Origin: Flavobacterium psychroterrae
Lineage (GTDB): Bacteria; Bacteroidota; Bacteroidia; Flavobacteriales; Flavobacteriaceae
DNA: 64,000 nt
Assembly: GCF_018380615.1 (NCBI RefSeq)
Contig: NZ_JAGYVZ010000005.1
Location: forward strand, 62,001 to 126,000
Direction of reading: 5' to 3'
Shown here piece by piece: positions 1 through 64,000 of the stretch. The position numbers and the translations under genes are program-made. The notes beneath the pieces were generated by a model. That model saw only the letters and a program-made list of their open reading frames with translations, did not search any database and was not told the origin of the DNA. Numbering within the stretch: the stretch's first letter is position 1; the number at the start of each line of letters is the position of its first letter.

Positions 1-2306
1 AATTTTTGATTTACTTCTTCGTCGATAGCAACACCGTCCTCTTTAATCTTATATTTTGTAGTGATTTTTAATTGGTCATCATCACCTAAAATTTTAGCTT
101 CAACCGGAGTACCAAACGCAGCAGATAATTCATCTGAAATTACAGTAGCGTCAATTGGTTTTTCAAATTTAACCTGGAAAGTTCTTCCTCCAACAAAATC
201 AACACCTTCATCTAATCCGTTAACGAAGAAGATAGATACTAAACTTACTACAACTACAATTGAAGAGAAGATGTATGTAAATTTCTTGATTTTAATAAAG
301 TCAAAGTGGAAATTAGTAAACCAGTTTTTAGTAATATTTGTAGAGAAAGTTAAATCAGCTTTTCCGGCAATATTTCTGTCGATAAAAATTCTAGCGATAA
401 AAATAGATGTAAACATTGAAGTTACGATACCAATAAGTAAAGTTAAAGCAAAACCTTTAATTGGTCCTGTTCCAAAGATAAATAAGATAGCTCCAGTTAA
501 AACGTGTGTTACGTTTGCATCAATAATAGAACGCATTGCACCGTGCCATCCGTAAGATGTAGCCACTGCTTCTGATAAAGATTTACCTTCACGTAATTCC
601 TCTTTTGCTCTTTCAAATATAATAATATTCGCATCTACCGCTGTACCTAATGTAAGTACGATACCTGCAATACCTGGCAATGTTAATACAAAACCAAAAC
701 TTGCCATAATTCCGAATAAGAAAAGTAAGTTTAATAATAATGCAAGATTAGCATACCAACCTGCTTTACCATAATAGAATACCATCCATAAACAAACTAA
801 TAAAAATCCTAATACAGATGAAATTGTACCTGCATCAATTGCAGCCTGACCTAAAGATGGTCCTACAACAGTTGATTGAACAATATCAGCAGAAGCCGGT
901 AATTTACCTGCATTTAATACGTTAGCTAAATCTTTAGTTTCCGCTACATCAAATGAACCTGTAATTTCAGATCTTCCACCTGCAATTGGCCCACTAGTAA
1001 CACCAGGAGCAGAATAAACAATATTATCTAAAACAATAGCAATATATCCTTTTTGAGAAAAAGCTCTTCCTGTTAATTCTTCCCAAACTTTAGCACCCTG
1101 ACTGTTCATTTGCATAGAAACAGCTGGTTTTCCTAATTGGTCAAAAGTATCTTTTGCATCAGTTACAACACCACCGCTCATAGCAGGAACGTTGTCTCTG
1201 TTACCTTTTAAAGCATATAATTCAACAGCTTCAAGATCTTTTCCTTTTGCATCTTTAATAGAAGTTGGTTTACTCCAAACAAATTTCGCATTGTGTTGGT
1301 CAGCAGCCAATAAAATTCTGATGTCTGCTCTTTTAAAGTAAGCATTTACAGTAGCAGTATCTTTTGTAGCAAAATAACCTAAAACTGGTCCGCCACCCTG
1401 ACCTAACATTTTGTCAAATAATGGGTTGTTTCCTTTTTTAGTATCTACTGAATCTTTAGTGTCAGTCAATAAAGCATTCAATGAATCTTTAGCAACAGTT
1501 TTAGTTTCTGTTTTTTTAACTTCAGTCTTTTTTAAAGATTCGTTAGCAGCAACTAAAAAGTTTCCTATTTCTTCTACCTTATAAGTTTCCCAAAACTCTA
1601 ATTGAGCTTTTCCACCTAATAATTTTTTAATTCTGTCAACATCTTTAGCACCCGGAAGTTCTACTAAGATTCTTCCTGTTTCTCCTAATTTTTGGATGTT
1701 TGGTTGTGTAACTCCAAATTTGTCGATACGCTCTCTTAATACTTTGTAAGCACTTTCAACAGACTCATCAACTTTTCTTTTGATTACTTTTTGAACTTGT
1801 GAATCAGACATTTGAAAATCGATTCCACCTTCTCCTTGTAAACTTCTGTTTGCAAAGATATCAGGTGAAGCTAATTTTACAGTTCCGTTTGAATTCGCTT
1901 CAAAAGCTTCAAAAAACTTATTTAAATAGGTTTTGTTTCCTTCTAAATTTGCACTTGCATCAGCTAATGATTTATTAAATACCGGATTTTTAGAATTGTT
2001 TGACAAACCTTTTAAAACATCTTTAATAGAAATTTGAAGAATCACGTTGATTCCTCCTTCTAAGTCAAGACCTTTATTTAGTTGTTTGTTTTTTACTTCA
2101 TTATAAGTAAAATCCGAAAAACCAAGGTTTAACACTTTTTCTTTACCAATAGAATCCAAGTATTTTAATTCTTTGTCAGGATTATCTCCTGCAAAAGCTT
2201 TAGCTTCACTTTTGACATTATTTGCCACAAAAGTGAAAGAGAGTTGGTAAATACTTACCAATGCAAATAGAATTGCGAAAAATTTAATAAGTCCTTTATT
2301 CTGCAT
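1..2306 (-). CDS. secDF: Protein translocase subunit SecDF (fusion), 3' end outside window
   Basis: SecD and SecF are fused in one chain; they use the proton gradient to help pull preproteins through SecYEG at the inner membrane. The window holds the first 768 codons from ATG at 2306; the C-terminus lies beyond base 1. Seen: an N-terminal membrane helix (about residues 8-28), the SecD motif LDLEGG, a long periplasmic region, then the SecD transmembrane block with LGTAVDANIIIFERAKEEL. The SecF half starts near residue 660 (NWFTNFHFDFIK) and continues out of the window. The Ala/Lys/Thr-rich insert in the periplasmic part is common in Bacteroidota SecDF. The gene has its own -7 box at 2434-2441 and lies downstream of mdh in the same direction. 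It does not appear as an intact open frame only because it is cut by the window edge. Confidence 0.95.
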   Translation of the reverse strand, partial: MQNKGLIKFFAILFALVSIYQLSFTFVANNVKSEAKAFAGDNPDKELKYLDSIGKEKVLNLGFSDFTYNEVKNKQLNKGLDLEGGINVILQISIKDVLKGLSNNSKNPVFNKSLADASANLEGNKTYLNKFFEAFEANSNGTVKLASPDIFANRSLQGEGGIDFQMSDSQVQKVIKRKVDESVESAYKVLRERIDKFGVTQPNIQKLGETGRILVELPGAKDVDRIKKLLGGKAQLEFWETYKVEEIGNFLVAANESLKKTEVKKTETKTVAKDSLNALLTDTKDSVDTKKGNNPLFDKMLGQGGGPVLGYFATKDTATVNAYFKRADIRILLAADQHNAKFVWSKPTSIKDAKGKDLEAVELYALKGNRDNVPAMSGGVVTDAKDTFDQLGKPAVSMQMNSQGAKVWEELTGRAFSQKGYIAIVLDNIVYSAPGVTSGPIAGGRSEITGSFDVAETKDLANVLNAGKLPASADIVQSTVVGPSLGQAAIDAGTISSVLGFLLVCLWMVFYYGKAGWYANLALLLNLLFLFGIMASFGFVLTLPGIAGIVLTLGTAVDANIIIFERAKEELREGKSLSEAVATSYGWHGAMRSIIDANVTHVLTGAILFIFGTGPIKGFALTLLIGIVTSMFTSIFIARIFIDRNIAGKADLTFSTNITKNWFTNFHFDFIKIKKFTYIFSSIVVVVSLVSIFFVNGLDEGVDFVGGRTFQVKFEKPIDATVISDELSAAFGTPVEAKILGDDDQLKITTKYKIKEDGVAIDEEVNQK

Positions 2307-2433
2307 TATTACTAAAAATTAATTATGTTTTATTGTTTGTTTTTGTTTTAAAGTACCATAAAATAAGCCCCGACATGATTTTTTAAAACTAAAAATTCCA
2401 GATCACGAATTACCACATTTTTTTTAAACCGAG

Positions 2434-2441
2434 CAAATATA
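2434..2441 (-). promoter_or_regulatory. Bacteroidota-type -7 box for secDF
   Basis: The minus strand reads TATATTTG, an exact match to the Bacteroidota -7 consensus TAnnTTTG. It lies about 128 bases before the secDF ATG, leaving a long AT-rich leader. No clear -33 TTG was found. Confidence 0.5.
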
Positions 2442-2486
2442 TAATTAACGAAAAGATTAACCAATTTATTTATTAATTAATCTTAA

Positions 2487-2514
2487 AAAAAAGACTGCAA
2501 AAGTGCAGTCTTTT
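2487..2514 (-). terminator. Rho-independent terminator of mdh
   Basis: Perfect 11-bp stem AAAAGACTGCA / TGCAGTCTTTT with a 4-base loop. On the minus strand it is followed by a run of U. It sits 20 bases after the mdh stop. Confidence 0.85.
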
Positions 2515-2533
2515 CCTTTTTTTTCGAAAATCC

Positions 2534-3469
2534 TTATACTAAAATCGATTTTAGAGCATCATTCATACCACGAACCGCATCTGCACTTTTAGCAAATAAG
2601 GTTTTTTCCTGGTCATTTAATTTGATGTCTAAGATTTCTTCTACTCCGTTTTTACCAATTATGCATGGTACACCTATACATATATCATTTTGTCCGTATT
2701 CTCCTTCAACAAAAACAGAGCATGCAATCATTTTCTTCTGATCGTTTAAAATACTGTCTACAAGGAATGCAACAGAAGCTCCCGGCGCATACCAGGCTGA
2801 AGTTCCTAAAAGTCCTGTAAGTGTAGCTCCACCCACCATTGTATCAGCAGCTACTTTTTGCAATACTTCTTCTGAAAGAAATTCTGTTACCGGAATTCCG
2901 TTATAAGATGCCAGACGCGTTAAAGGAATCATAGTAGTATCACCATGTCCGCCTATAACCATTGCTGAAATATCATTTGCAGGTTTATCCAAAGCTAAAG
3001 AAAGATACGTTCTGAAACGAGAACTGTCTAACGCTCCACCCATACCAATAATCCTGTTTTTAGGTAATCCTGTAGATTTTAGTGCTAAATAAGTCATAGT
3101 ATCCATAGGATTTGAAACTACAACAATTATAGTATCCGGAGAAAATTTCAATACATTCTCAGCAACTGTTTTTACAATTCCTGCATTTATACCTATTAAT
3201 TCCTCACGAGTCATTCCTGGTTTTCTTGGAATTCCTGATGTAATTACTACTACATCACTTCCAGCGGTTTTAGAATAATCGTTGGTCACGCCAGATACTT
3301 TGGTATTAAAACCTGTATTTGTCGCACATTGCATAATATCCAACGCTTTCCCTTCGGCAAAACCTTCTTTAATATCCAACAACACTACTTCGCTTGCAAT
3401 TCCTCTATAAGAAATAACATCTGCACATGTAGCTCCAACATTTCCTGCTCCTACAATGGTAACTTTCAT
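2534..3469 (-). CDS. mdh: Malate dehydrogenase
   Basis: NAD-dependent interconversion of malate and oxaloacetate in the TCA cycle, cytoplasmic. The 311 residues match the LDH-like MDH subgroup of Bacteroidota. Seen: the Rossmann motif GAGNVGATCADV at residues 7-18, the substrate loop IPRKPGMTREEL whose arginines select a dicarboxylic substrate (malate rather than lactate), VSNPMDTMTYL, and the catalytic histidine in IGGHGDTTMIPL. It is flanked by terminators on both sides, so it is probably transcribed alone. The ATG at 3469 is followed immediately by the conserved MKVTIVGAG start. Confidence 0.96.
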   Translation of the reverse strand: MKVTIVGAGNVGATCADVISYRGIASEVVLLDIKEGFAEGKALDIMQCATNTGFNTKVSGVTNDYSKTAGSDVVVITSGIPRKPGMTREELIGINAGIVKTVAENVLKFSPDTIIVVVSNPMDTMTYLALKSTGLPKNRIIGMGGALDSSRFRTYLSLALDKPANDISAMVIGGHGDTTMIPLTRLASYNGIPVTEFLSEEVLQKVAADTMVGGATLTGLLGTSAWYAPGASVAFLVDSILNDQKKMIACSVFVEGEYGQNDICIGVPCIIGKNGVEEILDIKLNDQEKTLFAKSADAVRGMNDALKSILV

Positions 3470-3511
3470 ATTTTATACTTTATCGGTTATTAATTAATTT
3501 GTTTGTTTTGT

Positions 3512-3571
3512 AAATCAACAATTCGTTTAATCGTCTAAGTAAATTTAAACAATTAAACGAATTGATGATTA
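3512..3571 (-). terminator. Hairpin downstream of gyrB
   Basis: Perfect 13-bp arms CAATTCGTTTAAT (3519-3531) and ATTAAACGAATTG (3552-3564), extending to about 19 bp with one mismatch. It starts just past the gyrB stop and probably terminates gyrB. The U tract is weak. Confidence 0.6.
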
Positions 3572-3578
3572 AAATTTA

Positions 3579-5549
<1,971 letters not shown>

Positions 5550-5557
5550 CTAACACG

Positions 5558-5565
5558 CAAATATA
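5558..5565 (-). promoter_or_regulatory. -7 box for gyrB
   Basis: The minus strand reads TATATTTG, an exact TAnnTTTG match about 40 bases before the gyrB start. No convincing -33 element was identified. Confidence 0.5.
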
Positions 5566-5647
5566 TAAAAACGCAAATTATATATCCGTTAAAATACGAT
5601 TTAAAGCACTTAAGTTATTAACACAATTGTGTGAAAAATCAAAAAAT

Positions 5648-5870
5648 AAATTCCAAATTCCAAAAATTATCCTCTTTGACGAAGAAATTTTAATTTTAAA
5701 TCCAAAAAAAATAAACTAAATCCCAATTTTGAAATTCCAAATTCCAAATCTGTAAATAAAAAAATCCGAATCTAACACTTGAAATGTTATTTCGGATTTT
5801 TTAATAAATTACTCAGTCTTCAATTTAGAATTTGAAATTCGTCTATTGGAATTTCAAAATTGGAATTTAA
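5648..5870. repeat. Intergenic ATTCCAAATTCCAA repeat between asnB paralogue and gyrB
   Basis: The 353-base gap between the two genes holds several direct and inverted copies of AATTCCAAATTCC / GGAATTTGGAATT. The same sequence type recurs at 50863-50914 and 60538-60574, so it is a dispersed repeat rather than a gene. No reading frame here looks coding. Confidence 0.6.
5758..5803 (-). terminator. Rho-independent terminator downstream of asparagine synthetase paralogue
   Basis: Arms AAAAAATCCGAA and TTCGGATTTTTT with an internal partial stem (TAACACTT / AATGTTA). The structure is flanked by A and T runs, so it could work in both directions. It lies 70 bases past the stop of the gene at 5873-7489. 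Confidence 0.8.
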
Positions 5871-5872
5871 CC

Positions 5873-7489
5873 CTAAACTGTAACTCCGGCTTTTGAAATT
5901 TCAATCCCCGCTTTTACGTGAGCTGCATTTGCTCTTCCGCTTGGATCTTGATTTTCCTGCCATTTCGGGATCCATTTTCGTACTGTTTGTGCCGCACTCA
6001 CTTGTGGGTAAAATTTATGGAAAATAGATCTGTAAAAATAAGCTTCTTTTGTTGTTGGCGAATTGTATGGAAATTCGGCACTAGCTCCCGCTAATTTCTC
6101 ATCAGAAACCTGTGTTGCACAATATTCAATTAGTTCATCGATCCAATTGTATCCAACTCCATCTGAAAACTGTTCTTTTTGTCTCCATAAAATTTCAGTT
6201 GGCAAATACGGATTTTCTGGCGTATCAAATGCTTTTCTTAAAATATATTTTTCAATTCCATCATACGTTTTTGGCTGTTTTTCTTCTGTTCTGATTCTGA
6301 TGGAAACATCTAAAAAATCCTTATCTAAAAACGGAATTCTGACTTCTAATCCATGTGCCATTGTTGCTTTATCTGCGCGCAATAAATCGGCAGTAAACAA
6401 TTTCTGAACTCTTTCAATTGTCTCATCCTGAAATTCTTGAGCTGATGGTGCATTTCTAAAATACAAATGTCCTCCAAAAACCTCATCAGCACCTTCTCCT
6501 GAAAGGATAGCTTTAATTCCCTGATCTGCAATTTCTTTAGACAACAAATACAAAGGAACTGCGGCTCTTACCGATATAATATCGTAAGTCTCAATATGAT
6601 AAATTACTTTTTCTAAAATAGAAACACCTTCTTCAACAGTAAAATGAATTTCATGATGCTCCGTACCTAAAAACTCAGCTGCTTTTCTTGCCGCTATATT
6701 ATCAGGTGAATCTGCATCTAAACCAATAGAAAAAGAATGTAATTTTTCGCCTCTTTCGGCAAATAATCGGGAAGCAATTGAAGATAATAAAGACGAATCT
6801 AAACCTCCTGAAAGCAAAACCCCAATAGGCACTTCGCTCATTAAACGTTTACGGGTTGCTTCAATTAATGAATCGCGAACTAAATCAAGATCTAATAATT
6901 TATTAGCATTTGAATGATCTTCATATTCGGGATTATAATATTTTACAAAACCTGTTTTGCCTGTATAATAATGTCCGGGAGGAAAAGTTGAAAATGATTT
7001 ACACTGATCGGCAATTGATTTCATTTCCGAAGAAAAATAAATTCTGCCTCTTTCGTCTAATCCGTAATATAAAGGCTTAACCCCGACGGCATCTCTGGCC
7101 GCAATATAATTATCACCATCAATAATTACAAAAGCAAAATCGCCATCAAGCATATTACAAAACTTATATCCAAATTCTTCATACAAATGCACGATAACTT
7201 CAGAGTCTGATTTTGTTCTAAAAGTGTGATCTTTTAAAACCGTATCTTTTAATTCCTGATAGTTATAAATTTCTCCATCATGCACCATCCACGCTTTATC
7301 AGTTCCCTGAATAGGCTGTTTGCCCGATTTAAGATCGATAATCGACAAACTTTCATGACAAATAATACTGCCATTTTCCATAATATGCAAATCACTTTCA
7401 TCAGGACCACGATGCGACATTCTTGTAGAAAGCTCTTTTACGAGTTGCGGGTCTTTTCCTTTACCTATAACGGCTAATAATCCAGACAT
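5873..7489 (-). CDS. Asparagine-synthetase-like protein with degraded glutaminase site
   Basis: Two-domain class II glutamine amidotransferase / asparagine synthetase fold, 538 residues. The C-terminal ATP-pyrophosphatase domain looks functional: GVLLSGGLDSSLLSS at about residues 223-237 and LSGEGADEVFGG. The N-terminal glutaminase domain does not. The nucleophile Cys2 is Ser (MSGLLAV, codon TCT at 7484-7486), the glutamine-binding Arg in HERL is Ser47 (HESL), and the oxyanion Asn in NGEIYN is Asp71 (HDGEIYNY). The adjacent paralogue keeps all three. The inference is an enzyme that uses free ammonia, or one with a changed substrate or a regulatory role; the intact synthetase motifs argue against a decaying pseudogene. 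Frame and length are complete. The fold assignment is certain, the activity is not. Confidence 0.88.
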   Translation of the reverse strand: MSGLLAVIGKGKDPQLVKELSTRMSHRGPDESDLHIMENGSIICHESLSIIDLKSGKQPIQGTDKAWMVHDGEIYNYQELKDTVLKDHTFRTKSDSEVIVHLYEEFGYKFCNMLDGDFAFVIIDGDNYIAARDAVGVKPLYYGLDERGRIYFSSEMKSIADQCKSFSTFPPGHYYTGKTGFVKYYNPEYEDHSNANKLLDLDLVRDSLIEATRKRLMSEVPIGVLLSGGLDSSLLSSIASRLFAERGEKLHSFSIGLDADSPDNIAARKAAEFLGTEHHEIHFTVEEGVSILEKVIYHIETYDIISVRAAVPLYLLSKEIADQGIKAILSGEGADEVFGGHLYFRNAPSAQEFQDETIERVQKLFTADLLRADKATMAHGLEVRIPFLDKDFLDVSIRIRTEEKQPKTYDGIEKYILRKAFDTPENPYLPTEILWRQKEQFSDGVGYNWIDELIEYCATQVSDEKLAGASAEFPYNSPTTKEAYFYRSIFHKFYPQVSAAQTVRKWIPKWQENQDPSGRANAAHVKAGIEISKAGVTV

Positions 7490-7530
7490 ACTATTCTATA
7501 TTTTTTATTTATTTTATTTTTAGTCGCTAT

Positions 7531-7538
7531 CAAATCTA
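7531..7538 (-). promoter_or_regulatory. -7 box for the asparagine-synthetase paralogue
   Basis: The minus strand reads TAGATTTG, an exact TAnnTTTG match 42 bases before the start at 7489. Together with the terminator at 7737-7770 it suggests that the two asparagine-synthetase genes are transcribed separately. Confidence 0.45.
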
Positions 7539-7736
7539 GCAACCAAATAATGTATTATGATTTATAAATTTTCAGCTGAACTAAATATCATTTTCTGCTT
7601 TTCTGTAATAATACAATTACAATATTATGAATTTTATTTTATTTTCAGCTAATGCCAAATATAAAAAAGAAAGTCAAATAATTATCGGAAAATACAATTT
7701 AAGTAACTGAAATAATATAATTTAACAATATTAGAC

Positions 7737-7770
7737 AAGAAAAACGTCCTCAAAAATGAGAACGTCTTCA
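7737..7770 (-). terminator. Rho-independent terminator of asnB
   Basis: On the minus strand GACGUUCUC pairs with GAGGACGUU (two G-U pairs), with an AUUUUU loop and a following U tract. It lies about 35 bases past the asnB stop. The rest of the 315-base gap (7490-7804) is AT-rich and shows no gene. Confidence 0.75.
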
Positions 7771-7804
7771 GAAAATAATATATACTAATTCTAATAATTC
7801 TTGT

Positions 7805-9481
7805 TTATGCTTTCGCGTAAGCATCATCATGAACGCTTGCTACAGCTCTTCCTGAAGGATCATTCATGTTTTTGAAAGCTTCATCCCACTCCAATGCAAT
7901 TTTTGTACTACAAGCCACACTTGCTTCCTGAGGCACACATAATGCTGCGGCATCACTAGGAAAATGTTCTGCAAAGATGGAACGATAGTAATATTCTTCT
8001 TTAGAAGTTGGTGTTTGTAATGGAAATTTATATTTCGCATTTGCCAATTGCTCATCCGAAACTGCTTCGCCAACTACTTCCTTCAAAGTATCAATCCAGC
8101 TGTATCCTACTCCGTCTGAGAATTGTTCTTTTTGTCTCCATGCTACACTTGCCGGCAACATATCTTCAAAAGCTTTACGAACTACCCATTTTTCCATTGG
8201 ATGTTCCTCGTTGATCATCTTATCTTGTGGGTTGATGCGCATCGCAACATCCATAAATTCTTTGTCTAAAAACGGTACACGACCCTCAATTCCCCACGCC
8301 GCTAAACTTTTGTTGGCACGTAAACAATCGTACATGTGAAGTTTACCTAATTTACGAACGTTTTCTTCGTGAAATTCTCTTGCATTTGGCGCTTTATGAA
8401 AGTATAAATACCCTCCAAATAACTCATCTGCACCTTCACCAGACAGCACCATTTTAATTCCCATTGATTTGATAACTCTCGCCATTAACCACATTGGTGT
8501 TGAAGCTCTAACCGTAGTTACATCATACGTTTCAAGGTTGTAAATTACATCACGTACGGCATCTAAACCTTCCTGAATTGTGAATTTAATTTCATGGTGA
8601 ATTGTACCAATATGTTTTGCAACAATCTGAGCCGCTGCTAAATCTGGAGAACCTTCAAGTCCTACTGAAAAAGAGTGCAATTGCGGATACCAGGCATCTG
8701 TTGTATCATCAGATTCTATACGTTTTTGCGCATATTTTTTGGCTACAGCCGAAGTAATAGAAGAATCTAAACCTCCCGAAAGTAAAACTCCATAAGGAAC
8801 ATCACTCATTAATTGTCTATGAACCGCTGCTTCTAATGCTTTTTTGATTTCAGGAATACTTGTTTCGTTATCTTTTACAGCATCATAATCTGTCCAGTCT
8901 CTTTTGTACCATTGTACAAATTCACCATCTTTACTTGTCATATAATGTCCCGGAGGAAACAATTGGATTTTTGTACAATATCCTTCTAAAGCTTTCAATT
9001 CTGAAGCTACATAGAAAGTTCCGTCCTGATCCCAACCAATATAAAGTGGAATAATCCCCATGTGATCACGAGCGATAAAATACTCATCTTTCTCCACATC
9101 ATAAATTGCAAATCCGAAGATTCCGTTCATTTCATCCACAAAATGAGGGCCTTTTTCTTTATAAAGTGCTAAGATAACTTCGCAGTCACTTTCAGTTTGA
9201 AAGTTATATTTTCCTTCAAATTGTTTACGCAATTCTCTGTGGTTGTAAATTTCACCATTTGCAGCTAAAACTAATTTTTTATCTTCTGTAAATAAAGGTT
9301 GTTTTCCTGAAGCCGGATCTACAATCGCCAAACGCTCATGAGACATAATTGCTTTATCATTGCTGTAAATTCCGCTCCAGTCTGGCCCACGGTGACGAAT
9401 GATTTTAGACATTTCTAACACTTGAGGTCTTAATGTTTCAGCTTTTTGCTTTAGATCAAAGGCACATACGATTCCACACAT
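7805..9481 (-). CDS. asnB: Asparagine synthase B (glutamine-hydrolysing)
   Basis: Makes asparagine from aspartate, ATP and glutamine-derived ammonia in the cytoplasm. The 558 residues match the E. coli AsnB type. The glutaminase domain is intact: MCGIVCAF with catalytic Cys2, RHRGPDWSGI, SHERLAIVD with Arg50, ANGEIYNH with Asn75, and SDCEVILAL. The synthetase domain has GVLLSGGLDSSITSA and LSGEGADELFGGYLYF. The C-terminus carries DPSGRAVASVHDD, as in E. coli AsnB. It is the upstream member of a tandem pair; the downstream copy has lost the glutaminase residues. The two share about half their residues by eye, so the duplication is old. Confidence 0.96.
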   Translation of the reverse strand: MCGIVCAFDLKQKAETLRPQVLEMSKIIRHRGPDWSGIYSNDKAIMSHERLAIVDPASGKQPLFTEDKKLVLAANGEIYNHRELRKQFEGKYNFQTESDCEVILALYKEKGPHFVDEMNGIFGFAIYDVEKDEYFIARDHMGIIPLYIGWDQDGTFYVASELKALEGYCTKIQLFPPGHYMTSKDGEFVQWYKRDWTDYDAVKDNETSIPEIKKALEAAVHRQLMSDVPYGVLLSGGLDSSITSAVAKKYAQKRIESDDTTDAWYPQLHSFSVGLEGSPDLAAAQIVAKHIGTIHHEIKFTIQEGLDAVRDVIYNLETYDVTTVRASTPMWLMARVIKSMGIKMVLSGEGADELFGGYLYFHKAPNAREFHEENVRKLGKLHMYDCLRANKSLAAWGIEGRVPFLDKEFMDVAMRINPQDKMINEEHPMEKWVVRKAFEDMLPASVAWRQKEQFSDGVGYSWIDTLKEVVGEAVSDEQLANAKYKFPLQTPTSKEEYYYRSIFAEHFPSDAAALCVPQEASVACSTKIALEWDEAFKNMNDPSGRAVASVHDDAYAKA

Positions 9482-9972
9482 AACTATATATTTTTATTTT
9501 TAAATTTCATTTTGATAAGGCAAAGATGCATTAAAGGTTACGATTGAAAAACGTAAACACATAAATCAGTTACAATTTTAAACCATAATTCCATTTTTAC
9601 ATGTAAAATGTAAAATTTTAAACCAAAAAAAAGCCCTAAACTTGAAGATTTCAATTTCAGGGATAAATCAAGTATAAAAATTAGCATTTTAAAGAAAACT
9701 TTGAATTAAATATTGTGATATTCCAAATTGAGTGAAAGATTCTTAAAGAGAAGAAGAAAAGCGGTATCGTAAATGTTGTTTTGATTAATCTTTTCATTTC
9801 GACGAAGGTAGAAATCATACAAAAATGAGTTATTCTTTTATGATTTGACAAGGTCTTTAACATTATAGAATCTTTGCCAGACTTCTCCCGAGACTTCGGG
9901 ACGCTCAGTCTGACAAAATTGCGAATAAATCCTTTTAATCTGCTTAAATCTGTGAAATCTGCGTGAAATAAA
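9482..9972. other. 491-base intergenic region with terminator and repeat remnants, no gene
   Basis: It contains the terminator at 9624-9662, a TCCCGA-gact-TCGGGA hairpin at 9886-9901 inside a GACTTC...CGCTCAGTCTGACA sequence of a type also seen near 39470 and 60920, and AATCTGTGAAATCTGCG-like repeat remnants near 9940. A 102-codon open frame on the minus strand is composed of these pieces and is not believable as a gene. Confidence 0.6.
9624..9662 (-). terminator. Possible terminator, minus strand
   Basis: Imperfect 13-bp stem CCCTAAACTTGAA (9634-9646) / TTCAATTTCAGGG (9650-9662) with eight U on the minus-strand 3' side. It would end transcripts from the gene at 9973-10422 after about 310 bases of trailer. 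Confidence 0.55.
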
Positions 9973-10422
9973 TCACAAAACACTCTCAATAGTATAATGT
10001 GTTTTATTTATCTCAAAAGCAAACCCAACTTTATTTCCCATTAAATGAGAACCAAGCGGAGATTGTGGCGAAAGCGCAATAACATTAATTCCGTCAATTG
10101 CAATTTTAGGAAGCGCTACACTCAAATACAAATGAATTCCGTTTGCTTTTACCAAACTTCCCGAAATAATATTTTCGGTGGTTTTTGAGGCGTCAATTTT
10201 GTCTAAAATAGCTTTTTGAGTTATAGCTTCTTTTAGTTTATTGGTTAGTTTTTCCTGTTCGATATGCATCATTGATAAAGCCGTTTCATGTTTATCTCCG
10301 GCGGAACCTTTGGCATCGTTTTTAGAATCTTCGGTCAAAGCCGAAATCATGTCTCTGAAAACATCTATTCGGTCCTGAACCATTTGTAGGTAATGTGAAT
10401 GTATTTTTTGTTTGAATTCCAT
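9973..10422 (-). CDS. Small protein with GreA/GreB C-terminal-like domain
   Basis: 149 residues. The first ~80 form a charged helical segment (MEFKQKIHSHYLQMVQDRID onward) likely to be coiled coil. The C-terminal ~60 contain SPQSPLGSHLMGNKVGFAFE, which resembles the SPLGxALLGKKVGD core of the GreA/GreB C-terminal domain. Members in Bacteroidota are often labelled 3-oxoacyl-ACP synthase in public annotation, which nothing in the sequence supports. It lacks the long N-terminal coiled coil with acidic tip of true GreA, so transcript-cleavage activity is doubtful; binding to RNA polymerase is possible (inference). It stands alone between palindromic repeats. Confidence 0.7.
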   Translation of the reverse strand: MEFKQKIHSHYLQMVQDRIDVFRDMISALTEDSKNDAKGSAGDKHETALSMMHIEQEKLTNKLKEAITQKAILDKIDASKTTENIISGSLVKANGIHLYLSVALPKIAIDGINVIALSPQSPLGSHLMGNKVGFAFEINKTHYTIESVL

Positions 10423-10431
10423 AGTTTGTCT

Positions 10432-10559
10432 GCCACGAAGGCGCTAAGCCACAAAGATCGTAAAAAAAAAATTAGCCACGAATTCACGAATGCTTAATTA
10501 TTCGTGAATTCGTGGCGTAAAACTTTACATAAAAATTTGTGCCTTAGCGCCTTCGTGGC
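10432..10559. repeat. 128-bp nested palindrome
   Basis: Outer arms of 24 bp (10432-10455 and 10536-10559, one mismatch, core GAAGGCGCTAAG) enclose a second palindrome with perfect 17-bp arms GCCACGAATTCACGAAT (10475-10491 and 10500-10516). It fills the space between two minus-strand genes. The inner arm belongs to a family also found at 27719, 29603, 38335 and 58742. Confidence 0.8.
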
Positions 10560-10568
10560 AAAAATCTC

Positions 10569-12323
10569 TTAAAAATCGAATTTATAATTTGCTCCAACTA
10601 ACACCTGAAATCCTTGTACAGGATAATTAAGCCATTTCTCGTAAGCCTGATTTCCAATATTGTTTAATTTCAAGAAGAAAGTCAAACGTTCGTTGTATTT
10701 GTATCCTAAATGTGCATTGGCATCAAAATAACTTTTTAAAGTAAGAATCACCGGATCAGTTCCTAAATCCAGATTCGATTGCATGTCTTTACGTTCTCCT
10801 ACATAGAAAATATTCAAACCGGCGTACCATTGTTTTGTAATATTTACATCCAGATTTGAACTTAATTTCATCGATGGTAAATTCCATGCTTCAAGTCCGT
10901 CATATTTATAACTGTTGAAAGTTCCGTTGATTCCAAAAGATACATTTCTTGAAAAATCAGCTTTTAATTCTCCGTAAAAACGGAAGGTTCTTACATCATC
11001 ATAAACAACTCCAAAAGAGTTTCCGAAAGCATAATTTTGATTTGAAAAATCCTCTGTATAATCATTTCCTTTATATAAAGCTTTGTCTTTTTCATTCAAA
11101 TATGAACCCGTTAAGTTATAATTGATATTGTTTGCCAATTTCCCTTTCAAACCTGCAAAAACTGTATATTGATTATTGGTAGGTTTCATATTTAAAGTTG
11201 GAGATAAAAACGGATTCTCTGTGACAAAATCAGCATAAGAATTTTGTTCTAAACCACCATTTACACCCGTGTAAAAAATCATCAAATCGCCTACTAATTT
11301 ATACGAAGCATTTACTTTTGGATAAATATAAAACTTGTTTCCGCTGTTTTCAGAATCTAAACCGTAGAACAATCCAGCTCCTAATTCTAAAGTCCAGTCG
11401 TTTTCAAGAATTACAAAACTAGGCTCAATCCCGAAATTTGTCAAACTATATTTTAAAGGTTCTGTATTATTACGGGCATAATTATGCTCAAAAGATCCGC
11501 TGACATGATCAACAATAATATTGGTGTTTATCGATTGATCCATTACCTCTACTTTAAAAGTAGGTTTTACATAAAAACGATTTTCTGAAGAAGAAAAACT
11601 ATCCGAAAAATGCGTAAACTTAGTCGCTATTTTACTAAAAATCCCTTCATTAAATTCTATATTTCCACCTACCGAAATAGTATTATAAGAGTGATTTGGA
11701 TTGATTCCTCTAATTAAATCATCACGCGTTTGTCCTGCTAAATTCAAACCAAATTCAGCCGGTAAACCATACCAATTGTACAATTGATTTTGATATCCCA
11801 ACTCAACATTCCAGGCCATATCACGATTATTTACACCGTAAGCCACATTTAATGCTGTATCATAAAACTCATCATTAAGGTCTACACCTTTAATCCCGCC
11901 TTGAGACGAATGGTGACGAAACATTCCTGCCACATAATCGTTATTCCCTAAATCCTGATTTACGAACAATTCAGCATTTAAAGTTCCATAATTTCCAACT
12001 CCTAAAGTCGCATAATTATTAAATAATTTTTCTCTTTTTGATTTCTCAACACCTTCTGCTTTTCCTTTTGAAGGTGTAAATGTAGAAGCCACAGGAACTG
12101 ACAAAATACTGTATTTAATAGTTTCTTTAGGCTGATTTCCTGTATCGTCTAGCGAAGGAGTTTCCTTCACCTTAAAAGCATCTGAAATTGTTGGCGAATA
12201 AGGTTTTACCACGTTTACAGTTTCAGTGCCAATACTTTCCTCTTTTTTCTTTTGCGAAAACGAAAGCTGCACAACAAACAATACTAGTATAATGATGGTT
12301 TTATTCTGGCAATTTATTTTCAT
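10569..12323 (-). CDS. Outer-membrane beta-barrel protein related to TonB-dependent receptors
   Basis: 584 residues from the chosen start at 12323. That ATG gives a clean signal peptide (MKINCQNKTIIILVLFVVQL...SFSQ); an ATG 21 codons upstream would add a charged leader that spoils it. After a short linker (KPYSPTISDAFKVKETPS) the chain is a run of alternating aromatic/polar strands with turn-rich asparagines, ending in ...FQVLVGANYKFDF with a C-terminal Phe, as in outer-membrane barrels. There is too little sequence before the barrel for a full plug domain, so active TonB-linked uptake is uncertain. It is downstream of the PhzF gene and the TPR gene in the same direction; the barrel and TPR pair may form one envelope complex (inference). 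Confidence 0.8.
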   Translation of the reverse strand: MKINCQNKTIIILVLFVVQLSFSQKKKEESIGTETVNVVKPYSPTISDAFKVKETPSLDDTGNQPKETIKYSILSVPVASTFTPSKGKAEGVEKSKREKLFNNYATLGVGNYGTLNAELFVNQDLGNNDYVAGMFRHHSSQGGIKGVDLNDEFYDTALNVAYGVNNRDMAWNVELGYQNQLYNWYGLPAEFGLNLAGQTRDDLIRGINPNHSYNTISVGGNIEFNEGIFSKIATKFTHFSDSFSSSENRFYVKPTFKVEVMDQSINTNIIVDHVSGSFEHNYARNNTEPLKYSLTNFGIEPSFVILENDWTLELGAGLFYGLDSENSGNKFYIYPKVNASYKLVGDLMIFYTGVNGGLEQNSYADFVTENPFLSPTLNMKPTNNQYTVFAGLKGKLANNINYNLTGSYLNEKDKALYKGNDYTEDFSNQNYAFGNSFGVVYDDVRTFRFYGELKADFSRNVSFGINGTFNSYKYDGLEAWNLPSMKLSSNLDVNITKQWYAGLNIFYVGERKDMQSNLDLGTDPVILTLKSYFDANAHLGYKYNERLTFFLKLNNIGNQAYEKWLNYPVQGFQVLVGANYKFDF

Positions 12324-12423
12324 ATTTATTTTTTTTGAGAGAAAAGATGAAAGAGTAAAGAAGAAAGACTTCTCTTTGTTTCTCAATTTTCTCTATATTT
12401 TTTATTCTATTGTCTAATATCTA

Positions 12424-12480
12424 TTCTCTTGCTTCTATTCTCTTGCTTCTTTCTTCTATTGTCTCACTTCTTTCTTCTAT
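12424..12480. repeat. 14-bp CT-rich tandem repeat
   Basis: Two adjacent units TTCTCTTGCTTCTA / TTCTCTTGCTTCTT (12424-12451) followed by degenerate copies. It is related in sequence and length to the array at 13455-13510 on the other side of the PhzF gene. Confidence 0.65.
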
Positions 12481-12484
12481 TAAA

Positions 12485-13348
12485 CTAAGCTTCCCAATCT
12501 CCTTTTGCAACAAACTGAGCGTTTCCTCCTATTTGTATGTCAAACTCATTATCGTTTAAACTTCCTTTAAAATAAATCTGAGACGGACGACCTATGTAAT
12601 CTCCCTGATAATTAATTAAATCAATTTCCGGTTTATTGTATTTTAACAAAAAAGCCTGTAAACAAGTACTCGCGCTTCCCGTTGCAGCATCTTCAACCAA
12701 TTGATTGTGTTCAATACACAACATTCTGCTAAACAGTTTCGAACCTTCTAAATAATAAAAATATAAACCCCTATGACTTGTTTTGCAATTTTTTTTAAGC
12801 CATTCATCCGTTTTATCTTTGTCTAAAACTAAATTTTCCAATGCTCTTTTGCTACTTAATCCAACCATTACAAAGGCACTTCCGGTTGTTACTTCCTGAA
12901 TAGGAAATTGATTTTCAAAATCATGATTTTCGAGATTACTAAATACTGTAATATCTTCTTTCGAAAAAATATCCCAGAATTTCGGTTGCGCCGCTTTTAA
13001 CCAAATCAAACCTTCCGATTGATGAATTGCAATGGGTCCAATTGGAACATTTAATTTTATATTCTCCGGCGAATTATCAAATACTTTATTCATCAAAACC
13101 CATGAAGTCCCAATTATGGGATGTCCCGCAAATTGCATCTCCTGTGATGGGGTAAATATTTTTATCTCGGCTTTATTATTTTCTTTGTCAAGTTTGGTGA
13201 TAAACGTACTTTCGGCGAAATTAATTTCGCGCGCAATTTGCTGCATTTCTGCTGAACTTAATTTTCCTGCATCTAAAAAAACTGCCAATTGATTACCGGC
13301 ATATTTTTTATCCGCAAAAACATCAATTATATAAAAAGGTAAACTCAT
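12485..13348 (-). CDS. PhzF family isomerase/epimerase-like protein
   Basis: 287 residues, the usual length of PhzF-fold proteins (diaminopimelate-epimerase-like fold). Seen: the start MSLPFYIIDVFADKKYAGNQ with the conserved FxxxxxxGN, the catalytic glutamate in INFAESTF, the GHPIIGTSWVL motif, and the second-half EDAATGSASTCL motif that binds the substrate carboxylate. Relatives include phenazine-pathway PhzF, but no phenazine genes are nearby, so the substrate is unknown. Both flanks carry related 14-bp repeats. A cytoplasmic enzyme is expected, since no signal peptide is present. Confidence 0.88.
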   Translation of the reverse strand: MSLPFYIIDVFADKKYAGNQLAVFLDAGKLSSAEMQQIAREINFAESTFITKLDKENNKAEIKIFTPSQEMQFAGHPIIGTSWVLMNKVFDNSPENIKLNVPIGPIAIHQSEGLIWLKAAQPKFWDIFSKEDITVFSNLENHDFENQFPIQEVTTGSAFVMVGLSSKRALENLVLDKDKTDEWLKKNCKTSHRGLYFYYLEGSKLFSRMLCIEHNQLVEDAATGSASTCLQAFLLKYNKPEIDLINYQGDYIGRPSQIYFKGSLNDNEFDIQIGGNAQFVAKGDWEA

Positions 13349-13454
13349 TTTTTTTCTTTATTTTTTTTTTGAGAAGAAGGAGTCAAGATTATAGAAGAAA
13401 GACTTGACGTTTTAATCTAAAGTTTTATTATGTAATGCTTTTTTTAATTCTTTA

Positions 13455-13510
13455 CTCTTGCCTCTACACTCTTGCCTCTATACTCTTGCCTCTATACTCT
13501 TGCCTCTATT
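13455..13510. repeat. Four tandem 14-bp units
   Basis: CTCTTGCCTCTACA, CTCTTGCCTCTATA, CTCTTGCCTCTATA and CTCTTGCCTCTATT run without spacers at 13455, 13469, 13483 and 13497. They lie between the TPR gene and the PhzF gene, both on the minus strand. Confidence 0.9.
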
Positions 13511-13537
13511 TTCTTAGCTCTTGTCTCTTCTTAAATC

Positions 13538-16500
13538 TTACTTATTAATCGACGAATTTGTTTTAGACTCTTCTACTTTTATAGCGCCAAGTTCTTTTTT
13601 AGCCTCTTCAACAACGTCCGGATAATCCGTGAAATTATTGATTACGTTATCTAAAATATAAGTTGCCTGATAACTGTCTTTTAATCCGTAGAAGTTTTTT
13701 GCCATTAAAACTAAACTTTTCGCGCCGTAATATTTATAAGCCGAATAGTTCTTAGCTAATTTTTGAACCGAAACATTCGATGCATCAAACTTGCCTTCTT
13801 TCGTTTTAAAATAAGCATCATAATACAATGCTTCTGCTGCTAATTCTCCTTTTGAAGTTGCTGATAATTTGGCGTAAGCTGCTTTTGCTTTATCTTCATC
13901 ACCAGTTTGCATGGCTGCACGCGCTACGATAATTTGCGCATCGGCTTTTACGTTTGCATCGGCTTTTACATTCTGCAGCACTTTATCTGCATATTTAACC
14001 GAGTTATCATAATCTTTTTTGTCATAATGACATTTCATCAAATTAGCCTGAGCAAAACTTTTATTTTGAGCCGACTCAGATTCATTTTCTAATCTTGTTA
14101 AAACCGGAACCGATTTATCACAATCTTTTGCTTTCAGGAAAATCTGAGACAATTTCATTAAAGATTGTTCTGTAAATTCGTTTCCTGCCTGAGCAATTAC
14201 ATATTGATAATTAGCGATCGATTTAGTTTCTGAACCTTCGGCATAATACAATTGTGCCAGGTAAAAATTAGCTTCTAATGTATGAAGTCCCGTCGAAAAT
14301 TTATTGATATAACCCGTAAAACCTGTTATCGCCAGTTTACTGTTATTCTGGCTGTATTGTTTGTAAGCTGCATCATAAGTATCATTGTCAAGTTCAGCAT
14401 CTGTAACGGCCACAAAGTCTAAAGTACGAACCCATGTTGCATATTCATCTACTTTTCCTGAATCAACATAAATCAATCTTGCCGTTGAAACTGCTTCTAA
14501 AGCTTCGGGAGTTTTTGGGAATTCTGCCGCTACTTTTTTGAATTTAACTAATGCCTGATCGTCACGATCTGAATTGTAGTAAATCAAACCTTGTTTTAAA
14601 ATTGATTTTGAAGTAAACGCTCCGTTTTTATATTCAGCGATTAACTGATCGTATGTTTTAAGCGCCTGATCATTTTTTTTCTCCGCCACATACGTATTTC
14701 CTAATTCATATAAAGCATCGTCACGATATTCAGATTTTTTATACATCTGAAGAAAATTATTCAACTCGTCAACTTTCTTATCATTTTTAGACATAAATCC
14801 GTAAGAAATCGCTTTTTGAAACTGAGCATAATCGGCATCAACGCCTTTACCTTCAATTGCTTTTGCATAAGCTTCATTTGCCGCAGTATATTTTGCACTC
14901 ACAAAACGACAATCTCCTAAACGCAAATACGAATCGTTTAAACGAACTTTATCTTCTTTTGAAGTATCGATTTGTGCCTGAAAAGAATTTGCAGCCTGAT
15001 CATATTCCTTCAATTTAAAATAAGTATAAGCTATATTATAATTGATGTTTTTATACTCGTCTGTAGTTTTGGCAGCAGCCTGACCTGCAAACTGTTTGTA
15101 ACTTAATAATGCATTTTGGAAATCACCTGTAACATATTCGGTTTCTGCTTTCCAAAAAGCCGCACGTGCAGTATATTCAGGAGTTTTTTGTTCGCTGATT
15201 GCACTTTTGAACATTTTTCCTGCTTCCTGATAATTTGATTCGTTATACAACTCTAAACCTCTGTAAAAAAGTACTTTTTGATACGCCGCCTTATTTTCTG
15301 CAGATCTGTTTTTCTCTAATAAACTCAGAGCTTCTTTGTAGTTTTTAGTCGAAATATAAGAATCAACCAATAATTTTTCTATTTCAGATCGGCTTGAATT
15401 GTTTGGATATTTTTTTAAGAAATCAAGTAAAATTCCGGGAACAGTTTGATATGCGTTCCCAATATCATAACTCACTTTAGCATAATTTAAAGCTGCATCT
15501 TCCTGAATTTGCGTATTGAAATCCATTTCTGAAGCGTTTTTAAAAGCGTTTAAAGCTTCTTGTTTTTTGCCTGTATTCAAATAACTCAAACCTAAATGAT
15601 AATAGGCATTTTGAGCTACGAAATCTTTTCCTTCTATAATTTTATTGAATTGGGAAATTGCCTTTTCATATTCTTTTTGCTCATAATAGGCGTAACCCAA
15701 TTGGTAGAAATCTGTATTGTTCCACTTTCCTTTTTTTCCGGCATATTGCTCTAAAAACGGAATCGCTTTATCGTATTGTTTTAAGTTGAAATAACTTTCT
15801 CCAATGATTTTATTAAGTTCAGATTTTTCAAGTTCATTTGATTTTGCCATTGCAGTTTTTCCCAAATCAATTGCTTTCTGAAAATTTCCTAATTTAAAGT
15901 TCATATCAGCCTGGTAATACGAAAGTTTCTCTTTGTACTTTTCCTCGCCAGAAACTTCATCAAAATATTTGGTTGCTTCTTTATAATCATCGCCTTCATA
16001 AGCCATGAATCCTAGATAATACTTGGCTTGAGAACCAAATTCCGGGGAGTTTACAACTTTATTAAAATACGTTGTAGCTTCTTTTTTCTTTTTAGCATTG
16101 AAATAACTGTAACCTTTTTGGAAATTAAATTTATCCGAATCTGATTTGCTCATGTAGCTTTCATCCACTTTATCAAACCATTGCAACGCTTTTGGATAAT
16201 TTCCCTGTTCAAAGAAAAACTGGGCAACTTCAATGTAAGCCTGATTTTGTTTGGTGCTAGTTGGATAATCGGTGACGAATTTTTCCATCAAAGCATCAGC
16301 ATTTGCTTTGTTGGTTCTAATGGCGCAGTTGGCAATGTAATACGCACAATCTGACTGAACTTCTTCGGTCTTTGCATTGTTTTTTACATGCTCAAAAATA
16401 AGTTGTGCCGAAGCATATTGTTTGTCATTATATAAAGCCAGTGCTTTGTCAAATTCCTTTAAGTCGTAAGTGTAAATAGCTGATTTTTGTGCCGAAACTA

Positions 16501-16552
16501 TGGTCGAAATAAGGATAATTGGTAATAAAAAGAACCAGGAAAGTTTACGCAT
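13538..16552 (-). CDS. Large exported tetratricopeptide-repeat protein
   Basis: 1004 residues. A signal peptide (MRKLSWFFLLPIILISTIVSAQ) is followed by TPR units to nearly the C-terminus, shown by recurring patterns such as YYLGFMAYEGDDYKEATKYF, YQLGYAYYEQKEYEKAISQF and YELGNTYVAEKKNDQALKTY. I count well over fifteen units by eye. Such superhelical proteins act as periplasmic or outer-membrane-associated scaffolds. It is upstream of the PhzF gene and an outer-membrane barrel gene. No catalytic domain is visible. A function in envelope assembly or barrel partnering is inferred from position only. Confidence 0.88.
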   Translation of the reverse strand: MRKLSWFFLLPIILISTIVSAQKSAIYTYDLKEFDKALALYNDKQYASAQLIFEHVKNNAKTEEVQSDCAYYIANCAIRTNKANADALMEKFVTDYPTSTKQNQAYIEVAQFFFEQGNYPKALQWFDKVDESYMSKSDSDKFNFQKGYSYFNAKKKKEATTYFNKVVNSPEFGSQAKYYLGFMAYEGDDYKEATKYFDEVSGEEKYKEKLSYYQADMNFKLGNFQKAIDLGKTAMAKSNELEKSELNKIIGESYFNLKQYDKAIPFLEQYAGKKGKWNNTDFYQLGYAYYEQKEYEKAISQFNKIIEGKDFVAQNAYYHLGLSYLNTGKKQEALNAFKNASEMDFNTQIQEDAALNYAKVSYDIGNAYQTVPGILLDFLKKYPNNSSRSEIEKLLVDSYISTKNYKEALSLLEKNRSAENKAAYQKVLFYRGLELYNESNYQEAGKMFKSAISEQKTPEYTARAAFWKAETEYVTGDFQNALLSYKQFAGQAAAKTTDEYKNINYNIAYTYFKLKEYDQAANSFQAQIDTSKEDKVRLNDSYLRLGDCRFVSAKYTAANEAYAKAIEGKGVDADYAQFQKAISYGFMSKNDKKVDELNNFLQMYKKSEYRDDALYELGNTYVAEKKNDQALKTYDQLIAEYKNGAFTSKSILKQGLIYYNSDRDDQALVKFKKVAAEFPKTPEALEAVSTARLIYVDSGKVDEYATWVRTLDFVAVTDAELDNDTYDAAYKQYSQNNSKLAITGFTGYINKFSTGLHTLEANFYLAQLYYAEGSETKSIANYQYVIAQAGNEFTEQSLMKLSQIFLKAKDCDKSVPVLTRLENESESAQNKSFAQANLMKCHYDKKDYDNSVKYADKVLQNVKADANVKADAQIIVARAAMQTGDEDKAKAAYAKLSATSKGELAAEALYYDAYFKTKEGKFDASNVSVQKLAKNYSAYKYYGAKSLVLMAKNFYGLKDSYQATYILDNVINNFTDYPDVVEEAKKELGAIKVEESKTNSSINK

Positions 16553-16673
16553 TTTAATTATATTTAGTATTCAAATGTATCATTTTATACCGTTTATAAC
16601 GAAACGTTTCAGGCTTTTATTATGAACATTATTTTAACCAAGTAATATTTGTAACTAATATAAAAAATAAATC

Positions 16674-16812
16674 AAACCATATAAGTTATATAAGTAATTA
16701 TAAGTTAGGTTCTTTGCTAACTTACCTTAACCGAATTCAGCGTTATGTTATTACAAATAAAAAGCATTGCAATATAATTTACTAAAATGAACTTATATAA
16801 CTTATATGGTTT
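16674..16812. mobile_element. 139-bp element with perfect 22-bp terminal inverted repeats (MITE-like candidate)
   Basis: Arms at 16674-16695 (AAACCATATAAGTTATATAA plus GT) and 16791-16812 are exact reverse complements over 22 bp. Inside is a perfect 8-bp hairpin TAAGTTAG (16701-16708) / CTAACTTA (16717-16724). No open frame is present, and no target-site duplication could be seen at the ends. It occupies much of the 354-base gap between the divergent TPR and ftsE genes; the rest of the gap shows only a short GATTCAAA / TTTGAATC hairpin at 16844-16864. Confidence 0.6.
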
Positions 16813-16906
16813 CAAATTTCATTTTAATATTTTCAGCAGAAATGATTCAAATTTATTTTGAATCCAAGCGTTATCTTACTACTTTTACCAATCAAATCAA
16901 TTTATT

Positions 16907-17590
16907 ATGTCACAAACCGTACTATCTCTCAAAGAAGTCACTATATATCAGGAAGGAAGAAAAATTTTATCTCATATTAATTTAGATGTTAACCATGGTG
17001 AATTTATCTACATCATTGGAAAAACAGGATCTGGAAAAAGTAGTTTTTTAAAAACTTTATATGCTGATTTGCCCTTATCAGAAGGTGAAGGTCATATAGT
17101 TGAGTTTGATTTAGCATCTTTAAAAGAGAAGGATATTCCGTATTTGAGACGTAAAATCGGAATCGTATTTCAGGATTTTAAATTGCTTCCGGACCGTTCT
17201 GTAAAAAACAATATGCTTTTTGTTTTAAGAGCTACAGGATGGGTTGATAAAGAAGGAATGGAACGCAAAATCGATGAAGTTCTGGACAAAGTTGGCATGA
17301 AAGAATATGTGAATAAAATGCCACATCAGCTTTCCGGTGGTGAACAACAACGTGTTGCCATTGCAAGAGCATTATTAAATGATCCTGAATTTATCCTTGC
17401 CGATGAACCAACAGGAAATTTAGATCCACAAACAAGCTCTGAGGTTCTTGAAGTATTGAAAAAAATTAATGCTAACGGAAAAACAGTTATCATGGCAACT
17501 CATGATTATGCTTTATTGATGAAATTCCCGTCTAAAACATTAAAATGTGAAGACGAGAGAATTTTTGAAGTGGTGCAAAGAAGCGTGTAA
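16907..17590 (+). CDS. ftsE: Cell-division ABC transporter ATP-binding protein FtsE
   Basis: 227-residue ATPase. Walker A GKTGSGKSS at about residues 37-45, Q-loop in VFQDFKLLPDRSV, signature LSGGEQQRVAIARALL, Walker B FILADEPTGNLDP and switch histidine MATHDYALL. The VFQDFKLL and LSGGEQQRVAIARA patterns are typical of FtsE, which pairs with the membrane protein FtsX to control peptidoglycan hydrolases at the division site. ftsX is not adjacent. The gene is transcribed away from the TPR gene and ends 5 bases before the stop of the convergent methyltransferase gene. A LolD-type transporter ATPase is the main alternative. Confidence 0.85.
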   Translation: MSQTVLSLKEVTIYQEGRKILSHINLDVNHGEFIYIIGKTGSGKSSFLKTLYADLPLSEGEGHIVEFDLASLKEKDIPYLRRKIGIVFQDFKLLPDRSVKNNMLFVLRATGWVDKEGMERKIDEVLDKVGMKEYVNKMPHQLSGGEQQRVAIARALLNDPEFILADEPTGNLDPQTSSEVLEVLKKINANGKTVIMATHDYALLMKFPSKTLKCEDERIFEVVQRSV

Positions 17591-17595
17591 TTTAA

Positions 17596-18435
17596 TCAAT
17601 CGGCTTTTTCTAAAACCAAAATATCCTGAAAATCATATAAGTCGTTGGCTTCCCTATTAGCCCAGCGTCCGTATATTTTATTTTCTAATTTCAACTGACT
17701 TTCTTCGATCATTGCATGGAGATAAACCTCACTAAATGCAATATTAGCCGAAGGAACCTTTTCGTTCATTAATCTGTAATTCCCTTTATTATACGGAAAT
17801 GAAAATGATCTGCTTTTTTGCGAAATTTCATTTTCGATAGCTTCATCATATAAAAAAAACGTAGAAAGACATTTTCCGCCTGGTTTTAAAACCCTGTAAA
17901 TTTCTTTCAGGTAATTTTGCACTTCAAGCGGTTGCATATGCGTAAAAACCGAAAATAAAAAAACCGTATCAAAAGTATTATCCTCATAAGGGAACACAAA
18001 ACTTTCAGCCCTTTTTTCGGTTAAATGATACAGATCATTATTTAAAGGAATATATTGAAATTTAAAATTAGGAAAATCTTTTGCAATATGATTTTGACAC
18101 CATACAATTCCTTTTTTTACCACATCAAAACCTTCATATTTACCTGAATGTGACAAATATTTAGTTAAAGGAACAGCAACTCTACCGATGCCGCAACCAA
18201 TATCAAGAACAGTATGCTCCGGCTTTAAAGAAGCATATTGTTTTAAGATGCTGAAAAGATGGTTTCCTTGTTCAGAAAAATCTCCTCCGCCAATAAAAAT
18301 ATCTCCTTTGTTAGGAACATTTTTGTTTTTTGGCTTGGTAATAGCATTTAAAAAATCAACAGGAAAATAATATATCTTTCTAACTAAAAATCTTGATTTT
18401 GGCGAAATAGCATAATAAATAGCTCTTAAATTCAT
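17596..18435 (-). CDS. SAM-dependent class I methyltransferase
   Basis: 279 residues. Motif I is VLDIGCGIGRVAVPL near residues 97-111, followed by YEGFDVVKKGI (acidic ribose-binding position), FDTVFLFSVFTH (motif IV region) and LKEIYRVLKPGGKCLSTF (motif VI). These are the Methyltransf_11/25-type features. Its position at the edge of a polysaccharide locus suggests a sugar or lipid substrate, but the sequence does not define it. It is convergent with ftsE and divergent from the next glycosyltransferase. Confidence 0.85.
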   Translation of the reverse strand: MNLRAIYYAISPKSRFLVRKIYYFPVDFLNAITKPKNKNVPNKGDIFIGGGDFSEQGNHLFSILKQYASLKPEHTVLDIGCGIGRVAVPLTKYLSHSGKYEGFDVVKKGIVWCQNHIAKDFPNFKFQYIPLNNDLYHLTEKRAESFVFPYEDNTFDTVFLFSVFTHMQPLEVQNYLKEIYRVLKPGGKCLSTFFLYDEAIENEISQKSRSFSFPYNKGNYRLMNEKVPSANIAFSEVYLHAMIEESQLKLENKIYGRWANREANDLYDFQDILVLEKAD

Positions 18436-18543
18436 TTTGACTTTTTATATATTTTAAAGAAATTTGGAATCAAATTATAGTAACATAAGAAATTGTTCAA
18501 TAAAAACATTTTCTTTACAAATATATTCAAAAAAAAACGTGCA

Positions 18544-19431
18544 ATGCTTTCTATACTTGTTCCGGTTTATAATTATAATGTTTTTCCGCTTGTTGAAACT
18601 TTGTGTAATCAAGCTTCAAAACTTAACATTGTATTTGAAATCATTTGTTTGGATGATGCATCTAAAATTTTATCAGATGAAAACCAAAACATTAACCACT
18701 TAAAAAACAGCACATTTTCTATTTTAGAAAAAAATACTGGTCGAAGCGCTATCAGGAATTTATTAGCTCAGAAAGCCACTTATGAAAACTTGCTTTTTTT
18801 AGATGCTGATACAATTCCTGTTCATGAAAACTTTTTGTCTAACTATATTTTACAAATAAATAATAGCGAAAAAATAGTTTATGGAGGCATTCTTTACCAA
18901 AATAGCAAACCATCAAAAGAGAAACTTTTACGCTGGTTTTATGGAAATAAACGTGAAGCTTTATCGCGTTTTGATCGAAGTAAAAATCCTTATATTTCAT
19001 TTCTTACACTCAATTTTTTGATAAAAAAAAGTATTTTTTCTAAAGTAAGTTTCAATGAAAAAATTCCAAATTTGAGGCACGAAGACACTTTATTCTCCTA
19101 TGAATTAATGCTAAATAAAATTGAAATTATTCATATAGACAATCCCGTTTATCATTTAGGATTAGAAAATAGTGTAACGTTTATAAAGAAATCCGAAGAA
19201 TCTGTTGTTGGATTAAAAAACTTAGTCGATTCTAATTTAATTTCTTCAGATTATGTTAAGCTATCGCATTATTTTCAGGTTTTAAAAAAATATTATCTTC
19301 AAAATTTAGTTGCTTTTCTATTCAAAATTTTCAAGCCTTTCGTTAGAAAACAATTGTTAAGTAAAAAACCCTCACTTTTACTTTTTGATTTGTATCGATT
19401 GGGTTATTATTGCACTTTAAAATCTAAATAA
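18544..19431 (+). CDS. Family 2 glycosyltransferase
   Basis: 295 residues from the chosen ATG at 18544, which begins MLSILVPVYNYN, the standard GT2 start. An upstream in-frame ATG at 18493 would add 17 lysine/phenylalanine-rich residues and is less likely. Seen: the nucleotide-binding strand IICLDDAS and the metal-binding LLFLDADTIP (DxD). The C-terminal third is rich in Lys/Phe and probably membrane-associated. It transfers a sugar during surface-polysaccharide assembly; donor and acceptor are unknown. The following glycosyltransferase starts one base after its stop, so the two are probably co-translated. Confidence 0.85.
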   Translation: MLSILVPVYNYNVFPLVETLCNQASKLNIVFEIICLDDASKILSDENQNINHLKNSTFSILEKNTGRSAIRNLLAQKATYENLLFLDADTIPVHENFLSNYILQINNSEKIVYGGILYQNSKPSKEKLLRWFYGNKREALSRFDRSKNPYISFLTLNFLIKKSIFSKVSFNEKIPNLRHEDTLFSYELMLNKIEIIHIDNPVYHLGLENSVTFIKKSEESVVGLKNLVDSNLISSDYVKLSHYFQVLKKYYLQNLVAFLFKIFKPFVRKQLLSKKPSLLLFDLYRLGYYCTLKSK

Positions 19432-19432
19432 A

Positions 19433-20359
19433 ATGGCGTTTTTCTCCGTAATAATTCCGTTATATAATAAAGAAAACTTTATCGAAAATACGATACAAAG
19501 TGTCTTGCAGCAAACTTTTACAGACTTTGAAGTTATTGTAATTAATGATGGATCTACAGATAAAAGTGAAGAAAAAATTTTAAACATTCAAGATAAAAGA
19601 ATTCGATATTACAATAAAAAAAACGAGGGTGTTTCGCTTACCCGAAACTTGGGAATTACTTTAGCAAACGCTGATTTTATATCGTTTCTGGATGCAGACG
19701 ATTATTGGTATCCAGATTTTTTAAAAGTAATGTTTGAATATTGTACTCGCTTTCCTGAACAAAAAATATTTGCATCGGCAATTGAAATTGAAACTACAAA
19801 AAAAACTTTTCCTGCTGAATATTCTATAAGTAAAGAATTCGATTTTGAGTTTGTAAATTACTTTAAAGCCAGTATAAAAGAATCTGCGATTTTAACTTCA
19901 AGTGCAGTTTTCAATAAAAAAATTTTCACTAAAATTGGTGTTTTTGATCCAAAAATAAAAAGCGGACAAGACACTGATTTATGGATTAGAATTGGGCTTG
20001 AATATCCCATTTTATTTATTTGGAAAATCTTAGTTCGTTATATTCATGATGAAAACAGCCTTTCAAAAAGACCAGATTTGATGCATTCTAAAATGGATTT
20101 CAATAAATTTACCGAGCTTGAAAAAACAAATTCTGATTTAAAATACTTCTTAGATTTAAATCGGTTTTCACTTGCTATAAAAAGTAAGTTGATATCAAAT
20201 AAAACTCTTTTTGATTATTATTATAACGGAATTGATTTAAACAAAATAGGTTTCAAGAAAAGATTCTTATTGAGTTTACCTTCTTATTTACTTAAAATTC
20301 TGATTCAGGTAAAACTCAAATTAGTCAATTTAGGTTTTGGATCATCCGTTTTTAAATAG
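19433..20359 (+). CDS. Family 2 glycosyltransferase
   Basis: 308 residues, GT-A fold. Seen: FSVIIPLYNKENFIENTIQS at the N-terminus, FEVIVINDGSTDKS (donor binding), NEGVSLTRNLGI, and SFLDADDYWYPDFL with the DxD metal site, then GQDTDLWIRIGLEYP (acceptor-side ED-like motif). It follows the previous glycosyltransferase with a one-base gap and overlaps the convergent ketoisomerase gene by 18 bases at its 3' end. Probably adds one sugar of the O-antigen or capsule repeat. Confidence 0.9.
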   Translation: MAFFSVIIPLYNKENFIENTIQSVLQQTFTDFEVIVINDGSTDKSEEKILNIQDKRIRYYNKKNEGVSLTRNLGITLANADFISFLDADDYWYPDFLKVMFEYCTRFPEQKIFASAIEIETTKKTFPAEYSISKEFDFEFVNYFKASIKESAILTSSAVFNKKIFTKIGVFDPKIKSGQDTDLWIRIGLEYPILFIWKILVRYIHDENSLSKRPDLMHSKMDFNKFTELEKTNSDLKYFLDLNRFSLAIKSKLISNKTLFDYYYNGIDLNKIGFKKRFLLSLPSYLLKILIQVKLKLVNLGFGSSVFK

Positions 20360-20749
20360 TCTGAAATTTTTATATTCCCTGATATAATCTTCTTCATCAA
20401 ATTCATCTGATGCTAAAACCAAACAAACTGCTCCAGAAGAAAAATTTTGCAGTTCACGCCAAATTCCTTCTACAATTAACAATCCAAAATTCGGTTTATT
20501 GAGTGTAACAGTTTGAGATGATTTTCCATCTTTCAAAATCACATCAAAACTTCCGCTTAAAGCAATCAAAAATTCCTTCTGTTTTTTGTGTGCATGACCG
20601 CCACGTTTGCTTCCGCTTGGCACATCGTATAAATAATACACTCGTTTTGAAGCAAATGGAATTGTTGTTCCTTCTATAACTGAAAGATTGCCGCGTCTGT
20701 CTTCAATTTTTGGAATTTCTATTAACTGAATATCAGCATTTGTAATCAT
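20342..20749 (-). CDS. FdtA/QdtA-type sugar 3,4-ketoisomerase (cupin)
   Basis: 135 residues, a single cupin domain. Seen: IPKIEDRRGNLSVIE at the N-terminus, the active-site RGGHAHKKQKEFLIAL with paired histidines, and DEFDEEDYIREYKNF near the C-terminus, all hallmarks of dTDP-4-keto-6-deoxyglucose 3,4-ketoisomerases (FdtA, QdtA). It makes the 3-keto sugar that a PLP aminotransferase then aminates; such an aminotransferase is at 25600-26712. FdtA (galacto) and QdtA (gluco) products cannot be told apart here. The start codon overlaps the stop of the upstream glycosyltransferase (ATGA, 4 bases), which indicates translational coupling. Confidence 0.88.
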   Translation of the reverse strand: MITNADIQLIEIPKIEDRRGNLSVIEGTTIPFASKRVYYLYDVPSGSKRGGHAHKKQKEFLIALSGSFDVILKDGKSSQTVTLNKPNFGLLIVEGIWRELQNFSSGAVCLVLASDEFDEEDYIREYKNFRLFKNG

Positions 20750-21579
20750 AGTTTGTTTTTGGTTAATTCTTTGAATTTTGCAATTCCGGATAATCCAATA
20801 TTATATTTTTTTCTGACTTCAGATAATCTTATGTACTTATTTCTAATTAAAAAAAAGATATATTTTGAAAGCCATATTGGAGCTAATTTCCCTTTTAATT
20901 TATAAAATAAAGCCGCTCGTCCATAAATCAAAACAGCTGAACCTGCGCTTTTACCGGATGAAAACTGCGGATGTGAAACAATAATTTCAGGGCTAAAATA
21001 AACTTTCAGATTTTGATTTAAAGCTTCTTTTAAAAATAAAAATTCCTCCGCGGTTTCAAAATAAGAACCAAGTCCAAAATCTTCGTCAAATGTGATACTA
21101 TTTTTTTTAATCTCATCTAATTTGAATGCAATTTCAATTGAACTAACGTTCCAGATGCTTTTATTATCATGTTTAAAAGATGTATTGCCTTTTTTTTGTG
21201 GCTGCGAATCACCAATTCTTTTATGATTGAATGTTATAATAGCTGCATCCTGTATATTTTGAAAAGCCTCAATAATGATTTTTTGAAAATTTTCGGCAAA
21301 AACAACATCGTCGTCAGCAATCAGACATATTTTTTTTGATGCATTTTCAATTGCTTTATTTCTGCTTTTTGACAATCCTGTTTCAGCAACATTAATAACC
21401 TTAACAGTATAAAAATCAGAAATTAAAATTTTATCTGAAGATTGATTTATGATCACTAAATTAAAAATTGAAAAATGTTCAAACGGAAACATTGGCAGTA
21501 AAAAATCTAAATTGCATCGATTTTTTGTAGCAATTAAAATTTCAAAGTCATTTTCGGAAAAAACATTTAACATTTTCAT
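20746..21579 (-). CDS. Glycosyltransferase, GT2-like
   Basis: 277 residues. The nucleotide-binding strand is FEILIATKNR, followed by GLSKSRNKAIENA and ICLIADDDVVF, where DDD is the metal site. The C-terminal half includes FGLGSYFETAEEFLFLKEAL. It shares features with GT2 enzymes of polysaccharide loci that recognise ATKNR-type N-termini. It is the first gene of a two-gene minus-strand unit with the ketoisomerase (4-base overlap) and is divergent from the glycosyltransferase at 21616, with 36 bases between the starts. Confidence 0.82.
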   Translation of the reverse strand: MKMLNVFSENDFEILIATKNRCNLDFLLPMFPFEHFSIFNLVIINQSSDKILISDFYTVKVINVAETGLSKSRNKAIENASKKICLIADDDVVFAENFQKIIIEAFQNIQDAAIITFNHKRIGDSQPQKKGNTSFKHDNKSIWNVSSIEIAFKLDEIKKNSITFDEDFGLGSYFETAEEFLFLKEALNQNLKVYFSPEIIVSHPQFSSGKSAGSAVLIYGRAALFYKLKGKLAPIWLSKYIFFLIRNKYIRLSEVRKKYNIGLSGIAKFKELTKNKL

Positions 21580-21615
21580 ATATATTTACGTAAATATAAA
21601 TATTTCCGGGACAAA

Positions 21616-22746
21616 ATGAGAATACTCTTGGTAGGAGAATATAGCAGATTACATAATTCCTTAAAAGAAGGACTGGAAGCCTTGCAACATGAAGTCACTA
21701 TTATAGGAACCGGTGATAATTTTAAAAAATATCCAGTTGATTACTGCATCTTTCCGAAGTATTTTTTACAGAATCGGATTTTAATACTTTTAAATAAAAT
21801 CTTATTCCGTATTTTTAAATTGGATTTACAATTGGCGGAGAAAGGAATTCGCTTTTGGCTTTTTTTACCAAAACTAAAGAATTATGATGTTGTTCAGTTA
21901 ATCAATTCAAATGCAATTGAAACTTATCCGTTTTTCTCAAAATATTTATTGAAGAAGCTTTTTAATCAAAACAAAAAAAGTTTCCTTTTAGTTTGTGGAG
22001 AAGACACTCCAATTATCGATTTTATGTTAAAGGATCAATTGAAATATTCGATTCTGACTCCGTATTTAAATGATAGCAATTTAAAATCAGAATATTGGTT
22101 TTCATTAAAATATGTGCAAAAAAATTATCGCGATTTATTTAATTTTATTAGTTTGAATGTATCACAATTAATAGTATCAGACCTCGATTATAAAATTCCT
22201 TTACCTGAAAAAATTTTAATTCCAAATCCAGTCAACACCAATAAAATTAGTTTTGATAACTTAGTAATATCCGAAAAAATTATAATTTTTATAGGGATTA
22301 ACAAAAGCAGTTATATAAAAAAAGGAACTCATTTTTTCGAAAAAGCATTAGCAATTATTGCACAAAAATATAGTGATAAAATTGAGATTATTTCGGTAGA
22401 AAATATTCCTTATAATGAATATATAAATCTTTATAACAAAGCTCATATTTTATTAGATCAGTTGTATTCTTATGATCAGGGCTATAATGCATTGGAAGCA
22501 ATGGCAAAAGGAAAAGTAGTTTTTACCGGTGCCGAAACTGAGTTTATAGACTATTATAACCTAACCGAAAAAGTCTGCATAAATGCGATTCCGGATGTTG
22601 ATTATCTGGTTAGAGAATTATCATTGTTAATTGAAAATCCCGAAGAAATAATAGCAATGGGAAAACGTGCAAGATTATTTATTAAAAAAGAACATGATTA
22701 TATAAACATTGCCCAGAAATATATGGATGTTTGGAATAGAAATTAA
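21616..22746 (+). CDS. Glycosyltransferase, probable GT4 (GT-B fold)
   Basis: 376 residues. The N-terminus MRILLVGEYSRLHNSLKEGL has the GT-B start pattern, and KNYDVVQLINSNAIETYPFF resembles the donor-independent N-terminal domain. In the C-terminal half IIFIGINKSSYIKKGTHFFE and the E-rich ...YDQGYNALEAMAKGKVVFTG match the GT4 nucleotide-sugar domain, where the EX7E region is only loosely preserved. It is divergent from the preceding gene. Substrate unknown. The locus context suggests a role in O-antigen or capsule assembly. Confidence 0.75.
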   Translation: MRILLVGEYSRLHNSLKEGLEALQHEVTIIGTGDNFKKYPVDYCIFPKYFLQNRILILLNKILFRIFKLDLQLAEKGIRFWLFLPKLKNYDVVQLINSNAIETYPFFSKYLLKKLFNQNKKSFLLVCGEDTPIIDFMLKDQLKYSILTPYLNDSNLKSEYWFSLKYVQKNYRDLFNFISLNVSQLIVSDLDYKIPLPEKILIPNPVNTNKISFDNLVISEKIIIFIGINKSSYIKKGTHFFEKALAIIAQKYSDKIEIISVENIPYNEYINLYNKAHILLDQLYSYDQGYNALEAMAKGKVVFTGAETEFIDYYNLTEKVCINAIPDVDYLVRELSLLIENPEEIIAMGKRARLFIKKEHDYINIAQKYMDVWNRN

Positions 22747-22813
22747 TTTTTCTACAATTAAAAATTAAAACATATAATCTAAGAAGTGTTAAGATATTCT
22801 ATAAAAATATTGC

Positions 22814-22821
22814 TAATTTTG
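22814..22821 (+). promoter_or_regulatory. -7 box for the acyltransferase gene
   Basis: TAATTTTG matches TAnnTTTG, 16 bases before the ATG at 22838. It suggests that this gene can be transcribed separately from the glycosyltransferase upstream. Confidence 0.4.
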
Positions 22822-22837
22822 AAAACAAAATTTAAAA

Positions 22838-23365
22838 ATGGAAACCAGTATAATATCCAGCAAATCTACAATTGGTAAGAATGTCGAAATAGGTCATTTT
22901 TGTATAATAGAAGACAATGTGACTATTGGCGACAATACCATTATTAAGAATTATGTAGAATTAAGAGAAGGTACTATTATTGGTGAAAATTGCTACATTG
23001 ATTCGAGAATTTCTTCCTCCGGAAATTGCAAAATTGGTAATAATGTTACGATTCGTTATGATAGTATTATAGCCAAAGGAGTGAAAATTGGAGATAACAC
23101 TTATATTTCTCCTAAAATGATGTCTAATAATTTAGACACGAATATACATCAAATTGGAGGTGCTGAAATTGGAAGCAATGTTTTTATTGGGACAAACTGC
23201 GTATTACAACATGGTATCAAAATTGGCGACAATAGTATACTTGGTTCATTGTCATTTGTTAATAAAAATGTTCCTGAAAATGAAGTTTGGTTTGGAAATC
23301 CAGCAAAATTTCAAAGGATAAATACAAACACTACAATCGAAAATGAAGTTCATTTACAGAAATAA
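22838..23365 (+). CDS. Left-handed beta-helix acyltransferase, possible sugar N-acyltransferase (FdtC/QdtC type)
   Basis: 175 residues built almost wholly of hexapeptide repeats ([IV]GxxxxI): IGKNVEIG, VTIGDNTIIKNYVE, IGENCYIDSRI, CKIGNNVTI, VKIGDNTYISPK, AEIGSNVFIG and IKIGDNSILG, ending in VPENEVWFGNPAKFQR, typical of acetyltransferase trimers. With a ketoisomerase and an aminotransferase in the same locus, N-acylation of a 3-amino-3,6-dideoxyhexose is a reasonable guess. It ends one base before the stop of the convergent acyltransferase at 23366. Confidence 0.78.
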   Translation: METSIISSKSTIGKNVEIGHFCIIEDNVTIGDNTIIKNYVELREGTIIGENCYIDSRISSSGNCKIGNNVTIRYDSIIAKGVKIGDNTYISPKMMSNNLDTNIHQIGGAEIGSNVFIGTNCVLQHGIKIGDNSILGSLSFVNKNVPENEVWFGNPAKFQRINTNTTIENEVHLQK

Positions 23366-24106
23366 CTAAAGAGTTATTACTTTATATTTTATCAAAAGTT
23401 CTTTTTCATTTTCCCAATCTCTGCTATAATTATTTTTTAAAAGCTTTGCAGGAATTCCTCCTATTAATATGTTATTTCCTAAACTTGTATAATCTTTATT
23501 ACACAATGTATTTGAAGCAATTACACAATAATCAGGCGTTTGCGTACCTGCCATTATAGAAATCCTGTTTGAAAAAGCATTATGGCTCCCAATATGAATT
23601 GGACCGTTTAAAGGATATAATTCACCCGTTTCTGTATTTATCATAGGATGTGAATTGGTATCTATTATTTGAGATTCATAACCAATTCCGGACCAATCAC
23701 CAATGCTTATTTCCTTTGTACAAACAAGTTTAACATCTGATCCCAGGCAAGACATATAACCAAATTCACAAGATGCATTTTTACCAATATATAAAATCAC
23801 ATCTTTACCAAAATGTGCGTATCCGTTAAATGTTAACTTTCCGTAAAGCGAAATCTCCGCAATTCCTTTTGATTTAACTCCTGTTTCAAATTTTTGTCCG
23901 TACCCAATCATCGCCGTTTTAATAGGGCCATTTATTGTTATATCACCGCTTATATTTTGAAAATGAACCTTACCATAAAAAAAAACGGGAAGCTTTTTCG
24001 CAATACTAAAAGGGAATTTTTTAAAATTAAAATACAGCGTTTTAGTCCAATTTACTGAATTATAAAATTTAAATCGATAATAAACTACTCTCAATTTATT
24101 GTACAT
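23366..24106 (-). CDS. Left-handed beta-helix acyltransferase
   Basis: 246 residues. After an N-terminal ~50-residue basic segment, repeats of the hexapeptide type appear (ISGDITINGPIK, AEISLYGKLTFNG, VILYIGKNAS, VKLVCTKEISIGDWSGIGYE). The C-terminal NNILIGGIPAKLLKNNYSR is the usual end of maltose/galactoside-type O-acetyltransferases. The conserved histidine in DTNSHPMI probably lies in the active site. It lies just downstream of the flippase gene on the same strand and probably O-acetylates a glycan. The acceptor cannot be read from the sequence. Confidence 0.8.
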   Translation of the reverse strand: MYNKLRVVYYRFKFYNSVNWTKTLYFNFKKFPFSIAKKLPVFFYGKVHFQNISGDITINGPIKTAMIGYGQKFETGVKSKGIAEISLYGKLTFNGYAHFGKDVILYIGKNASCEFGYMSCLGSDVKLVCTKEISIGDWSGIGYESQIIDTNSHPMINTETGELYPLNGPIHIGSHNAFSNRISIMAGTQTPDYCVIASNTLCNKDYTSLGNNILIGGIPAKLLKNNYSRDWENEKELLIKYKVITL

Positions 24107-24124
24107 AAAAACGCGATGTTATTG

Positions 24125-25600
24125 TTATTTTCTAAAAGTCGAAATTAATACATTTTTCAAATTCATCACTTTATTAATTTGATATAAAACAAAAACTAAT
24201 GATATTAAACACATTGATCCCATCAAACTATATTTCAACAATTCAAACTCAATGTATCTGCACATAAAACTAATAATACATATTAAAAAACAAACAAAAT
24301 AAATGGCGTAAAAATCCTTTTCAAAATAAAATCCATATCGCTTTTTTGTAATTATTTTTAAAAGCAAAAAATGCAGACTGTAATAAATAAGGAAGCTAAT
24401 TCCTAAACCTTCCAAACCATAAAAATAATAACCACAAATATTCATTATAAGTGATAGGAAATTAAAAAAAACCGCCGTTCTAATAAACATTTTCGAATCT
24501 CCTTTAGCAATTAAAATGTATCCCATCGACCATGAAACTGCTCTGAACAACATTCCTAAAATACCAAAACAAACCATTGGTATAATTGCAGTAAATTTTG
24601 AAGTATAAACAATTTTTATGATCAAAGGAATAAACGTCAGGAATAAGACAATTATGGGCGTAATAATTAAAATTGACATAAACGATTGTTGTGTTACGCT
24701 TATTTTAATTTTTTCACTATCATTATTTATTGCCGCCAATCTTGGAAAATAATCTGTACTCATAACTGTAAAAACAATCCCTACATACGTATTTAATAAC
24801 GTGAATCCCGCATTATAAAAACCAACTTGCTCAATATTGCTCACATTACTAATAAAAACCTGGACAAGATATGTAGATAATAAAGCCAAAACACCACTTA
24901 TTGTCAACATTATTCCCAGTTTAATTATAAGTTTTCCCTCTGTTGCAAAATAAGCTTTCTCAACTTTTTCTTTTTCAATTTTTATTTTATTTGAAAAATA
25001 AAATGAAAATATCAATGCCGATAAAAAACTTATAATGATACTTGGTACGATTGCGTCAATTTTGAAAAAAACATATAACGGAATCGAAAACAATAAACCG
25101 AATAAATTTCCGTACAAATTGGCTTTGGCTAAAAATTTAATTTTTCGTAATCCTTGTAAAATAATTAATTGTCCTGATGTGAGTTGTTTAAATAACAAAG
25201 TGACAGACAAAAAAATAAAGGAATACATTTGATCTGAGTTTCCGAAAGTAAAAATACTGAGCCATTTTGAAAAAATGAGGGTCAATAATGCTCCAAATAT
25301 TCCCGTAATCAGCATCATTTTTTTTACCAGCGCAACAACTTTTGAAACACTTTTTAAATCTTCATCTTTATAATTTTCAGAAATATTTTTAATAGCGCTG
25401 GTTTCAATTCCCAAACCTGAAATTCCGCCTAAAATATTAATTGTAGAATTCAATAATGCAATTAGTCCCATACCTGCCGGACCTATAAAAACTGCAATTA
25501 ATTTAGTTCTTATTATCGAAATAATTATGGTAAAAAACTGAACTCCGCCAAAAATAGAAGCTGTTTTTAAAATTTGTTGATATGCCTTATTAGTAGACAT
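24125..25600 (-). CDS. Wzx-type polysaccharide flippase (O-antigen translocase)
   Basis: 491 residues with about 12-14 hydrophobic helices, as in MOP-superfamily flippases. The N-terminus (KTASIFGGVQFFTIIISIIR, then KLIAVFIGPAGMGLIALLNS) is characteristic of Bacteroidota O-antigen translocases. It moves undecaprenyl-linked repeat units across the inner membrane. The start overlaps the stop of the aminotransferase gene by one base (TAATG), so the two are translationally coupled. No Wzy polymerase or ligase is recognisable in the window. The base composition is among the most AT-rich in the window, as is usual in horizontally exchanged glycan loci. Confidence 0.88.
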   Translation of the reverse strand: MSTNKAYQQILKTASIFGGVQFFTIIISIIRTKLIAVFIGPAGMGLIALLNSTINILGGISGLGIETSAIKNISENYKDEDLKSVSKVVALVKKMMLITGIFGALLTLIFSKWLSIFTFGNSDQMYSFIFLSVTLLFKQLTSGQLIILQGLRKIKFLAKANLYGNLFGLLFSIPLYVFFKIDAIVPSIIISFLSALIFSFYFSNKIKIEKEKVEKAYFATEGKLIIKLGIMLTISGVLALLSTYLVQVFISNVSNIEQVGFYNAGFTLLNTYVGIVFTVMSTDYFPRLAAINNDSEKIKISVTQQSFMSILIITPIIVLFLTFIPLIIKIVYTSKFTAIIPMVCFGILGMLFRAVSWSMGYILIAKGDSKMFIRTAVFFNFLSLIMNICGYYFYGLEGLGISFLIYYSLHFLLLKIITKKRYGFYFEKDFYAIYFVCFLICIISFMCRYIEFELLKYSLMGSMCLISLVFVLYQINKVMNLKNVLISTFRK

Positions 25601-26712
25601 TAATACCTATTTAAAATCTCAATAACAAAACCAACCTCTTCCTCAGTCAAAACTGGACTCATAGGCAAACTCAAAACCTCATTATGAATTTTCTCTGTGA
25701 TAGGAAAAGATAAATCATCCCATCCTAAAGTTTCTGAAGAAAAAGCCTTTTGTTTGTGTGGAGGAACCGGATAATGAATCATTCCCTGAATATTATTTTT
25801 AGCCAAATATTCTTGTAAATCTTGCCGGTTTGAAGTTCTCACAACAAACAAATGAAAAACATGATTGTTCGAAAAATCCCAAAGCGGAAGAATTATTTTA
25901 TCATTTTTAATTTCAGATAAATAGCGTTTTGCAACCGTTCTGCGTTTATCATTATCAGTATTTAAATTAGGTAATTTGACGTTCAAAAAAGCTGCCTGAA
26001 TTTCGTCTAATCTTGAATTTACGCCAATAAATTCATTATAATATTTTTTCTGTGAACCATAATTCCGAAGAGAAAAAAGAACTTTTGCCAATGCAGGATC
26101 GTTTGTAGTTATCGCTCCGCCATCGCCTAAAGCACCTAAATTTTTTCCGGGATAAAAGCTGTAGGCAACAGCAGATTTTAGATTGTAGATTTTAGATTGT
26201 AGATTATTTTCTGCTCCATGTGATTGTGCCGAATCTTCAATAATTAGCAAATTATTTTGAATTGCAATTTCGGTAATTTTTTCCATTTCAGCTAATTGAC
26301 CATATAAATGAACGGCTAAAATAGCTTTTGTTTTTGATGTGATTTTTTCCTGAATTAAATCCGGATTTATATTGTATGTTTCTAATATTGGCTCGACCAA
26401 AATCGGAATTAAATCGGCTTGCATAATTGCTAAAATACTTGCAATATAAGTATTTGCGGGAACAATAACTTCGTCACCTTTTTTGAGTTTTCCTAATGCA
26501 ATATATCCTTTAAAAATCAGCACCAAAGCATCAAAACCATTCCCTACTCCTATGCAATATTGAGCATTACAATATTCGGCGAAAGCCTTTTCAAACGTTT
26601 CCACTTCTTTGCCTAAAATATACCAGCCATTATTTAAAACTAATTTCAGTTTATCCTGAAAAGCAGTTTCATAAGGCTCATTTATTTTTTTAAGATCTAG
26701 AAATGGTATCAT
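25600..26712 (-). CDS. DegT/DnrJ/EryC1/StrS-family PLP aminotransferase (FdtB/QdtB-like)
   Basis: 370 residues. [18 protein letters not shown] is the usual start; [40 protein letters not shown] and [13 protein letters not shown] follow. The PLP lysine is in [19 protein letters not shown]. It aminates a keto sugar, most likely the 3-keto product of the ketoisomerase at 20342-20749. Oddity: residues about 171-180 ([10 protein letters not shown]) are encoded by two copies of a 14-bp repeat (26174-26201) in a loop that normally reads like GKKTGNLGD. The frame is preserved and the active site is complete, so the enzyme is probably functional. Confidence 0.92.
26174..26205 (-). repeat. 14-bp tandem repeat inside an aminotransferase coding sequence
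   Basis: GATTTTAGATTGTA occurs twice exactly (26174-26187, 26188-26201) and starts a third time. The same wording (ATTTTAGATT) appears in intergenic DNA at 39410-39423. In-frame it encodes part of a surface loop. Confidence 0.75.
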
Positions 26713-26727
26713 TTTACTTTTTAAAAT

Positions 26728-27705
26728 TTAAACAAAAATACCATTTAACTTATTATAATTTGATGTTTCAACTTCGTAATAATCATGAATTATCGTACTT
26801 GCGCCAAAACTCTCTTTCCAGTATGATAATCCCTCATTGAGATTTCTTCCCTGATTTTCATTTGAAATTCCGAAATCGAAAAATTTCTTATTCGCAAATC
26901 TTTCCTGAATCAGGTAATAATATAAGTAATCTAAACTCCCTAAATTTTCCTGATTTTCATTTTTTGAAATGTATTGGCAATGTGCCACCGTTTCTGTTTC
27001 AAAAACAGTAGTTCCGGCAATAATTTTATTGTCCTGATAGACATTAAACTGATGAATATTTTTAGGGAAATGAGATTTTAAATAATTCATTTCTTCTACC
27101 GAATGTACCGGTTTTGCCTGATGTTTTTTATCTAAATTTGGAATCAAAACTTTATTCCAAAAAGATTCAAAATCAGTTTCTTCCCTAATTTCTAACTGAT
27201 TTGAAATTGCTTTCTGAAAACCTCTTTTTCTGATTTTTGAAGTGACATTTTCCTGAGATAAATCGATTACCGAAAGTGAGTCCCGACGCACTAATTTTGC
27301 ATTGGTTAAAAATAAACTGTACAAAATTTCTTCGGCTGGTTTTATATGATAAATGGATGGAAGCGTTTTATACTGTAATTTTTCGAATTTATTCTCATTC
27401 AGAAATAGTAAAACTGCCTGAAAAATTTGAATCACCTGCACCAGTTTTGTTTGTTCTTTATAAACCAAACCTCCGTAAGTTAATCCCTGATGTGAATAAA
27501 TAGAATCTCCAACTTTGTTCGCCGGTAAAACACTAATTAATTTTTGATCTTCAAATACTAACAACGAAAAATCCTCAAAACGATCTTGGTGATATTCCAT
27601 AAAATCACGATGAAATAAAAACGTAGCATTTTTTGCCTGAGTTATAAACTCATTCCAAATTGTATAATCGTTCTGATCGTATTTTTTTACGCTGTACTTT
27701 GTCAT
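26728..27705 (-). CDS. FemAB/GNAT-fold acyltransferase-like protein
   Basis: 325 residues from the chosen start at 27705 (MTKYSVKKYDQNDYTIWNEF). A further upstream ATG at 27732 would add MKFVAKEIK, which is translated from an intergenic palindrome (GAAATTCGTGGC), so it is rejected. Seen: NATFLFHRDFMEYHQDRFED and LISVLPANKVGDSIYSHQGL at the N-terminal GNAT-like half, and IAGTTVFETETVAHCQYIS plus LDYLYYYLIQERF in the second half, the pattern of FemAB-like peptidoglycan or sugar acyltransferases. It is upstream of the aminotransferase on the same strand, 15 bases away. Role: probably acylation of a sugar amine. Confidence 0.72.
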   Translation of the reverse strand: MTKYSVKKYDQNDYTIWNEFITQAKNATFLFHRDFMEYHQDRFEDFSLLVFEDQKLISVLPANKVGDSIYSHQGLTYGGLVYKEQTKLVQVIQIFQAVLLFLNENKFEKLQYKTLPSIYHIKPAEEILYSLFLTNAKLVRRDSLSVIDLSQENVTSKIRKRGFQKAISNQLEIREETDFESFWNKVLIPNLDKKHQAKPVHSVEEMNYLKSHFPKNIHQFNVYQDNKIIAGTTVFETETVAHCQYISKNENQENLGSLDYLYYYLIQERFANKKFFDFGISNENQGRNLNEGLSYWKESFGASTIIHDYYEVETSNYNKLNGIFV

Positions 27706-27718
27706 TTTTATTTCTTTT

Positions 27719-27782
27719 GCCACGAATTTCACAAATTTACACTAATTATTATGCACATTTTTTAAGCCATAAAATTCGTGGC
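27719..27782. repeat. Intergenic palindrome, GCCACGAATTT family
   Basis: GCCACGAATTT (27719-27729) and AAATTCGTGGC (27772-27782) face each other across 42 bases. It sits between two minus-strand genes and could act as a terminator for the TRIC gene. Confidence 0.65.
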
Positions 27783-27789
27783 GAAAAAA

Positions 27790-28392
27790 TTATTTGTGCT
27801 CAAATGCAGGTAAATACCATTTGAATTTTACAGCCAATAATCTCACGCTGATAATTACAATAGAAGTTACCAGATACAAAACATCATCGTTTAGATTCAG
27901 TTTTTTCAGCGCAAAAAATACAATTCCGCCAAAAATACAAATCGTTGCATAAATTTCCCTTCTAAATATTGTTGGAATTTCAGTACACAAAATATCTCGC
28001 GTTACACCACCAAAACAAGCCGTCATTGTACCTAAAGCAATGCAAATTACAGGATGTAAACCAATCATAATTCCTTTTTCAAGACCTATTAAGGTAAAAA
28101 CACCCAAACCAATAGTATCAAACAAAAACAAAGACGTTCTTAATCTGTCAAACTTTTTACGGAAAAGAATCGCAAAACCAAATCCTAAAATAATTACATA
28201 TACATATTGCAAATCCTGCATCCACCCCACCGGAGTTCTGCCTATTAAAACATCGCGAAGCGTTCCGCCGCCAACCGCAGTAACAAATGCAATGATAAAA
28301 ACACCAAACGGATCCAGTTTTTTATGCATTGCCGTTAAAGCGCCGGACATTGCAAAAGCCATAGTACCGATAAGATCTAATAAATGAAACAT
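27790..28392 (-). CDS. TRIC-family cation channel (UPF0126)
   Basis: 200 residues from the ATG at 28392, giving MFHLLDLIGTMAFAMSGALT; an earlier ATG at 28437 would put polar residues before the first helix. Two three-helix repeats are visible, each with a Gly-rich motif: GGGTLRDVLIGRTPVGWM and CFGGVTRDILCTEIPTIFRR. About seven hydrophobic helices. Prokaryotic TRIC proteins form trimeric monovalent-cation channels of the inner membrane; the physiological role in bacteria is not settled. It has no evident link to the glycan locus next door. Confidence 0.85.
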   Translation of the reverse strand: MFHLLDLIGTMAFAMSGALTAMHKKLDPFGVFIIAFVTAVGGGTLRDVLIGRTPVGWMQDLQYVYVIILGFGFAILFRKKFDRLRTSLFLFDTIGLGVFTLIGLEKGIMIGLHPVICIALGTMTACFGGVTRDILCTEIPTIFRREIYATICIFGGIVFFALKKLNLNDDVLYLVTSIVIISVRLLAVKFKWYLPAFEHK

Positions 28393-28435
28393 TCTTATTT
28401 TTTTAAGTTGCAAAGGTAAAGAGGTACAAACGTTC

Positions 28436-28478
28436 AAAGGTTCAAAAACCGAATAATTATTTCGTTTTTTGAACCTTT
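28436..28478. repeat. Palindrome of the GAACCTTT repeat type
   Basis: AAAGGTTCAAAAACCGAA (28436-28453) faces TTCGTTTTTTGAACCTTT (28461-28478). It lies between two minus-strand genes and is followed by a T run on the plus strand. It may be a terminator or a dispersed repeat. Confidence 0.6.
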
Positions 28479-28505
28479 TTTCTTCTTATCTTTTCGTGAA
28501 ATATC

Positions 28506-29360
28506 TTATTTCTTCACGTAAATAGGACTTCTTTTTAATAAATATGTAATAGAATCCATCCAGCTGTCTTTTATATTCAGGAAAGGCTTACGGGTTTGCG
28601 AGTAAATTTTGGTAGCATTTTTATACATGTCAAAATAAACCATATAATTGTAATACGTTAGATTACTTGAGTTTGTAGTTGAAACATCGCTTGTTTTTAC
28701 CTTTTTATTATTGTCGCTTACTTTTGCGTTTCCGCTATTATAAGTTGACGAAGTTGCACCTTCGGTTAGAGTAAATGAAACTTTTGCAGCAACAATATTA
28801 TCAACTCCCAGAATTTTTTCAAGATCCTGAATTGGCGTTTCGTCAATATTTTTATAGTCAATTCCCGCTTTGTGCAACAAACTATTTGTAACTCTTAAAT
28901 CCTGAACGGTTAACGGAAAAAGATTCGCAGATTTATCTAATAACTTATTATAAAGATCATTTTGCGCAAATTTCGCCATTTCCTCAGAGCTTTCCATCGT
29001 ACCGGAATTTACATAAGGAACCGGCAAAACAGCGATTGTATTGGGTTTCATTTCTGCCGAAGCTATAACCTGACCAGAGTTTTCAGATGCTGGTGTTGAA
29101 GCATTTGCAGAAACATCAAAAGTTTGAGAGCGTCCGCTTGCAAAATCAATTCTGGCAATTTGAGACACATCAAGCGAAATTTGCATTGTTTCGCCAGGCA
29201 ACGAATATTCAACCGTTTTATCAGACATTCTGGCAATCGTACACTCAATTATCTGATAATCTCTTTTTATTATTTTGTCTAATTTTTTTCCGCCCTGAGC
29301 GAAAGAAAACAAAGAAATAAGCAACATTATTACTACGTAAATAATTTTTTTAAAGTTCAT
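28506..29360 (-). CDS. Exported protein with CsgG/LpoB-like C-terminal region (uncharacterised)
   Basis: 284 residues. The signal peptide MNFKKIIYVVIMLLISLFSFAQ ends in a signal peptidase I site rather than a lipobox. Residues ~25-75 (RDYQIIECTIARMSDKTVEY) look like a small beta domain found in Bacteroidota exported proteins. From ~105, NTIAVLPVPYVNSGTMESS and FAQNDLYNKLLDKSANLFPL, then ILGVDNIVAAKVSFTLTEG, recall the nucleotide-free Rossmann-like fold of CsgG/LpoB/GNA1162 proteins. A serine/asparagine-rich linker follows. Function unknown; a periplasmic envelope-associated role is likely. Confidence 0.75.
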   Translation of the reverse strand: MNFKKIIYVVIMLLISLFSFAQGGKKLDKIIKRDYQIIECTIARMSDKTVEYSLPGETMQISLDVSQIARIDFASGRSQTFDVSANASTPASENSGQVIASAEMKPNTIAVLPVPYVNSGTMESSEEMAKFAQNDLYNKLLDKSANLFPLTVQDLRVTNSLLHKAGIDYKNIDETPIQDLEKILGVDNIVAAKVSFTLTEGATSSTYNSGNAKVSDNNKKVKTSDVSTTNSSNLTYYNYMVYFDMYKNATKIYSQTRKPFLNIKDSWMDSITYLLKRSPIYVKK

Positions 29361-29502
29361 GGTATTTAATTAAATTCTCCGACTCTTAGGCTTTTCGGAT
29401 TCACCTTTTGTAAAAATTATGTTTGTTAAATTTATAAAATTAAACAAACACTAAGTTACGAAATATCTTATTTTTTATTCAAATAAAGACATTTTTTTTC
29501 AG

Positions 29503-29765
29503 AAGCTAATCCCGCTATCCCTTTCAATCTTTTGCTTTTTAAAGAAAAAAGCAAAAAGGATTGCCAGTCCTATCCTACCGTCTGGACACAAGTACAAGAC
29601 AAACACGAATTTCACTAATTGACACTAATTTAGTTTGTGGAATTAATTTCACAAACTAAATTAACCTATTAAAATTTGTGCAAATTCGTGAAATTCGTGT
29701 TCAAAATTGATTAATAACATTTGTGTCCAGACGGTAGAGTCCTATCGGGGCTAGGACTTTTGGAT
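29503..29765. repeat. Structured intergenic element interrupted by an insertion
   Basis: In the 448-base gap after the RDD gene, the sequence GCTAATCCCGCTATCCC, a hairpin TTTTGCTTTTT / AAAAAGCAAAA (29531-29560 region), GGATTGCC, and the hairpin AGTCCTA-tcggggc-TAGGACT (29738-29758) with a T run belong together, but are split by the insertion at 29575-29737. The final hairpin could be a plus-strand terminator. No open frame. The remainder of the gap (29361-29502) is AT-rich with nothing recognisable. Confidence 0.55.
29575..29737. mobile_element. 163-bp MITE-like element flanked by a 9-bp direct repeat
   Basis: The ends are perfect 17-bp inverted repeats: CTACCGTCTGGACACAA (29575-29591) and its complement (29721-29737). 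Exact copies of AGTCCTATC abut both ends (29566-29574, 29738-29746), which is what a 9-bp target-site duplication would look like. Internally there are 13-bp arms ACACGAATTTCAC (29603-29615 / 29688-29700) and a 13-bp central hairpin AATTTAGTTTGTG (29627-29639 / 29650-29662). It does not code for a transposase. Confidence 0.7.
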
Positions 29766-29808
29766 TTCATGAAAAATTGTAGAAAATCGACATCTAATCT
29801 TCAGAGAA

Positions 29809-30552
29809 TTACATGTTTTGAGTGTAAAAATTATAATCTTTTAAAACCACTCTTAAAAAATCGCTGCTATTTCCGGATTGGTTTTTAATTCCCGTAACAC
29901 TTTCAATTTTAGCCACTAATTTTAAAATAACCTCATGATCGTGTTTTGCTGTTGCATTTTGAAAAGTTTCCTTGATAATACGCATATCATTATCAGATAA
30001 TTTAATCACCAAAGGATAGGTTGGCACATAAGCATCACCTATTTCCTCCAGAATAGTATGGCTGATATTGATTTTATTTTTTAAAGTAATCACCGCAGTT
30101 CCTGCCACCATATCGCCTAATCGCTGTGCTTTTTTACTTGAAACCACACTTATAAGAGCAACAATACCGTACAAAAGTGTAATATCAATTAATCTAAAAA
30201 ACCAACGCATCAAGTAATCACCAAATCCGGCTTGATAACCATCTATTTTTACCACTTTTATTTTTACTAATTTTTTCCCGATAGTCTGACCTTCAAAAAT
30301 ACTTTCTAAAGTCAGGGAATAAATAAAAAAAGGAAAATAAAGCACTAAAACAATCGCAAATTTTGACCAATTGTCTAATTTCTGAAATAATTTATCGAAA
30401 TTTAACCAATAAAAAAAAACAAGAGAAATCACCGTCACATAAGCTAGTTTTATAGCCAGATCAATAAAATAAGATCCTATTCGTTCCCCTGCTGAAGCGG
30501 CGATAAAATTTATTTTAACATTTTGTGTTGTATTAATAGATAATTCTGACAT
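29809..30552 (-). CDS. RDD family membrane protein
   Basis: 247 residues. The RDD signature is read as AGERIGSYFIDLAIKLAYVT (Arg-Asp pair), followed by helices around residues 30-60 and a Gly-rich QTIGKKLVKIKVVKIDGYQA segment, then RWFFRLIDITLLYGIVALIS and AQRLGDMVAGTAVI. The final ~70 residues form a soluble tail. It is the divergent first member of a cluster with SpoIIM, DUF4129, DUF4350, MoxR and DUF58 genes; the two start codons are separated by only 20 bases. RDD proteins have been linked to ion transport, but the function here is unknown. Confidence 0.85.
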   Translation of the reverse strand: MSELSINTTQNVKINFIAASAGERIGSYFIDLAIKLAYVTVISLVFFYWLNFDKLFQKLDNWSKFAIVLVLYFPFFIYSLTLESIFEGQTIGKKLVKIKVVKIDGYQAGFGDYLMRWFFRLIDITLLYGIVALISVVSSKKAQRLGDMVAGTAVITLKNKINISHTILEEIGDAYVPTYPLVIKLSDNDMRIIKETFQNATAKHDHEVILKLVAKIESVTGIKNQSGNSSDFLRVVLKDYNFYTQNM

Positions 30553-30572
30553 ATTTTATATTTTAGCCTATA

Positions 30573-31538
30573 ATGAGAGAAGTCGCCTTCATAAAACAAA
30601 ATAAAGAAAAATGGCTGGAGTTTGAGCTCGCTATTTTTGGTAAAGCTAAAAAAAATCCTGATGAGTTAGCAAATTTGTACATTCAAATGATGAATGACTT
30701 GTCGTATGCACAAACGTATTATCCCAAAAGTAAGACTGTTGTGTATTTAAATCATCTTGCTTCACAGATTTACCAAAAGATCTACAAAACCAAGCGAACC
30801 GAACAAAACAGATTAGTAGAATTCTTTAAAACTGAAGTTCCTTTACTCCTTTATGAATACAGGAGATATTTGCTGTATGCCTTTATTTTATTCTTTTTAA
30901 CCCTTGCAATGGGCGTAATTTCGGCAATATACGATCAGAATTTCGTTAGGTTGATATTGGGTGACAGTTATGTAAACATGACTTTGGATAATATCAAAAA
31001 AGGAGATCCCATGGCGGTTTACGGTTCCGGAAGCAACTGGGGAAGTTTTGTTGGCATCACCATGAACAACCTGTACGTAGGCGCAAGATGTTATATTTAC
31101 GGCATATTTGGCGGACTTGGAACGTTTTACATTTTCCTGCAAAACTCATTGATGTTGGGCGCATTTCAATACTTTTTTTATGATCAGAATGTTTTCTGGA
31201 AAAGCGTTCGCGGGATCTGGATACACGGTTCTATGGAGATCTTTGCCATTGTAATTGAATCTGCAGCAGGATTTATTTTAGGTGCATCAATATTATTTCC
31301 TAAAACATATTCACGATTAAATTCGCTTAAAATAGGTTTCAAAAACAGTTTTAAGATATTTCTTAGTACCTTTCCGTTCACCATAAGTGCAGGATTTCTG
31401 GAAGGTTTCATTACACGATATTCCGTAGATATGCCTAATTGGCTGAGCAGCTTTATTATCTTGTTTACTTTAGGAATAATTTCATTTTATTATTTAGTCT
31501 ATCCATTCATTGTTCACAAAAAAATAAATTCATTATAA
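30573..31538 (+). CDS. SpoIIM (stage II sporulation protein M)-like membrane protein
   Basis: 321 residues. A helical cytoplasmic N-terminal part (MREVAFIKQNKEKWLEFEL) precedes membrane helices with the family's characteristic GSNWGSFVGITMNNLYVGAR and GGLGTFYIFLQNSLMLGAFQ. The C-terminal part has GSMEIFAIVIESAAGFILGA, then three more helices. SpoIIM homologues in non-sporulating bacteria travel with RDD, MoxR and DUF58 genes. The stop overlaps the next start by one base (TAATG), showing an operon. Confidence 0.85.
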   Translation: MREVAFIKQNKEKWLEFELAIFGKAKKNPDELANLYIQMMNDLSYAQTYYPKSKTVVYLNHLASQIYQKIYKTKRTEQNRLVEFFKTEVPLLLYEYRRYLLYAFILFFLTLAMGVISAIYDQNFVRLILGDSYVNMTLDNIKKGDPMAVYGSGSNWGSFVGITMNNLYVGARCYIYGIFGGLGTFYIFLQNSLMLGAFQYFFYDQNVFWKSVRGIWIHGSMEIFAIVIESAAGFILGASILFPKTYSRLNSLKIGFKNSFKIFLSTFPFTISAGFLEGFITRYSVDMPNWLSSFIILFTLGIISFYYLVYPFIVHKKINSL

Positions 31539-32491
31539 TGTTTGAACTTTTCAAAAAACGAGAACTGAGCGACTATTTAGTAGATACATTTACCTTTTTT
31601 AAAAGTTACGGAAAACACTTTTTCAAAACTTTTTTTCTCATAAATACAGGTATGTTGCTCGTCGTTGGCGCGTTAGTATATTGGTTTTTAAAACATAATT
31701 TTCAATCATTAGTCCGCAATAATTTAGACCAGACTGAACCAGGTTCTCTATTAAATTATTTTAATGATAATGATCCCGCTTTGGTTGGTTTTGGAGCCAT
31801 TTCAATTCTTTTAATCCTGATTGTGTCGCTATTCAATTCCTCCTATCCGGTTTTATATCTCAAACTGATAGCCCAAAAAAACACAAATAATTTCACCACA
31901 AAAGACATCTTATCAGCCTTTAAACAAAACATTTGGAAATTATTTAAATTCACAATTGGAGTGATATTCATTATATTTCCGGTACTATTTATCACCATCA
32001 TTATATTGTTTTTACTTTGTTTCGTTTTAATCGGGATTCCGTTATTGATACTTGCAATTCCAACGTTGTTTACATGGATTCATTTTAGTTTTTATATTTA
32101 TTTAACCGAAGAAAAAAGCTTTTTTCAATCGTTAAATAATGCTTATCTTTTACTAAAAGACAATTTCTGGACAAGCATAGGCGCTACTTTTTTAGCAATG
32201 GTCATTATTCAAATGGTTCAGGGATCGATAACAATGTTTATTTACTTTGCTGGAATATTTTTAGTTATTGGTACAGCCTTAATAAATCCTAATTTTGATG
32301 ATCAATCATTTGATGCCGCTTCGCCTTTTTTAATCATTGGCATAACATTAATCTTTATTTTAATATTGGTAATCAGCACTATTTTTAATAATATGTTAGT
32401 CATTAATCAGGGAATTATATATTACAGTTTAAGTGCAGATGATACAATTTCAACTGCTGAAATTGATTTAATAGGGAACAATAATGAATAG
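31538..32491 (+). CDS. Multi-pass membrane protein of unknown function
   Basis: 317 residues from the ATG at 31538, which overlaps the SpoIIM stop (TAATG). An upstream in-frame start at 31439 lies inside the SpoIIM gene and is rejected. About seven hydrophobic helices, e.g. FFLINTGMLLVVGALVYWFL, IGVIFIIFPVLFITIIILFL and ILLILIVSLF. Charged loops include KKRELSDYLVDTFTFFKSYG. It overlaps the DUF4129 gene by 8 bases. I do not recognise the family; the location in an RDD/SpoIIM/MoxR/DUF58 operon suggests that it is part of the same membrane complex. Confidence 0.75.
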   Translation: MFELFKKRELSDYLVDTFTFFKSYGKHFFKTFFLINTGMLLVVGALVYWFLKHNFQSLVRNNLDQTEPGSLLNYFNDNDPALVGFGAISILLILIVSLFNSSYPVLYLKLIAQKNTNNFTTKDILSAFKQNIWKLFKFTIGVIFIIFPVLFITIIILFLLCFVLIGIPLLILAIPTLFTWIHFSFYIYLTEEKSFFQSLNNAYLLLKDNFWTSIGATFLAMVIIQMVQGSITMFIYFAGIFLVIGTALINPNFDDQSFDAASPFLIIGITLIFILILVISTIFNNMLVINQGIIYYSLSADDTISTAEIDLIGNNNE

Positions 32492-33257
32492 AGTTCTCAT
32501 CATTTTATCGTTTCTCCTATTCTTTGGCATTTCGCATGCTCAGGATTCTTTGGCTACAGCCGAACCTTTTTCAGTAAATTCAATAAAATATACTGAAAAA
32601 GATATTCAGATTGATTCAGATACTGTTGAAGTCAAAACTTTTTCTAAAAATTTCAAGAAAAAATATACCGACTCAGATTTTGTTTATGAACAAAAAGCGC
32701 CTGAAAAAAGTTTTTGGCAACGTTTTATAGAATGGCTCGCTTATATTTATAGAAGTATTTTTGGAGCAAGAAGCATCCAAACTTCGGTAGGTTTCATCGA
32801 CCTTTTTCTAAAAGCTATAGCTGTTTTAATAATTGTATTTGTGATTTACTTAATTGTAAAAGCCATAATTAACAAGGAAGGACAATGGATTTTTGGAAAA
32901 AACTCAAAGAAAAGAAACATCAATTATTCGGATATTGAAAAGAATATACATCTTTTAGATTTCGAAAAAATGATTCAGGAAAGTATTCAGTCCGGCGAAA
33001 AAAGAGTCGCCGTTCGCTACTATTATCTTTGGTTATTAAAAGTGATGGCGCAAAATCATTACATTGAATGGGATATTGAAAAAACCAATTCTGATTATTT
33101 ATACGAACTTCAAAACCCAAATCATAAAGAGGATTTTACCTATTTATCTTATTTGTACAATTATATCTGGTACGGAGAATTTGAAATTGATGAAACCTCG
33201 TTTATAAAAGCCGAAAACCGATTTAAGAATGCCATAAAAACCTTTAGTAATGGATAA
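32484..33257 (+). CDS. DUF4129-type membrane protein
   Basis: 257 residues. Signal-like start MNRVLIILSFLLFFGISHAQ, an exported segment, one strong transmembrane helix (FLKAIAVLIIVFVIYLIVKA), then a cytoplasmic domain with the DUF4129 pattern: GEKRVAVRYYYLWLLKVMAQ, WDIEKTNSDYLYEL and YLYNYIWYGEFEIDETSF. In other phyla this domain occurs in the same operon as MoxR ATPase and DUF58 genes, or next to transglutaminase-like proteins. It overlaps the neighbours by 8 bases on both sides. Function unknown. Confidence 0.78.
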   Translation: MNRVLIILSFLLFFGISHAQDSLATAEPFSVNSIKYTEKDIQIDSDTVEVKTFSKNFKKKYTDSDFVYEQKAPEKSFWQRFIEWLAYIYRSIFGARSIQTSVGFIDLFLKAIAVLIIVFVIYLIVKAIINKEGQWIFGKNSKKRNINYSDIEKNIHLLDFEKMIQESIQSGEKRVAVRYYYLWLLKVMAQNHYIEWDIEKTNSDYLYELQNPNHKEDFTYLSYLYNYIWYGEFEIDETSFIKAENRFKNAIKTFSNG

Positions 33258-34452
33258 AAGCATCAAAATTTACATTGCTGTTCTGGTTTTTATTTTAGGT
33301 ATTATTCTACTAATAGATCACGATCAGCCCAAGCAAATTGACTGGCAGCCCACTTATTCTGTCAATGACAAAATCCCGTACGGATTATATGTTTTTGATA
33401 AGGAAATCGATGGCTTTTTTAAAAATCATAAAGTCGAAAGAATTTCAACAGTAACACCATATGAATTTTTAGATTCAAAATATGATGAAGATACACTTGT
33501 AGAAAACTATAAAATAAAAGGAAACTTTATTAATATATCCGAAAATAATACAATTGATGAACAATCTATTAAAGAGATTTTTTATTTTGTATCTCACGGA
33601 AACAATGCTTTTTTAAGCATGAAAACCTTTCCGCAATATTTATTAGACACTTTAAAAGTCGAAATAAGTTCTGATTTTCTGAATGCAAATAATACGATTG
33701 TAGAGCTTGCCAATAAAAAAACGAATCCTAAAAAATATACTTTCTCACAACAATTAGAATATTATTTTTCAAAAATTGACACTTTAAATACGACCGTTCT
33801 GGGATATCAGAGCACAAAATCAAGTCTTAAAAAACATATTGATTATATTAAGGTTCCGTACAGACAAGGATATTTTTATTTACATACACAACCTGTGGCT
33901 TTTACGAATTATAATTTACTAAAAGCAGATCATTATCAATATACCGAAAGTGTTTTATCGTATTTGCCAAAAGGTGATATTTTTTGGTACACCAAACAAA
34001 AAGAGGACATATCACAATCCTCATTGCGTTATATTATGAGTCAGCCGGGATTAAAATGGGCGTGGTATTTCTTTTTAATCGGAATGTTGATTTTTATGAT
34101 TTTCAATGCCAAACGAAAACAGCGAATTGTACCAATAATCAAACCTTTGCAAAATTCAACGGTTGATTTTACAAAAACAATCGGAAACTTGTATTATCAG
34201 GAAGGCGATCATAAAAATATTATCGATAAAAAAATCATTTACTTTTTAGAAAAAATCCGAACTGATTATTTGATTGATACCACAAAATTAGATGACGCTT
34301 TTATTCAAAAATTGCAGCATAAAACAGGAAAAAATCAAACAGATATTCAGGCTCTTATATTTTTAATCAACGAACATCGAAATAGTTATCACGGAAGTCT
34401 GGAAGAAGATTTAATCCGAATAAACAATGCAATAGAAAAGATTTTACATTAA
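33250..34452 (+). CDS. DUF4350-type membrane protein
   Basis: 400 residues. An N-terminal helix (KIYIAVLVFILGIILLIDHD) is followed by a domain with YSVNDKIPYGLYVFDKEIDG, where DUF4350 proteins begin, and FVSHGNNAFLSMKTFPQYL. A second membrane helix near residue 280 (GLKWAWYFFLIGMLIFMIFN) is followed by a cytoplasmic tail. It overlaps the DUF4129 gene by 8 bases. The domain family is known from similar MoxR/DUF58 operons but has no established activity. Confidence 0.75.
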   Translation: MDKSIKIYIAVLVFILGIILLIDHDQPKQIDWQPTYSVNDKIPYGLYVFDKEIDGFFKNHKVERISTVTPYEFLDSKYDEDTLVENYKIKGNFINISENNTIDEQSIKEIFYFVSHGNNAFLSMKTFPQYLLDTLKVEISSDFLNANNTIVELANKKTNPKKYTFSQQLEYYFSKIDTLNTTVLGYQSTKSSLKKHIDYIKVPYRQGYFYLHTQPVAFTNYNLLKADHYQYTESVLSYLPKGDIFWYTKQKEDISQSSLRYIMSQPGLKWAWYFFLIGMLIFMIFNAKRKQRIVPIIKPLQNSTVDFTKTIGNLYYQEGDHKNIIDKKIIYFLEKIRTDYLIDTTKLDDAFIQKLQHKTGKNQTDIQALIFLINEHRNSYHGSLEEDLIRINNAIEKILH

Positions 34453-34468
34453 TATTAAAAATAAATTT

Positions 34469-34519
34469 GCTACAGATTAGAATGATTTTTAATCTGTGAG
34501 AATCATTTTAATCTGTGGC
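34469..34519. repeat. Intergenic palindrome, CACAGATTAAAATGATTT family
   Basis: GCTACAGATTAGAATGATTT near 34469 faces AATCATTTTAATCTGTGGC ending at 34519. It lies inside the operon between the DUF4350 and MoxR genes and closely resembles the inner part of the repeat at 38374-38436. Confidence 0.65.
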
Positions 34520-34545
34520 AAAAAAATTAAAGAAACATACCAAAT

Positions 34546-35559
34546 ATGGACGATATCAATACACCAAAAACAGAAATCACAAACGAAAATGTGAATTTTG
34601 AAACCAGAATAAATCTTGGACCACTTTTAGACCACGTAAACAGCATCAAAAAAGAACTTGAAACTGTCATTGTGGGACAACATAAAATGATCGATCAGCT
34701 TTTGGTCGCGATTTTATCAAATGGTCACGTTTTGCTTGAAGGCGTTCCGGGAGTTGCCAAAACAATTACCGCTAAATTATTATCTAAAACGTTGAGTATT
34801 GGCTTTAGCCGAATTCAGTTTACGCCGGATTTAATGCCATCGGATATTTTAGGAACTTCAATTTTTAATCTTAAAAACTCCGAATTTGAGTTTAAAAAAG
34901 GTCCAATTTTCTCTAATTTAATTTTAATTGACGAGATTAATCGTGCACCTGCAAAAACACAAGCGGCGCTTTTTGAAGTTATGGAAGAGCGCCAGATAAC
35001 CATTGACGGATTTGCTTATCAGCTTGAAACTCCGTTTTTAGTCATTGCAACGCAAAATCCAATTGAGCAGGAAGGAACTTACCGTTTGCCGGAAGCACAA
35101 TTAGACCGTTTTTTATTCAAAATCACAATCGATTATCCTAAATTAAACGAAGAGATTTTAATTATCCAAAGAGAGCATTTATTGCAGGATCACGGAAAAT
35201 TAGAAGCGATAAAAACCATCCTTTCTGCATCAGAAATTAAAGAATATCAAGGTTTGGTAAAACAAATCAGAGTAGAACAAAATCTATTGGAATATATTGC
35301 CCGAATTGTAGTAAACACGCGTGAAAATGCCTTTTTATATCTTGGTGCTTCTCCCCGCGCGTCAATTGCAATTTTGAATGCATCAAAAGGTTTCGCCGCA
35401 ATTCGCGGTCGTGATTTCGTTACTCCGGAAGATATTAAAGAAGCCGCAATTCCGGTTTTACAACACCGCGTTATCGTAGCGCCTGAACGTGAAATGGAAG
35501 GAATTACAAGCTCGGAAATTATCAAACAAATTATTGAAACAGTTGAAATACCGAGGTAG
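34546..35559 (+). CDS. MoxR family AAA+ ATPase
   Basis: 337 residues. Walker A is LLEGVPGVAKT near residues 65-75, Walker B ILIDEINRAP, sensor 1 FLVIATQNPIEQEGTYRLPE, and the arginine-finger region is YRLPEAQLDRFLFKI. The C-terminal lid contains LGASPRASIAILNASKG. MoxR ATPases act as chaperone-like remodellers of vWA-domain partners; here the DUF58 protein 170 bases downstream is the likely partner. It is in the same operon as the RDD/SpoIIM cluster by direction and spacing. Confidence 0.93.
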   Translation: MDDINTPKTEITNENVNFETRINLGPLLDHVNSIKKELETVIVGQHKMIDQLLVAILSNGHVLLEGVPGVAKTITAKLLSKTLSIGFSRIQFTPDLMPSDILGTSIFNLKNSEFEFKKGPIFSNLILIDEINRAPAKTQAALFEVMEERQITIDGFAYQLETPFLVIATQNPIEQEGTYRLPEAQLDRFLFKITIDYPKLNEEILIIQREHLLQDHGKLEAIKTILSASEIKEYQGLVKQIRVEQNLLEYIARIVVNTRENAFLYLGASPRASIAILNASKGFAAIRGRDFVTPEDIKEAAIPVLQHRVIVAPEREMEGITSSEIIKQIIETVEIPR

Positions 35560-35561
35560 TT

Positions 35562-35714
35562 TTTAGTTTTCAGTCGCAATTTTGAGTAAAAAGTCGCAGT
35601 CGCAGTTTTCAGTGATCAACTGAGACTGAATACCGAGACTGAAAACTGAGACTAAAAACTGAGACTGCAAACTGAGACTGCAAACCGTGACTAAAAACAG
35701 TGACTGATAAGAAT
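35562..35714. repeat. GAGACTG/CAGTCTC repeat cluster
   Basis: Between the MoxR and DUF58 genes, about 150 bases carry near-tandem units such as ACTGAGACTAAAA and ACTGAGACTGCAA with facing copies TTTTCAGTC. Same vocabulary as the array at 62010-62461. The repeat sits inside what is otherwise an operon. Confidence 0.7.
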
Positions 35715-35731
35715 TTTTAAACAAAATAATC

Positions 35732-37063
35732 GTGAAATTCATAAAAAGCCTTTACCTCAATAACTTCTTTTTTTATGTGCTTTTAGGCATTATAGGATTA
35801 TTTGTTTTCGCTTTTATTTTTCCAAATTTATACAATGCCGTTTGGTTTGTAGTTTTGATTTTAGTCACTTTTTCAGGACTTGATATTTTAGTTTTATATC
35901 TGACTAAAACAGGAATTGAAGCGGAAAGAATTACTCCGGAAAAATTATCGAACGGTGATTTAAATCCCATGAGTGTTGCTGTAAAAAATCATTATACTTT
36001 TAAAATTTCAATTAAAATTATAGATGAAATTCCGTTTCAGTTTCAGGTACGGGATTTTCAGATTTTAAAGACTATTAAGGCATCAGAACACAAAGAATTT
36101 GGTTATGAATTGCGTCCGACAGAACGTGGCGAATATAATTTTGGAGCACTGAATATCTACGTTTCTTCGCCTTTAAAATTAATTTCAAGAAGATTTGCTT
36201 TCGATAAAAATAAAATGGTCCCCACTTATCCGTCGTATATTCAGTTACGAAAATACGATTTATTGGCGTTTTCCAATAATCTGCATCAATACGGAATCAA
36301 AAAAATCCGCCGAATTGGCCACACTATGGAATTTGAACAAATTAAGGAATATGTTCAGGGCGATGATTTACGAACTTTAAACTGGAAAGCCACAGCAAAG
36401 AAAAATGCTTTGATGGTCAACCAGTTTCAGGACGAAAAATCACAATCGGTTTATATGGCGATAGATAAAGGTCGCGTCATGCAAATGCCTTTTGACGGAC
36501 TGAGTTTGCTGGATTATGCTATTAATTCGACTTTGGTTTTATCCAATGTAATTTTGAAAAAGCAAGATAAAGCGGGCGTTTTTGCGTTTTCTAAAAAAGT
36601 AGAAAACAGAGTTTTTGCGGAAAAAAGAGCTTCGCAAATGCAAAAAATTCTCGAAACATTATACAACATCAAAACTGATTTTTTCGAAAGTGATTATAGT
36701 CGTTTGTATGTTGATATCAAGAAAAACATCAATCAGAGAAGTTTGATTATCCTATACACTAATTTTGAAACAATGGATGGTTTAAATCGTCAATTACCTT
36801 ATTTAAAAGGAATTGCAAAAAGCCATTTGTTAGTTGTAGTTTTCTTTAGCAATACTGAACTGAATGCAATCATCAACAGAAAAACAGATACAATTCAGGA
36901 AATTTACGATAAAGTAATTGCCGAAAAATTCATGTTCGAAAAACGCTTAATCGCAAACGAACTCAAGAAATACGGAATACATTCGGTTTTAACACAACCT
37001 GAAAATCTGACTTTGGATGCAATTAATAAATACTTAGAAATTAAGGCGAGAGGGATTTTGTAG
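35732..37063 (+). CDS. DUF58 domain protein (vWA-like, MoxR partner)
   Basis: 443 residues. The start is GTG at 35732; the next in-frame ATG lies far downstream, so GTG is chosen. Two N-terminal helices (residues ~10-55) anchor it, followed by a beta-rich region and then the DUF58 core: RRIGHTMEFEQIKEYVQGDD, LRTLNWKATAKKNALMVNQF and YMAIDKGRVMQMPFDGLSLL, a vWA-like strand whose metal site is degenerate (DKGRV instead of DxSxS). It pairs with the MoxR ATPase upstream. Separated from it only by a repeat cluster. Confidence 0.88.
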   Translation: MKFIKSLYLNNFFFYVLLGIIGLFVFAFIFPNLYNAVWFVVLILVTFSGLDILVLYLTKTGIEAERITPEKLSNGDLNPMSVAVKNHYTFKISIKIIDEIPFQFQVRDFQILKTIKASEHKEFGYELRPTERGEYNFGALNIYVSSPLKLISRRFAFDKNKMVPTYPSYIQLRKYDLLAFSNNLHQYGIKKIRRIGHTMEFEQIKEYVQGDDLRTLNWKATAKKNALMVNQFQDEKSQSVYMAIDKGRVMQMPFDGLSLLDYAINSTLVLSNVILKKQDKAGVFAFSKKVENRVFAEKRASQMQKILETLYNIKTDFFESDYSRLYVDIKKNINQRSLIILYTNFETMDGLNRQLPYLKGIAKSHLLVVVFFSNTELNAIINRKTDTIQEIYDKVIAEKFMFEKRLIANELKKYGIHSVLTQPENLTLDAINKYLEIKARGIL

Positions 37064-37154
37064 AAGTGTAAAATGTTTTGGAGAAAAATGATGAAGCCAT
37101 TTTTTAAATATTATTAAAACATCAAGTTCTTACTATCAACTAAAAATAGTTAAA

Positions 37155-37222
37155 AAATCTTTGAACCTTTGTTCCTTTGCCCCTTTGAACCTTTTTCTTT
37201 GAACCTTTTTTCTTTGAACATT
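37155..37222. repeat. GAACCTTTG repeat cluster
   Basis: Tandem GAACCTTTG / TTCCTTTG / CCCCTTTG units just before the alkaline-phosphatase-fold gene. Similar clusters are at 28411-28482, 38532-38565, 46261-46290 and 46583-46650. Confidence 0.65.
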
Positions 37223-37235
37223 CTAACTCAAAAAA

Positions 37236-38321
37236 ATGAAAAAATTAATTTTACTTACGATACTTTTTACAAGCTTTTTGTCTCAGGCACAAAAAACAGA
37301 AAACATCATCATAATAACCACAGACGGTTTAAGATGGCAGGAAGTTTTTAAAGGAGTTGATTCTGAAATAGCCGACAATAAAAAATTCAATCAGGACGAA
37401 AGAAGTTATATTTATAAAAAATACGGAAGTTCTGATGCTCAAAAATCCCGTGAAAAAATAATGCCTTTTTTATGGTCAGAAATTGCATCAAAAGGTCAGA
37501 TTTATGGCAATCGCGATTTAGGTAATAAAATGGATGTTTCTAATCCTTACATGATTAGTTATCCGGGATATAGCGAAATGATGACCGGAAATGTAGATCG
37601 TGACGTAGATTCAAACAAACACAAAGAAAATCCGAATATCAATGTTTTGGAATTTCTGAACCACCAACCCAATCTAATGGGAAAAGTGAATGCGTTTGGT
37701 GCCTGGGATGCTTTTGACCGAATTTTAAACGAAAAAAGAAGCGGGTTTCCTGTAATTTCGGCTTTTGACAGCATTGGCGGAAATCATCCTACCGAAATTC
37801 AGAAACTATTAAATGAAATGCGCGACAATTCATTTAAACCTTTTCATGAAGATGAATGTCTGGATGTTTTTACTCATTATCAAGCTGTTGACGAGCTAAA
37901 AACAAATAAACCAAAAGTGCTTTATATCGCTTACGGAGAAACAGATGAATGGGCACACGCCGGAAAATACAGATATTATCTTGATGCTGCAAATCAGGTA
38001 GATAAATGGATTAAGGAAATCTGGGATTTTGTACAAAATGATCCGCAATATAAAAACAAAACGACTTTAATAATCACGGTTGATCACGGTCGGGGCGATA
38101 AAAAAAAGAAAGAATGGACGGGTCATGGCTCTGGTATTGAAGACTCATCACAAATTTGGTTCGCTGCAATGGGACCTGAAATTGCACCAAAAGGCGAAAT
38201 AAAAACCGTATCGCAATTGTATCAAAAACAAGTAGCACAAACGATTGCAAAAATAATGGGCTTTACATTTGCAACATCTCATCCAGTTGCAGACGAAATT
38301 CCGGAAGTGTTTAAAAAATAA
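37236..38321 (+). CDS. Exported alkaline-phosphatase-superfamily protein
   Basis: 361 residues. Signal peptide MKKLILLTILFTSFLSQAQ. The metal-binding start is NIIIITTDGLRWQEVF. The nucleophile region reads ISYPGYSEMMTGNVD, where a Ser lies at the place of the Thr/Ser nucleophile of phosphodiesterases/phosphopentomutases. Later metal ligands are YGETDEWAHAGKY and TVDHGRGDKKKKEWTGHGSG. It lacks CxPxR, so it is not an FGE-dependent sulfatase. Substrate unknown; probably periplasmic phosphomonoester or diester hydrolysis. It stands alone between repeat clusters. Confidence 0.83.
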   Translation: MKKLILLTILFTSFLSQAQKTENIIIITTDGLRWQEVFKGVDSEIADNKKFNQDERSYIYKKYGSSDAQKSREKIMPFLWSEIASKGQIYGNRDLGNKMDVSNPYMISYPGYSEMMTGNVDRDVDSNKHKENPNINVLEFLNHQPNLMGKVNAFGAWDAFDRILNEKRSGFPVISAFDSIGGNHPTEIQKLLNEMRDNSFKPFHEDECLDVFTHYQAVDELKTNKPKVLYIAYGETDEWAHAGKYRYYLDAANQVDKWIKEIWDFVQNDPQYKNKTTLIITVDHGRGDKKKKEWTGHGSGIEDSSQIWFAAMGPEIAPKGEIKTVSQLYQKQVAQTIAKIMGFTFATSHPVADEIPEVFKK

Positions 38322-38334
38322 GAGTTTTTTTTTG

Positions 38335-38490
38335 CCACGAATTTCACGAATTTTCACGAATTATTTTTTTTTTAGCCACAGATTAAAATGATTTTCACAG
38401 ATTAAAAATCATTTTAATCCCTTAATCTGTGGCTACACTTTTCTCGCAAAGTTTATGAAAAAAAATTCGTGAAAATTAGTGAAATTCGGA
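38335..38490. repeat. Nested intergenic palindromes
   Basis: Outer arms 38335-38363 and 38465-38490 (ACGAATTTCACGAATTTTCA type) enclose a second palindrome with perfect 14-bp arms TAGCCACAGATTAA (38374-38387 / 38423-38436). The inner unit matches the repeat at 34469-34519, so one repeat appears to be embedded in another. With the GAACCT cluster at 38532-38565 this fills the 302-base gap before the rRNA methyltransferase gene. Confidence 0.7.
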
Positions 38491-38623
38491 GCAACCTTTT
38501 TATCTCATTGTTTAAAGCCTTACAGAAAAAAAACCTCTGAACCTTTGCAACTCTGAACCTCTGCTCCTATTTTAAAAAAAACTCAGTACCTTAGCGCCTC
38601 AGAAACTAAGTCCTTTAAAAAAA

Positions 38624-39412
38624 ATGAAACAAATTACTTCAATCCAAAATCCGTATATAAAATCACTCGTTTTACTGCAGGAAAAAGCAAAAGCCAGAAA
38701 ACAAACCGGAACATTTTTGATTGAAGGTTTACGCGAAATTTCATTAGCCATAAAAGGCGGTTATGAAATTGAAACGGTTTTATTTTTACCGGAATTGGTT
38801 ACTGAAAATCAGATTAATAAACTGGTAAATTCTAAAGTTGAATTTATCGAAATCAATAAAGAAGTTTACCAAAAACTGGCGTATCGCGATACAACCGAAG
38901 GAATTTTGGCTATAGCCAAAACAAAATCGATGTCATTATCTGATTTAAAATTATCAGATAATCCGTTGATTTTAGTTGCCGAAGCGCCTGAAAAACCAGG
39001 AAATATCGGTGCGCTTTTACGTACCGCAGATGCCGCAAATCTTGACGCTGTATTAATCGCCAACCCAAAAAGCGATTTATACAATCCAAATATTGTGCGA
39101 TCAAGCGTTGGCTGTTTGTTTACGAACCAAATCGCAACAGGAACAACGGCAGAAATTATCGCATTTTTACAAGAAAAAAAGATCAGTTTTTACTGCGCCA
39201 CTTTACAAAATTCAACTTCATATCACACTCAGGATTTTACAACTCCAACCGCTTTAGTTGTTGGTACAGAAGCGACGGGACTTACGCAGGATTGGCGCGA
39301 TGCCGCAACCCAGAATATCATAATCCCAATGCAAGGCGAAATCGACAGCATGAATGTTTCGGTTGCCGCAGCAATTTTAATTTTTGAAGCGAAAAGACAA
39401 AGAGGATTTTAG
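38624..39412 (+). CDS. TrmH/SpoU-family RNA 2'-O-methyltransferase
   Basis: 262 residues. An N-terminal substrate-binding domain (RKQTGTFLIEGLREISLAIK, typical of SpoU_sub_bind) precedes the knotted SPOUT catalytic domain: APEKPGNIGALLRTADAANL (motif 1 Arg/Asn), LVVGTEATGLTQDW (motif 2) and PMQGEIDSMNVSVAAAI (motif 3, the deep trefoil knot). It methylates ribose of rRNA or tRNA; the exact nucleotide is not readable from the sequence. It is transcribed with a hairpin just downstream at 39414-39459. Confidence 0.9.
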   Translation: MKQITSIQNPYIKSLVLLQEKAKARKQTGTFLIEGLREISLAIKGGYEIETVLFLPELVTENQINKLVNSKVEFIEINKEVYQKLAYRDTTEGILAIAKTKSMSLSDLKLSDNPLILVAEAPEKPGNIGALLRTADAANLDAVLIANPKSDLYNPNIVRSSVGCLFTNQIATGTTAEIIAFLQEKKISFYCATLQNSTSYHTQDFTTPTALVVGTEATGLTQDWRDAATQNIIIPMQGEIDSMNVSVAAAILIFEAKRQRGF

Positions 39413-39413
39413 A

Positions 39414-39500
39414 TTTTAGATTTAAAATTAAATTCTTCGAATTAATTTTCAATCTAAAAAAGTCTTTTCGCATGTCAGACTGAGCGGAGTTGAAGTCATT
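39414..39500. repeat. Hairpin and repeat remnant after the RNA methyltransferase gene
   Basis: 39414-39434 and 39440-39459 form an A/T-rich stem around CTTCG. It is followed at about 39470-39497 by GTCAGACTGAGCGGAGTTGA, the same wording as the fragment near 9885-9915 in reverse complement. It may work as a terminator, but the U tract is weak. Confidence 0.5.
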
Positions 39501-39635
39501 TTTTCAAATAAAGCTATCTAAAATTTAAACTTTTATGCACTTCAAAATTCTGAAATCTAAACTCTAAAATCAACAATGGATTCCCTTGCATATCTTCAAA
39601 CTTATTCTTATTTTTAGTACTTGAACCATGCCGTT

Positions 39636-41858
39636 ATGATAGAGATAGATATTGAAAAAGAAAATAAAGCAATTGCCCAAGAGTATAAAGAATTACTTCG
39701 AATCAGTTATCAGACTTTAAGTCCAACCGACAAAAAATTAATCCGAAAAGCTTTTGACGTTGCCGTTGATGCTCATAAAGAACAACGACGCAAATCTGGC
39801 GAAGCGTATATCTTTCATCCTATTGCAGTTGCGAAAATTGTAGCTTCTGAAATTGGTTTGGGAGCGACCTCTATTGCGGCGGCTTTACTGCACGATGTTG
39901 TTGAAGATACGCCAATAACTGTTGAAGATATTGAGCGATTATTCAACCCGAAAGTGGCGCAATTAGTTGAGGGTTTAACCAAGATTTCACTGGTTCAAAA
40001 GGATCTTAATGCTTCGATGCAAGCAGAGAATTTCAGAAAAATGATCCTGACACTGAACGATGATGTTCGTGTTATTTTGATTAAGCTCGCGGATCGTTTG
40101 CATAATATGCAGACTATGGATTCGATGGCGGAATATAAACAGACAAAAATTGCCTCAGAAACGCTTTATATTTATGCTCCTCTCGCCCACCGTTTAGGAC
40201 TTTATAATATTAAAACTAAACTGGAAGATTTAGGTTTAAAATATACTGAACCGGCTGTTTACAATGATATTGTAAGCAAAATACGCGAGACAAAAGAAGA
40301 ACAAGATGCTTATATAAAAGATATATCTGATGTATTGAAGAAATCTCTGGATAATGAAGCAATCGATTATATCATAAAAGGACGACCGAAATCTATTTAT
40401 TCGATTCGTCGAAAAATGCGCGCTCAAAATGTGAGTTTTGACGAAGTTTATGACAAATTCGCCTTAAGAATTGTCTACAAATCAGATCCGCACGATGAAA
40501 AATTCGTTGCCTGGAAAATATATTCTATCGTAACAGATCATTACAGACCAAGCCCAAGCCGTTTACGTGACTGGATTTCATCTCCAAAATCAACCGGTTA
40601 CGAAGCTTTGCACATTACCGTTATGGGACCAAAAGGCCGTTGGGTTGAAGTGCAGGTTCGAAGCGAGCGTATGGATGAAATTGCCGAAAAAGGTTACGCA
40701 GCACATTACAAATACAAAAATGGCGCTACTGAAGAAAGCGGTTTAGATGTCTGGTTGAATTTACTTCGTGAAGCATTAGAAAATCAGGAAACCAATGCGG
40801 TTGATTTTGTTGAAGATTTCAAAATGAATTTATATTCTAAGGAAATCTTCGTATTTACGCCAAAAGGAGAAATTAAATCATTGCCAAAAGGCGCTACTTC
40901 GCTTGATTTTGCCTTTAGTATTCACTCAGAAATTGGAATTAAAACCAGAGGAACTCGTGTAAACGGGCGTTTGGTTCCGCTAAATCATGAACTAAAAAGT
41001 GGCGATCAGGTCGAAGTTATTACATCGGCAAATCAAAAACCAACCATAAACTGGTTAGAATATGTAACGACTTCCAGAGCGAAAAATAAAATTAAAAACG
41101 TTCTGAACGAAAACACTAAAAAAATTGCCGAAGAAGGAAAAGAATTGCTGACCCGAAAACTGAAGCATTTAAAAATAACAATCAACGAACAGGTTATCAA
41201 TGAATTGGTAAATTTTTTCAAACTAAAAACCAGTTTAGATTTATTTTACAGAGTTGGACTTGGAGCAATTGAAAATCAGCAATTAAAAGATTACGCTGCA
41301 CAAAAAAGCAACAGTTTTATCAATTTCTTTAAAAATAAAATTAAACGAAATAAGGAACCAACTGCTGCCGAAGATATTCATAAACCTGTGATGAGCAGCA
41401 ATTATGATATGTTGGTTTTTGGGACAGAACATGATAAACTCGATTATAAACTTTCGCCTTGTTGTAACCCAATTCCCGGCGATGATGTTTTTGGTTTTGT
41501 AACAATAAATGAAGGAATAAAAGTTCATAAAAAAGATTGTCCAAACGCAATTGGGATGCAGTCAAACTATGCGTATCGTATCATGAGCGCAAAATGGATT
41601 GATTCTTCTCAAGAAGAATTTAAAGCGATTATCAATATTACCGGAATGGACGTTTTAGGACTTACAAATCAATTGACAAGGGTAATTTCGAACAATATGA
41701 GCGTGAATATTCAGAGTATTTCTTTGAGTACCGATGCAGGTATTTTTCATGGTCAGATTGCAGTAATTGTTCAAAACAATACCATTTTGAAGAAAATGAT
41801 TAATGCCATTAAAAAAATTGACGGTGTTGATAAAGTTTCCAGAGAATACAGAACCTAA
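39636..41858 (+). CDS. Bifunctional (p)ppGpp synthetase/hydrolase, Rel/SpoT family
   Basis: 740 residues from ATG 39636. A TTG five codons upstream is also in frame but weak. N-terminal hydrolase: AYIFHPIAVAKIVASEIGLG, LLHDVVEDTPIT (HD motif) and IKLADRLHNMQTM. Synthetase: GRPKSIYSIRRKM, YDKFALRIVY, STGYEALHITVMGPKGRWVE and EVQVRSERMDEIAEKGYAAH. TGS domain: EIFVFTPKGEIKSLPKGATS. The C-terminal ACT domain starts near FKAIINITGMDVLGLTNQLT. Single long Rel proteins in Bacteroidota both make and degrade the alarmone. The stop is 47 bases before an uncharacterised gene, so co-transcription is possible. Confidence 0.95.
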   Translation: MIEIDIEKENKAIAQEYKELLRISYQTLSPTDKKLIRKAFDVAVDAHKEQRRKSGEAYIFHPIAVAKIVASEIGLGATSIAAALLHDVVEDTPITVEDIERLFNPKVAQLVEGLTKISLVQKDLNASMQAENFRKMILTLNDDVRVILIKLADRLHNMQTMDSMAEYKQTKIASETLYIYAPLAHRLGLYNIKTKLEDLGLKYTEPAVYNDIVSKIRETKEEQDAYIKDISDVLKKSLDNEAIDYIIKGRPKSIYSIRRKMRAQNVSFDEVYDKFALRIVYKSDPHDEKFVAWKIYSIVTDHYRPSPSRLRDWISSPKSTGYEALHITVMGPKGRWVEVQVRSERMDEIAEKGYAAHYKYKNGATEESGLDVWLNLLREALENQETNAVDFVEDFKMNLYSKEIFVFTPKGEIKSLPKGATSLDFAFSIHSEIGIKTRGTRVNGRLVPLNHELKSGDQVEVITSANQKPTINWLEYVTTSRAKNKIKNVLNENTKKIAEEGKELLTRKLKHLKITINEQVINELVNFFKLKTSLDLFYRVGLGAIENQQLKDYAAQKSNSFINFFKNKIKRNKEPTAAEDIHKPVMSSNYDMLVFGTEHDKLDYKLSPCCNPIPGDDVFGFVTINEGIKVHKKDCPNAIGMQSNYAYRIMSAKWIDSSQEEFKAIINITGMDVLGLTNQLTRVISNNMSVNIQSISLSTDAGIFHGQIAVIVQNNTILKKMINAIKKIDGVDKVSREYRT

Positions 41859-41905
41859 ATCATTATAATTTTTCCTTTTAACGGAAATACAACTAGTTTT
41901 TAATT

Positions 41906-42448
41906 ATGAATAATAATGATTTAGAAATTCCAATAGTTCATTTTGACGAAAATGGAGAACTTTTAATTAGTGCTTCTGAATCTTCTTCAAAAGATGATTT
42001 TGATTTTTTTCAGGGCAAATCTAATATTCAGAACAAAAAATTAAAAAAGAGGTTTGCAAAATGTACAGAATGGATCGAATTTGCTTCGACTCAGGAAATG
42101 TACAAGATTTTAAACGGAATTGGGAATATCGATAATTTTCTTGCCACATTTGACGGCGAACCTTTTGAAGGTATGACGGTTAGATTATTTAATCCCAGCA
42201 CAAAATTGTGGAGCATTTATTGGTCAGATTCGAATACAGGAGTTTTAGATAAACCCGTAATTGGTTCTTTTGAAAATAAGATTGGACATTTTTTTTCTAA
42301 AGATATTTTTGAAGGTCAAGATGTTTTACAAGTATTTCGCTGGGATGCGAGAGCGGAAAATAACCCCGTTTGGAGTCAGGCAATGTCTAATGACAAAGGA
42401 AAAACCTGGGAATGGAATTGGTACATGTATATGACAAAAACTCAATAA
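41906..42448 (+). CDS. Conserved protein of unknown function
   Basis: 180 residues, soluble, no signal peptide. An acidic N-terminal third (PIVHFDENGELLISASESSS) precedes a compact domain rich in Trp: FDGEPFEGMTVRLFNPSTKL, WSIYWSDSNTGVLDKPVIGS, FRWDARAENNPVWSQAMSND and GKTWEWNWYMYM. The pattern (…W.iYW.d…G….P..G.F…W.Q.fS.D.GktWE.Nw) recalls sequences seen as conserved hypothetical proteins in other bacteria, but I do not recognise a named family. It lies between the Rel gene and the Fur-family gene. Confidence 0.75.
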   Translation: MNNNDLEIPIVHFDENGELLISASESSSKDDFDFFQGKSNIQNKKLKKRFAKCTEWIEFASTQEMYKILNGIGNIDNFLATFDGEPFEGMTVRLFNPSTKLWSIYWSDSNTGVLDKPVIGSFENKIGHFFSKDIFEGQDVLQVFRWDARAENNPVWSQAMSNDKGKTWEWNWYMYMTKTQ

Positions 42449-42618
42449 GGGTTTGTTAGTTTTATCCTAAATAAAAATAATTATGTTAATTAAGTTCTTA
42501 TGAATTTTCTGAATTTTAATGTGATAAAAGCCTGTATATAATACGTTATTACGAATCAAATACAGTCTTGAACGTTAAACTTTAAACCCGAAACTTTTAT
42601 TCATTAAAAATAAAAATT

Positions 42619-42626
42619 TATCTTTG
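42619..42626 (+). promoter_or_regulatory. -7 box very close to the Fur-family start
   Basis: TATCTTTG matches TAnnTTTG and ends 6 bases before the ATG at 42633. If used, the transcript would start at or next to the initiation codon (leaderless). Confidence 0.4.
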
Positions 42627-42632
42627 CCGGAT

Positions 42633-43091
42633 ATGACACTCATTTCAACTGACAACACTAGGAATCAAGAAATTGTAAAAAATGTTTTTACAATGTATCT
42701 TGAGCAAAAAGGGCATCGCAAAACTCCTGAGCGTTATGCTATACTTCAGGAAATTTACGATAGCGAAGAGCATTTTGATATTGAAAATTTATATATCAAG
42801 ATGAAAAACAAAAACTACCGTGTGAGTAGAGCTACTTTATACAACACGATCGAGTTATTGTTAGACTGCGCTTTGGTTAGAAAACATCAATTTGGGCAAA
42901 ATCAGGCTTACTACGAAAAATCATATTTTGATAAACAGCATGATCACATTATCATGACTGATTCTGGTGAGGTTATCGAATTTTGCGATCCAAGAATTCA
43001 AACCATCAAAAAAACTATCGAAGAAATATTTGATATCGAAATAACGAATCATTCATTGTATTTCTACGGAAACAAAAAGCAAAAAATATAA
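42633..43091 (+). CDS. Fur-family transcriptional regulator
   Basis: 152 residues from ATG 42633 (a TTG at 42624 lies inside a -7 box and is unlikely). The winged helix is visible as [20 protein letters not shown] and [20 protein letters not shown]. The C-terminal half has the metal-site histidines in [20 protein letters not shown] and the dimerisation part [19 protein letters not shown]. Paired CxxC zinc motifs are absent. Whether it answers to Fe, Zn, Mn or peroxide cannot be decided. It is followed by purA after 96 bases. Confidence 0.92.
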
Positions 43092-43187
43092 TCCCGAAAA
43101 GGCATTATTTTACAAAATAAAAAAAAAAAAATTAACTACATTAATCAGTAGGGCAACTCAAATTGCCTAAACGCAAATTAAAACAGA

Positions 43188-44459
43188 ATGACCGTAGATT
43201 TATTACTAGGATTACAATGGGGAGATGAAGGTAAAGGGAAAATTGTTGACGTTCTTACCTCTAATTATGACATTATTGCACGTTTTCAAGGTGGACCAAA
43301 TGCAGGACATACATTAGAATTTGACGGAATTAAACATGTATTAAGAACCATTCCTTCTGGAATTTTTCATAAAAATTCAATAAACATCATCGGTAATGGT
43401 GTTGTAATAGATCCGGTAGTTTTTCAAAAAGAAATTGAAGGTTTAGCCAAGTTTAATCTTGACATCAAAAATAAACTTATCATTTCAAGAAAAGCGCATT
43501 TAATTTTACCAACGCACCGTTTATTAGATGCAGCATCTGAAGCATCTAAAGGAAAAGCGAAAATTGGTTCTACTCTTAAAGGAATTGGACCAACTTATAT
43601 GGACAAAACCGGTAGAAACGGTTTACGTGTTGGAGATATTGAACTAGAAGACTTTAAAGAACGCTACAGAGCTTTGGCAGACAAACATGAAGCAATGATT
43701 GCTTTTTACGATGTCGCAATTCAATACAACTTAGCAGAACTTGAAAAAGAGTTTTTTGAAGCTATCGAAGAATTAAAAAAATTAGATTTTATTGATAGTG
43801 AAGAATATATCTACCAAGCTCAAAAAGCAGGTAAATCTATTTTATGCGAAGGCGCACAAGGTTCTTTATTAGATGTTGATTTCGGAACTTATCCTTTCGT
43901 AACTTCATCAAATACTACTGCTGCCGGAGCTTGTACTGGTTTAGGAATTGCTCCTAACAAAATCAAAGAAGTTTACGGAATTTTTAAAGCTTATGTTACA
44001 CGTGTTGGTAGCGGACCATTCCCTACTGAACTTTTTGACGAAGTTGGTGCAACTATGGCAAGAGTTGGAAACGAATTTGGATCTGTTACAGGAAGACAAA
44101 GACGTTGCGGTTGGTTAGACCTTGTAGCGTTAAAATATGCTGTTCAGGTAAACGGAGTAACGCAGTTAATGATGATGAAAGGCGATGTTCTTTCAGGATT
44201 CGAAACTTTGAAAGTTTGTACTGAATACAATTATAAAGGACAAAACATTTCTCACTTTCCTTATAACATCGAGCCGGAAAACGTAACTCCTGTTTATAAA
44301 GAATTTAAAGGATGGAAAGCTGACTTAACTGGATTGACAACTTACGATCAATTACCTATCGAGCTAAAAGAATATATTGAGTTTATTGAAGCAGAAGTTG
44401 GAGTGCCAATTAAGATTGTATCTGTTGGCCCGGACAGAAAGCAAACAATAACAAAATAA
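43188..44459 (+). CDS. purA: Adenylosuccinate synthase
   Basis: First committed step from IMP to AMP: joins IMP and aspartate with GTP hydrolysis. 423 residues, normal length. GTP-binding start GLQWGDEGKGKIVDVL (Asp13-equivalent), GGPNAGHTLEF with the catalytic His, GSTLKGIGPTYMDKTGRNGL, SILCEGAQGSLLDVDFGTYP, GSVTGRQRRCGWLDLVALKY and the end IVSVGPDRKQTI. A terminator follows at 44471-44496, so nudK is probably separately transcribed or read through. Confidence 0.98.
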   Translation: MTVDLLLGLQWGDEGKGKIVDVLTSNYDIIARFQGGPNAGHTLEFDGIKHVLRTIPSGIFHKNSINIIGNGVVIDPVVFQKEIEGLAKFNLDIKNKLIISRKAHLILPTHRLLDAASEASKGKAKIGSTLKGIGPTYMDKTGRNGLRVGDIELEDFKERYRALADKHEAMIAFYDVAIQYNLAELEKEFFEAIEELKKLDFIDSEEYIYQAQKAGKSILCEGAQGSLLDVDFGTYPFVTSSNTTAAGACTGLGIAPNKIKEVYGIFKAYVTRVGSGPFPTELFDEVGATMARVGNEFGSVTGRQRRCGWLDLVALKYAVQVNGVTQLMMMKGDVLSGFETLKVCTEYNYKGQNISHFPYNIEPENVTPVYKEFKGWKADLTGLTTYDQLPIELKEYIEFIEAEVGVPIKIVSVGPDRKQTITK

Positions 44460-44470
44460 TACATCTAAAC

Positions 44471-44496
44471 GCTCTGATAACCAGAGCTTTTTTTTA
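44471..44496 (+). terminator. Rho-independent terminator of purA
   Basis: GCTCTG-ATAAC-CAGAGC followed by eight T. 11 bases after the purA stop. Confidence 0.88.
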
Positions 44497-44514
44497 TACA
44501 AAACATTTCTAATT

Positions 44515-45096
44515 ATGAAAAATCCAGAAATTAAAGTTACTGATACAAAGTTATTATCAGACAACTGGTACATATTAAACAAAGTAACTTTTGATTATCA
44601 AAAGAAAGATGGTAAAGTAGAAACTCATATTCGCGAAGTTTATGATCGCGGAAACGGAGCTGCTATATTATTATACAACACTTCTAAAAAAACAGTCGTT
44701 TTAACAAGACAATTTAGATTGCCAACTTATCTTAACGGAAATAAAACCGGAATGATGATCGAGGTTTGTGCAGGACTTTTAGATCAGGACAATGCAGAAC
44801 AAGCTGTAATTCGCGAAACGGAAGAAGAAACTGGTTACAGATTAAAAAAAGTGGAGAAAGTGATTGAAACTTATATGTCTCCAGGATCTGTTACAGAGAT
44901 TTTATATCTTTTTGTTGGGGAATATGACGAAACCATGAAAGTAAATGAGGGCGGTGGATTAGATGCTGAACAGGAAAATATTGAAGTTCTCGAATATACT
45001 TTTGATGAGGCTTATGCGATGATCGAATCCGGTGAGATCACAGATGCTAAAACGATTATGTTATTGCAGCATGCAAAAATAAAAAACCTGATTTAG
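44515..45096 (+). CDS. nudK: Nudix hydrolase, GDP-mannose pyrophosphatase NudK-like
   Basis: 193 residues. The Nudix region spans residues ~87-108 (GLLDQDNAEQAVIRETEEET), with AILLYNTSKKTVVLTRQFRL before it and ETYMSPGSVTEILYLFVGEY after it; the MSPGSVTE pattern is typical of NudK and ADP-ribose pyrophosphatases. It cleaves GDP-mannose or a related nucleotide sugar to limit its level. NudK is favoured over ADPRase by the LLDQDxAE stretch, but the assignment is moderately sure. Short gap (18 bases) from the purA terminator; its own promoter was not identified. Confidence 0.82.
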   Translation: MKNPEIKVTDTKLLSDNWYILNKVTFDYQKKDGKVETHIREVYDRGNGAAILLYNTSKKTVVLTRQFRLPTYLNGNKTGMMIEVCAGLLDQDNAEQAVIRETEEETGYRLKKVEKVIETYMSPGSVTEILYLFVGEYDETMKVNEGGGLDAEQENIEVLEYTFDEAYAMIESGEITDAKTIMLLQHAKIKNLI

Positions 45097-45299
45097 CAAA
45101 ATAAAAATGTGAATATGATGTTTGGTTGAGGTACAATTCCAATAATGAATTGGACTGAATCTTATAAAAATAAGGATAGACAGTTTGGATATGTTTTATT
45201 TCAAATGAAGTAAATGAAAATCAAACAAACTAATCAAGAAATTGTGTAAGCAATTTTCGTGATGATTAAAATAACTTTACAGTAATAAAAAACCAGTTT

Positions 45300-46187
45300 A
45301 TGAAAAAGTTATACTACACATCAAATATCATTCTAGTATTAGTCTTAGTTTTATTAGGTTCATGTAAAAAAAATGAATCAACTGAAACTAAAGAAAAAGC
45401 AAAACCAAAAAAAACAATTGAACATACAAAGCCAAAATCGGTTTCATACCATTTTGAAAAAACGAAAGAATGGCTAAAAGCAAACGAATCTGACAGTGCA
45501 AAACTTCATATTGCCTATGCACTAAACAGAACTGATAAAGCGAATTTTGCAAAAATGGATTCTGTAGTAATTCCTGCAGATTTTACCGGAGATTTAGTTT
45601 ATTATCTTCCGTTTCCTTTACATGTAGCCGCTTTAGAAGAAGTTTCGAAAGTGATCATTTTCTCTTATCCCGCTCAGGCATTTGCTGCTTATGAAAATGG
45701 AGAATTAGTTTATACCGGTCCTACAAACATGGGAAGAAAAAAAGATCCTACTCCAACCGGATTATTTTTTACCAATTGGAAAGCGGAGAAAACCACAAGT
45801 ACTTTCAACGACGAATGGGACTTAAAATGGAATTTTAATATCGAAAATAAATTAGGCGTTGGTTTTCACGAATATGAATTACCTGGTTATCCTGCTTCAC
45901 ATTCATGTTTAAGATTACAGGAAAACGACGCAAAATATCTTTATAAATTTGCCGATGAATGGATTCTTAAAGACAAGGAAAATGTAAAAGTAAAAGGAAC
46001 TCCGGTTATTGTTTTTGGAAGTTATCCTTTTGGTGAAGCAAAACCTTGGTTAGCTTTAGTTAAAGACCCTAAAGCGTTAGATATTTCAGAAGACGAAATA
46101 GAAACCCAAGCCAAACCTTTTATACAACAAATTCTAGACAATCAAAAAGTTAGGGAAGCAGAACAAACTACTACTGCGACTCCATAA
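45300..46187 (+). CDS. L,D-transpeptidase (YkuD family) lipoprotein
   Basis: 295 residues. Lipobox LLGSC at residues 18-22 follows a hydrophobic stretch, so it is a lipoprotein of the inner or outer membrane. Catalytic domain: VIIFSYPAQAFAAYENGELV (YkuD-like start), TGLFFTNWKAEK, and the active-site GFHEYELPGYPASHSCLRL with the His and nucleophilic Cys of the HX(14-17)[ST]HxChN motif. It cross-links or edits peptidoglycan or attaches proteins to it. The extension after VKGTPVIVFG is rich in Lys/Gln. It is followed by a strong terminator. Confidence 0.88.
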   Translation: MKKLYYTSNIILVLVLVLLGSCKKNESTETKEKAKPKKTIEHTKPKSVSYHFEKTKEWLKANESDSAKLHIAYALNRTDKANFAKMDSVVIPADFTGDLVYYLPFPLHVAALEEVSKVIIFSYPAQAFAAYENGELVYTGPTNMGRKKDPTPTGLFFTNWKAEKTTSTFNDEWDLKWNFNIENKLGVGFHEYELPGYPASHSCLRLQENDAKYLYKFADEWILKDKENVKVKGTPVIVFGSYPFGEAKPWLALVKDPKALDISEDEIETQAKPFIQQILDNQKVREAEQTTTATP

Positions 46188-46204
46188 ACATATATATTTT
46201 TATC

Positions 46205-46254
46205 TAAAAAAGCTGCTATTACATTTTTGACGAATTGTATTAGCAGCTTTTTTA
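46205..46254 (+). terminator. Strong bidirectional terminator
   Basis: Arms AAAAAAGCTGCTATTACA and TGTATTAGCAGCTTTTTT (17 of 18 paired) with a 14-base loop. Just past the L,D-transpeptidase stop. Confidence 0.85.
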
Positions 46255-46660
46255 TTTTGAAGGTTCAAAGTTACAAAGGTTCAGAGGTGCAGAGGAACGA
46301 GGTTATTTAGCTAAAGCTATTTTACATTATTTTCATTGTAACCTCCAACTAAACTCAATGTCATTTAAGATTTTTCAAACTATATTTTCAAGCAAAGTGC
46401 AGTTTTGAATTGCCTCCAGCTTTAGCTGGAGTTTACATAAAATCAATCCGAATGGTTTTAGCCAAAAATTCGTGATTTGGCTAAAGCCATCTTATTGTGC
46501 TTATGAAACACCTCCAACTGAAGCGGGAGCTAGTCAAAAGCTTGATTTAATGATATTGAGTTAAAGCCTGATGCAATCTAACCTCAGAACCTTTGCTCCT
46601 TTGCTCCTTTGAACCTTTGAACCTTTGCTCCTTTAAACCCTTAAACCTTAAAACTTTTTT
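46255..46660. other. Repeat-filled gap between L,D-transpeptidase and tetR, no gene
   Basis: Contains GAACCTTTG clusters (46261-46290, 46583-46650), a hairpin CTCCAGC-TTTA-GCTGGAG near 46412-46430, and a GGTTTTAGCCA / TGGCTAAAGCC pair (about 46453-46489). Similar wording (TTTAGCTAAAGC) recurs at 46307-46320. No open frame looks coding. Confidence 0.6.
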
Positions 46661-46673
46661 TTAATAAGTAAGC

Positions 46674-46701
46674 GAACGTTCATTTATTTATTATATATTT
46701 G
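46674..46701 (+). promoter_or_regulatory. Probable autoregulated promoter of the TetR gene
   Basis: GAACGTTC (46674-46681), an 8-bp perfect palindrome with near-symmetric flanks, stands upstream of a -7 box TATATTTG (46694-46701). The palindrome would cover the -33 region, as expected for a TetR-type operator. The start codon is 21 bases downstream of the -7 box. Confidence 0.55.
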
Positions 46702-46721
46702 TATCAGAATTAATCGTAATT

Positions 46722-47312
46722 ATGAGAACAAGAGATACAAATAAAGAGGAAATTGTAAAACAAAAGGCAATTGAAATGCTGGTTTCACAAGGTGTTGAAG
46801 GTTTTGGAATGAATAGGTTAGCAAAAGAATCCGGAGTTTCAGTGGCGACGCTTTATATCTATTATTCTGATAAAGAAGATCTAATTCGGAAAATTGGAAT
46901 TGAAATTGGAAAAAACTTTTTTGAAGAAATGTTAGTCGGATTTTCTTCTGAGATGTCTTTTGTAGACGGTTTACGAAAACAATGGGAAAACCGTTCTAAG
47001 TTCGCTATTATTTTTTCTCTGCAAACTACTTGTTTTGAACTCCTGAAACATTCTACTTACGGAGATGCAATTTTAGCAGAAATTACAACAGATTTTAAAC
47101 AGCAAATGTCATTATTCATTACTAATGCCATCGAAAAAAAAGAACTTCTTCCTATTACATTCGAAGTTTTCTGGAGTATTGCTTATGGATCACTTTATTC
47201 GCTTTTAGAACTCCACAGAGAAGGAAAATCCATGTCCGGAAAACCTTTTGTGCTTACCCAGGAAATTCAAGATGAAGCTTTTAATCTGGTTATAAAAGCT
47301 TTGACCCCATAA
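46722..47312 (+). CDS. TetR/AcrR family transcriptional regulator
   Basis: 196 residues. The N-terminal helix-turn-helix is KQKAIEMLVSQGVEGFGMNR followed by LAKESGVSVATLYIYYSDKE, the TetR signature. The C-terminal ligand domain has no recognised specificity. A palindrome in its promoter suggests autoregulation. It precedes a TetX-like flavoprotein gene by 97 bases in the same direction; that gene is a candidate target. Confidence 0.92.
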   Translation: MRTRDTNKEEIVKQKAIEMLVSQGVEGFGMNRLAKESGVSVATLYIYYSDKEDLIRKIGIEIGKNFFEEMLVGFSSEMSFVDGLRKQWENRSKFAIIFSLQTTCFELLKHSTYGDAILAEITTDFKQQMSLFITNAIEKKELLPITFEVFWSIAYGSLYSLLELHREGKSMSGKPFVLTQEIQDEAFNLVIKALTP

Positions 47313-47409
47313 AAAATCAATTTCAATATCAATGGCAATTGCAATTGCAAAATTCAATGTCAATTACAATTTGAATTTAATCACTACAATATCAATTAAA
47401 TAAAATCAT

Positions 47410-48555
47410 ATGAATACTTCACTTATAAAAAACAAAAAAATTGCTATCATTGGCGGTGGACCTGTTGGTTTGACAACAGCGAGAATTTTACAAATTAACG
47501 GTGCTGACGTAACAGTTTACGAAAGAGACCTAAATGCACAAGCCAGAACTTCTGGTGGAACACTTGATATTCATTCTGATTCAGGACAAAAAGCAATTCA
47601 AAAAGCTGATTTAATGGATGATTTTTATCGCTACGCAAGACCAACAGGAGAAAAAATGGCAGATATGCACGGAAATATAACTTCGGAAGAAATGCCTACT
47701 GAAGAAAATGCTTATTCAAGACCTGAAATTGACAGAAATGATTTGAGAAAAATCATGCTCGAAAATCTTAAACAAAATACTGTGGTTTGGGACAGTCAAT
47801 TGACTACTATTGAAAAAGTAGAAGATCAATATTATTTAGAATTTAAAAATGGTACAAAAGTAACCGTTGACTTTGTAATTGTTGCCAATGGAGGAAGGTC
47901 AAATGCCCGAAAATTCGTTACCGATAAAGAACCTCAACTTTCAGGAACGTATATTATTCAGGGAGAAATTGAAAATCCGGATCGTGATTATCCTGAATAT
48001 AAACTTAAATATGGTGACGGAAATGTAATGGCAATGGGCGAACAAAAGATGTTTTATTCTCATACATTACGTGACGGTTCTGTACACTTTGGTGTTTCAT
48101 TTAAAGCAGATGAAAATTGGGTTTTAAATAACGGAATTGACTTTGAAGATAATGCTTTGGTTATTTCATTTTTAAACGAAAAATTTAAAAATTGGAATGA
48201 AGATTATAAAAAATTCTTTGCCGTTTCTACTGATTTTACAGGATTGCCATTGCGTTTATTCTCTTTAGAAGAACCTTGGAAAAAACATTCAAATATCACG
48301 CTTGTAGGTGATGCAGCGCATGTTATGCCTCCGTTTGCAGGCGAAGGTGTCAATATGGGTCTGATGGATGCATATCAATTAACCGAGAATCTAACCAATG
48401 GCGAATTCAAAACTCTTCAGGATGCAATTGATGATTATGAACAAAAAATGTTTGGTTATGCTTTAGAAGCGCAACGTACTACATATCAAATGGAGGAATT
48501 ACTGCATTCTGATGTTACCACCGAAAAAATCCTAAACAGCCGCGGTGGAGTTTAA
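47410..48555 (+). CDS. FAD-dependent monooxygenase, TetX-like
   Basis: 381 residues. FAD-binding GGGPVGLTTARILQINGADV, then VYERDLNAQARTSGGTLDIH, PEIDRNDLRKIMLENL, VANGGRSNARKFVTDKE, and LVGDAAHVMPPFAGEGVNMG. From memory of TetX2 the colinear match is strong over the full length (e.g. NGGxSxxRKFVTD, HMPPFAGxGVN, LTNGxF, YEQxMF). The Gln in TYIIQGEIE matches the TetX tetracycline-ring contact, but the Arg of TetX's NRLMA is Asn here (GNVMA), and the loop after it (GEQKMFYSH) differs. So tetracycline hydroxylation cannot be assumed. It is probably controlled by the TetR gene upstream. Confidence 0.85.
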   Translation: MNTSLIKNKKIAIIGGGPVGLTTARILQINGADVTVYERDLNAQARTSGGTLDIHSDSGQKAIQKADLMDDFYRYARPTGEKMADMHGNITSEEMPTEENAYSRPEIDRNDLRKIMLENLKQNTVVWDSQLTTIEKVEDQYYLEFKNGTKVTVDFVIVANGGRSNARKFVTDKEPQLSGTYIIQGEIENPDRDYPEYKLKYGDGNVMAMGEQKMFYSHTLRDGSVHFGVSFKADENWVLNNGIDFEDNALVISFLNEKFKNWNEDYKKFFAVSTDFTGLPLRLFSLEEPWKKHSNITLVGDAAHVMPPFAGEGVNMGLMDAYQLTENLTNGEFKTLQDAIDDYEQKMFGYALEAQRTTYQMEELLHSDVTTEKILNSRGGV

Positions 48556-48690
48556 CATCATGCAAATCTTAAAAATTAATTCTAATTTTTTAAAAAAATC
48601 AACTTCCATTGTATCGTTAGTCAATTTTATTTTAATATTTTAGTTCCCCGAAGCTTCGTACATCAGCAGAAGCAATTAAAAATAAAAAAA

Positions 48691-49200
48691 ATGGTAAAAA
48701 AATTAGTTCTTCTTTTTGTATTATCAAGCTTTGCTATGACAGCGCAAAAAAAAAATGACTCAAAGTCAAAAACTTACGTTAGCCGAAAAGAAACTTATCA
48801 AATTAAATACAATCTTGATCATTGGATAAAAAGTGAAGAACCTTCAACTAATTGGGATGCGGAATTTCATGATAAATACAACGTTGTAAATGCTTATTTT
48901 AGCGAATATGATTATTTTATTACTGATAAAAGTTTAAAAAGCACTATCGAAGAGCAATACAAAGATGTTGGTGAAATTAAAAATCTGAAAATATTTAAAA
49001 AGAAAATCAACGGTATTACGGTTAATTATTTTACTTGTGATTTAGAATACAATGATTACTTATATAAATATCAAGGTTTTACTTGTAATGGAAAAGGCGG
49101 TTCGATACAAATACAATACGGCGGTCAGGCAGAAGCAATTGAACTCAACCAAAGTAGTATTGATGAATTAAACAACAGTATTTCAGCTATAATCAATTAA
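48691..49200 (+). CDS. Small exported protein of unknown function
   Basis: 169 residues. Signal peptide MVKKLVLLFVLSSFAMTAQ. The remainder is polar and aromatic-rich (YQIKYNLDHWIKSEEPSTNW, EFHDKYNVVNAYFSEYDYFI, VNYFTCDLEYNDYLYKYQGF) with two cysteines that could form a disulfide. The pattern resembles small PsbP-like or DUF-type beta proteins of Bacteroidota, but no family is recognised with confidence. It ends 4 bases before a terminator shared with guaB. Confidence 0.7.
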   Translation: MVKKLVLLFVLSSFAMTAQKKNDSKSKTYVSRKETYQIKYNLDHWIKSEEPSTNWDAEFHDKYNVVNAYFSEYDYFITDKSLKSTIEEQYKDVGEIKNLKIFKKKINGITVNYFTCDLEYNDYLYKYQGFTCNGKGGSIQIQYGGQAEAIELNQSSIDELNNSISAIIN

Positions 49201-49203
49201 TAA

Positions 49204-49242
49204 AAAAGGCATAAGAAACTAAATCTTATGCCTTTTGTTTTA
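49204..49242. terminator. Bidirectional terminator
   Basis: Perfect 12-bp stem AAAAGGCATAAG (49204-49215) / CTTATGCCTTTT (49225-49236) between convergent genes, with A and T runs on both sides. Confidence 0.85.
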
Positions 49243-49258
49243 TATTGAAAACTAAAAA

Positions 49259-50731
49259 TTATCTTGAATAATTTGGAGCTTCTTTTGTAATTGTAACATT
49301 ATGTGGATGACTTTCTGTTATTCCGCTTGACGTGATTCTAACAAAACGCCCGGTTTCTTGTAAAGTCGGAATATCTTTTGAACCACAATATCCCATTCCG
49401 GCGCGAAGACCTCCAACAAACTGAAGCATACTTTCGTTCAATTCTCCTTTGTAAGGAACACGACCAACGATTCCTTCAGGAACTAATTTTTTAACATCGT
49501 CCTCAACATCTTGAAAGTAACGATCTTTTGATCCGGTTTGCATAGCTTCAACAGAACCCATTCCGCGGTATGATTTGAATTTTCTTCCTTCGAAGATAAT
49601 AGTTTCACCCGGAGACTCTTTTGTTCCTGCTAATAATGAACCTAACATTACACAGTCAGCACCTGCAGCGATTGCTTTAGGAATATCTCCTGTGTAACGA
49701 ATTCCACCATCAGCAATAACCGGAACTCCGGTTCCTTTGATAGCCGCAGCTACTTCAAGAACTGCTGAGAATTGTGGGAAACCAACACCTGCAACTATAC
49801 GAGTTGTACAAATAGAACCAGGTCCTATTCCTACTTTTACTCCATCTGCTCCATTTTCAACTAAATATCTAGCTGCTTCCGGAGTTGCAATGTTTCCAAC
49901 AATTACATCAATATTTGGAAATTTTGATTTTATTTGTTTTAATGTATTTACAACACCTTCTGTATGTCCGTGAGCTGTATCAATAATGATTGCATCTACT
50001 CCTGCCGCCACTAATGCTTCTGCTCTTTCAACAGCATCACCAGTTACGCCAATTGCAGCAGCAACTCTTAAACGACCAAAAACATCTTTATTTGCGATTG
50101 GTTTTTGAGTCAGCTTTGTAATATCTCTGAAAGTAATTAAACCAACTAGTTCATAGTTAGCATTTACTACCGGTAATTTTTCGATTTTATGTCCTTGTAA
50201 AACTACTTCGGCTTGTTCTAAAGAAGTTCCTTCGGCAACAGTAACTAAGTTTGTACTTGTCATTACCTCGGCGATTGGTCTTGCTCCGTTTTTTTCGAAA
50301 CGTAAATCACGATTTGTAACGATTCCTTTTAGGATTCTGTTTTCGTCAACGATTGGGATTCCTCCAATTCCGAATTCTTTCATTGCATTTTTTGCATCTG
50401 CAATTGTTGAATTCATTGGTAAAGTTACCGGATCAATAATCATTCCTGATTCAGCACGTTTTACTTTTCTAACTTTCGCAGCTTGTTGCTCGATCGTCAT
50501 ATTTTTATGTAAAACGCCTATTCCGCCTTCCTGTGCCATAGCAATTGCCATCGAACTTTCGGTAACGGTATCCATAGCAGCTGATACTATTGGAACGTTT
50601 AATGTTATATTTCTAGAAAATTTTGATTTGATACTCACTTCGCGAGGAAGCACATTCGAGTAGTTAGGTACTAATAATACATCGTCGTAAGTTAAACCTT
50701 CGCCGATAATCTTGGAGTTGTGTGCTATCAT
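49259..50731 (-). CDS. guaB: Inosine-5'-monophosphate dehydrogenase
   Basis: Oxidises IMP to XMP in guanine nucleotide synthesis. 490 residues. Start [20 protein letters not shown], then two CBS modules ([20 protein letters not shown]), and the catalytic loop [17 protein letters not shown] with the active-site Cys, [20 protein letters not shown], the flap [17 protein letters not shown] and the C-terminal [21 protein letters not shown] -7 box TATATTTG lies at 50758-50765. Together with purA it represents both branches from IMP in this window, though the genes are not in one operon. Confidence 0.98.
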
Positions 50732-50757
50732 GTTGCAATTTGTAGTTGAATTGCGTG

Positions 50758-50765
50758 CAAATATA
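50758..50765 (-). promoter_or_regulatory. -7 box for guaB
   Basis: The minus strand reads TATATTTG, 27 bases before the guaB start. Confidence 0.5.
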
Positions 50766-50862
50766 GTGAATAAATTGGAAACTTGATTACTAACTTATTC
50801 ATAAAATTAACTTAACAGGAAATGTCTATCAAAATATAATAAAGATTAAATTCCAATTTTTT

Positions 50863-50914
50863 AAATTCCAAATTCCAAGTCAATTCGAACGTCAACAATT
50901 GGAATTTGGAATTT
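50863..50914. repeat. Palindromic ATTCCAAATTCC repeat
   Basis: Perfect 16-bp arms AAATTCCAAATTCCAA (50863-50878) and TTGGAATTTGGAATTT (50899-50914). It sits between the stop of the DUF5723 gene and the guaB promoter and may act as a terminator for the former. It is the same family as the repeats at 5648-5870 and 60538-60574. Confidence 0.75.
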
Positions 50915-50934
50915 ATTATTTGAATTTTGAAAAT

Positions 50935-52335
50935 TTACTCTTCAGAATCCTGAAAAACAAAATTGAAGCCGAATTGAAATGCGATACTATTGGCTTTCGA
51001 AACATCTTTGTATTCGAGGACATTATCGACGAGAAGATACATATTGAGTTTCCCCAGTGTACCTGAAATTCCAAGACCTATGTTTTTATTTGAATAAGAA
51101 TCAAATGTATAAGTGGCTTTAACATCTAGTTTCTCGAAAATGCTTCGTTTGTAAAAAGCGGTTAAAGCAACGAAAGGTTGTACCGGCATTGACGTGATAA
51201 ACAATTGTCCTCCAACTGCGTTTACATATTTTCTATTGATTTTTCCTTTGCAGTTGCAATCTCCGTTATAACGTGATTCGCCAAATGAATATTGAAGTGA
51301 AGAATAGAATTTTGTTGGTCGCCAAGTGGTGTATTTATTGTAAAGTGTGTCTCGCAGAATGGCTTTATCAAATTCATCAAAGATATTTTCCGGTTGATTT
51401 GAAGGATCAAAACCAGGATTTACACCTTGATAATTATAGGTTCCTTTATACGTTAATGTTTCAATATCTTTGGTATGTCTGATAAAACCAAGATCAACAA
51501 TACTTGCCGTAAATTGAAGGTTTTCTTTGAAATAATACGTAAGTCCGGCATCAAGTCCAAGACCTAAACTTCCGTTAAAGAAGGTATTATGAACGATATC
51601 TTTTGGAATACTTCCGTCGTATTCGTCTTTTGTAAAAGTGGCAATTCCTGAGGTTTTAAGTTCTAAATTTGAAGCAATCACCTGATTATAAACATTAGGC
51701 GTTCCCGGGTTTTGACCTGTATAAATAAATCCTGAATTTTTAGTCGATGTTGCATTTGCGCCACTTGAATATAATTTTGCACGACCTCCTAAAACTAGTT
51801 TTTCATTTAGTTTTTTATGAAATCCAACATGAAATACTGAAAGAACTTCGGCTCTAACGTTTAAATCAGCTATATTGAATGATTTACCTATATAATCGCG
51901 ATTTCCGTCTAAGGCTAATATTGCAAGATCTTTAGGAACATACATCAAAAAATCAAATTCCTGATAAGCACCAAATGAAATATAGGATTGACTTTCTTTT
52001 CCTCCTACTCTAAATCCGCCAGAAAATAATTCAAGTTGCTGATTGACCTGAGTTTTGTCTTTGCTGGAAGAATTATTAATCACATTGCGAACTTTGTCAT
52101 TAAAATCAACTCCATTATTAGCAAATAAATCATAAGCCGAAAAACTGCTGGAACCCAAATTTGCTGAAACTCCTGATAAAACGGGAACACCAAAATAGAA
52201 TTTATACGAAACATCAGCTCCGGGATTTACGAGTGACGATTGCGGAATGGATGTGAAATTATACAGCACTTCTTTGTTTTGAGAAAAACAGGAAAGTTGA
52301 AAAGCTACGATTAAAATCAGATATATCTTTCTCAT
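50935..52335 (-). CDS. DUF5723-type outer-membrane barrel protein
   Basis: 466 residues. A signal peptide (MRKIYLILIVAFQLSCFSQ) is followed by a PQSSLVNPGADVSYKFYFGV motif characteristic of Bacteroidota barrels of this kind, then alternating strands (KLVLGGRAKLYSSGANATST, GSLGLGLDAGLTYYFKENLQ) and the end SKANSIAFQFGFNFVFQDSE, which has an aromatic near the C-terminus. The start overlaps the stop of the lipoprotein gene (ATGA, 4 bases), indicating that the two are made together. The CNCK segment near residue 362 is an unusual cysteine pair. Function unknown. Confidence 0.8.
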   Translation of the reverse strand: MRKIYLILIVAFQLSCFSQNKEVLYNFTSIPQSSLVNPGADVSYKFYFGVPVLSGVSANLGSSSFSAYDLFANNGVDFNDKVRNVINNSSSKDKTQVNQQLELFSGGFRVGGKESQSYISFGAYQEFDFLMYVPKDLAILALDGNRDYIGKSFNIADLNVRAEVLSVFHVGFHKKLNEKLVLGGRAKLYSSGANATSTKNSGFIYTGQNPGTPNVYNQVIASNLELKTSGIATFTKDEYDGSIPKDIVHNTFFNGSLGLGLDAGLTYYFKENLQFTASIVDLGFIRHTKDIETLTYKGTYNYQGVNPGFDPSNQPENIFDEFDKAILRDTLYNKYTTWRPTKFYSSLQYSFGESRYNGDCNCKGKINRKYVNAVGGQLFITSMPVQPFVALTAFYKRSIFEKLDVKATYTFDSYSNKNIGLGISGTLGKLNMYLLVDNVLEYKDVSKANSIAFQFGFNFVFQDSEE

Positions 52336-52883
52336 TCTATCTCCATATAAACGGTTGCACCTGAACGCAATTTTAAATTGCCTGTACTATTTTGATCTAA
52401 TGGAGGTCCTAGAGCCATTCTAACAAAAAAGGCTAATTTAACTGTTCTTTTTAAAAGATCTAATCTTTGATTTTCAAATACTTCGGTAGGATATTTTATA
52501 GTATTTGGGCTTCCGGAATAGGCAGGAATTGGATATGAGTCCGTTTCAAGTATTTGATTGTTAGCATCAATAAGCGCAATATCTACAGTAAAAGCTCTTA
52601 TTATGGTGTTTTCAATTTCAAAATCAAGCTCGGCTTTTACCAGATTATCTCTAAAAAATTTCTCTTTAAAAGCATCAAATTCCTCTTCATCAAATGCTAT
52701 TTGTCCGTCGCCACCATTTGCAAATTGAGTCGCAGGCACGTTAAAATAAGCAAGATTTGCTACAAACACAGGTTCTAGTTTTAGATCTTTAGTCTGATCA
52801 AAATCCAGATCGCTTGAGCACGAAAAAAACAAGATTGATAAAAATAATATTTTAGAAAATCTCTTTACAAAATTTACTTTCAT
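52332..52883 (-). CDS. Lipoprotein partner of the DUF5723 barrel
   Basis: 183 residues from ATG 52883. A longer open frame upstream to 53021 would overlap the HMG-CoA lyase gene and has no signal peptide, so it is rejected. The start MKVNFVKRFSKILFLSILFF leads to the lipobox LFFSCSS. The mature part is beta-rich (VANLAYFNVPATQFANGGDG, DNLVKAELDFEIENTIIRAF). The stop overlaps the start of the barrel gene by 4 bases. An outer-membrane pair is suggested; the function is unknown. Confidence 0.75.
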   Translation of the reverse strand: MKVNFVKRFSKILFLSILFFSCSSDLDFDQTKDLKLEPVFVANLAYFNVPATQFANGGDGQIAFDEEEFDAFKEKFFRDNLVKAELDFEIENTIIRAFTVDIALIDANNQILETDSYPIPAYSGSPNTIKYPTEVFENQRLDLLKRTVKLAFFVRMALGPPLDQNSTGNLKLRSGATVYMEIE

Positions 52884-52971
52884 AGCTAATATGTATCTAA
52901 ATAACAACAACGTTATTTTGTTAGTACTTATTATCTGCACAATAGTAAATATAGTAATTTTCTTAGTTTTA

Positions 52972-53838
52972 TCAATGAAATTTACCAAACAATTTTGAAG
53001 CTTCGTTATAAGCACTTTCAAAACTTAAGGAATTTAGTCCTGTTGATTTTTTATTAGAGGTAAAATAAGAAATTAATTTTTCGGTTGGCATATTTCCCGT
53101 TAGCTTATCAGTTGCCATTGGGCATCCGCCAAAACCCTGAATTGCGCCATCAAAACGGGTACAACCTGCTTTTGATGCTGCATCTATTTTTTCAAACCAA
53201 CTATTGGGTGTGGTATGCAAATGTGCTCCAAACTCAATCTCTGGATATTTGGGAATTAAATTCGAAAAGAGATGTGTAATAACTTCGGGCGTTGAACTGC
53301 CCACGGTATCTGAAAGTGACAATATTTTCACTCCCATTCCGGCAAGTTTTTGGGTCCATTCGCCTACGATTTCAACATTCCACGGATCTCCGTACGGATT
53401 CCCGAAACCCATCGAAAGATAGGTAACGACTTCTTTATTTTTTTTATCGGCGATTTCCAGAATTTCTTCTAAAGTTATTAAAGATTCTGCTATGGTTTTA
53501 TGGGTATTTCGCATCTGAAAATTTTCAGAAATGGAAAAAGGAAATCCTAAATATTGAATTTGCTGATGTTCTGCTGCTAACGTTGCACCTTGTGTATTGG
53601 CAATAATCGCTAACAATTTACTTGTAGTCTGCGATAAATCAAGTTGTGCCAAAACCTCGGCCGTATCCTGCATTTGCGGAATCGCTTTTGGAGATACAAA
53701 ACTCCCAAAATCAATGGTATCAAACCCTACTCTAAGCAAAGCTTGTATATATGTAACCTTGTTTTTAGTGGGAATAAAAGTTTTGATACCTTGCATAGCA
53801 TCACGAGGGCATTCGATAATCTTGATTTCTTTATTCAA
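52972..53838 (-). CDS. Hydroxymethylglutaryl-CoA lyase
   Basis: Splits HMG-CoA to acetyl-CoA and acetoacetate at the end of leucine degradation. 288 residues. Seen: KIIECPRDAMQGIKTFIPT (family motif GPRDGLQ, here CPRDAMQ), LLRVGFDTIDFGSFVSPKAI, ILSLSDTVGSSTP, EFGAHLHTTPNSWFEKIDAA with the metal-binding HxH, and the catalytic-loop QGFGGCPMATDKLTGNMPTE with its Cys. It starts with TTG at 53838; an in-frame stop lies two codons upstream and no ATG precedes residue 15. Its divergent promoter shares the region containing the three palindromes with the SatD gene. Confidence 0.92.
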   Translation of the reverse strand: MNKEIKIIECPRDAMQGIKTFIPTKNKVTYIQALLRVGFDTIDFGSFVSPKAIPQMQDTAEVLAQLDLSQTTSKLLAIIANTQGATLAAEHQQIQYLGFPFSISENFQMRNTHKTIAESLITLEEILEIADKKNKEVVTYLSMGFGNPYGDPWNVEIVGEWTQKLAGMGVKILSLSDTVGSSTPEVITHLFSNLIPKYPEIEFGAHLHTTPNSWFEKIDAASKAGCTRFDGAIQGFGGCPMATDKLTGNMPTEKLISYFTSNKKSTGLNSLSFESAYNEASKLFGKFH

Positions 53839-53912
53839 AGCTTATTCTTTAGTGAAGGCTAAGTTAGTTTCTTTTTTAAAGAAATAAAAGTTAATAATTT
53901 TCTTAATTATAC

Positions 53913-53988
53913 TATTACACCATATTGTAATAAAATATATTATTACATAAAAACGTAATTATAATAATTATTACATATATTTGTAATA
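53913..53988. promoter_or_regulatory. Three evenly spaced palindromes before satD (operator array)
   Basis: TATTACA-N6-TGTAATA occurs at 53913-53932 and 53969-53988 exactly and at 53941-53960 with two changes (CGTAATT). Starts are 28 bases apart each time. The third copy contains TATATTTG (53976-53983), a perfect -7 box reading toward the SatD gene, so binding there would block RNA polymerase. Confidence 0.7.
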
Positions 53989-54020
53989 TAAAATTAAATT
54001 ATTTTTAATTATATTTGAAT

Positions 54021-54635
54021 ATGACAAGCGTAATCACTGGTGATATTATTGGGTCAAGACAACAGCCATCAAAACATTGGGTTGAAGATTTGAAAAAAAT
54101 CTTGTCTCCGTTTGGGGAAACACCAAGTCAATGGGAAGTTTACAGAGGCGATGAATTCCAGATTGAAATTAAAGATCCGGAAGAAGCACTACTGTCGGCT
54201 ATTTTAATAAAAGCACATTTAAAAGCTTTAAAATTAGATGCCAGAATGAGTATTGGTTTTGGCGATAAAACGCATAATGCCGAGAAAATTTCCGAAAGTA
54301 ATGGTTCTGCTTTTATAAATTCAGGGGAACTTTTTGAAACTTTAAAAAAACAAAAGGTAACTTTAGCACTGAGAACGGGAGATACTATTGTTGATGAAAA
54401 ATTGAATTTGATGCTACAACTGGCTTTGACTTTTATGAACAATTGGCTTGCTCAACCTGCCGAATTTGTAGCCGTTGCAATTGAAAATCCTACTTTATCG
54501 CAAGAAGAATTGGGACAAAAATTAGGCATTAATCAAGCCGCAGTCAGCCGCAGACAAAAGCGGGCGCAGTTTGAATTGGTAATGAATTTAGATCGTTATT
54601 TCAGAACACAAATAAAACAACTTACAACGCTATGA
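54021..54635 (+). CDS. SatD-family protein with C-terminal helix-turn-helix
   Basis: 204 residues from ATG 54021 (a TTG two codons earlier is possible). The N-terminal domain is recognised from TSVITGDIIGSRQQPSKHWV and EVYRGDEFQIEIKDPEEALL, LKLDARMSIGFGDKTHNAEK, a pattern seen in SatD proteins. The last ~60 residues hold a clear helix-turn-helix: LSQEELGQKLGINQAAVSRR. So it is a DNA-binding protein, plausibly acting on the palindromes in its own promoter. The stop overlaps the DUF3307 gene start by 4 bases. Confidence 0.82.
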   Translation: MTSVITGDIIGSRQQPSKHWVEDLKKILSPFGETPSQWEVYRGDEFQIEIKDPEEALLSAILIKAHLKALKLDARMSIGFGDKTHNAEKISESNGSAFINSGELFETLKKQKVTLALRTGDTIVDEKLNLMLQLALTFMNNWLAQPAEFVAVAIENPTLSQEELGQKLGINQAAVSRRQKRAQFELVMNLDRYFRTQIKQLTTL

Positions 54636-55348
54636 TTTTATTTATAAAACTACTTTTGGCACATTTATTAGGCGATTTTATATGGCAGCCCAACTCTTGG
54701 GTGACGGATAAGGAAGCTAAAAAACATAAAAGTATTTATTTATATTTTCATATTCTTTTGCACGGAGTTCTGGCGGCAATTTTGGCTGGAGAAATTCGGT
54801 TTATACCTTACGCCATTTTAATTGCCGTAACGCATGGCATTGTAGATTTGGTTAAACTGAATTTTCAGAAAACAAAGACAAAACGTACCTGGTTTATTGT
54901 GGACCAAATTTTACACATTTTAATTTTAATTGGAATCGTATTACTTTATAAGGATGAACCTCTAAACTTTCTTTGGTTTAATAATCAGCTTTGGATTTTA
55001 ATAACCGGTATTCTATTGATTACTAAGCCAACTTCGATTTTTATCAAAACCATTATTTCGATCTGGAATCCGGAAAGCCAAAATAGTCACAATGATAATT
55101 CGCTCGCTACTGCGGGAAATTATATTGGAATATTGGAACGCTTATTTGTATTCTGTTTTATACTAACAGGACATTTTGAAGCAATAGGATTTCTATTGGC
55201 CGCTAAATCTATTTTTAGATTTGGAGATTTAAAAGAAGCCAAAGACAGAAAACTTACCGAATATGTTTTAATTGGTACTTTAATCAGTTTTGGAACTGCA
55301 ATTATCGCGGCATTAATTGTTCAGGCGCTGCTTTTACAATTGCTTTAG
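54632..55348 (+). CDS. DUF3307 family membrane protein
   Basis: 238 residues. Seen: [20 protein letters not shown] (the start typical of DUF3307), [35 protein letters not shown], then [20 protein letters not shown] and further helices, about six to seven in total. The DUF3307-SatD pairing is a recurrent two-gene unit in bacteria with no assigned biochemistry. The 4-base overlap with the SatD gene indicates coupling; the 3' end overlaps the convergent pyrD by 15 bases. Confidence 0.82.
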
Positions 55349-56368
55349 AATCTTTTTATTAATTGCTTTTATCAAAGCCGGACCTTCATAAATAAAGCCT
55401 GTATATAATTGTACCAGACTTGCTCCTGCGTTTAACTTTTCGATAGCATCATCTGCAGAATGTATTCCTCCTACTCCAATAATTGGGAATGCTTTATTGC
55501 TTTTTTCCGAAAGAAAACGAATAACTTCAGTCGAACGTTTTGTCAATGGTTTACCGGACAAACCTCCCATTTCAGCCTTATTATCAGATTGTAATCCGTC
55601 TCTTGAAATCGTCGTGTTTGTTGCAATAACACCCGCAATTTGAGTCGTTTTTACAATATCAATAATATCTAATAATTGCTCGTCTGTAAGATCCGGAGCA
55701 ATTTTTAAAAGTATTGGTTTTATTTTTTGAGTGCTTGTTTTCTGCTTTTCTACATTTCTGTTTTGCAACGTTTGCAACAAAGCTGTTAACGGTTCCTTGT
55801 CTTGCAAAGCCCTTAAATTTGGTGTATTGGGCGAACTTACATTCACTACAAAATAATCTACGTGATCAAATAAAGCATCAAAACAAATTGTATAATCGTC
55901 TACGGCATTTTCGTTTGGAGTAATTTTATTTTTTCCAATATTTCCTCCAATCAAAACTCCAGAATTGTTTTTTAAACGTTCTACAGCTTCAAGGACTCCT
56001 CCATTATTAAAGCCCATTCGGTTAATAATTGCCTGATCTGCTTTTAAACGAAACAAACGTTTTTTAGGATTTCCTTCCTGACCAACCGGTGTTACAGTTC
56101 CTATTTCTATAAATCCAAAACCAAAATCAGAAAGCTCTTTATATAATTTAGCATCTTTATCAAATCCTGCGGCAAGACCAACCGGATTTTTGAATTTAAT
56201 ACCGAAAACTTCACGCTCTAAACGAGTATCTTTTACCTCATATATGGATTTTATAATTGATGAAACTCCGGGAATTTTTGAAATGAATTTAACAAATGAA
56301 AAAGTAAAATAATGTACTTCTTCCGGATCAAACCAAAAAAGTATAGGGCGAATTATCAATTTATACAT
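55334..56368 (-). CDS. pyrD: Quinone-dependent dihydroorotate dehydrogenase (class 2)
   Basis: Fourth step of pyrimidine synthesis, membrane-associated. 344 residues, as expected. N-terminal helix [20 protein letters not shown] is the quinone-tunnel region; [40 protein letters not shown] and NRMGFNNGG follow; the catalytic Ser lies in [37 protein letters not shown] is near the C-terminus. A -7 box TAAATTTG lies at 56397-56404. The 3' end overlaps the DUF3307 gene by 15 bases. Confidence 0.97.
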
Positions 56369-56396
56369 AAGAGTGTTGTGTGTGTTTTTTCGGTTG

Positions 56397-56404
56397 CAAA
56401 TTTA
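56397..56404 (-). promoter_or_regulatory. -7 box for pyrD
   Basis: The minus strand reads TAAATTTG; a TTG lies 16 bases further upstream (complement of 56421-56423), slightly short of the usual -33 spacing. Confidence 0.5.
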
Positions 56405-56502
56405 ATTATAATACTTCAGACAATTATAAACTAAAATGAATTTTTATTTTTTACTATTATTCCTATTTTTTTTATAATTTTAATATACTTAAAATACTGA
56501 AA

Positions 56503-57462
56503 ATGAAAAGCATAAAAAAAACTCTTCGACAAATAGCACTTATATGTTTAATGGGATCATTTTTTTTGATTTCAATTGATAGTATCGCCCAACGTCGTGG
56601 CGGTGGTGCAGCACATAGAGGCGGTGCAACGCAGGCAAGACCCGTTCAGACAAGACCTGCGAACCAAACAAGACCAGCCACTCAAACAAGACCGGGTTCT
56701 AATGGTGCAGGAGTAAAAAGACCTGCCACTACAACCAGACCTGCTTCGACCGGTAATAAAGCCACAAGACCATCGACTGTAAACCGAACAAATAATAGAA
56801 ACTCAAATACTGTAAACAGAAATAACACAGGAAACCGAAATACCAATATTAGCGGAAATAATATTAATCGAAATGTAGACAGAAGTCGCGATATTACTAT
56901 AAACAATAACAGAAACACAGTAGTACGAAGAAATACAGTAGTTGTTTATGCACGTCCGCCATATCGATACGGCGGTTACAGATACAACGCATATCATCCT
57001 TATTACTTTCATCCTTACACTCCCTATTATTGGGGACCAGTTTGGCATCCCTGGGGATTTTTTGCCGCCACTTTAGCCGTTACAGCAATTGTTGTTAGTG
57101 TAGAAAGTACTCAATATCATTATGATCAGGGAGTTTGGTATGCACCGTCAAGCGGAGGCTATACTGCCGTTCCAGCACCTGTAGGAGGAACAGTCAATAA
57201 TATCCCAAATGGTGCAGAAACAGTCAATACCGGAACCGTAAATAATTATTATTACGGAGGAACCTATTATGAAAAAGATGGAAGTTCCTATAAAGTTGTA
57301 CCTCCAACTGCTGGAACATTAGTGGATAATTTGCCCGAAGGTGGTGAAGAAGTTACTATTGGCGATGTCAAATATGTGAAATTTGGAGAAACTTACTATC
57401 AACCCGTTCAGGTTGATGGCAAATCTAAATATGAAGTTGTACTTGTTGAAGAAGATAAATAA
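56503..57462 (+). CDS. DUF6515-type exported protein with a low-complexity region
   Basis: 319 residues. After a signal peptide (IALICLMGSFFLISIDSIAQ) residues ~30-145 are low-complexity: repeats of TRPA/TRPG, then Asn/Arg-rich NRNT units. A Tyr/Pro/His-rich stretch (YRYGGYRYNAYHPYYFHPYT) leads to WHPWGFFAATLAVTAIVVSV, a membrane-like segment, and a C-terminal part with two copies of GTYYEKDGSSYKVV-like beta units. The pattern fits DUF6515 proteins of Bacteroidota. The function is unknown; the basic repeats could contact polymers or the cell surface. Confidence 0.8.
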   Translation: MKSIKKTLRQIALICLMGSFFLISIDSIAQRRGGGAAHRGGATQARPVQTRPANQTRPATQTRPGSNGAGVKRPATTTRPASTGNKATRPSTVNRTNNRNSNTVNRNNTGNRNTNISGNNINRNVDRSRDITINNNRNTVVRRNTVVVYARPPYRYGGYRYNAYHPYYFHPYTPYYWGPVWHPWGFFAATLAVTAIVVSVESTQYHYDQGVWYAPSSGGYTAVPAPVGGTVNNIPNGAETVNTGTVNNYYYGGTYYEKDGSSYKVVPPTAGTLVDNLPEGGEEVTIGDVKYVKFGETYYQPVQVDGKSKYEVVLVEEDK

Positions 57463-57600
57463 ATTATAGTAACTTTACCAAACTAATAGGATTTAATAAA
57501 GTGATTTTTTTAACTCTATTCATGCTATGAAATAAGTAATTTTTCTATAAATTCGTATTAATTTTCTTTCAAAAAAAATACTAGATTAAAATCATTTACA

Positions 57601-58731
57601 ATGAAAAATAAAACATATTGGATTATCGCTATCCTCACAATTTCCATTATTTCAATTGCTTATAGTTATACTAAATTTGTTCCTGACAAAAAGCTCAGCG
57701 CAATGGATTGCGCCGAAATTCCAAATGCATCTGATGCTTCGTTATTTAAGCCTACAATCGAAAATAAAAACAGACCTCCGGCAAATAAAACACCTAAAGG
57801 AATGGTATGGATTCCCGGTGGAGAATTTTCTATGGGAAGCAATGTTGAAGATGAAAGTTTATGCAGCATAAAAGGAGTTACAAAAGATGCGGCACCAATT
57901 CATCAAGTATATGTTGATGGTTTTTATATGGATCAAACCGAAGTGACAAACGAGCAATTTGAAGCTTTTGTTAATGCCACAGGCTATGTAACGTTAGCCG
58001 AAATAAAACCAACTCATGAGGAATATCCTGATGCGCCACTAGAAAATTTAGTTGCCGGATCAGCTGTGTTTTCCCCTACTCCTGCTGATGTGAATTTAAA
58101 TAATTATATGCAATGGTGGACTTACATTAAAGGAGCAGACTGGAGACATCCTGAAGGTGACGGAAGTTCTATAGAAGGCAGAGAAAAATATCCTGTTGTT
58201 CAAATTTCGTTTGACGATGCTGCCGCTTATGCAAAATGGGCGGGTAAAAGATTACCTACTGAAGCAGAATGGGAATTTGCTGCTCGCGGCGGAAAATCAG
58301 GACAATTGTATGCCTGGGGAAATACATTAAAACCCAAAGGAAAATTTCAGGCTAATATCTATCAGGGACATTTTCCGGTTGAAAAAGGAGACACTGGCGA
58401 AGATGGTTATATTGGTATTGCCCCTACAGCAAAATTTGAACCCAATTCATACGGACTTTATGATATTGGTGGGAATGTTTGGGAATGGACAAACGATTGG
58501 TACACCGCAGATTATTATACTGTAATAAGCGAGAAAGGTAAAGTAACAAGAAATCCTCAAGGTCCGGAATCATCATACGATCCGGGAGAACCAAACTTGC
58601 CTAAAAAAGTACAGCGTGGCGGATCATTTTTATGTACAGATCAATATTGCACGCGCTATATGGTAGGGACCAGAGGAAAAGGAGATTATAAATCACCGGC
58701 AAATCATATTGGTTTTAGATGTGTTCAGTAA
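57601..58731 (+). CDS. Formylglycine-generating enzyme family protein with both catalytic cysteines
   Basis: 376 residues. An N-terminal signal anchor (WIIAILTISIISIAYSYT) and a linker lead to the FGE-sulfatase domain: MVWIPGGEFSMGSNVEDESL, FYMDQTEVTNEQFEAFVNAT, GKRLPTEAEWEFAARGGKSG and GGNVWEWTNDWYT. Near the end, RGGSFLCTDQYCTRYMVGTR holds Cys345 and Cys350 in the same spacing as the catalytic pair of aerobic FGE (human Cys336/341), and ends HIGFRC. Many family members lack this pair, so this one may really activate sulfatases. No sulfatase gene with CxPxR is in the window. The gene is preceded by 138 bases with no promoter recognised. Confidence 0.87.
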   Translation: MKNKTYWIIAILTISIISIAYSYTKFVPDKKLSAMDCAEIPNASDASLFKPTIENKNRPPANKTPKGMVWIPGGEFSMGSNVEDESLCSIKGVTKDAAPIHQVYVDGFYMDQTEVTNEQFEAFVNATGYVTLAEIKPTHEEYPDAPLENLVAGSAVFSPTPADVNLNNYMQWWTYIKGADWRHPEGDGSSIEGREKYPVVQISFDDAAAYAKWAGKRLPTEAEWEFAARGGKSGQLYAWGNTLKPKGKFQANIYQGHFPVEKGDTGEDGYIGIAPTAKFEPNSYGLYDIGGNVWEWTNDWYTADYYTVISEKGKVTRNPQGPESSYDPGEPNLPKKVQRGGSFLCTDQYCTRYMVGTRGKGDYKSPANHIGFRCVQ

Positions 58732-58741
58732 GATTTTTTTA

Positions 58742-58858
58742 GCCACGAATTGCACAAATTTTCACTAATTTTTTAATAACCAATTTAAAATTAATGATAG
58801 ATTTTACAAATTCCATTTTAATATTTAAATCAAAATTTGTGAAATTCGTGAAATTCGT
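58742..58858. repeat. Intergenic palindrome, GCCACGAATT family
   Basis: GCCACGAATTGCACAAATTT starting at 58742 faces AAATTTGTGAAATTCGTGAA ending near 58858. It lies after the FGE-family gene and may act as its terminator. Confidence 0.65.
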
Positions 58859-58916
58859 AGGGAACATTTTTTAAATTTTCCATAATTTACAGCCGTAAAA
58901 CGCCTGATTATTTGCT

Positions 58917-58924
58917 TATATTTG
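58917..58924 (+). promoter_or_regulatory. -7 box for pepT
   Basis: TATATTTG, 15 bases before the ATG at 58940. It shows that the TTG at 58922 is part of the promoter rather than a start codon. Confidence 0.5.
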
Positions 58925-58939
58925 CTAAAAATTAAACAA

Positions 58940-60217
58940 ATGCAACATATTATAGATCGTTTTATCAGTTACGTAACTATTGATACCGAATCAGATCCAA
59001 ATTCGCAAACAACTCCAAGTACAGAGAAACAATGGAACCTTGCCAATAAATTAGTCGAAGAATTAAAAACAATTGGTCTTGAAGATGTTACTATAGATGA
59101 TAAAGCATATATCATGGCTACTTTACCAAGTAATGTAGATCATGAAGTTCCTGTAATTGGTTTTGTTTCACATTTTGATACATCACCGGATTTTAGCGGA
59201 GCAAATGTAAAACCTCAAATTATTACCAATTACAACGGAAAAGATATTGTCTTAAATGCAGAGAAAAACATTATCTTATCTCCAAATTATTTTAAAGATT
59301 TACTTCAATATAAAGGTCAAACAATTATTACAACTGACGGAACTACTTTGTTAGGTGCTGATGATAAGGCAGGAATTACAGAAATTGTTTCTGCAATGGA
59401 ATATTTAGTTCAGCATCCTGAAATCAAACACGGAAAAATCAGAATTGGTTTTACGCCTGATGAAGAAATTGGTCGAGGAGCACATCATTTTGATGTAGAG
59501 AAATTTGGCGCACAATGGGCTTATACTATGGACGGAAGCCAGATTGGAGAACTAGAATATGAAAATTTTAATGCAGCGGGAGCAAAAATCACTTTCAAAG
59601 GAAAAAGCGTTCATCCTGGTTATGCCAAAGGAAAAATGATCAACTCAATGTTGATTGCTAATCATTTTATAAATGAACTTCCAAAAGATGAAACACCTCA
59701 GGAAACTAAAGGTTACGAAGGATTTTTTCATGTTCATCATTTAACCGGAAGCATTGAAGAAACGGTTTTAGAACTAATAATTCGTGATCATAACAAAATC
59801 AAATTCGAAAAAAGGAAAGATTTAATTGGTAAAATTGCCAAAAAAATCAACAAGAAATTTGCCAAACAATTTGGCGAAGATATTGTAATTGCTGAAATTA
59901 AAGATCAGTATTACAATATGAAAGAAAAAGTACTTCCTGTAAAACATATCGTTGATATTGCCGAAAAAGCAATGAGAGAATTGGATATAAAGCCAATCAT
60001 AAAACCTATTCGTGGCGGAACTGATGGATCACAATTGTCTTTTATGGGATTACCTTGCCCTAATATTTTTGCAGGCGGACATAACTTTCACGGAAAATAC
60101 GAATATGTTCCCGCAGAAAGTATCCAAAAAGCAACTGATGTTATTGTAAAAATTGCAGAACTTACTGCTATTCCAGGCATTTTTGATATTGCTGAAAAAC
60201 CTAAAAGAAAAAGATAA
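58940..60217 (+). CDS. pepT: Peptidase T (tripeptide aminopeptidase)
   Basis: 425 residues from ATG 58940; an upstream TTG lies within the -7 box. M20-family zinc aminopeptidase acting on tripeptides in the cytoplasm. Metal-site motifs: [48 protein letters not shown] (catalytic Glu), [20 protein letters not shown], and [20 protein letters not shown] with [15 protein letters not shown]. The length and order match PepT. It is monocistronic, between its own -7 box and a terminator. Confidence 0.96.
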
Positions 60218-60277
60218 CAAAAAAATAAATTCAGAAATTTAAGATTTTGGGAGGAAAAATTCTCAATTTTAATTATG

Positions 60278-60319
60278 AATCTTTGTCAAAGTTTTACAAC
60301 TTTGACAAAGATTTTTTTT
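60278..60319 (+). terminator. Rho-independent terminator of pepT
   Basis: Perfect 16-bp stem AATCTTTGTCAAAGTT (60278-60293) / AACTTTGACAAAGATT (60298-60313), 4-base loop, then a T run. The following 200 bases up to 60530 hold nothing recognisable; a 67-codon open frame there is not supported. Confidence 0.9.
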
Positions 60320-60530
60320 CGCATTCTCATTTCGATAGAGCAGAAATGATAAATTGTGGTTAATCACTCCTTTATAAGTAAAGCATTTTGTGAATATATT
60401 GTGTACCAACTTTTATCGAGTCACTTGCGGAGATTCTTCGTTACTCATGATGAGATACTTTGTGATTATTTTAGGTGTCTACTTTATCTATTAACTAATT
60501 TTATTTCTCTTTTTCCAAATAAAAAATTGA

Positions 60531-60575
60531 ATAAAAAAATCCCAAACTCCAATAATTAATTGGAATTTGGGATTT
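60531..60575 (-). terminator. Terminator of yajC, ATTCCAAATT type
   Basis: AATCCCAAACTCCAA (60538-60552) pairs with TTGGAATTTGGGATT (60560-60574); the minus strand continues into a U tract. About 30 bases past the yajC stop. Confidence 0.8.
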
Positions 60576-60605
60576 ATATTTTTATCTGGAATTTCTGAAA
60601 AAAAG

Positions 60606-60881
60606 TTACGCTTTTTTAACCGAAGCTGCGCTCATTTCCATAGAAATTGCAGAACGCTCAATTTTTAATTTTCCAGACATTGTTTCGATAACTGCACTTG
60701 TTTCAGCAAGTTCAACAATTTTACCGTGAAAACCACTTTTAGTAATTATCTTATCACCTACTTTTAGGCTGCTTTCAAATTCTTTTTCGTTTTTCGCTCT
60801 TTTTTGTTGTGGTCTGATCATGAAGAAATACAGTACTACAAACATTAGTAAATAAGGAGCAAATTTCATTAAATCTTGCAT
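60606..60881 (-). CDS. yajC: Preprotein translocase subunit YajC
   Basis: 91 residues: one N-terminal membrane helix (PYLLMFVVLYFFMIRPQQKR) followed by a small beta domain (LKVGDKIITKSGFHGKIVEL). YajC binds SecDF; here it lies 60 kb from secDF. It is on the same strand as nusB, 105 bases downstream of it, and likely co-transcribed. A GACTTAAGCTCAGAGTGACA fragment of a dispersed repeat lies between the two. Confidence 0.95.
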   Translation of the reverse strand: MQDLMKFAPYLLMFVVLYFFMIRPQQKRAKNEKEFESSLKVGDKIITKSGFHGKIVELAETSAVIETMSGKLKIERSAISMEMSAASVKKA

Positions 60882-60986
60882 AGTATTCAGTTTTTTATTT
60901 TTGTTATTAATATTTTTTCTCTTCGACTTAAGCTCAGAGTGACATCATTGGAATTTGTAATTTAAAAATTTGAGATTTCCCAAAAA

Positions 60987-61931
60987 TTACATTAAACCTC
61001 TACCAACTTTAATCATCTTTTTATTAGCAGTAAGTTCCTTAACAAGGTTATCTAAAATTCCGTTGATAAAAATACTGCTTTTTGGCGTAGAATATTCTTT
61101 TGCAATTTCTAAATATTCGTTAAGAGTTACTTTTACAGGAATCGATGGAAATTTTAAAAATTCGCAAATAGCCATTTTTAAAATAATAGTATCAATTTCA
61201 GCAATCCTTTCACTGTCCCAATTTGGAGTTTTATCGTCGTATTCTTTTGCAAAAATAGTTTCGTTTAAAACTGTTCTTCTGAACAAATCTTTAGCAAAAT
61301 CTTTATCCTCAACATCTTTATACAATTTTGGCACTCTAAAATCGTCCGGATCTTGTGTTTTAATCGCTTTAAGTTGCTTAACAATGTGCGTATTTACAAC
61401 AGGAATATCATCAACCCATGTTAATTTATCATCTTCTAAATACTCATATAATTTTTCATTAGGAACAATTACATCAGCAAATAAATCAATTACAAATTGT
61501 CTGTCTTCTTCAAAAGTATTTACCGAAGTACTCATGTATTTAGCATACAAGTCACTTGCTTTAATATCATTTAAAAGTAAAATGATATAATCATCATTCA
61601 AAGACCAGTTGTTGATTTTACGATTTTCTAAAGCAATACTAAGTGAATTACTTTCGGCAAGAAGTTGAAAAATTTTGTTGTTGATGAACTTTTCGTTCGG
61701 TTTACGTTCTGCAGCAGTTGCAAGATGTTTTTTGCTTGATAGATGTAAAAAAACAGATTCTTTTTTGCAAATTTCAATCAATGAAGAAAGCATTATAAGA
61801 TATAAGTCCTGAATATTATCAATACTGTAAAAAAGGAATTTCTCTTCTTTTTCCAGATTATCAGAACCGCTTTGATGCATTGCATAAATGGATTGCATTA
61901 CTTTAACGCGTATGTGTCTTCTATTTACCAC
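60987..61931 (-). CDS. nusB: Transcription antitermination factor NusB
   Basis: 314 residues, much longer than E. coli NusB (about 140) but usual for Bacteroidota. The start MVNRRHIRVKVMQSIYAMHQ has the RRxRxxxMQxLYA pattern. The NusB fold itself fits the C-terminal half: DFAKDLFRRTVLNETIFAKE, AEIDTIILKMAICEFLKFPS, IPVKVTLNEYLEIAKEYSTP and KSSIFINGILDNLVKEL. NusB with NusE binds boxA RNA and promotes rRNA antitermination. The N-terminal ~150 residues are helical and lineage-specific. It is followed by yajC. Confidence 0.94.
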   Translation of the reverse strand: MVNRRHIRVKVMQSIYAMHQSGSDNLEKEEKFLFYSIDNIQDLYLIMLSSLIEICKKESVFLHLSSKKHLATAAERKPNEKFINNKIFQLLAESNSLSIALENRKINNWSLNDDYIILLLNDIKASDLYAKYMSTSVNTFEEDRQFVIDLFADVIVPNEKLYEYLEDDKLTWVDDIPVVNTHIVKQLKAIKTQDPDDFRVPKLYKDVEDKDFAKDLFRRTVLNETIFAKEYDDKTPNWDSERIAEIDTIILKMAICEFLKFPSIPVKVTLNEYLEIAKEYSTPKSSIFINGILDNLVKELTANKKMIKVGRGLM

Positions 61932-62009
61932 CTTGTAAGAACATTTAAAAATTAGTCTGCAAAATTAGGAATTTCAATCCTGATATTAAAATTAATTCGT
62001 AAAAAAGTC

Positions 62010-62408
62010 ACAGTATTCAGTCTCAGTTTTCAGTATTACTCAATTAAGTCTCAGTTTTCGGTCGCAGTACGAAGTGATTTGGAAACCGAATAAAAAAAGT
62101 CCCAGTATTCAGTCTCAGTTTCAGTATTACTCAATTAAGTCTCAGTTTTCGGTCGCAGTACTATTACTCAATTAAGTCTCAGTTTTCGGTCGCAGTACGA
62201 AGTGATTTGGAAACCGAATAAAAAAAGTCCCAGTATTCAGTCTCAGTTTCAGTATTACTCAATTAAGTCTCAGTTTTCGGTCGCAGTACGAAGTGATTTG
62301 GAAACCGAATAAAAAAAGTCCCAGTATTCAGTCTCAGTTTCAGTATTACTCAATTAAGTCTCAGTTTTCGGTCGCAGTACTCAGTGATTTGGAAACCGAA
62401 TAAAAAAA
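62010..62408. repeat. 91-bp tandem repeat array
   Basis: Four copies: GATTTGGAAACCGAATAAAA recurs with starts at 62076, 62204, 62295 and 62386. The spacing is 128, 91 and 91 bases, the 128 being 91 plus a 37-base partial duplication near 62160-62197. Copies are nearly identical, so the array is recent or homogenised. It fills the 550-base gap between nusB and the dehydrogenase gene; no open frame is present. Confidence 0.9.
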
Positions 62409-62461
62409 GTCCCAGTATTCAGTCCCTGTTTACATTGCAAACTGAGACTGAATACTGGGAC
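62409..62461 (-). terminator. Strong hairpin after the dehydrogenase gene
   Basis: Perfect 16-bp stem GTCCCAGTATTCAGTC (62409-62424) / GACTGAATACTGGGAC (62446-62461), 21-base loop. The minus strand continues into a U tract (complement of 62401-62408). It ends the repeat array and terminates the dehydrogenase gene. Confidence 0.75.
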
Positions 62462-62481
62462 CGTAAACTGTAAACTAATAA

Positions 62482-63591
62482 TTATTTCTTAGCAGCATTT
62501 TCAATTCTTCTCAAATCGATACGATTTTGAGCGATTGTAAGAGCAGCTTTATGTGTCGTCATTCCGTTTTTCACAGCATAATCGATAATTTCTAAAGTAG
62601 TATTATAGATATTTTCGGTTTTTGTCATGATTTCAGCCTTACCATAATGCTCTAATTCAGCATAAACATTGATTATTCCACCAGCGTTGATCAAGAAATC
62701 CGGAGCATAAAGAATACCTCTTTCCTGTAATCTTGCACCGTGAACATTTTCATCAGCTAATTGATTGTTGGCAGCACCAGCAATAACTTTCGCTTTAATT
62801 TTGTTTACTGTGTCATTATTAATTGTTGCTCCCATTGCACACGGCGCATAAATATCAACATCGGCAGCGTATAAATCGTCTCCTGCAAATATTGTTGCGT
62901 TATATTTTTGAGCTACTTCGTATAATTTTTCTTCATTGATATCAGCAATAGTAACGATTGCTCCTTCTTTAGTTAAATACTCCACTAAAGCTTCACCAAC
63001 GTGACCAATTCCCTGAACCAAAACTTTTTTACCGTCTAAAGCATCAGTACCAAACTGACTTTTAGCAGCAGCTTTCATTCCTAAATAAACACCGTAAGCA
63101 GTTATTGGCGAAGGATTTCCTGAACCACCTCTTTCTTCAGAGATACCCGTAACATAAGGCGTTACATCTCTAACAGTGTCCATGTCTTTCGTTTCCATTC
63201 CAACATCTTCAGCAGTAATATATCTACCTCCTAAAGAGTGAACAAACTCACCAAACTTGCGCATTAATTCAGGTGTTTTTTGCGTTTTAGCATCACCAAT
63301 AATTACCGCTTTACCTCCACCAATATTTAATCCGGTAATAGCTGATTTATATGTCATACCTCTTGAAAGACGCAAAACATCGTTTAGAGCTTCCCATTCG
63401 GTATTGTAATTCCACATTCTTGTTCCGCCTAAAGCTGGACCCATAACTGAATTATGAATACCAATAATTGCTTTTAAACCTGTATCTTTGTCATTGCAAA
63501 AAACAATTTGTTCGTGATCATCAAATGAAAGTTGACCAAAAACAGGATCCATTTTTTGAAGTTCCTTTGCAGTTGCGAAAGTTGCATCCAT
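62482..63591 (-). CDS. Glu/Leu/Phe/Val dehydrogenase (leucine dehydrogenase-like)
   Basis: 369 residues. Oxidative deamination of a branched-chain amino acid with NAD. Substrate site: GPALGGTRMWNYNTEWEALN and YKSAITGLNIGGGKAVIIGD with the catalytic lysines; NAD fold: GKKVLVQGIGHVGEALVEYL (GxGxxG) and IVTIADINEEKL; then YAPCAMGATINNDTVNKIKA. The short length (369) and the lack of the hexameric-GDH N-terminal extension favour leucine/valine dehydrogenase over glutamate dehydrogenase. With HMG-CoA lyase at 52972-53838 it suggests branched-chain amino-acid catabolism, though the genes are far apart. Confidence 0.92.
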   Translation of the reverse strand: MDATFATAKELQKMDPVFGQLSFDDHEQIVFCNDKDTGLKAIIGIHNSVMGPALGGTRMWNYNTEWEALNDVLRLSRGMTYKSAITGLNIGGGKAVIIGDAKTQKTPELMRKFGEFVHSLGGRYITAEDVGMETKDMDTVRDVTPYVTGISEERGGSGNPSPITAYGVYLGMKAAAKSQFGTDALDGKKVLVQGIGHVGEALVEYLTKEGAIVTIADINEEKLYEVAQKYNATIFAGDDLYAADVDIYAPCAMGATINNDTVNKIKAKVIAGAANNQLADENVHGARLQERGILYAPDFLINAGGIINVYAELEHYGKAEIMTKTENIYNTTLEIIDYAVKNGMTTHKAALTIAQNRIDLRRIENAAKK

Positions 63592-63642
63592 AGCGCTAGT
63601 TTTTATTTAGTTATAAATTGTGAATTTGTCAAAAAGACTTCT

Positions 63643-63650
63643 CAAATTTA
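63643..63650 (-). promoter_or_regulatory. -7 box for the dehydrogenase gene
   Basis: The minus strand reads TAAATTTG, 51 bases before the start at 63591. No clear -33 element. Confidence 0.45.
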
Positions 63651-63796
63651 TATAAAAAATGTACATGTGCTAATTTTTTATCTTTAAAATAACAATATAA
63701 CAATCGTTTTGTTTTGATTAAATTATACTTTACGTTAATTTTAATTCACGATAATCTACAAAATCAAAACATTTCGTCATTGAATCTCTTAAAAAA

Positions 63797-64000
63797 ATGA
63801 AAGAATTAAGCTATTTAAACAAATATTTCATCAAATATAAATATAGTTTCTCATTAGGAATTTTAATCACTATAATCTCACAAATATTCTCTTTATTCAC
63901 TCCAAAGCTAATTAGCAAGTCTTTGAACGCTATTGAAAAGTTTGATAAGCTCCCAAAATCAGACCAGGCATCACAAACAATTATTGATGTTTATCGTGAA
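63797..64000 (+). CDS. ABC exporter, N-terminal part of membrane domain (3' end outside window)
   Basis: The first 68 codons are visible: MKELSYLNKYFIKYKYSFSL, then a first helix LGILITIISQIFSLFTPKLI. The FTPKLISKSLNAI stretch is typical of the first membrane segment of type IV (Pgp-like) ABC exporters, in which membrane and ATPase domains are fused. The ATPase domain lies beyond the window. It is divergent from the dehydrogenase gene, with 205 bases between the starts. Substrate unknown. Confidence 0.75.
   Translation, partial: MKELSYLNKYFIKYKYSFSLGILITIISQIFSLFTPKLISKSLNAIEKFDKLPKSDQASQTIIDVYRE

Follow-up and report, generated by a model that had tools for sequence, protein, structure and literature searches.

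The window, a 64,000-nucleotide stretch of Flavobacterium psychroterrae DNA, carries two genes of the asparagine synthetase B family in tandem, and one of the two, AsnB2, is preserved by selection, probably for a job other than asparagine synthesis. AsnB2 (5873..7489, minus strand, 538 aa) is a paralogue in which glutaminase residues are lost and synthetase residues are altered. AsnB1 (7805..9481, minus strand, 558 aa) looks like a canonical glutamine-dependent asparagine synthetase. Judging from the sequences, we give an even chance to AsnB2 being a paralogue freed from asparagine synthesis that would now work without glutamine, as an AMP-forming ligase whose acceptor has changed. More tentatively, and with the balance somewhat against it, AsnB2 may be an amino-acid ligase of an undescribed kind that forms AMP and uses an acceptor other than aspartate or a nucleophile other than ammonia. 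Its origin would be stepwise, with intermediates (synthetase site changed and Cys kept; Cys beside Gly2-type sisters) still living in Flavobacterium.

The coordinates of the pair were confirmed; the genes share a strand and are separated by 315 bp. AsnB2 reads MSGLLAVIG, HES47L and D71GEIYN, and AsnB1 reads MCGIV, HER50L and N75GEIYN. SGGLDSS is common to both. Both exceed the cut-off of 499 for the AsnB equivalog NF006949 (NCBIfam; AsnB2 684.8, AsnB1 941.9), and AsnB2 scores 432.5 against a cut-off of 267.1 for TIGR01536. The slot has gyrB (3579..5519, minus strand; name recognized from the sequence) on its right and a gene for 149 aa (9973..10422, minus strand) on its left, for which no Pfam match was found at E 0.001. 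No clue to a pathway was found among the neighboring genes. A plasmid or phage origin was rejected, with no plasmid match at E 1e-150. One contig of a viral collection (n=1) carries a 61% relative.

In AsnB2, Ser replaces the Cys nucleophile at codon 2 (7484..7486, minus strand), Ser replaces the glutamine-binding Arg (human Arg-48) at codon 47 (7349..7351, minus strand), and Asp replaces the glutaminase-site Asn (human Asn-74) at codon 71 (7277..7279, minus strand). The table of AsnB2 orthologues holds 143 distinct rows, with Ser at residue 2 in 79, Gly in 5, and Cys in 59. Among the 79 Ser2-type rows, Ser2 and Asp71 are invariant and Ser47 is found in 78 (one has Gly). AsnB1 has Cys/Arg/Asn at these positions in 92/92 full-length distinct rows. 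The residues listed in an earlier note on this DNA (Ser2/Ser47/Asp71 against Cys2/Arg50/Asn75) are confirmed, and their conservation within the Ser2-type orthologues and AsnB1 rows argues against chance. The Gly2 rows retain Arg47, Asn71, and His77, and their HRGPD region is damaged. The replacements at codons 2, 47, and 71 strongly imply that the glutaminase activity of AsnB2 is lost. H77Y and R81K were dropped as marks of this loss, as both occur in Cys2 rows (L162 in the genus; L178 and L180 in other genera).

The synthetase site is also changed. Ile replaces Thr (human Thr-336) at codon 305 (6575..6577, minus strand), and His replaces Tyr (human Tyr-373) at codon 341 (6467..6469, minus strand). 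Ile305 and His341 are present together in all 84 Cys-less AsnB2 rows, and AsnB1 has Thr and Tyr at these positions in 92/92 rows. The claim that the ATP-pyrophosphatase motifs are intact in both copies is true but incomplete, since it missed this difference. Mutants of the E. coli residue Thr-322 have reportedly been described in earlier work. The adenylation and PP-loop positions S227, G228, D231, D303, R308, S330, G331, E332, D335, E336, D368, R371, and K438, 13 traits shared with asparagine synthase B, are conserved in 79/79 rows of the Ser2 group. A 14th position, PP-loop Ser232, is Thr in 38/79. R308 corresponds to bacterial R325, and an Ala mutant of R325 is described as blocking the synthetase step (PMC6342913). 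The human equivalent of Ile305, T336I, almost abolished ASNS activity in a glutamine-dependent assay (PMC6748925). According to that paper, none of the disease residues, including Thr-336, seems adjacent to aspartate or ATP. All it says of Thr-336 is that the residue lies at the surface of the synthetase site, so we infer an altered acceptor of AsnB2 ourselves. Tyr-373 was assigned as an ATP contact by docking (PMC11296641). T311V was dropped as a diagnostic change, as human ASNS has Val there in the alignment. The AlphaFold model has a mean pLDDT of 61 and was set aside as evidence.

The states at positions 2/305/341 are nested: Cys/Thr/Tyr in 54 rows, Cys/Ile/Tyr in 4, Cys/Ile/His in 1 (L112), Gly/Ile/His in 5, and Ser/Ile/His in 79. 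None of the 84 Cys-less rows has Thr305 or Tyr341 intact. Most simply, the synthetase-site changes would have preceded loss of the nucleophile. For His341 this order is read from one row, L112, a member of the Gly2-type group that bears Cys2, and its Cys could be a reversion. The earlier note had asked whether Cys2 returns in close strains. It does not in any of the 79 Ser2-type rows; outside that type, L112 and the Cys orthologues have it, the latter apparently as the older state.

On the best 143-row tree, one change is needed at His341, two at position 305, and three at position 2. The Ser and Gly rows (41 of the 58 rows used) form one clade with 100/100 support when 11 trait codons are left out. 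Quick and careful trees without the trait columns neither support nor reject monophyly of Ser2 (AU p 0.341), and in the best tree of that test the Gly group nests within the Ser group. The tree of AsnB1 conflicts with that of AsnB2, and monophyly of the Ser2-type genomes is rejected there (AU p 0.014, 53 rows), a conflict suggestive of interspecies recombination. Two losses of the Cys would explain this most simply, because the Gly2 rows have retained Arg47, Asn71, and His77, and L112, from within the same 100/100 clade, still carries Cys2. There may have been a single loss; Cys2 of L112 would then be a reversion and Ser2 would derive from Gly2.

All 86 rows that have an altered residue 305 and a known AsnB1 status also carry AsnB1. 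Residue 305 is altered in 0/42 AsnB2-only rows, some of which come from incomplete genomes. Presence of AsnB1 changes only twice on the tree, which is too few independent events and leaves an independent-pairs test without power. AsnA is absent from 42/42 tested genomes with AsnB1 and/or AsnB2, and therefore the Cys form of AsnB2 likely makes asparagine in AsnB2-only species. Further AsnB-like proteins occur in two of the three AsnB2-only genomes checked.

We propose that the ancestor of AsnB2 was an ordinary glutamine-dependent asparagine synthetase and that, in a Flavobacterium branch also carrying AsnB1, it dropped the duty of making asparagine. The synthetase site would have changed first, Thr to Ile at human position 336 and then Tyr to His at 373, often with Ala340Ser and Ser341Gly, altering the identity or the geometry of the acceptor. 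The glutaminase site would have become dispensable and then been lost, most simply twice: once through Ser in place of Cys, together with Ser for Arg and Asp for Asn, and once through Gly in place of Cys, with damage to the HRGPD region. Because the adenylation residues are invariant, present-day AsnB2 most likely still binds ATP and forms an acyl-adenylate. The adenylate would react, independently of glutamine, with ammonia or a different amine, and the dead Ntn domain may have been retained in a structural or ligand-binding role. The interpretation in the earlier note stands in part. Action on another substrate is the option that the evidence favors, and the T336I-equivalent change makes it less likely that AsnB2 is an asparagine synthetase running on free ammonia. 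Transfer of ammonia from the partner finds no support: comparing AsnB1 from genomes with Cys-less AsnB2 (71 rows) to AsnB1 from the rest (21 rows) gave 0 fixed differences, at a threshold that yields 6 in AsnB2.

The same null result bears on a regulatory or structural role, in which AsnB2 would be a pseudo-enzyme in mixed dimers or filaments with AsnB1 and would tune it. We regard this as unlikely. The dead N-domain is conserved, and the genes are adjacent in Ser2-type loci with a long enough contig, except in one species (L025/L096). In yeast, according to PMC6342913, Asn1p and Asn2p assemble together, one of them depending on the other. The C-domain of AsnB2, its more relaxed domain, has a dN/dS about three times that of the AsnB1 C-domain. 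However, the 13 invariant adenylation positions would be unexpected in a mere scaffold, and in G099 the two genes lie on different contigs.

A similar degree of doubt, slightly greater, attaches to AsnB2 being an ammonia-dependent asparagine synthetase, which would have lost glutaminase and would still amidate aspartate with free ammonium. Mutating the Cys of class II enzymes gives the classical ammonia-dependent forms, and the adenylation and aspartate-cluster residues are kept. Against this stand Ile305, the counterpart of the human loss-of-activity change T336I, which most simply predates the loss of Cys, His341 in 84/84 Cys-less rows, and the presence of an intact AsnB1.

Slow decay of a redundant copy is very unlikely. 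Wherever the status is known, rows with lost residues also carry AsnB1, and the C-domain is relaxed relative to AsnB1, but the AsnB2 frames are open (534-539 codons) in all 79 distinct Ser2-type rows and the replacement residues at 2, 71, 305, and 341 are fixed. Across 38 pairs dN/dS is 0.047 (0.036-0.057) in the N-domain and 0.066 (0.057-0.079) in the C-domain, and the all-pairs medians are 0.074 and 0.092, far below 1. AsnB2 has none of the marks of a pseudogene (frameshifts, stops, dN/dS near 1). Sequencing error or a pseudogene was rejected, since 79/143 orthologues have Ser2 and Asp71, all are open, and dN/dS is 0.05-0.09 in both domains. These data support the earlier suggestion of a changed role rather than decay. 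Of the sites that Cys-type AsnB2 and AsnB1 both conserve, 18/130 are changed in the C-domain versus 6/60 in the N-domain. The relaxed C-domain and the Thr at position 232 also fit a loss of catalysis. Least credible of all is a new Ntn hydrolase with Ser2 as the nucleophile of an acylase or amidase acting on another substrate: Ser is a known Ntn nucleophile, Ser2 is encoded by TCT in 79/79 rows, and Gly72, Glu73, and Asp95 are kept in 79/79, but the oxyanion Asn has become Asp, and the Gly2-type group has no nucleophile, yet its dN/dS is likewise low (0.067 and 0.046; 10 pairs).

The intergenic stretch (7490..7804, minus strand) contains a TAnnTTTG box (7538-7531) and a degenerate dyad (about 7602-7572), which is clearer ahead of asnB2 in many Ser2-type relatives. 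With up to 2 mismatches, the dyad pattern has one site each in 6/8 genomes, always upstream of asnB2, and no second site in the 8 genomes scanned. The pattern read backwards also gives single hits in 4/8, and a dyad-defined regulon was rejected. Two Rfam hits, scoring 33.4 and 22.3 where the gathering scores are 90 and 72, were taken as chance. A sigma-70 scan gave 21 matches versus 17.1 expected, and a terminator scan 1 versus 2.1.

AsnB2 offers a natural experiment in dismantling a two-site amidotransferase. The synthetase site appears to have been altered first, with the glutaminase following, apparently on more than one occasion and only in the presence of a second asparagine synthetase. 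Thanks to the surviving intermediates, this order can be tested at the bench. A Thr to Ile change fixed under selection at a human disease-variant position also raises the question of what the site does if aspartate is no longer the point.

AsnB2 is homologous over nearly its full length to E. coli AsnB (1CT9; E 5.7e-141) and human ASNS (6GQ3; E 1.2e-102), with the two-domain plan, PP-loop, and adenylation residues in common. Unlike them, it has no Cys nucleophile, glutamine-binding Arg, or oxyanion Asn, and it bears the T336I- and Y373H-type changes in place of Thr and Tyr. The β-lactam and carbapenam synthetases (1JGT, 1Q15) are AMP-forming AsnB relatives that work without the glutaminase nucleophile. 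They occur in antibiotic clusters, whereas AsnB2 sits in a housekeeping slot; they are not its closest sequence kin, as they match it far more weakly (E 5.4e-15 and 9.5e-17) than AsnB does. Yeast likewise has two asparagine synthetase copies per cell, and the available part of PMC6342913 reports no lost catalytic residue in either. The mDAP-amidating AsnB/LtsA of Gram-positives are likewise AsnB paralogues shifted to another acceptor. They are described as glutamine-hydrolyzing, without the Asp-binding D and R, and with an extra loop (PMC8554201), and mDAP amidation by AsnB2 is not favored on that description. AsnB2 keeps D303, D335, D368, R308, and R371 in 79/79; relative to AsnB1 it has no large insert and three of at least 3 residues, one of 4 and, close to the C terminus, one of 7 and one of 4, the mDAP type being known here by description. 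AsnB2 orthologues with Cys2, from Flavobacterium and nine further genera of Flavobacteriaceae, are the same gene, with 60-81% identity in the genus and 62-70% in nine other-genus loci. In Flavobacterium they usually occupy the same chromosomal slot. They keep Cys/Arg/Asn, and they have Thr305 and Tyr341 in 54/59 genus rows and 9/9 other-genus loci.

The window carries two minus-strand asparagine synthetase B genes in head-to-tail order, asnB1 (7805–9481, 558 aa) and, 315 bp downstream, asnB2 (5873–7489, 538 aa). These are followed by genes that we take, from recognizing their sequences, to be gyrB and then mdh. The genome is 5.7 Mb, and its nearest loci are from Flavobacterium species with protein identities of up to 93%. 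AsnB1 and AsnB2 alike exceed the NCBIfam AsnB cut-off. The glutaminase residues reported in the earlier note were all correct, AsnB2 having Ser2, Ser47, and Asp71 versus Cys2, Arg50, and Asn75 in AsnB1. Comparison of neighbors across loci places both genes in one chromosomal slot: of the AsnB1-only loci sampled, 7 of 8 have gyrB directly after asnB1, and in 32 of 42 AsnB2-only loci it directly follows asnB2. The two genes are mostly in tandem in genomes with both, and in some a gene of about 555–573 aa intervenes. This gene was observed in the dual loci L116, L118, L119, L120, L122, L143, and L165, which keep Cys2; it is Amidohydro_3 where tested (Pfam, L118), and look-alikes were noted by eye in L165 and several single-copy loci. 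Many loci with Ser at residue 2 have a gene of about 912 aa between asnB2 and gyrB (e.g. L040, 5838–8573), which the window lacks. The L040 copy, the only one tested, encodes an M16 peptidase.

AsnB2 was sampled from 150 genomes of the genus and 80 loci from titled genomes. The 164 reading frames obtained included two additional copies of the gene in the window and 19 sequences identical to others; without these, 143 distinct sequences (rows) remained. The orthologue alignment that the earlier note had called for showed, at residues 2/47/71, Ser/Ser/Asp in 78 rows, Ser/Gly/Asp in one, Gly/Arg/Asn in five, and Cys/Arg/Asn in 59. The residue changes in the glutaminase site stand; changes in the synthetase site had been missed: Ile305 and His341 are present in 79/79 Ser2 and 5/5 Gly2 rows. 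All 92 full distinct AsnB1 rows have Cys/Arg/Asn, with Thr and Tyr at the two synthetase positions. The nine AsnB2 orthologues from other Flavobacteriaceae genera all show Cys/Arg/Asn, Thr305, and Tyr341.

AsnB1 status is known for 139 AsnB2 rows. Among these, AsnB1 accompanies every row lacking Cys2 (81/81) and every row altered at 305 (86/86), a consistent pattern rather than a statistical test, as the tree has only two changes in AsnB1 presence. Cys2, Thr305, and Tyr341 are kept in 42/42 AsnB2-only rows; this status comes from a genus genome search at E 1e-60 in which some genomes are <90% complete, so that single calls may be wrong. Of 54 genomes tested for AsnA, three carry it (G018, G020, and G058), and neither AsnB1 nor AsnB2 is present in any of these. 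A TIGR01536 search of three AsnB2-only genomes gave no other match above the cut-off in G009 and further AsnB-like proteins in G001 and G073. This distribution makes Cys-type AsnB2 the probable asparagine synthetase of genomes that have it without AsnB1, and AsnB2 appears to be released from that role where AsnB1 fills it. A role for AsnB2 as a regulatory partner of AsnB1 seems rather unlikely.

The states at residues 2/305/341 are nested: Cys/Thr/Tyr in 54 rows, Cys/Ile/Tyr in four (L120, L143, L158, and L165), Cys/Ile/His in one (L112, F. ajazii), Gly/Ile/His in five, and Ser/Ile/His in 79. Loss of Cys2 beside an intact Thr305 or Tyr341 was observed in none of the 143 AsnB2 rows. The best 143-row tree requires one change to His341, two at residue 305, and three at position 2. 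The Ser and Gly rows fall in a single clade both in the full tree, which includes the trait columns (85 rows, SH-aLRT 99), and in a carefully built tree of 58 selected rows that leaves out 11 trait codons (100/100). L143, L158, and L165 are sister to this clade in the full tree (support 93), and their placement is unsettled in the 58-row tree. The four Cys/Ile/Tyr rows and the full tree suggest that Ile305 preceded the loss of Cys, and the single row L112 suggests the same for His341. The Gly2 rows and L112 group together inside the clade (100/100), and the trees fit the Ser2 rows either as one clade or as enclosing this group. Since the Gly2 rows retain Arg47, Asn71, and His77, and L112 retains Cys2 although its HRGPD motif is broken, the simplest account is that the nucleophile was lost twice, separately; a single loss followed by reversion in L112 is a possible alternative. 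The AsnB1 tree conflicts with that of AsnB2, which points to exchange between species by recombination at the slot. The window AsnB1 groups with L091 and L105, and the window AsnB2 groups elsewhere.

In the synthetase site of the Ser2 rows, S227, G228, D231, D303, R308, S330, G331, E332, D335, E336, D368, R371, and K438 are invariant (79/79). The PP-loop Ser232 is replaced by Thr in 38/79, and residues 309 and 310 are Ser in 57/79 and Gly in 62/79; the window AsnB2 has Ala at both. The likeliest mechanism for AsnB2 is that of an AMP-forming ligase that has given up glutamine. From ATP and a carboxylate, the intact adenylation site would produce an acyl-adenylate, to be attacked in turn by ammonia or an amine. 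On the glutaminase side, Gly72, Glu73, Tyr75, Asp95, and Glu382 are each present in 79/79 Ser2 rows. The pocket, which retains Glu73, Asp95, and Glu382 and has gained Asp71, could, speculatively, attract ammonium; the Gly2 group is without the acidic pocket, so this would be no general rule. An ammonia-dependent asparagine synthetase is an improbable reading of AsnB2.

The frame is open in 79/79 Ser2 rows (534–539 codons). Over 38 non-overlapping close pairs, dN/dS in the Ser2 group is 0.047 (0.036–0.057) for the N-terminal domain and 0.066 (0.057–0.079) for the C-terminal domain. AsnB1 gives 0.026 and 0.022 for the two domains (15 of the same genome pairs), and Cys-type AsnB2 gives 0.040 and 0.035 (10 pairs). 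All-pairs medians agree (N/C: Ser2 0.074/0.092, AsnB1 0.044/0.026, Cys type 0.084/0.040). These values show that the glutaminase-dead domain is not decaying, making slow decay of AsnB2 very unlikely, and that the synthetase domain is relatively freer, though the groups have overlapping intervals for the N/C ratio (0.54–0.91 versus 0.77–1.80 and 0.69–2.25). Sites conserved in Cys-type AsnB2 and AsnB1 are changed in the Ser2 group at 18/130 positions of the C-domain and 6/60 of the N-domain. A Ser Ntn hydrolase, with Ser2 in the nucleophile position, is scarcely credible.

A conserved dyad, roughly AAAGCAAAA-(TTAATATTTA)-GTTTTGCTTT, lies about −93 upstream of asnB2 in Ser2-type loci (e.g. L013, L017, and L026); its form in the window is degenerate (7602–7572). 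The dyad overlaps a TAnnTTTG box, which is found 15–120 bp upstream in 53/77 Ser/Ser/Asp rows versus 5/58 for Cys-type AsnB2 and 4/93 for AsnB1, and in 374/3240 base shuffles. Only six of the 77 combine the box with TTG at −33 spacing. Because the dyad pattern occurs once per genome in 6/8 genomes, always upstream of asnB2, the gene may have an operator of its own.

AsnB2 is a real, conserved paralogue with a stepwise history, and it looks repurposed, with a putative function. Among the matches listed in the open-licence literature, judged by title and start of abstract, there was no natural Cys-less AsnB paralogue from Flavobacterium or Bacteroidota. An F. johnsoniae asnB, copy unspecified, is entered in an expression table in the available text of PMC9239112. 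An AsnB2 relative with 61% identity over residues 1–524 was seen near the end of L190, an IMG/VR contig of 40,435 bases that could be host DNA. By alignment with the human enzyme (numbered from Cys1), residues 305 and 341 correspond to Thr-336 and Tyr-373, and the 13 invariant positions include Asp334, Arg339, Ser362, Glu364, Asp367, Glu368, Asp400, Arg403, and Lys466. According to the available text of PMC6748925, none of the human ASNS disease positions is seemingly adjacent to aspartate or ATP, and Thr-336 lies on the synthetase-site surface; the ATP contact assigned to Tyr-373 comes from docking in the available text of PMC11296641. These two points call for caution, and a changed acceptor in AsnB2 accordingly stands as an inference of ours.
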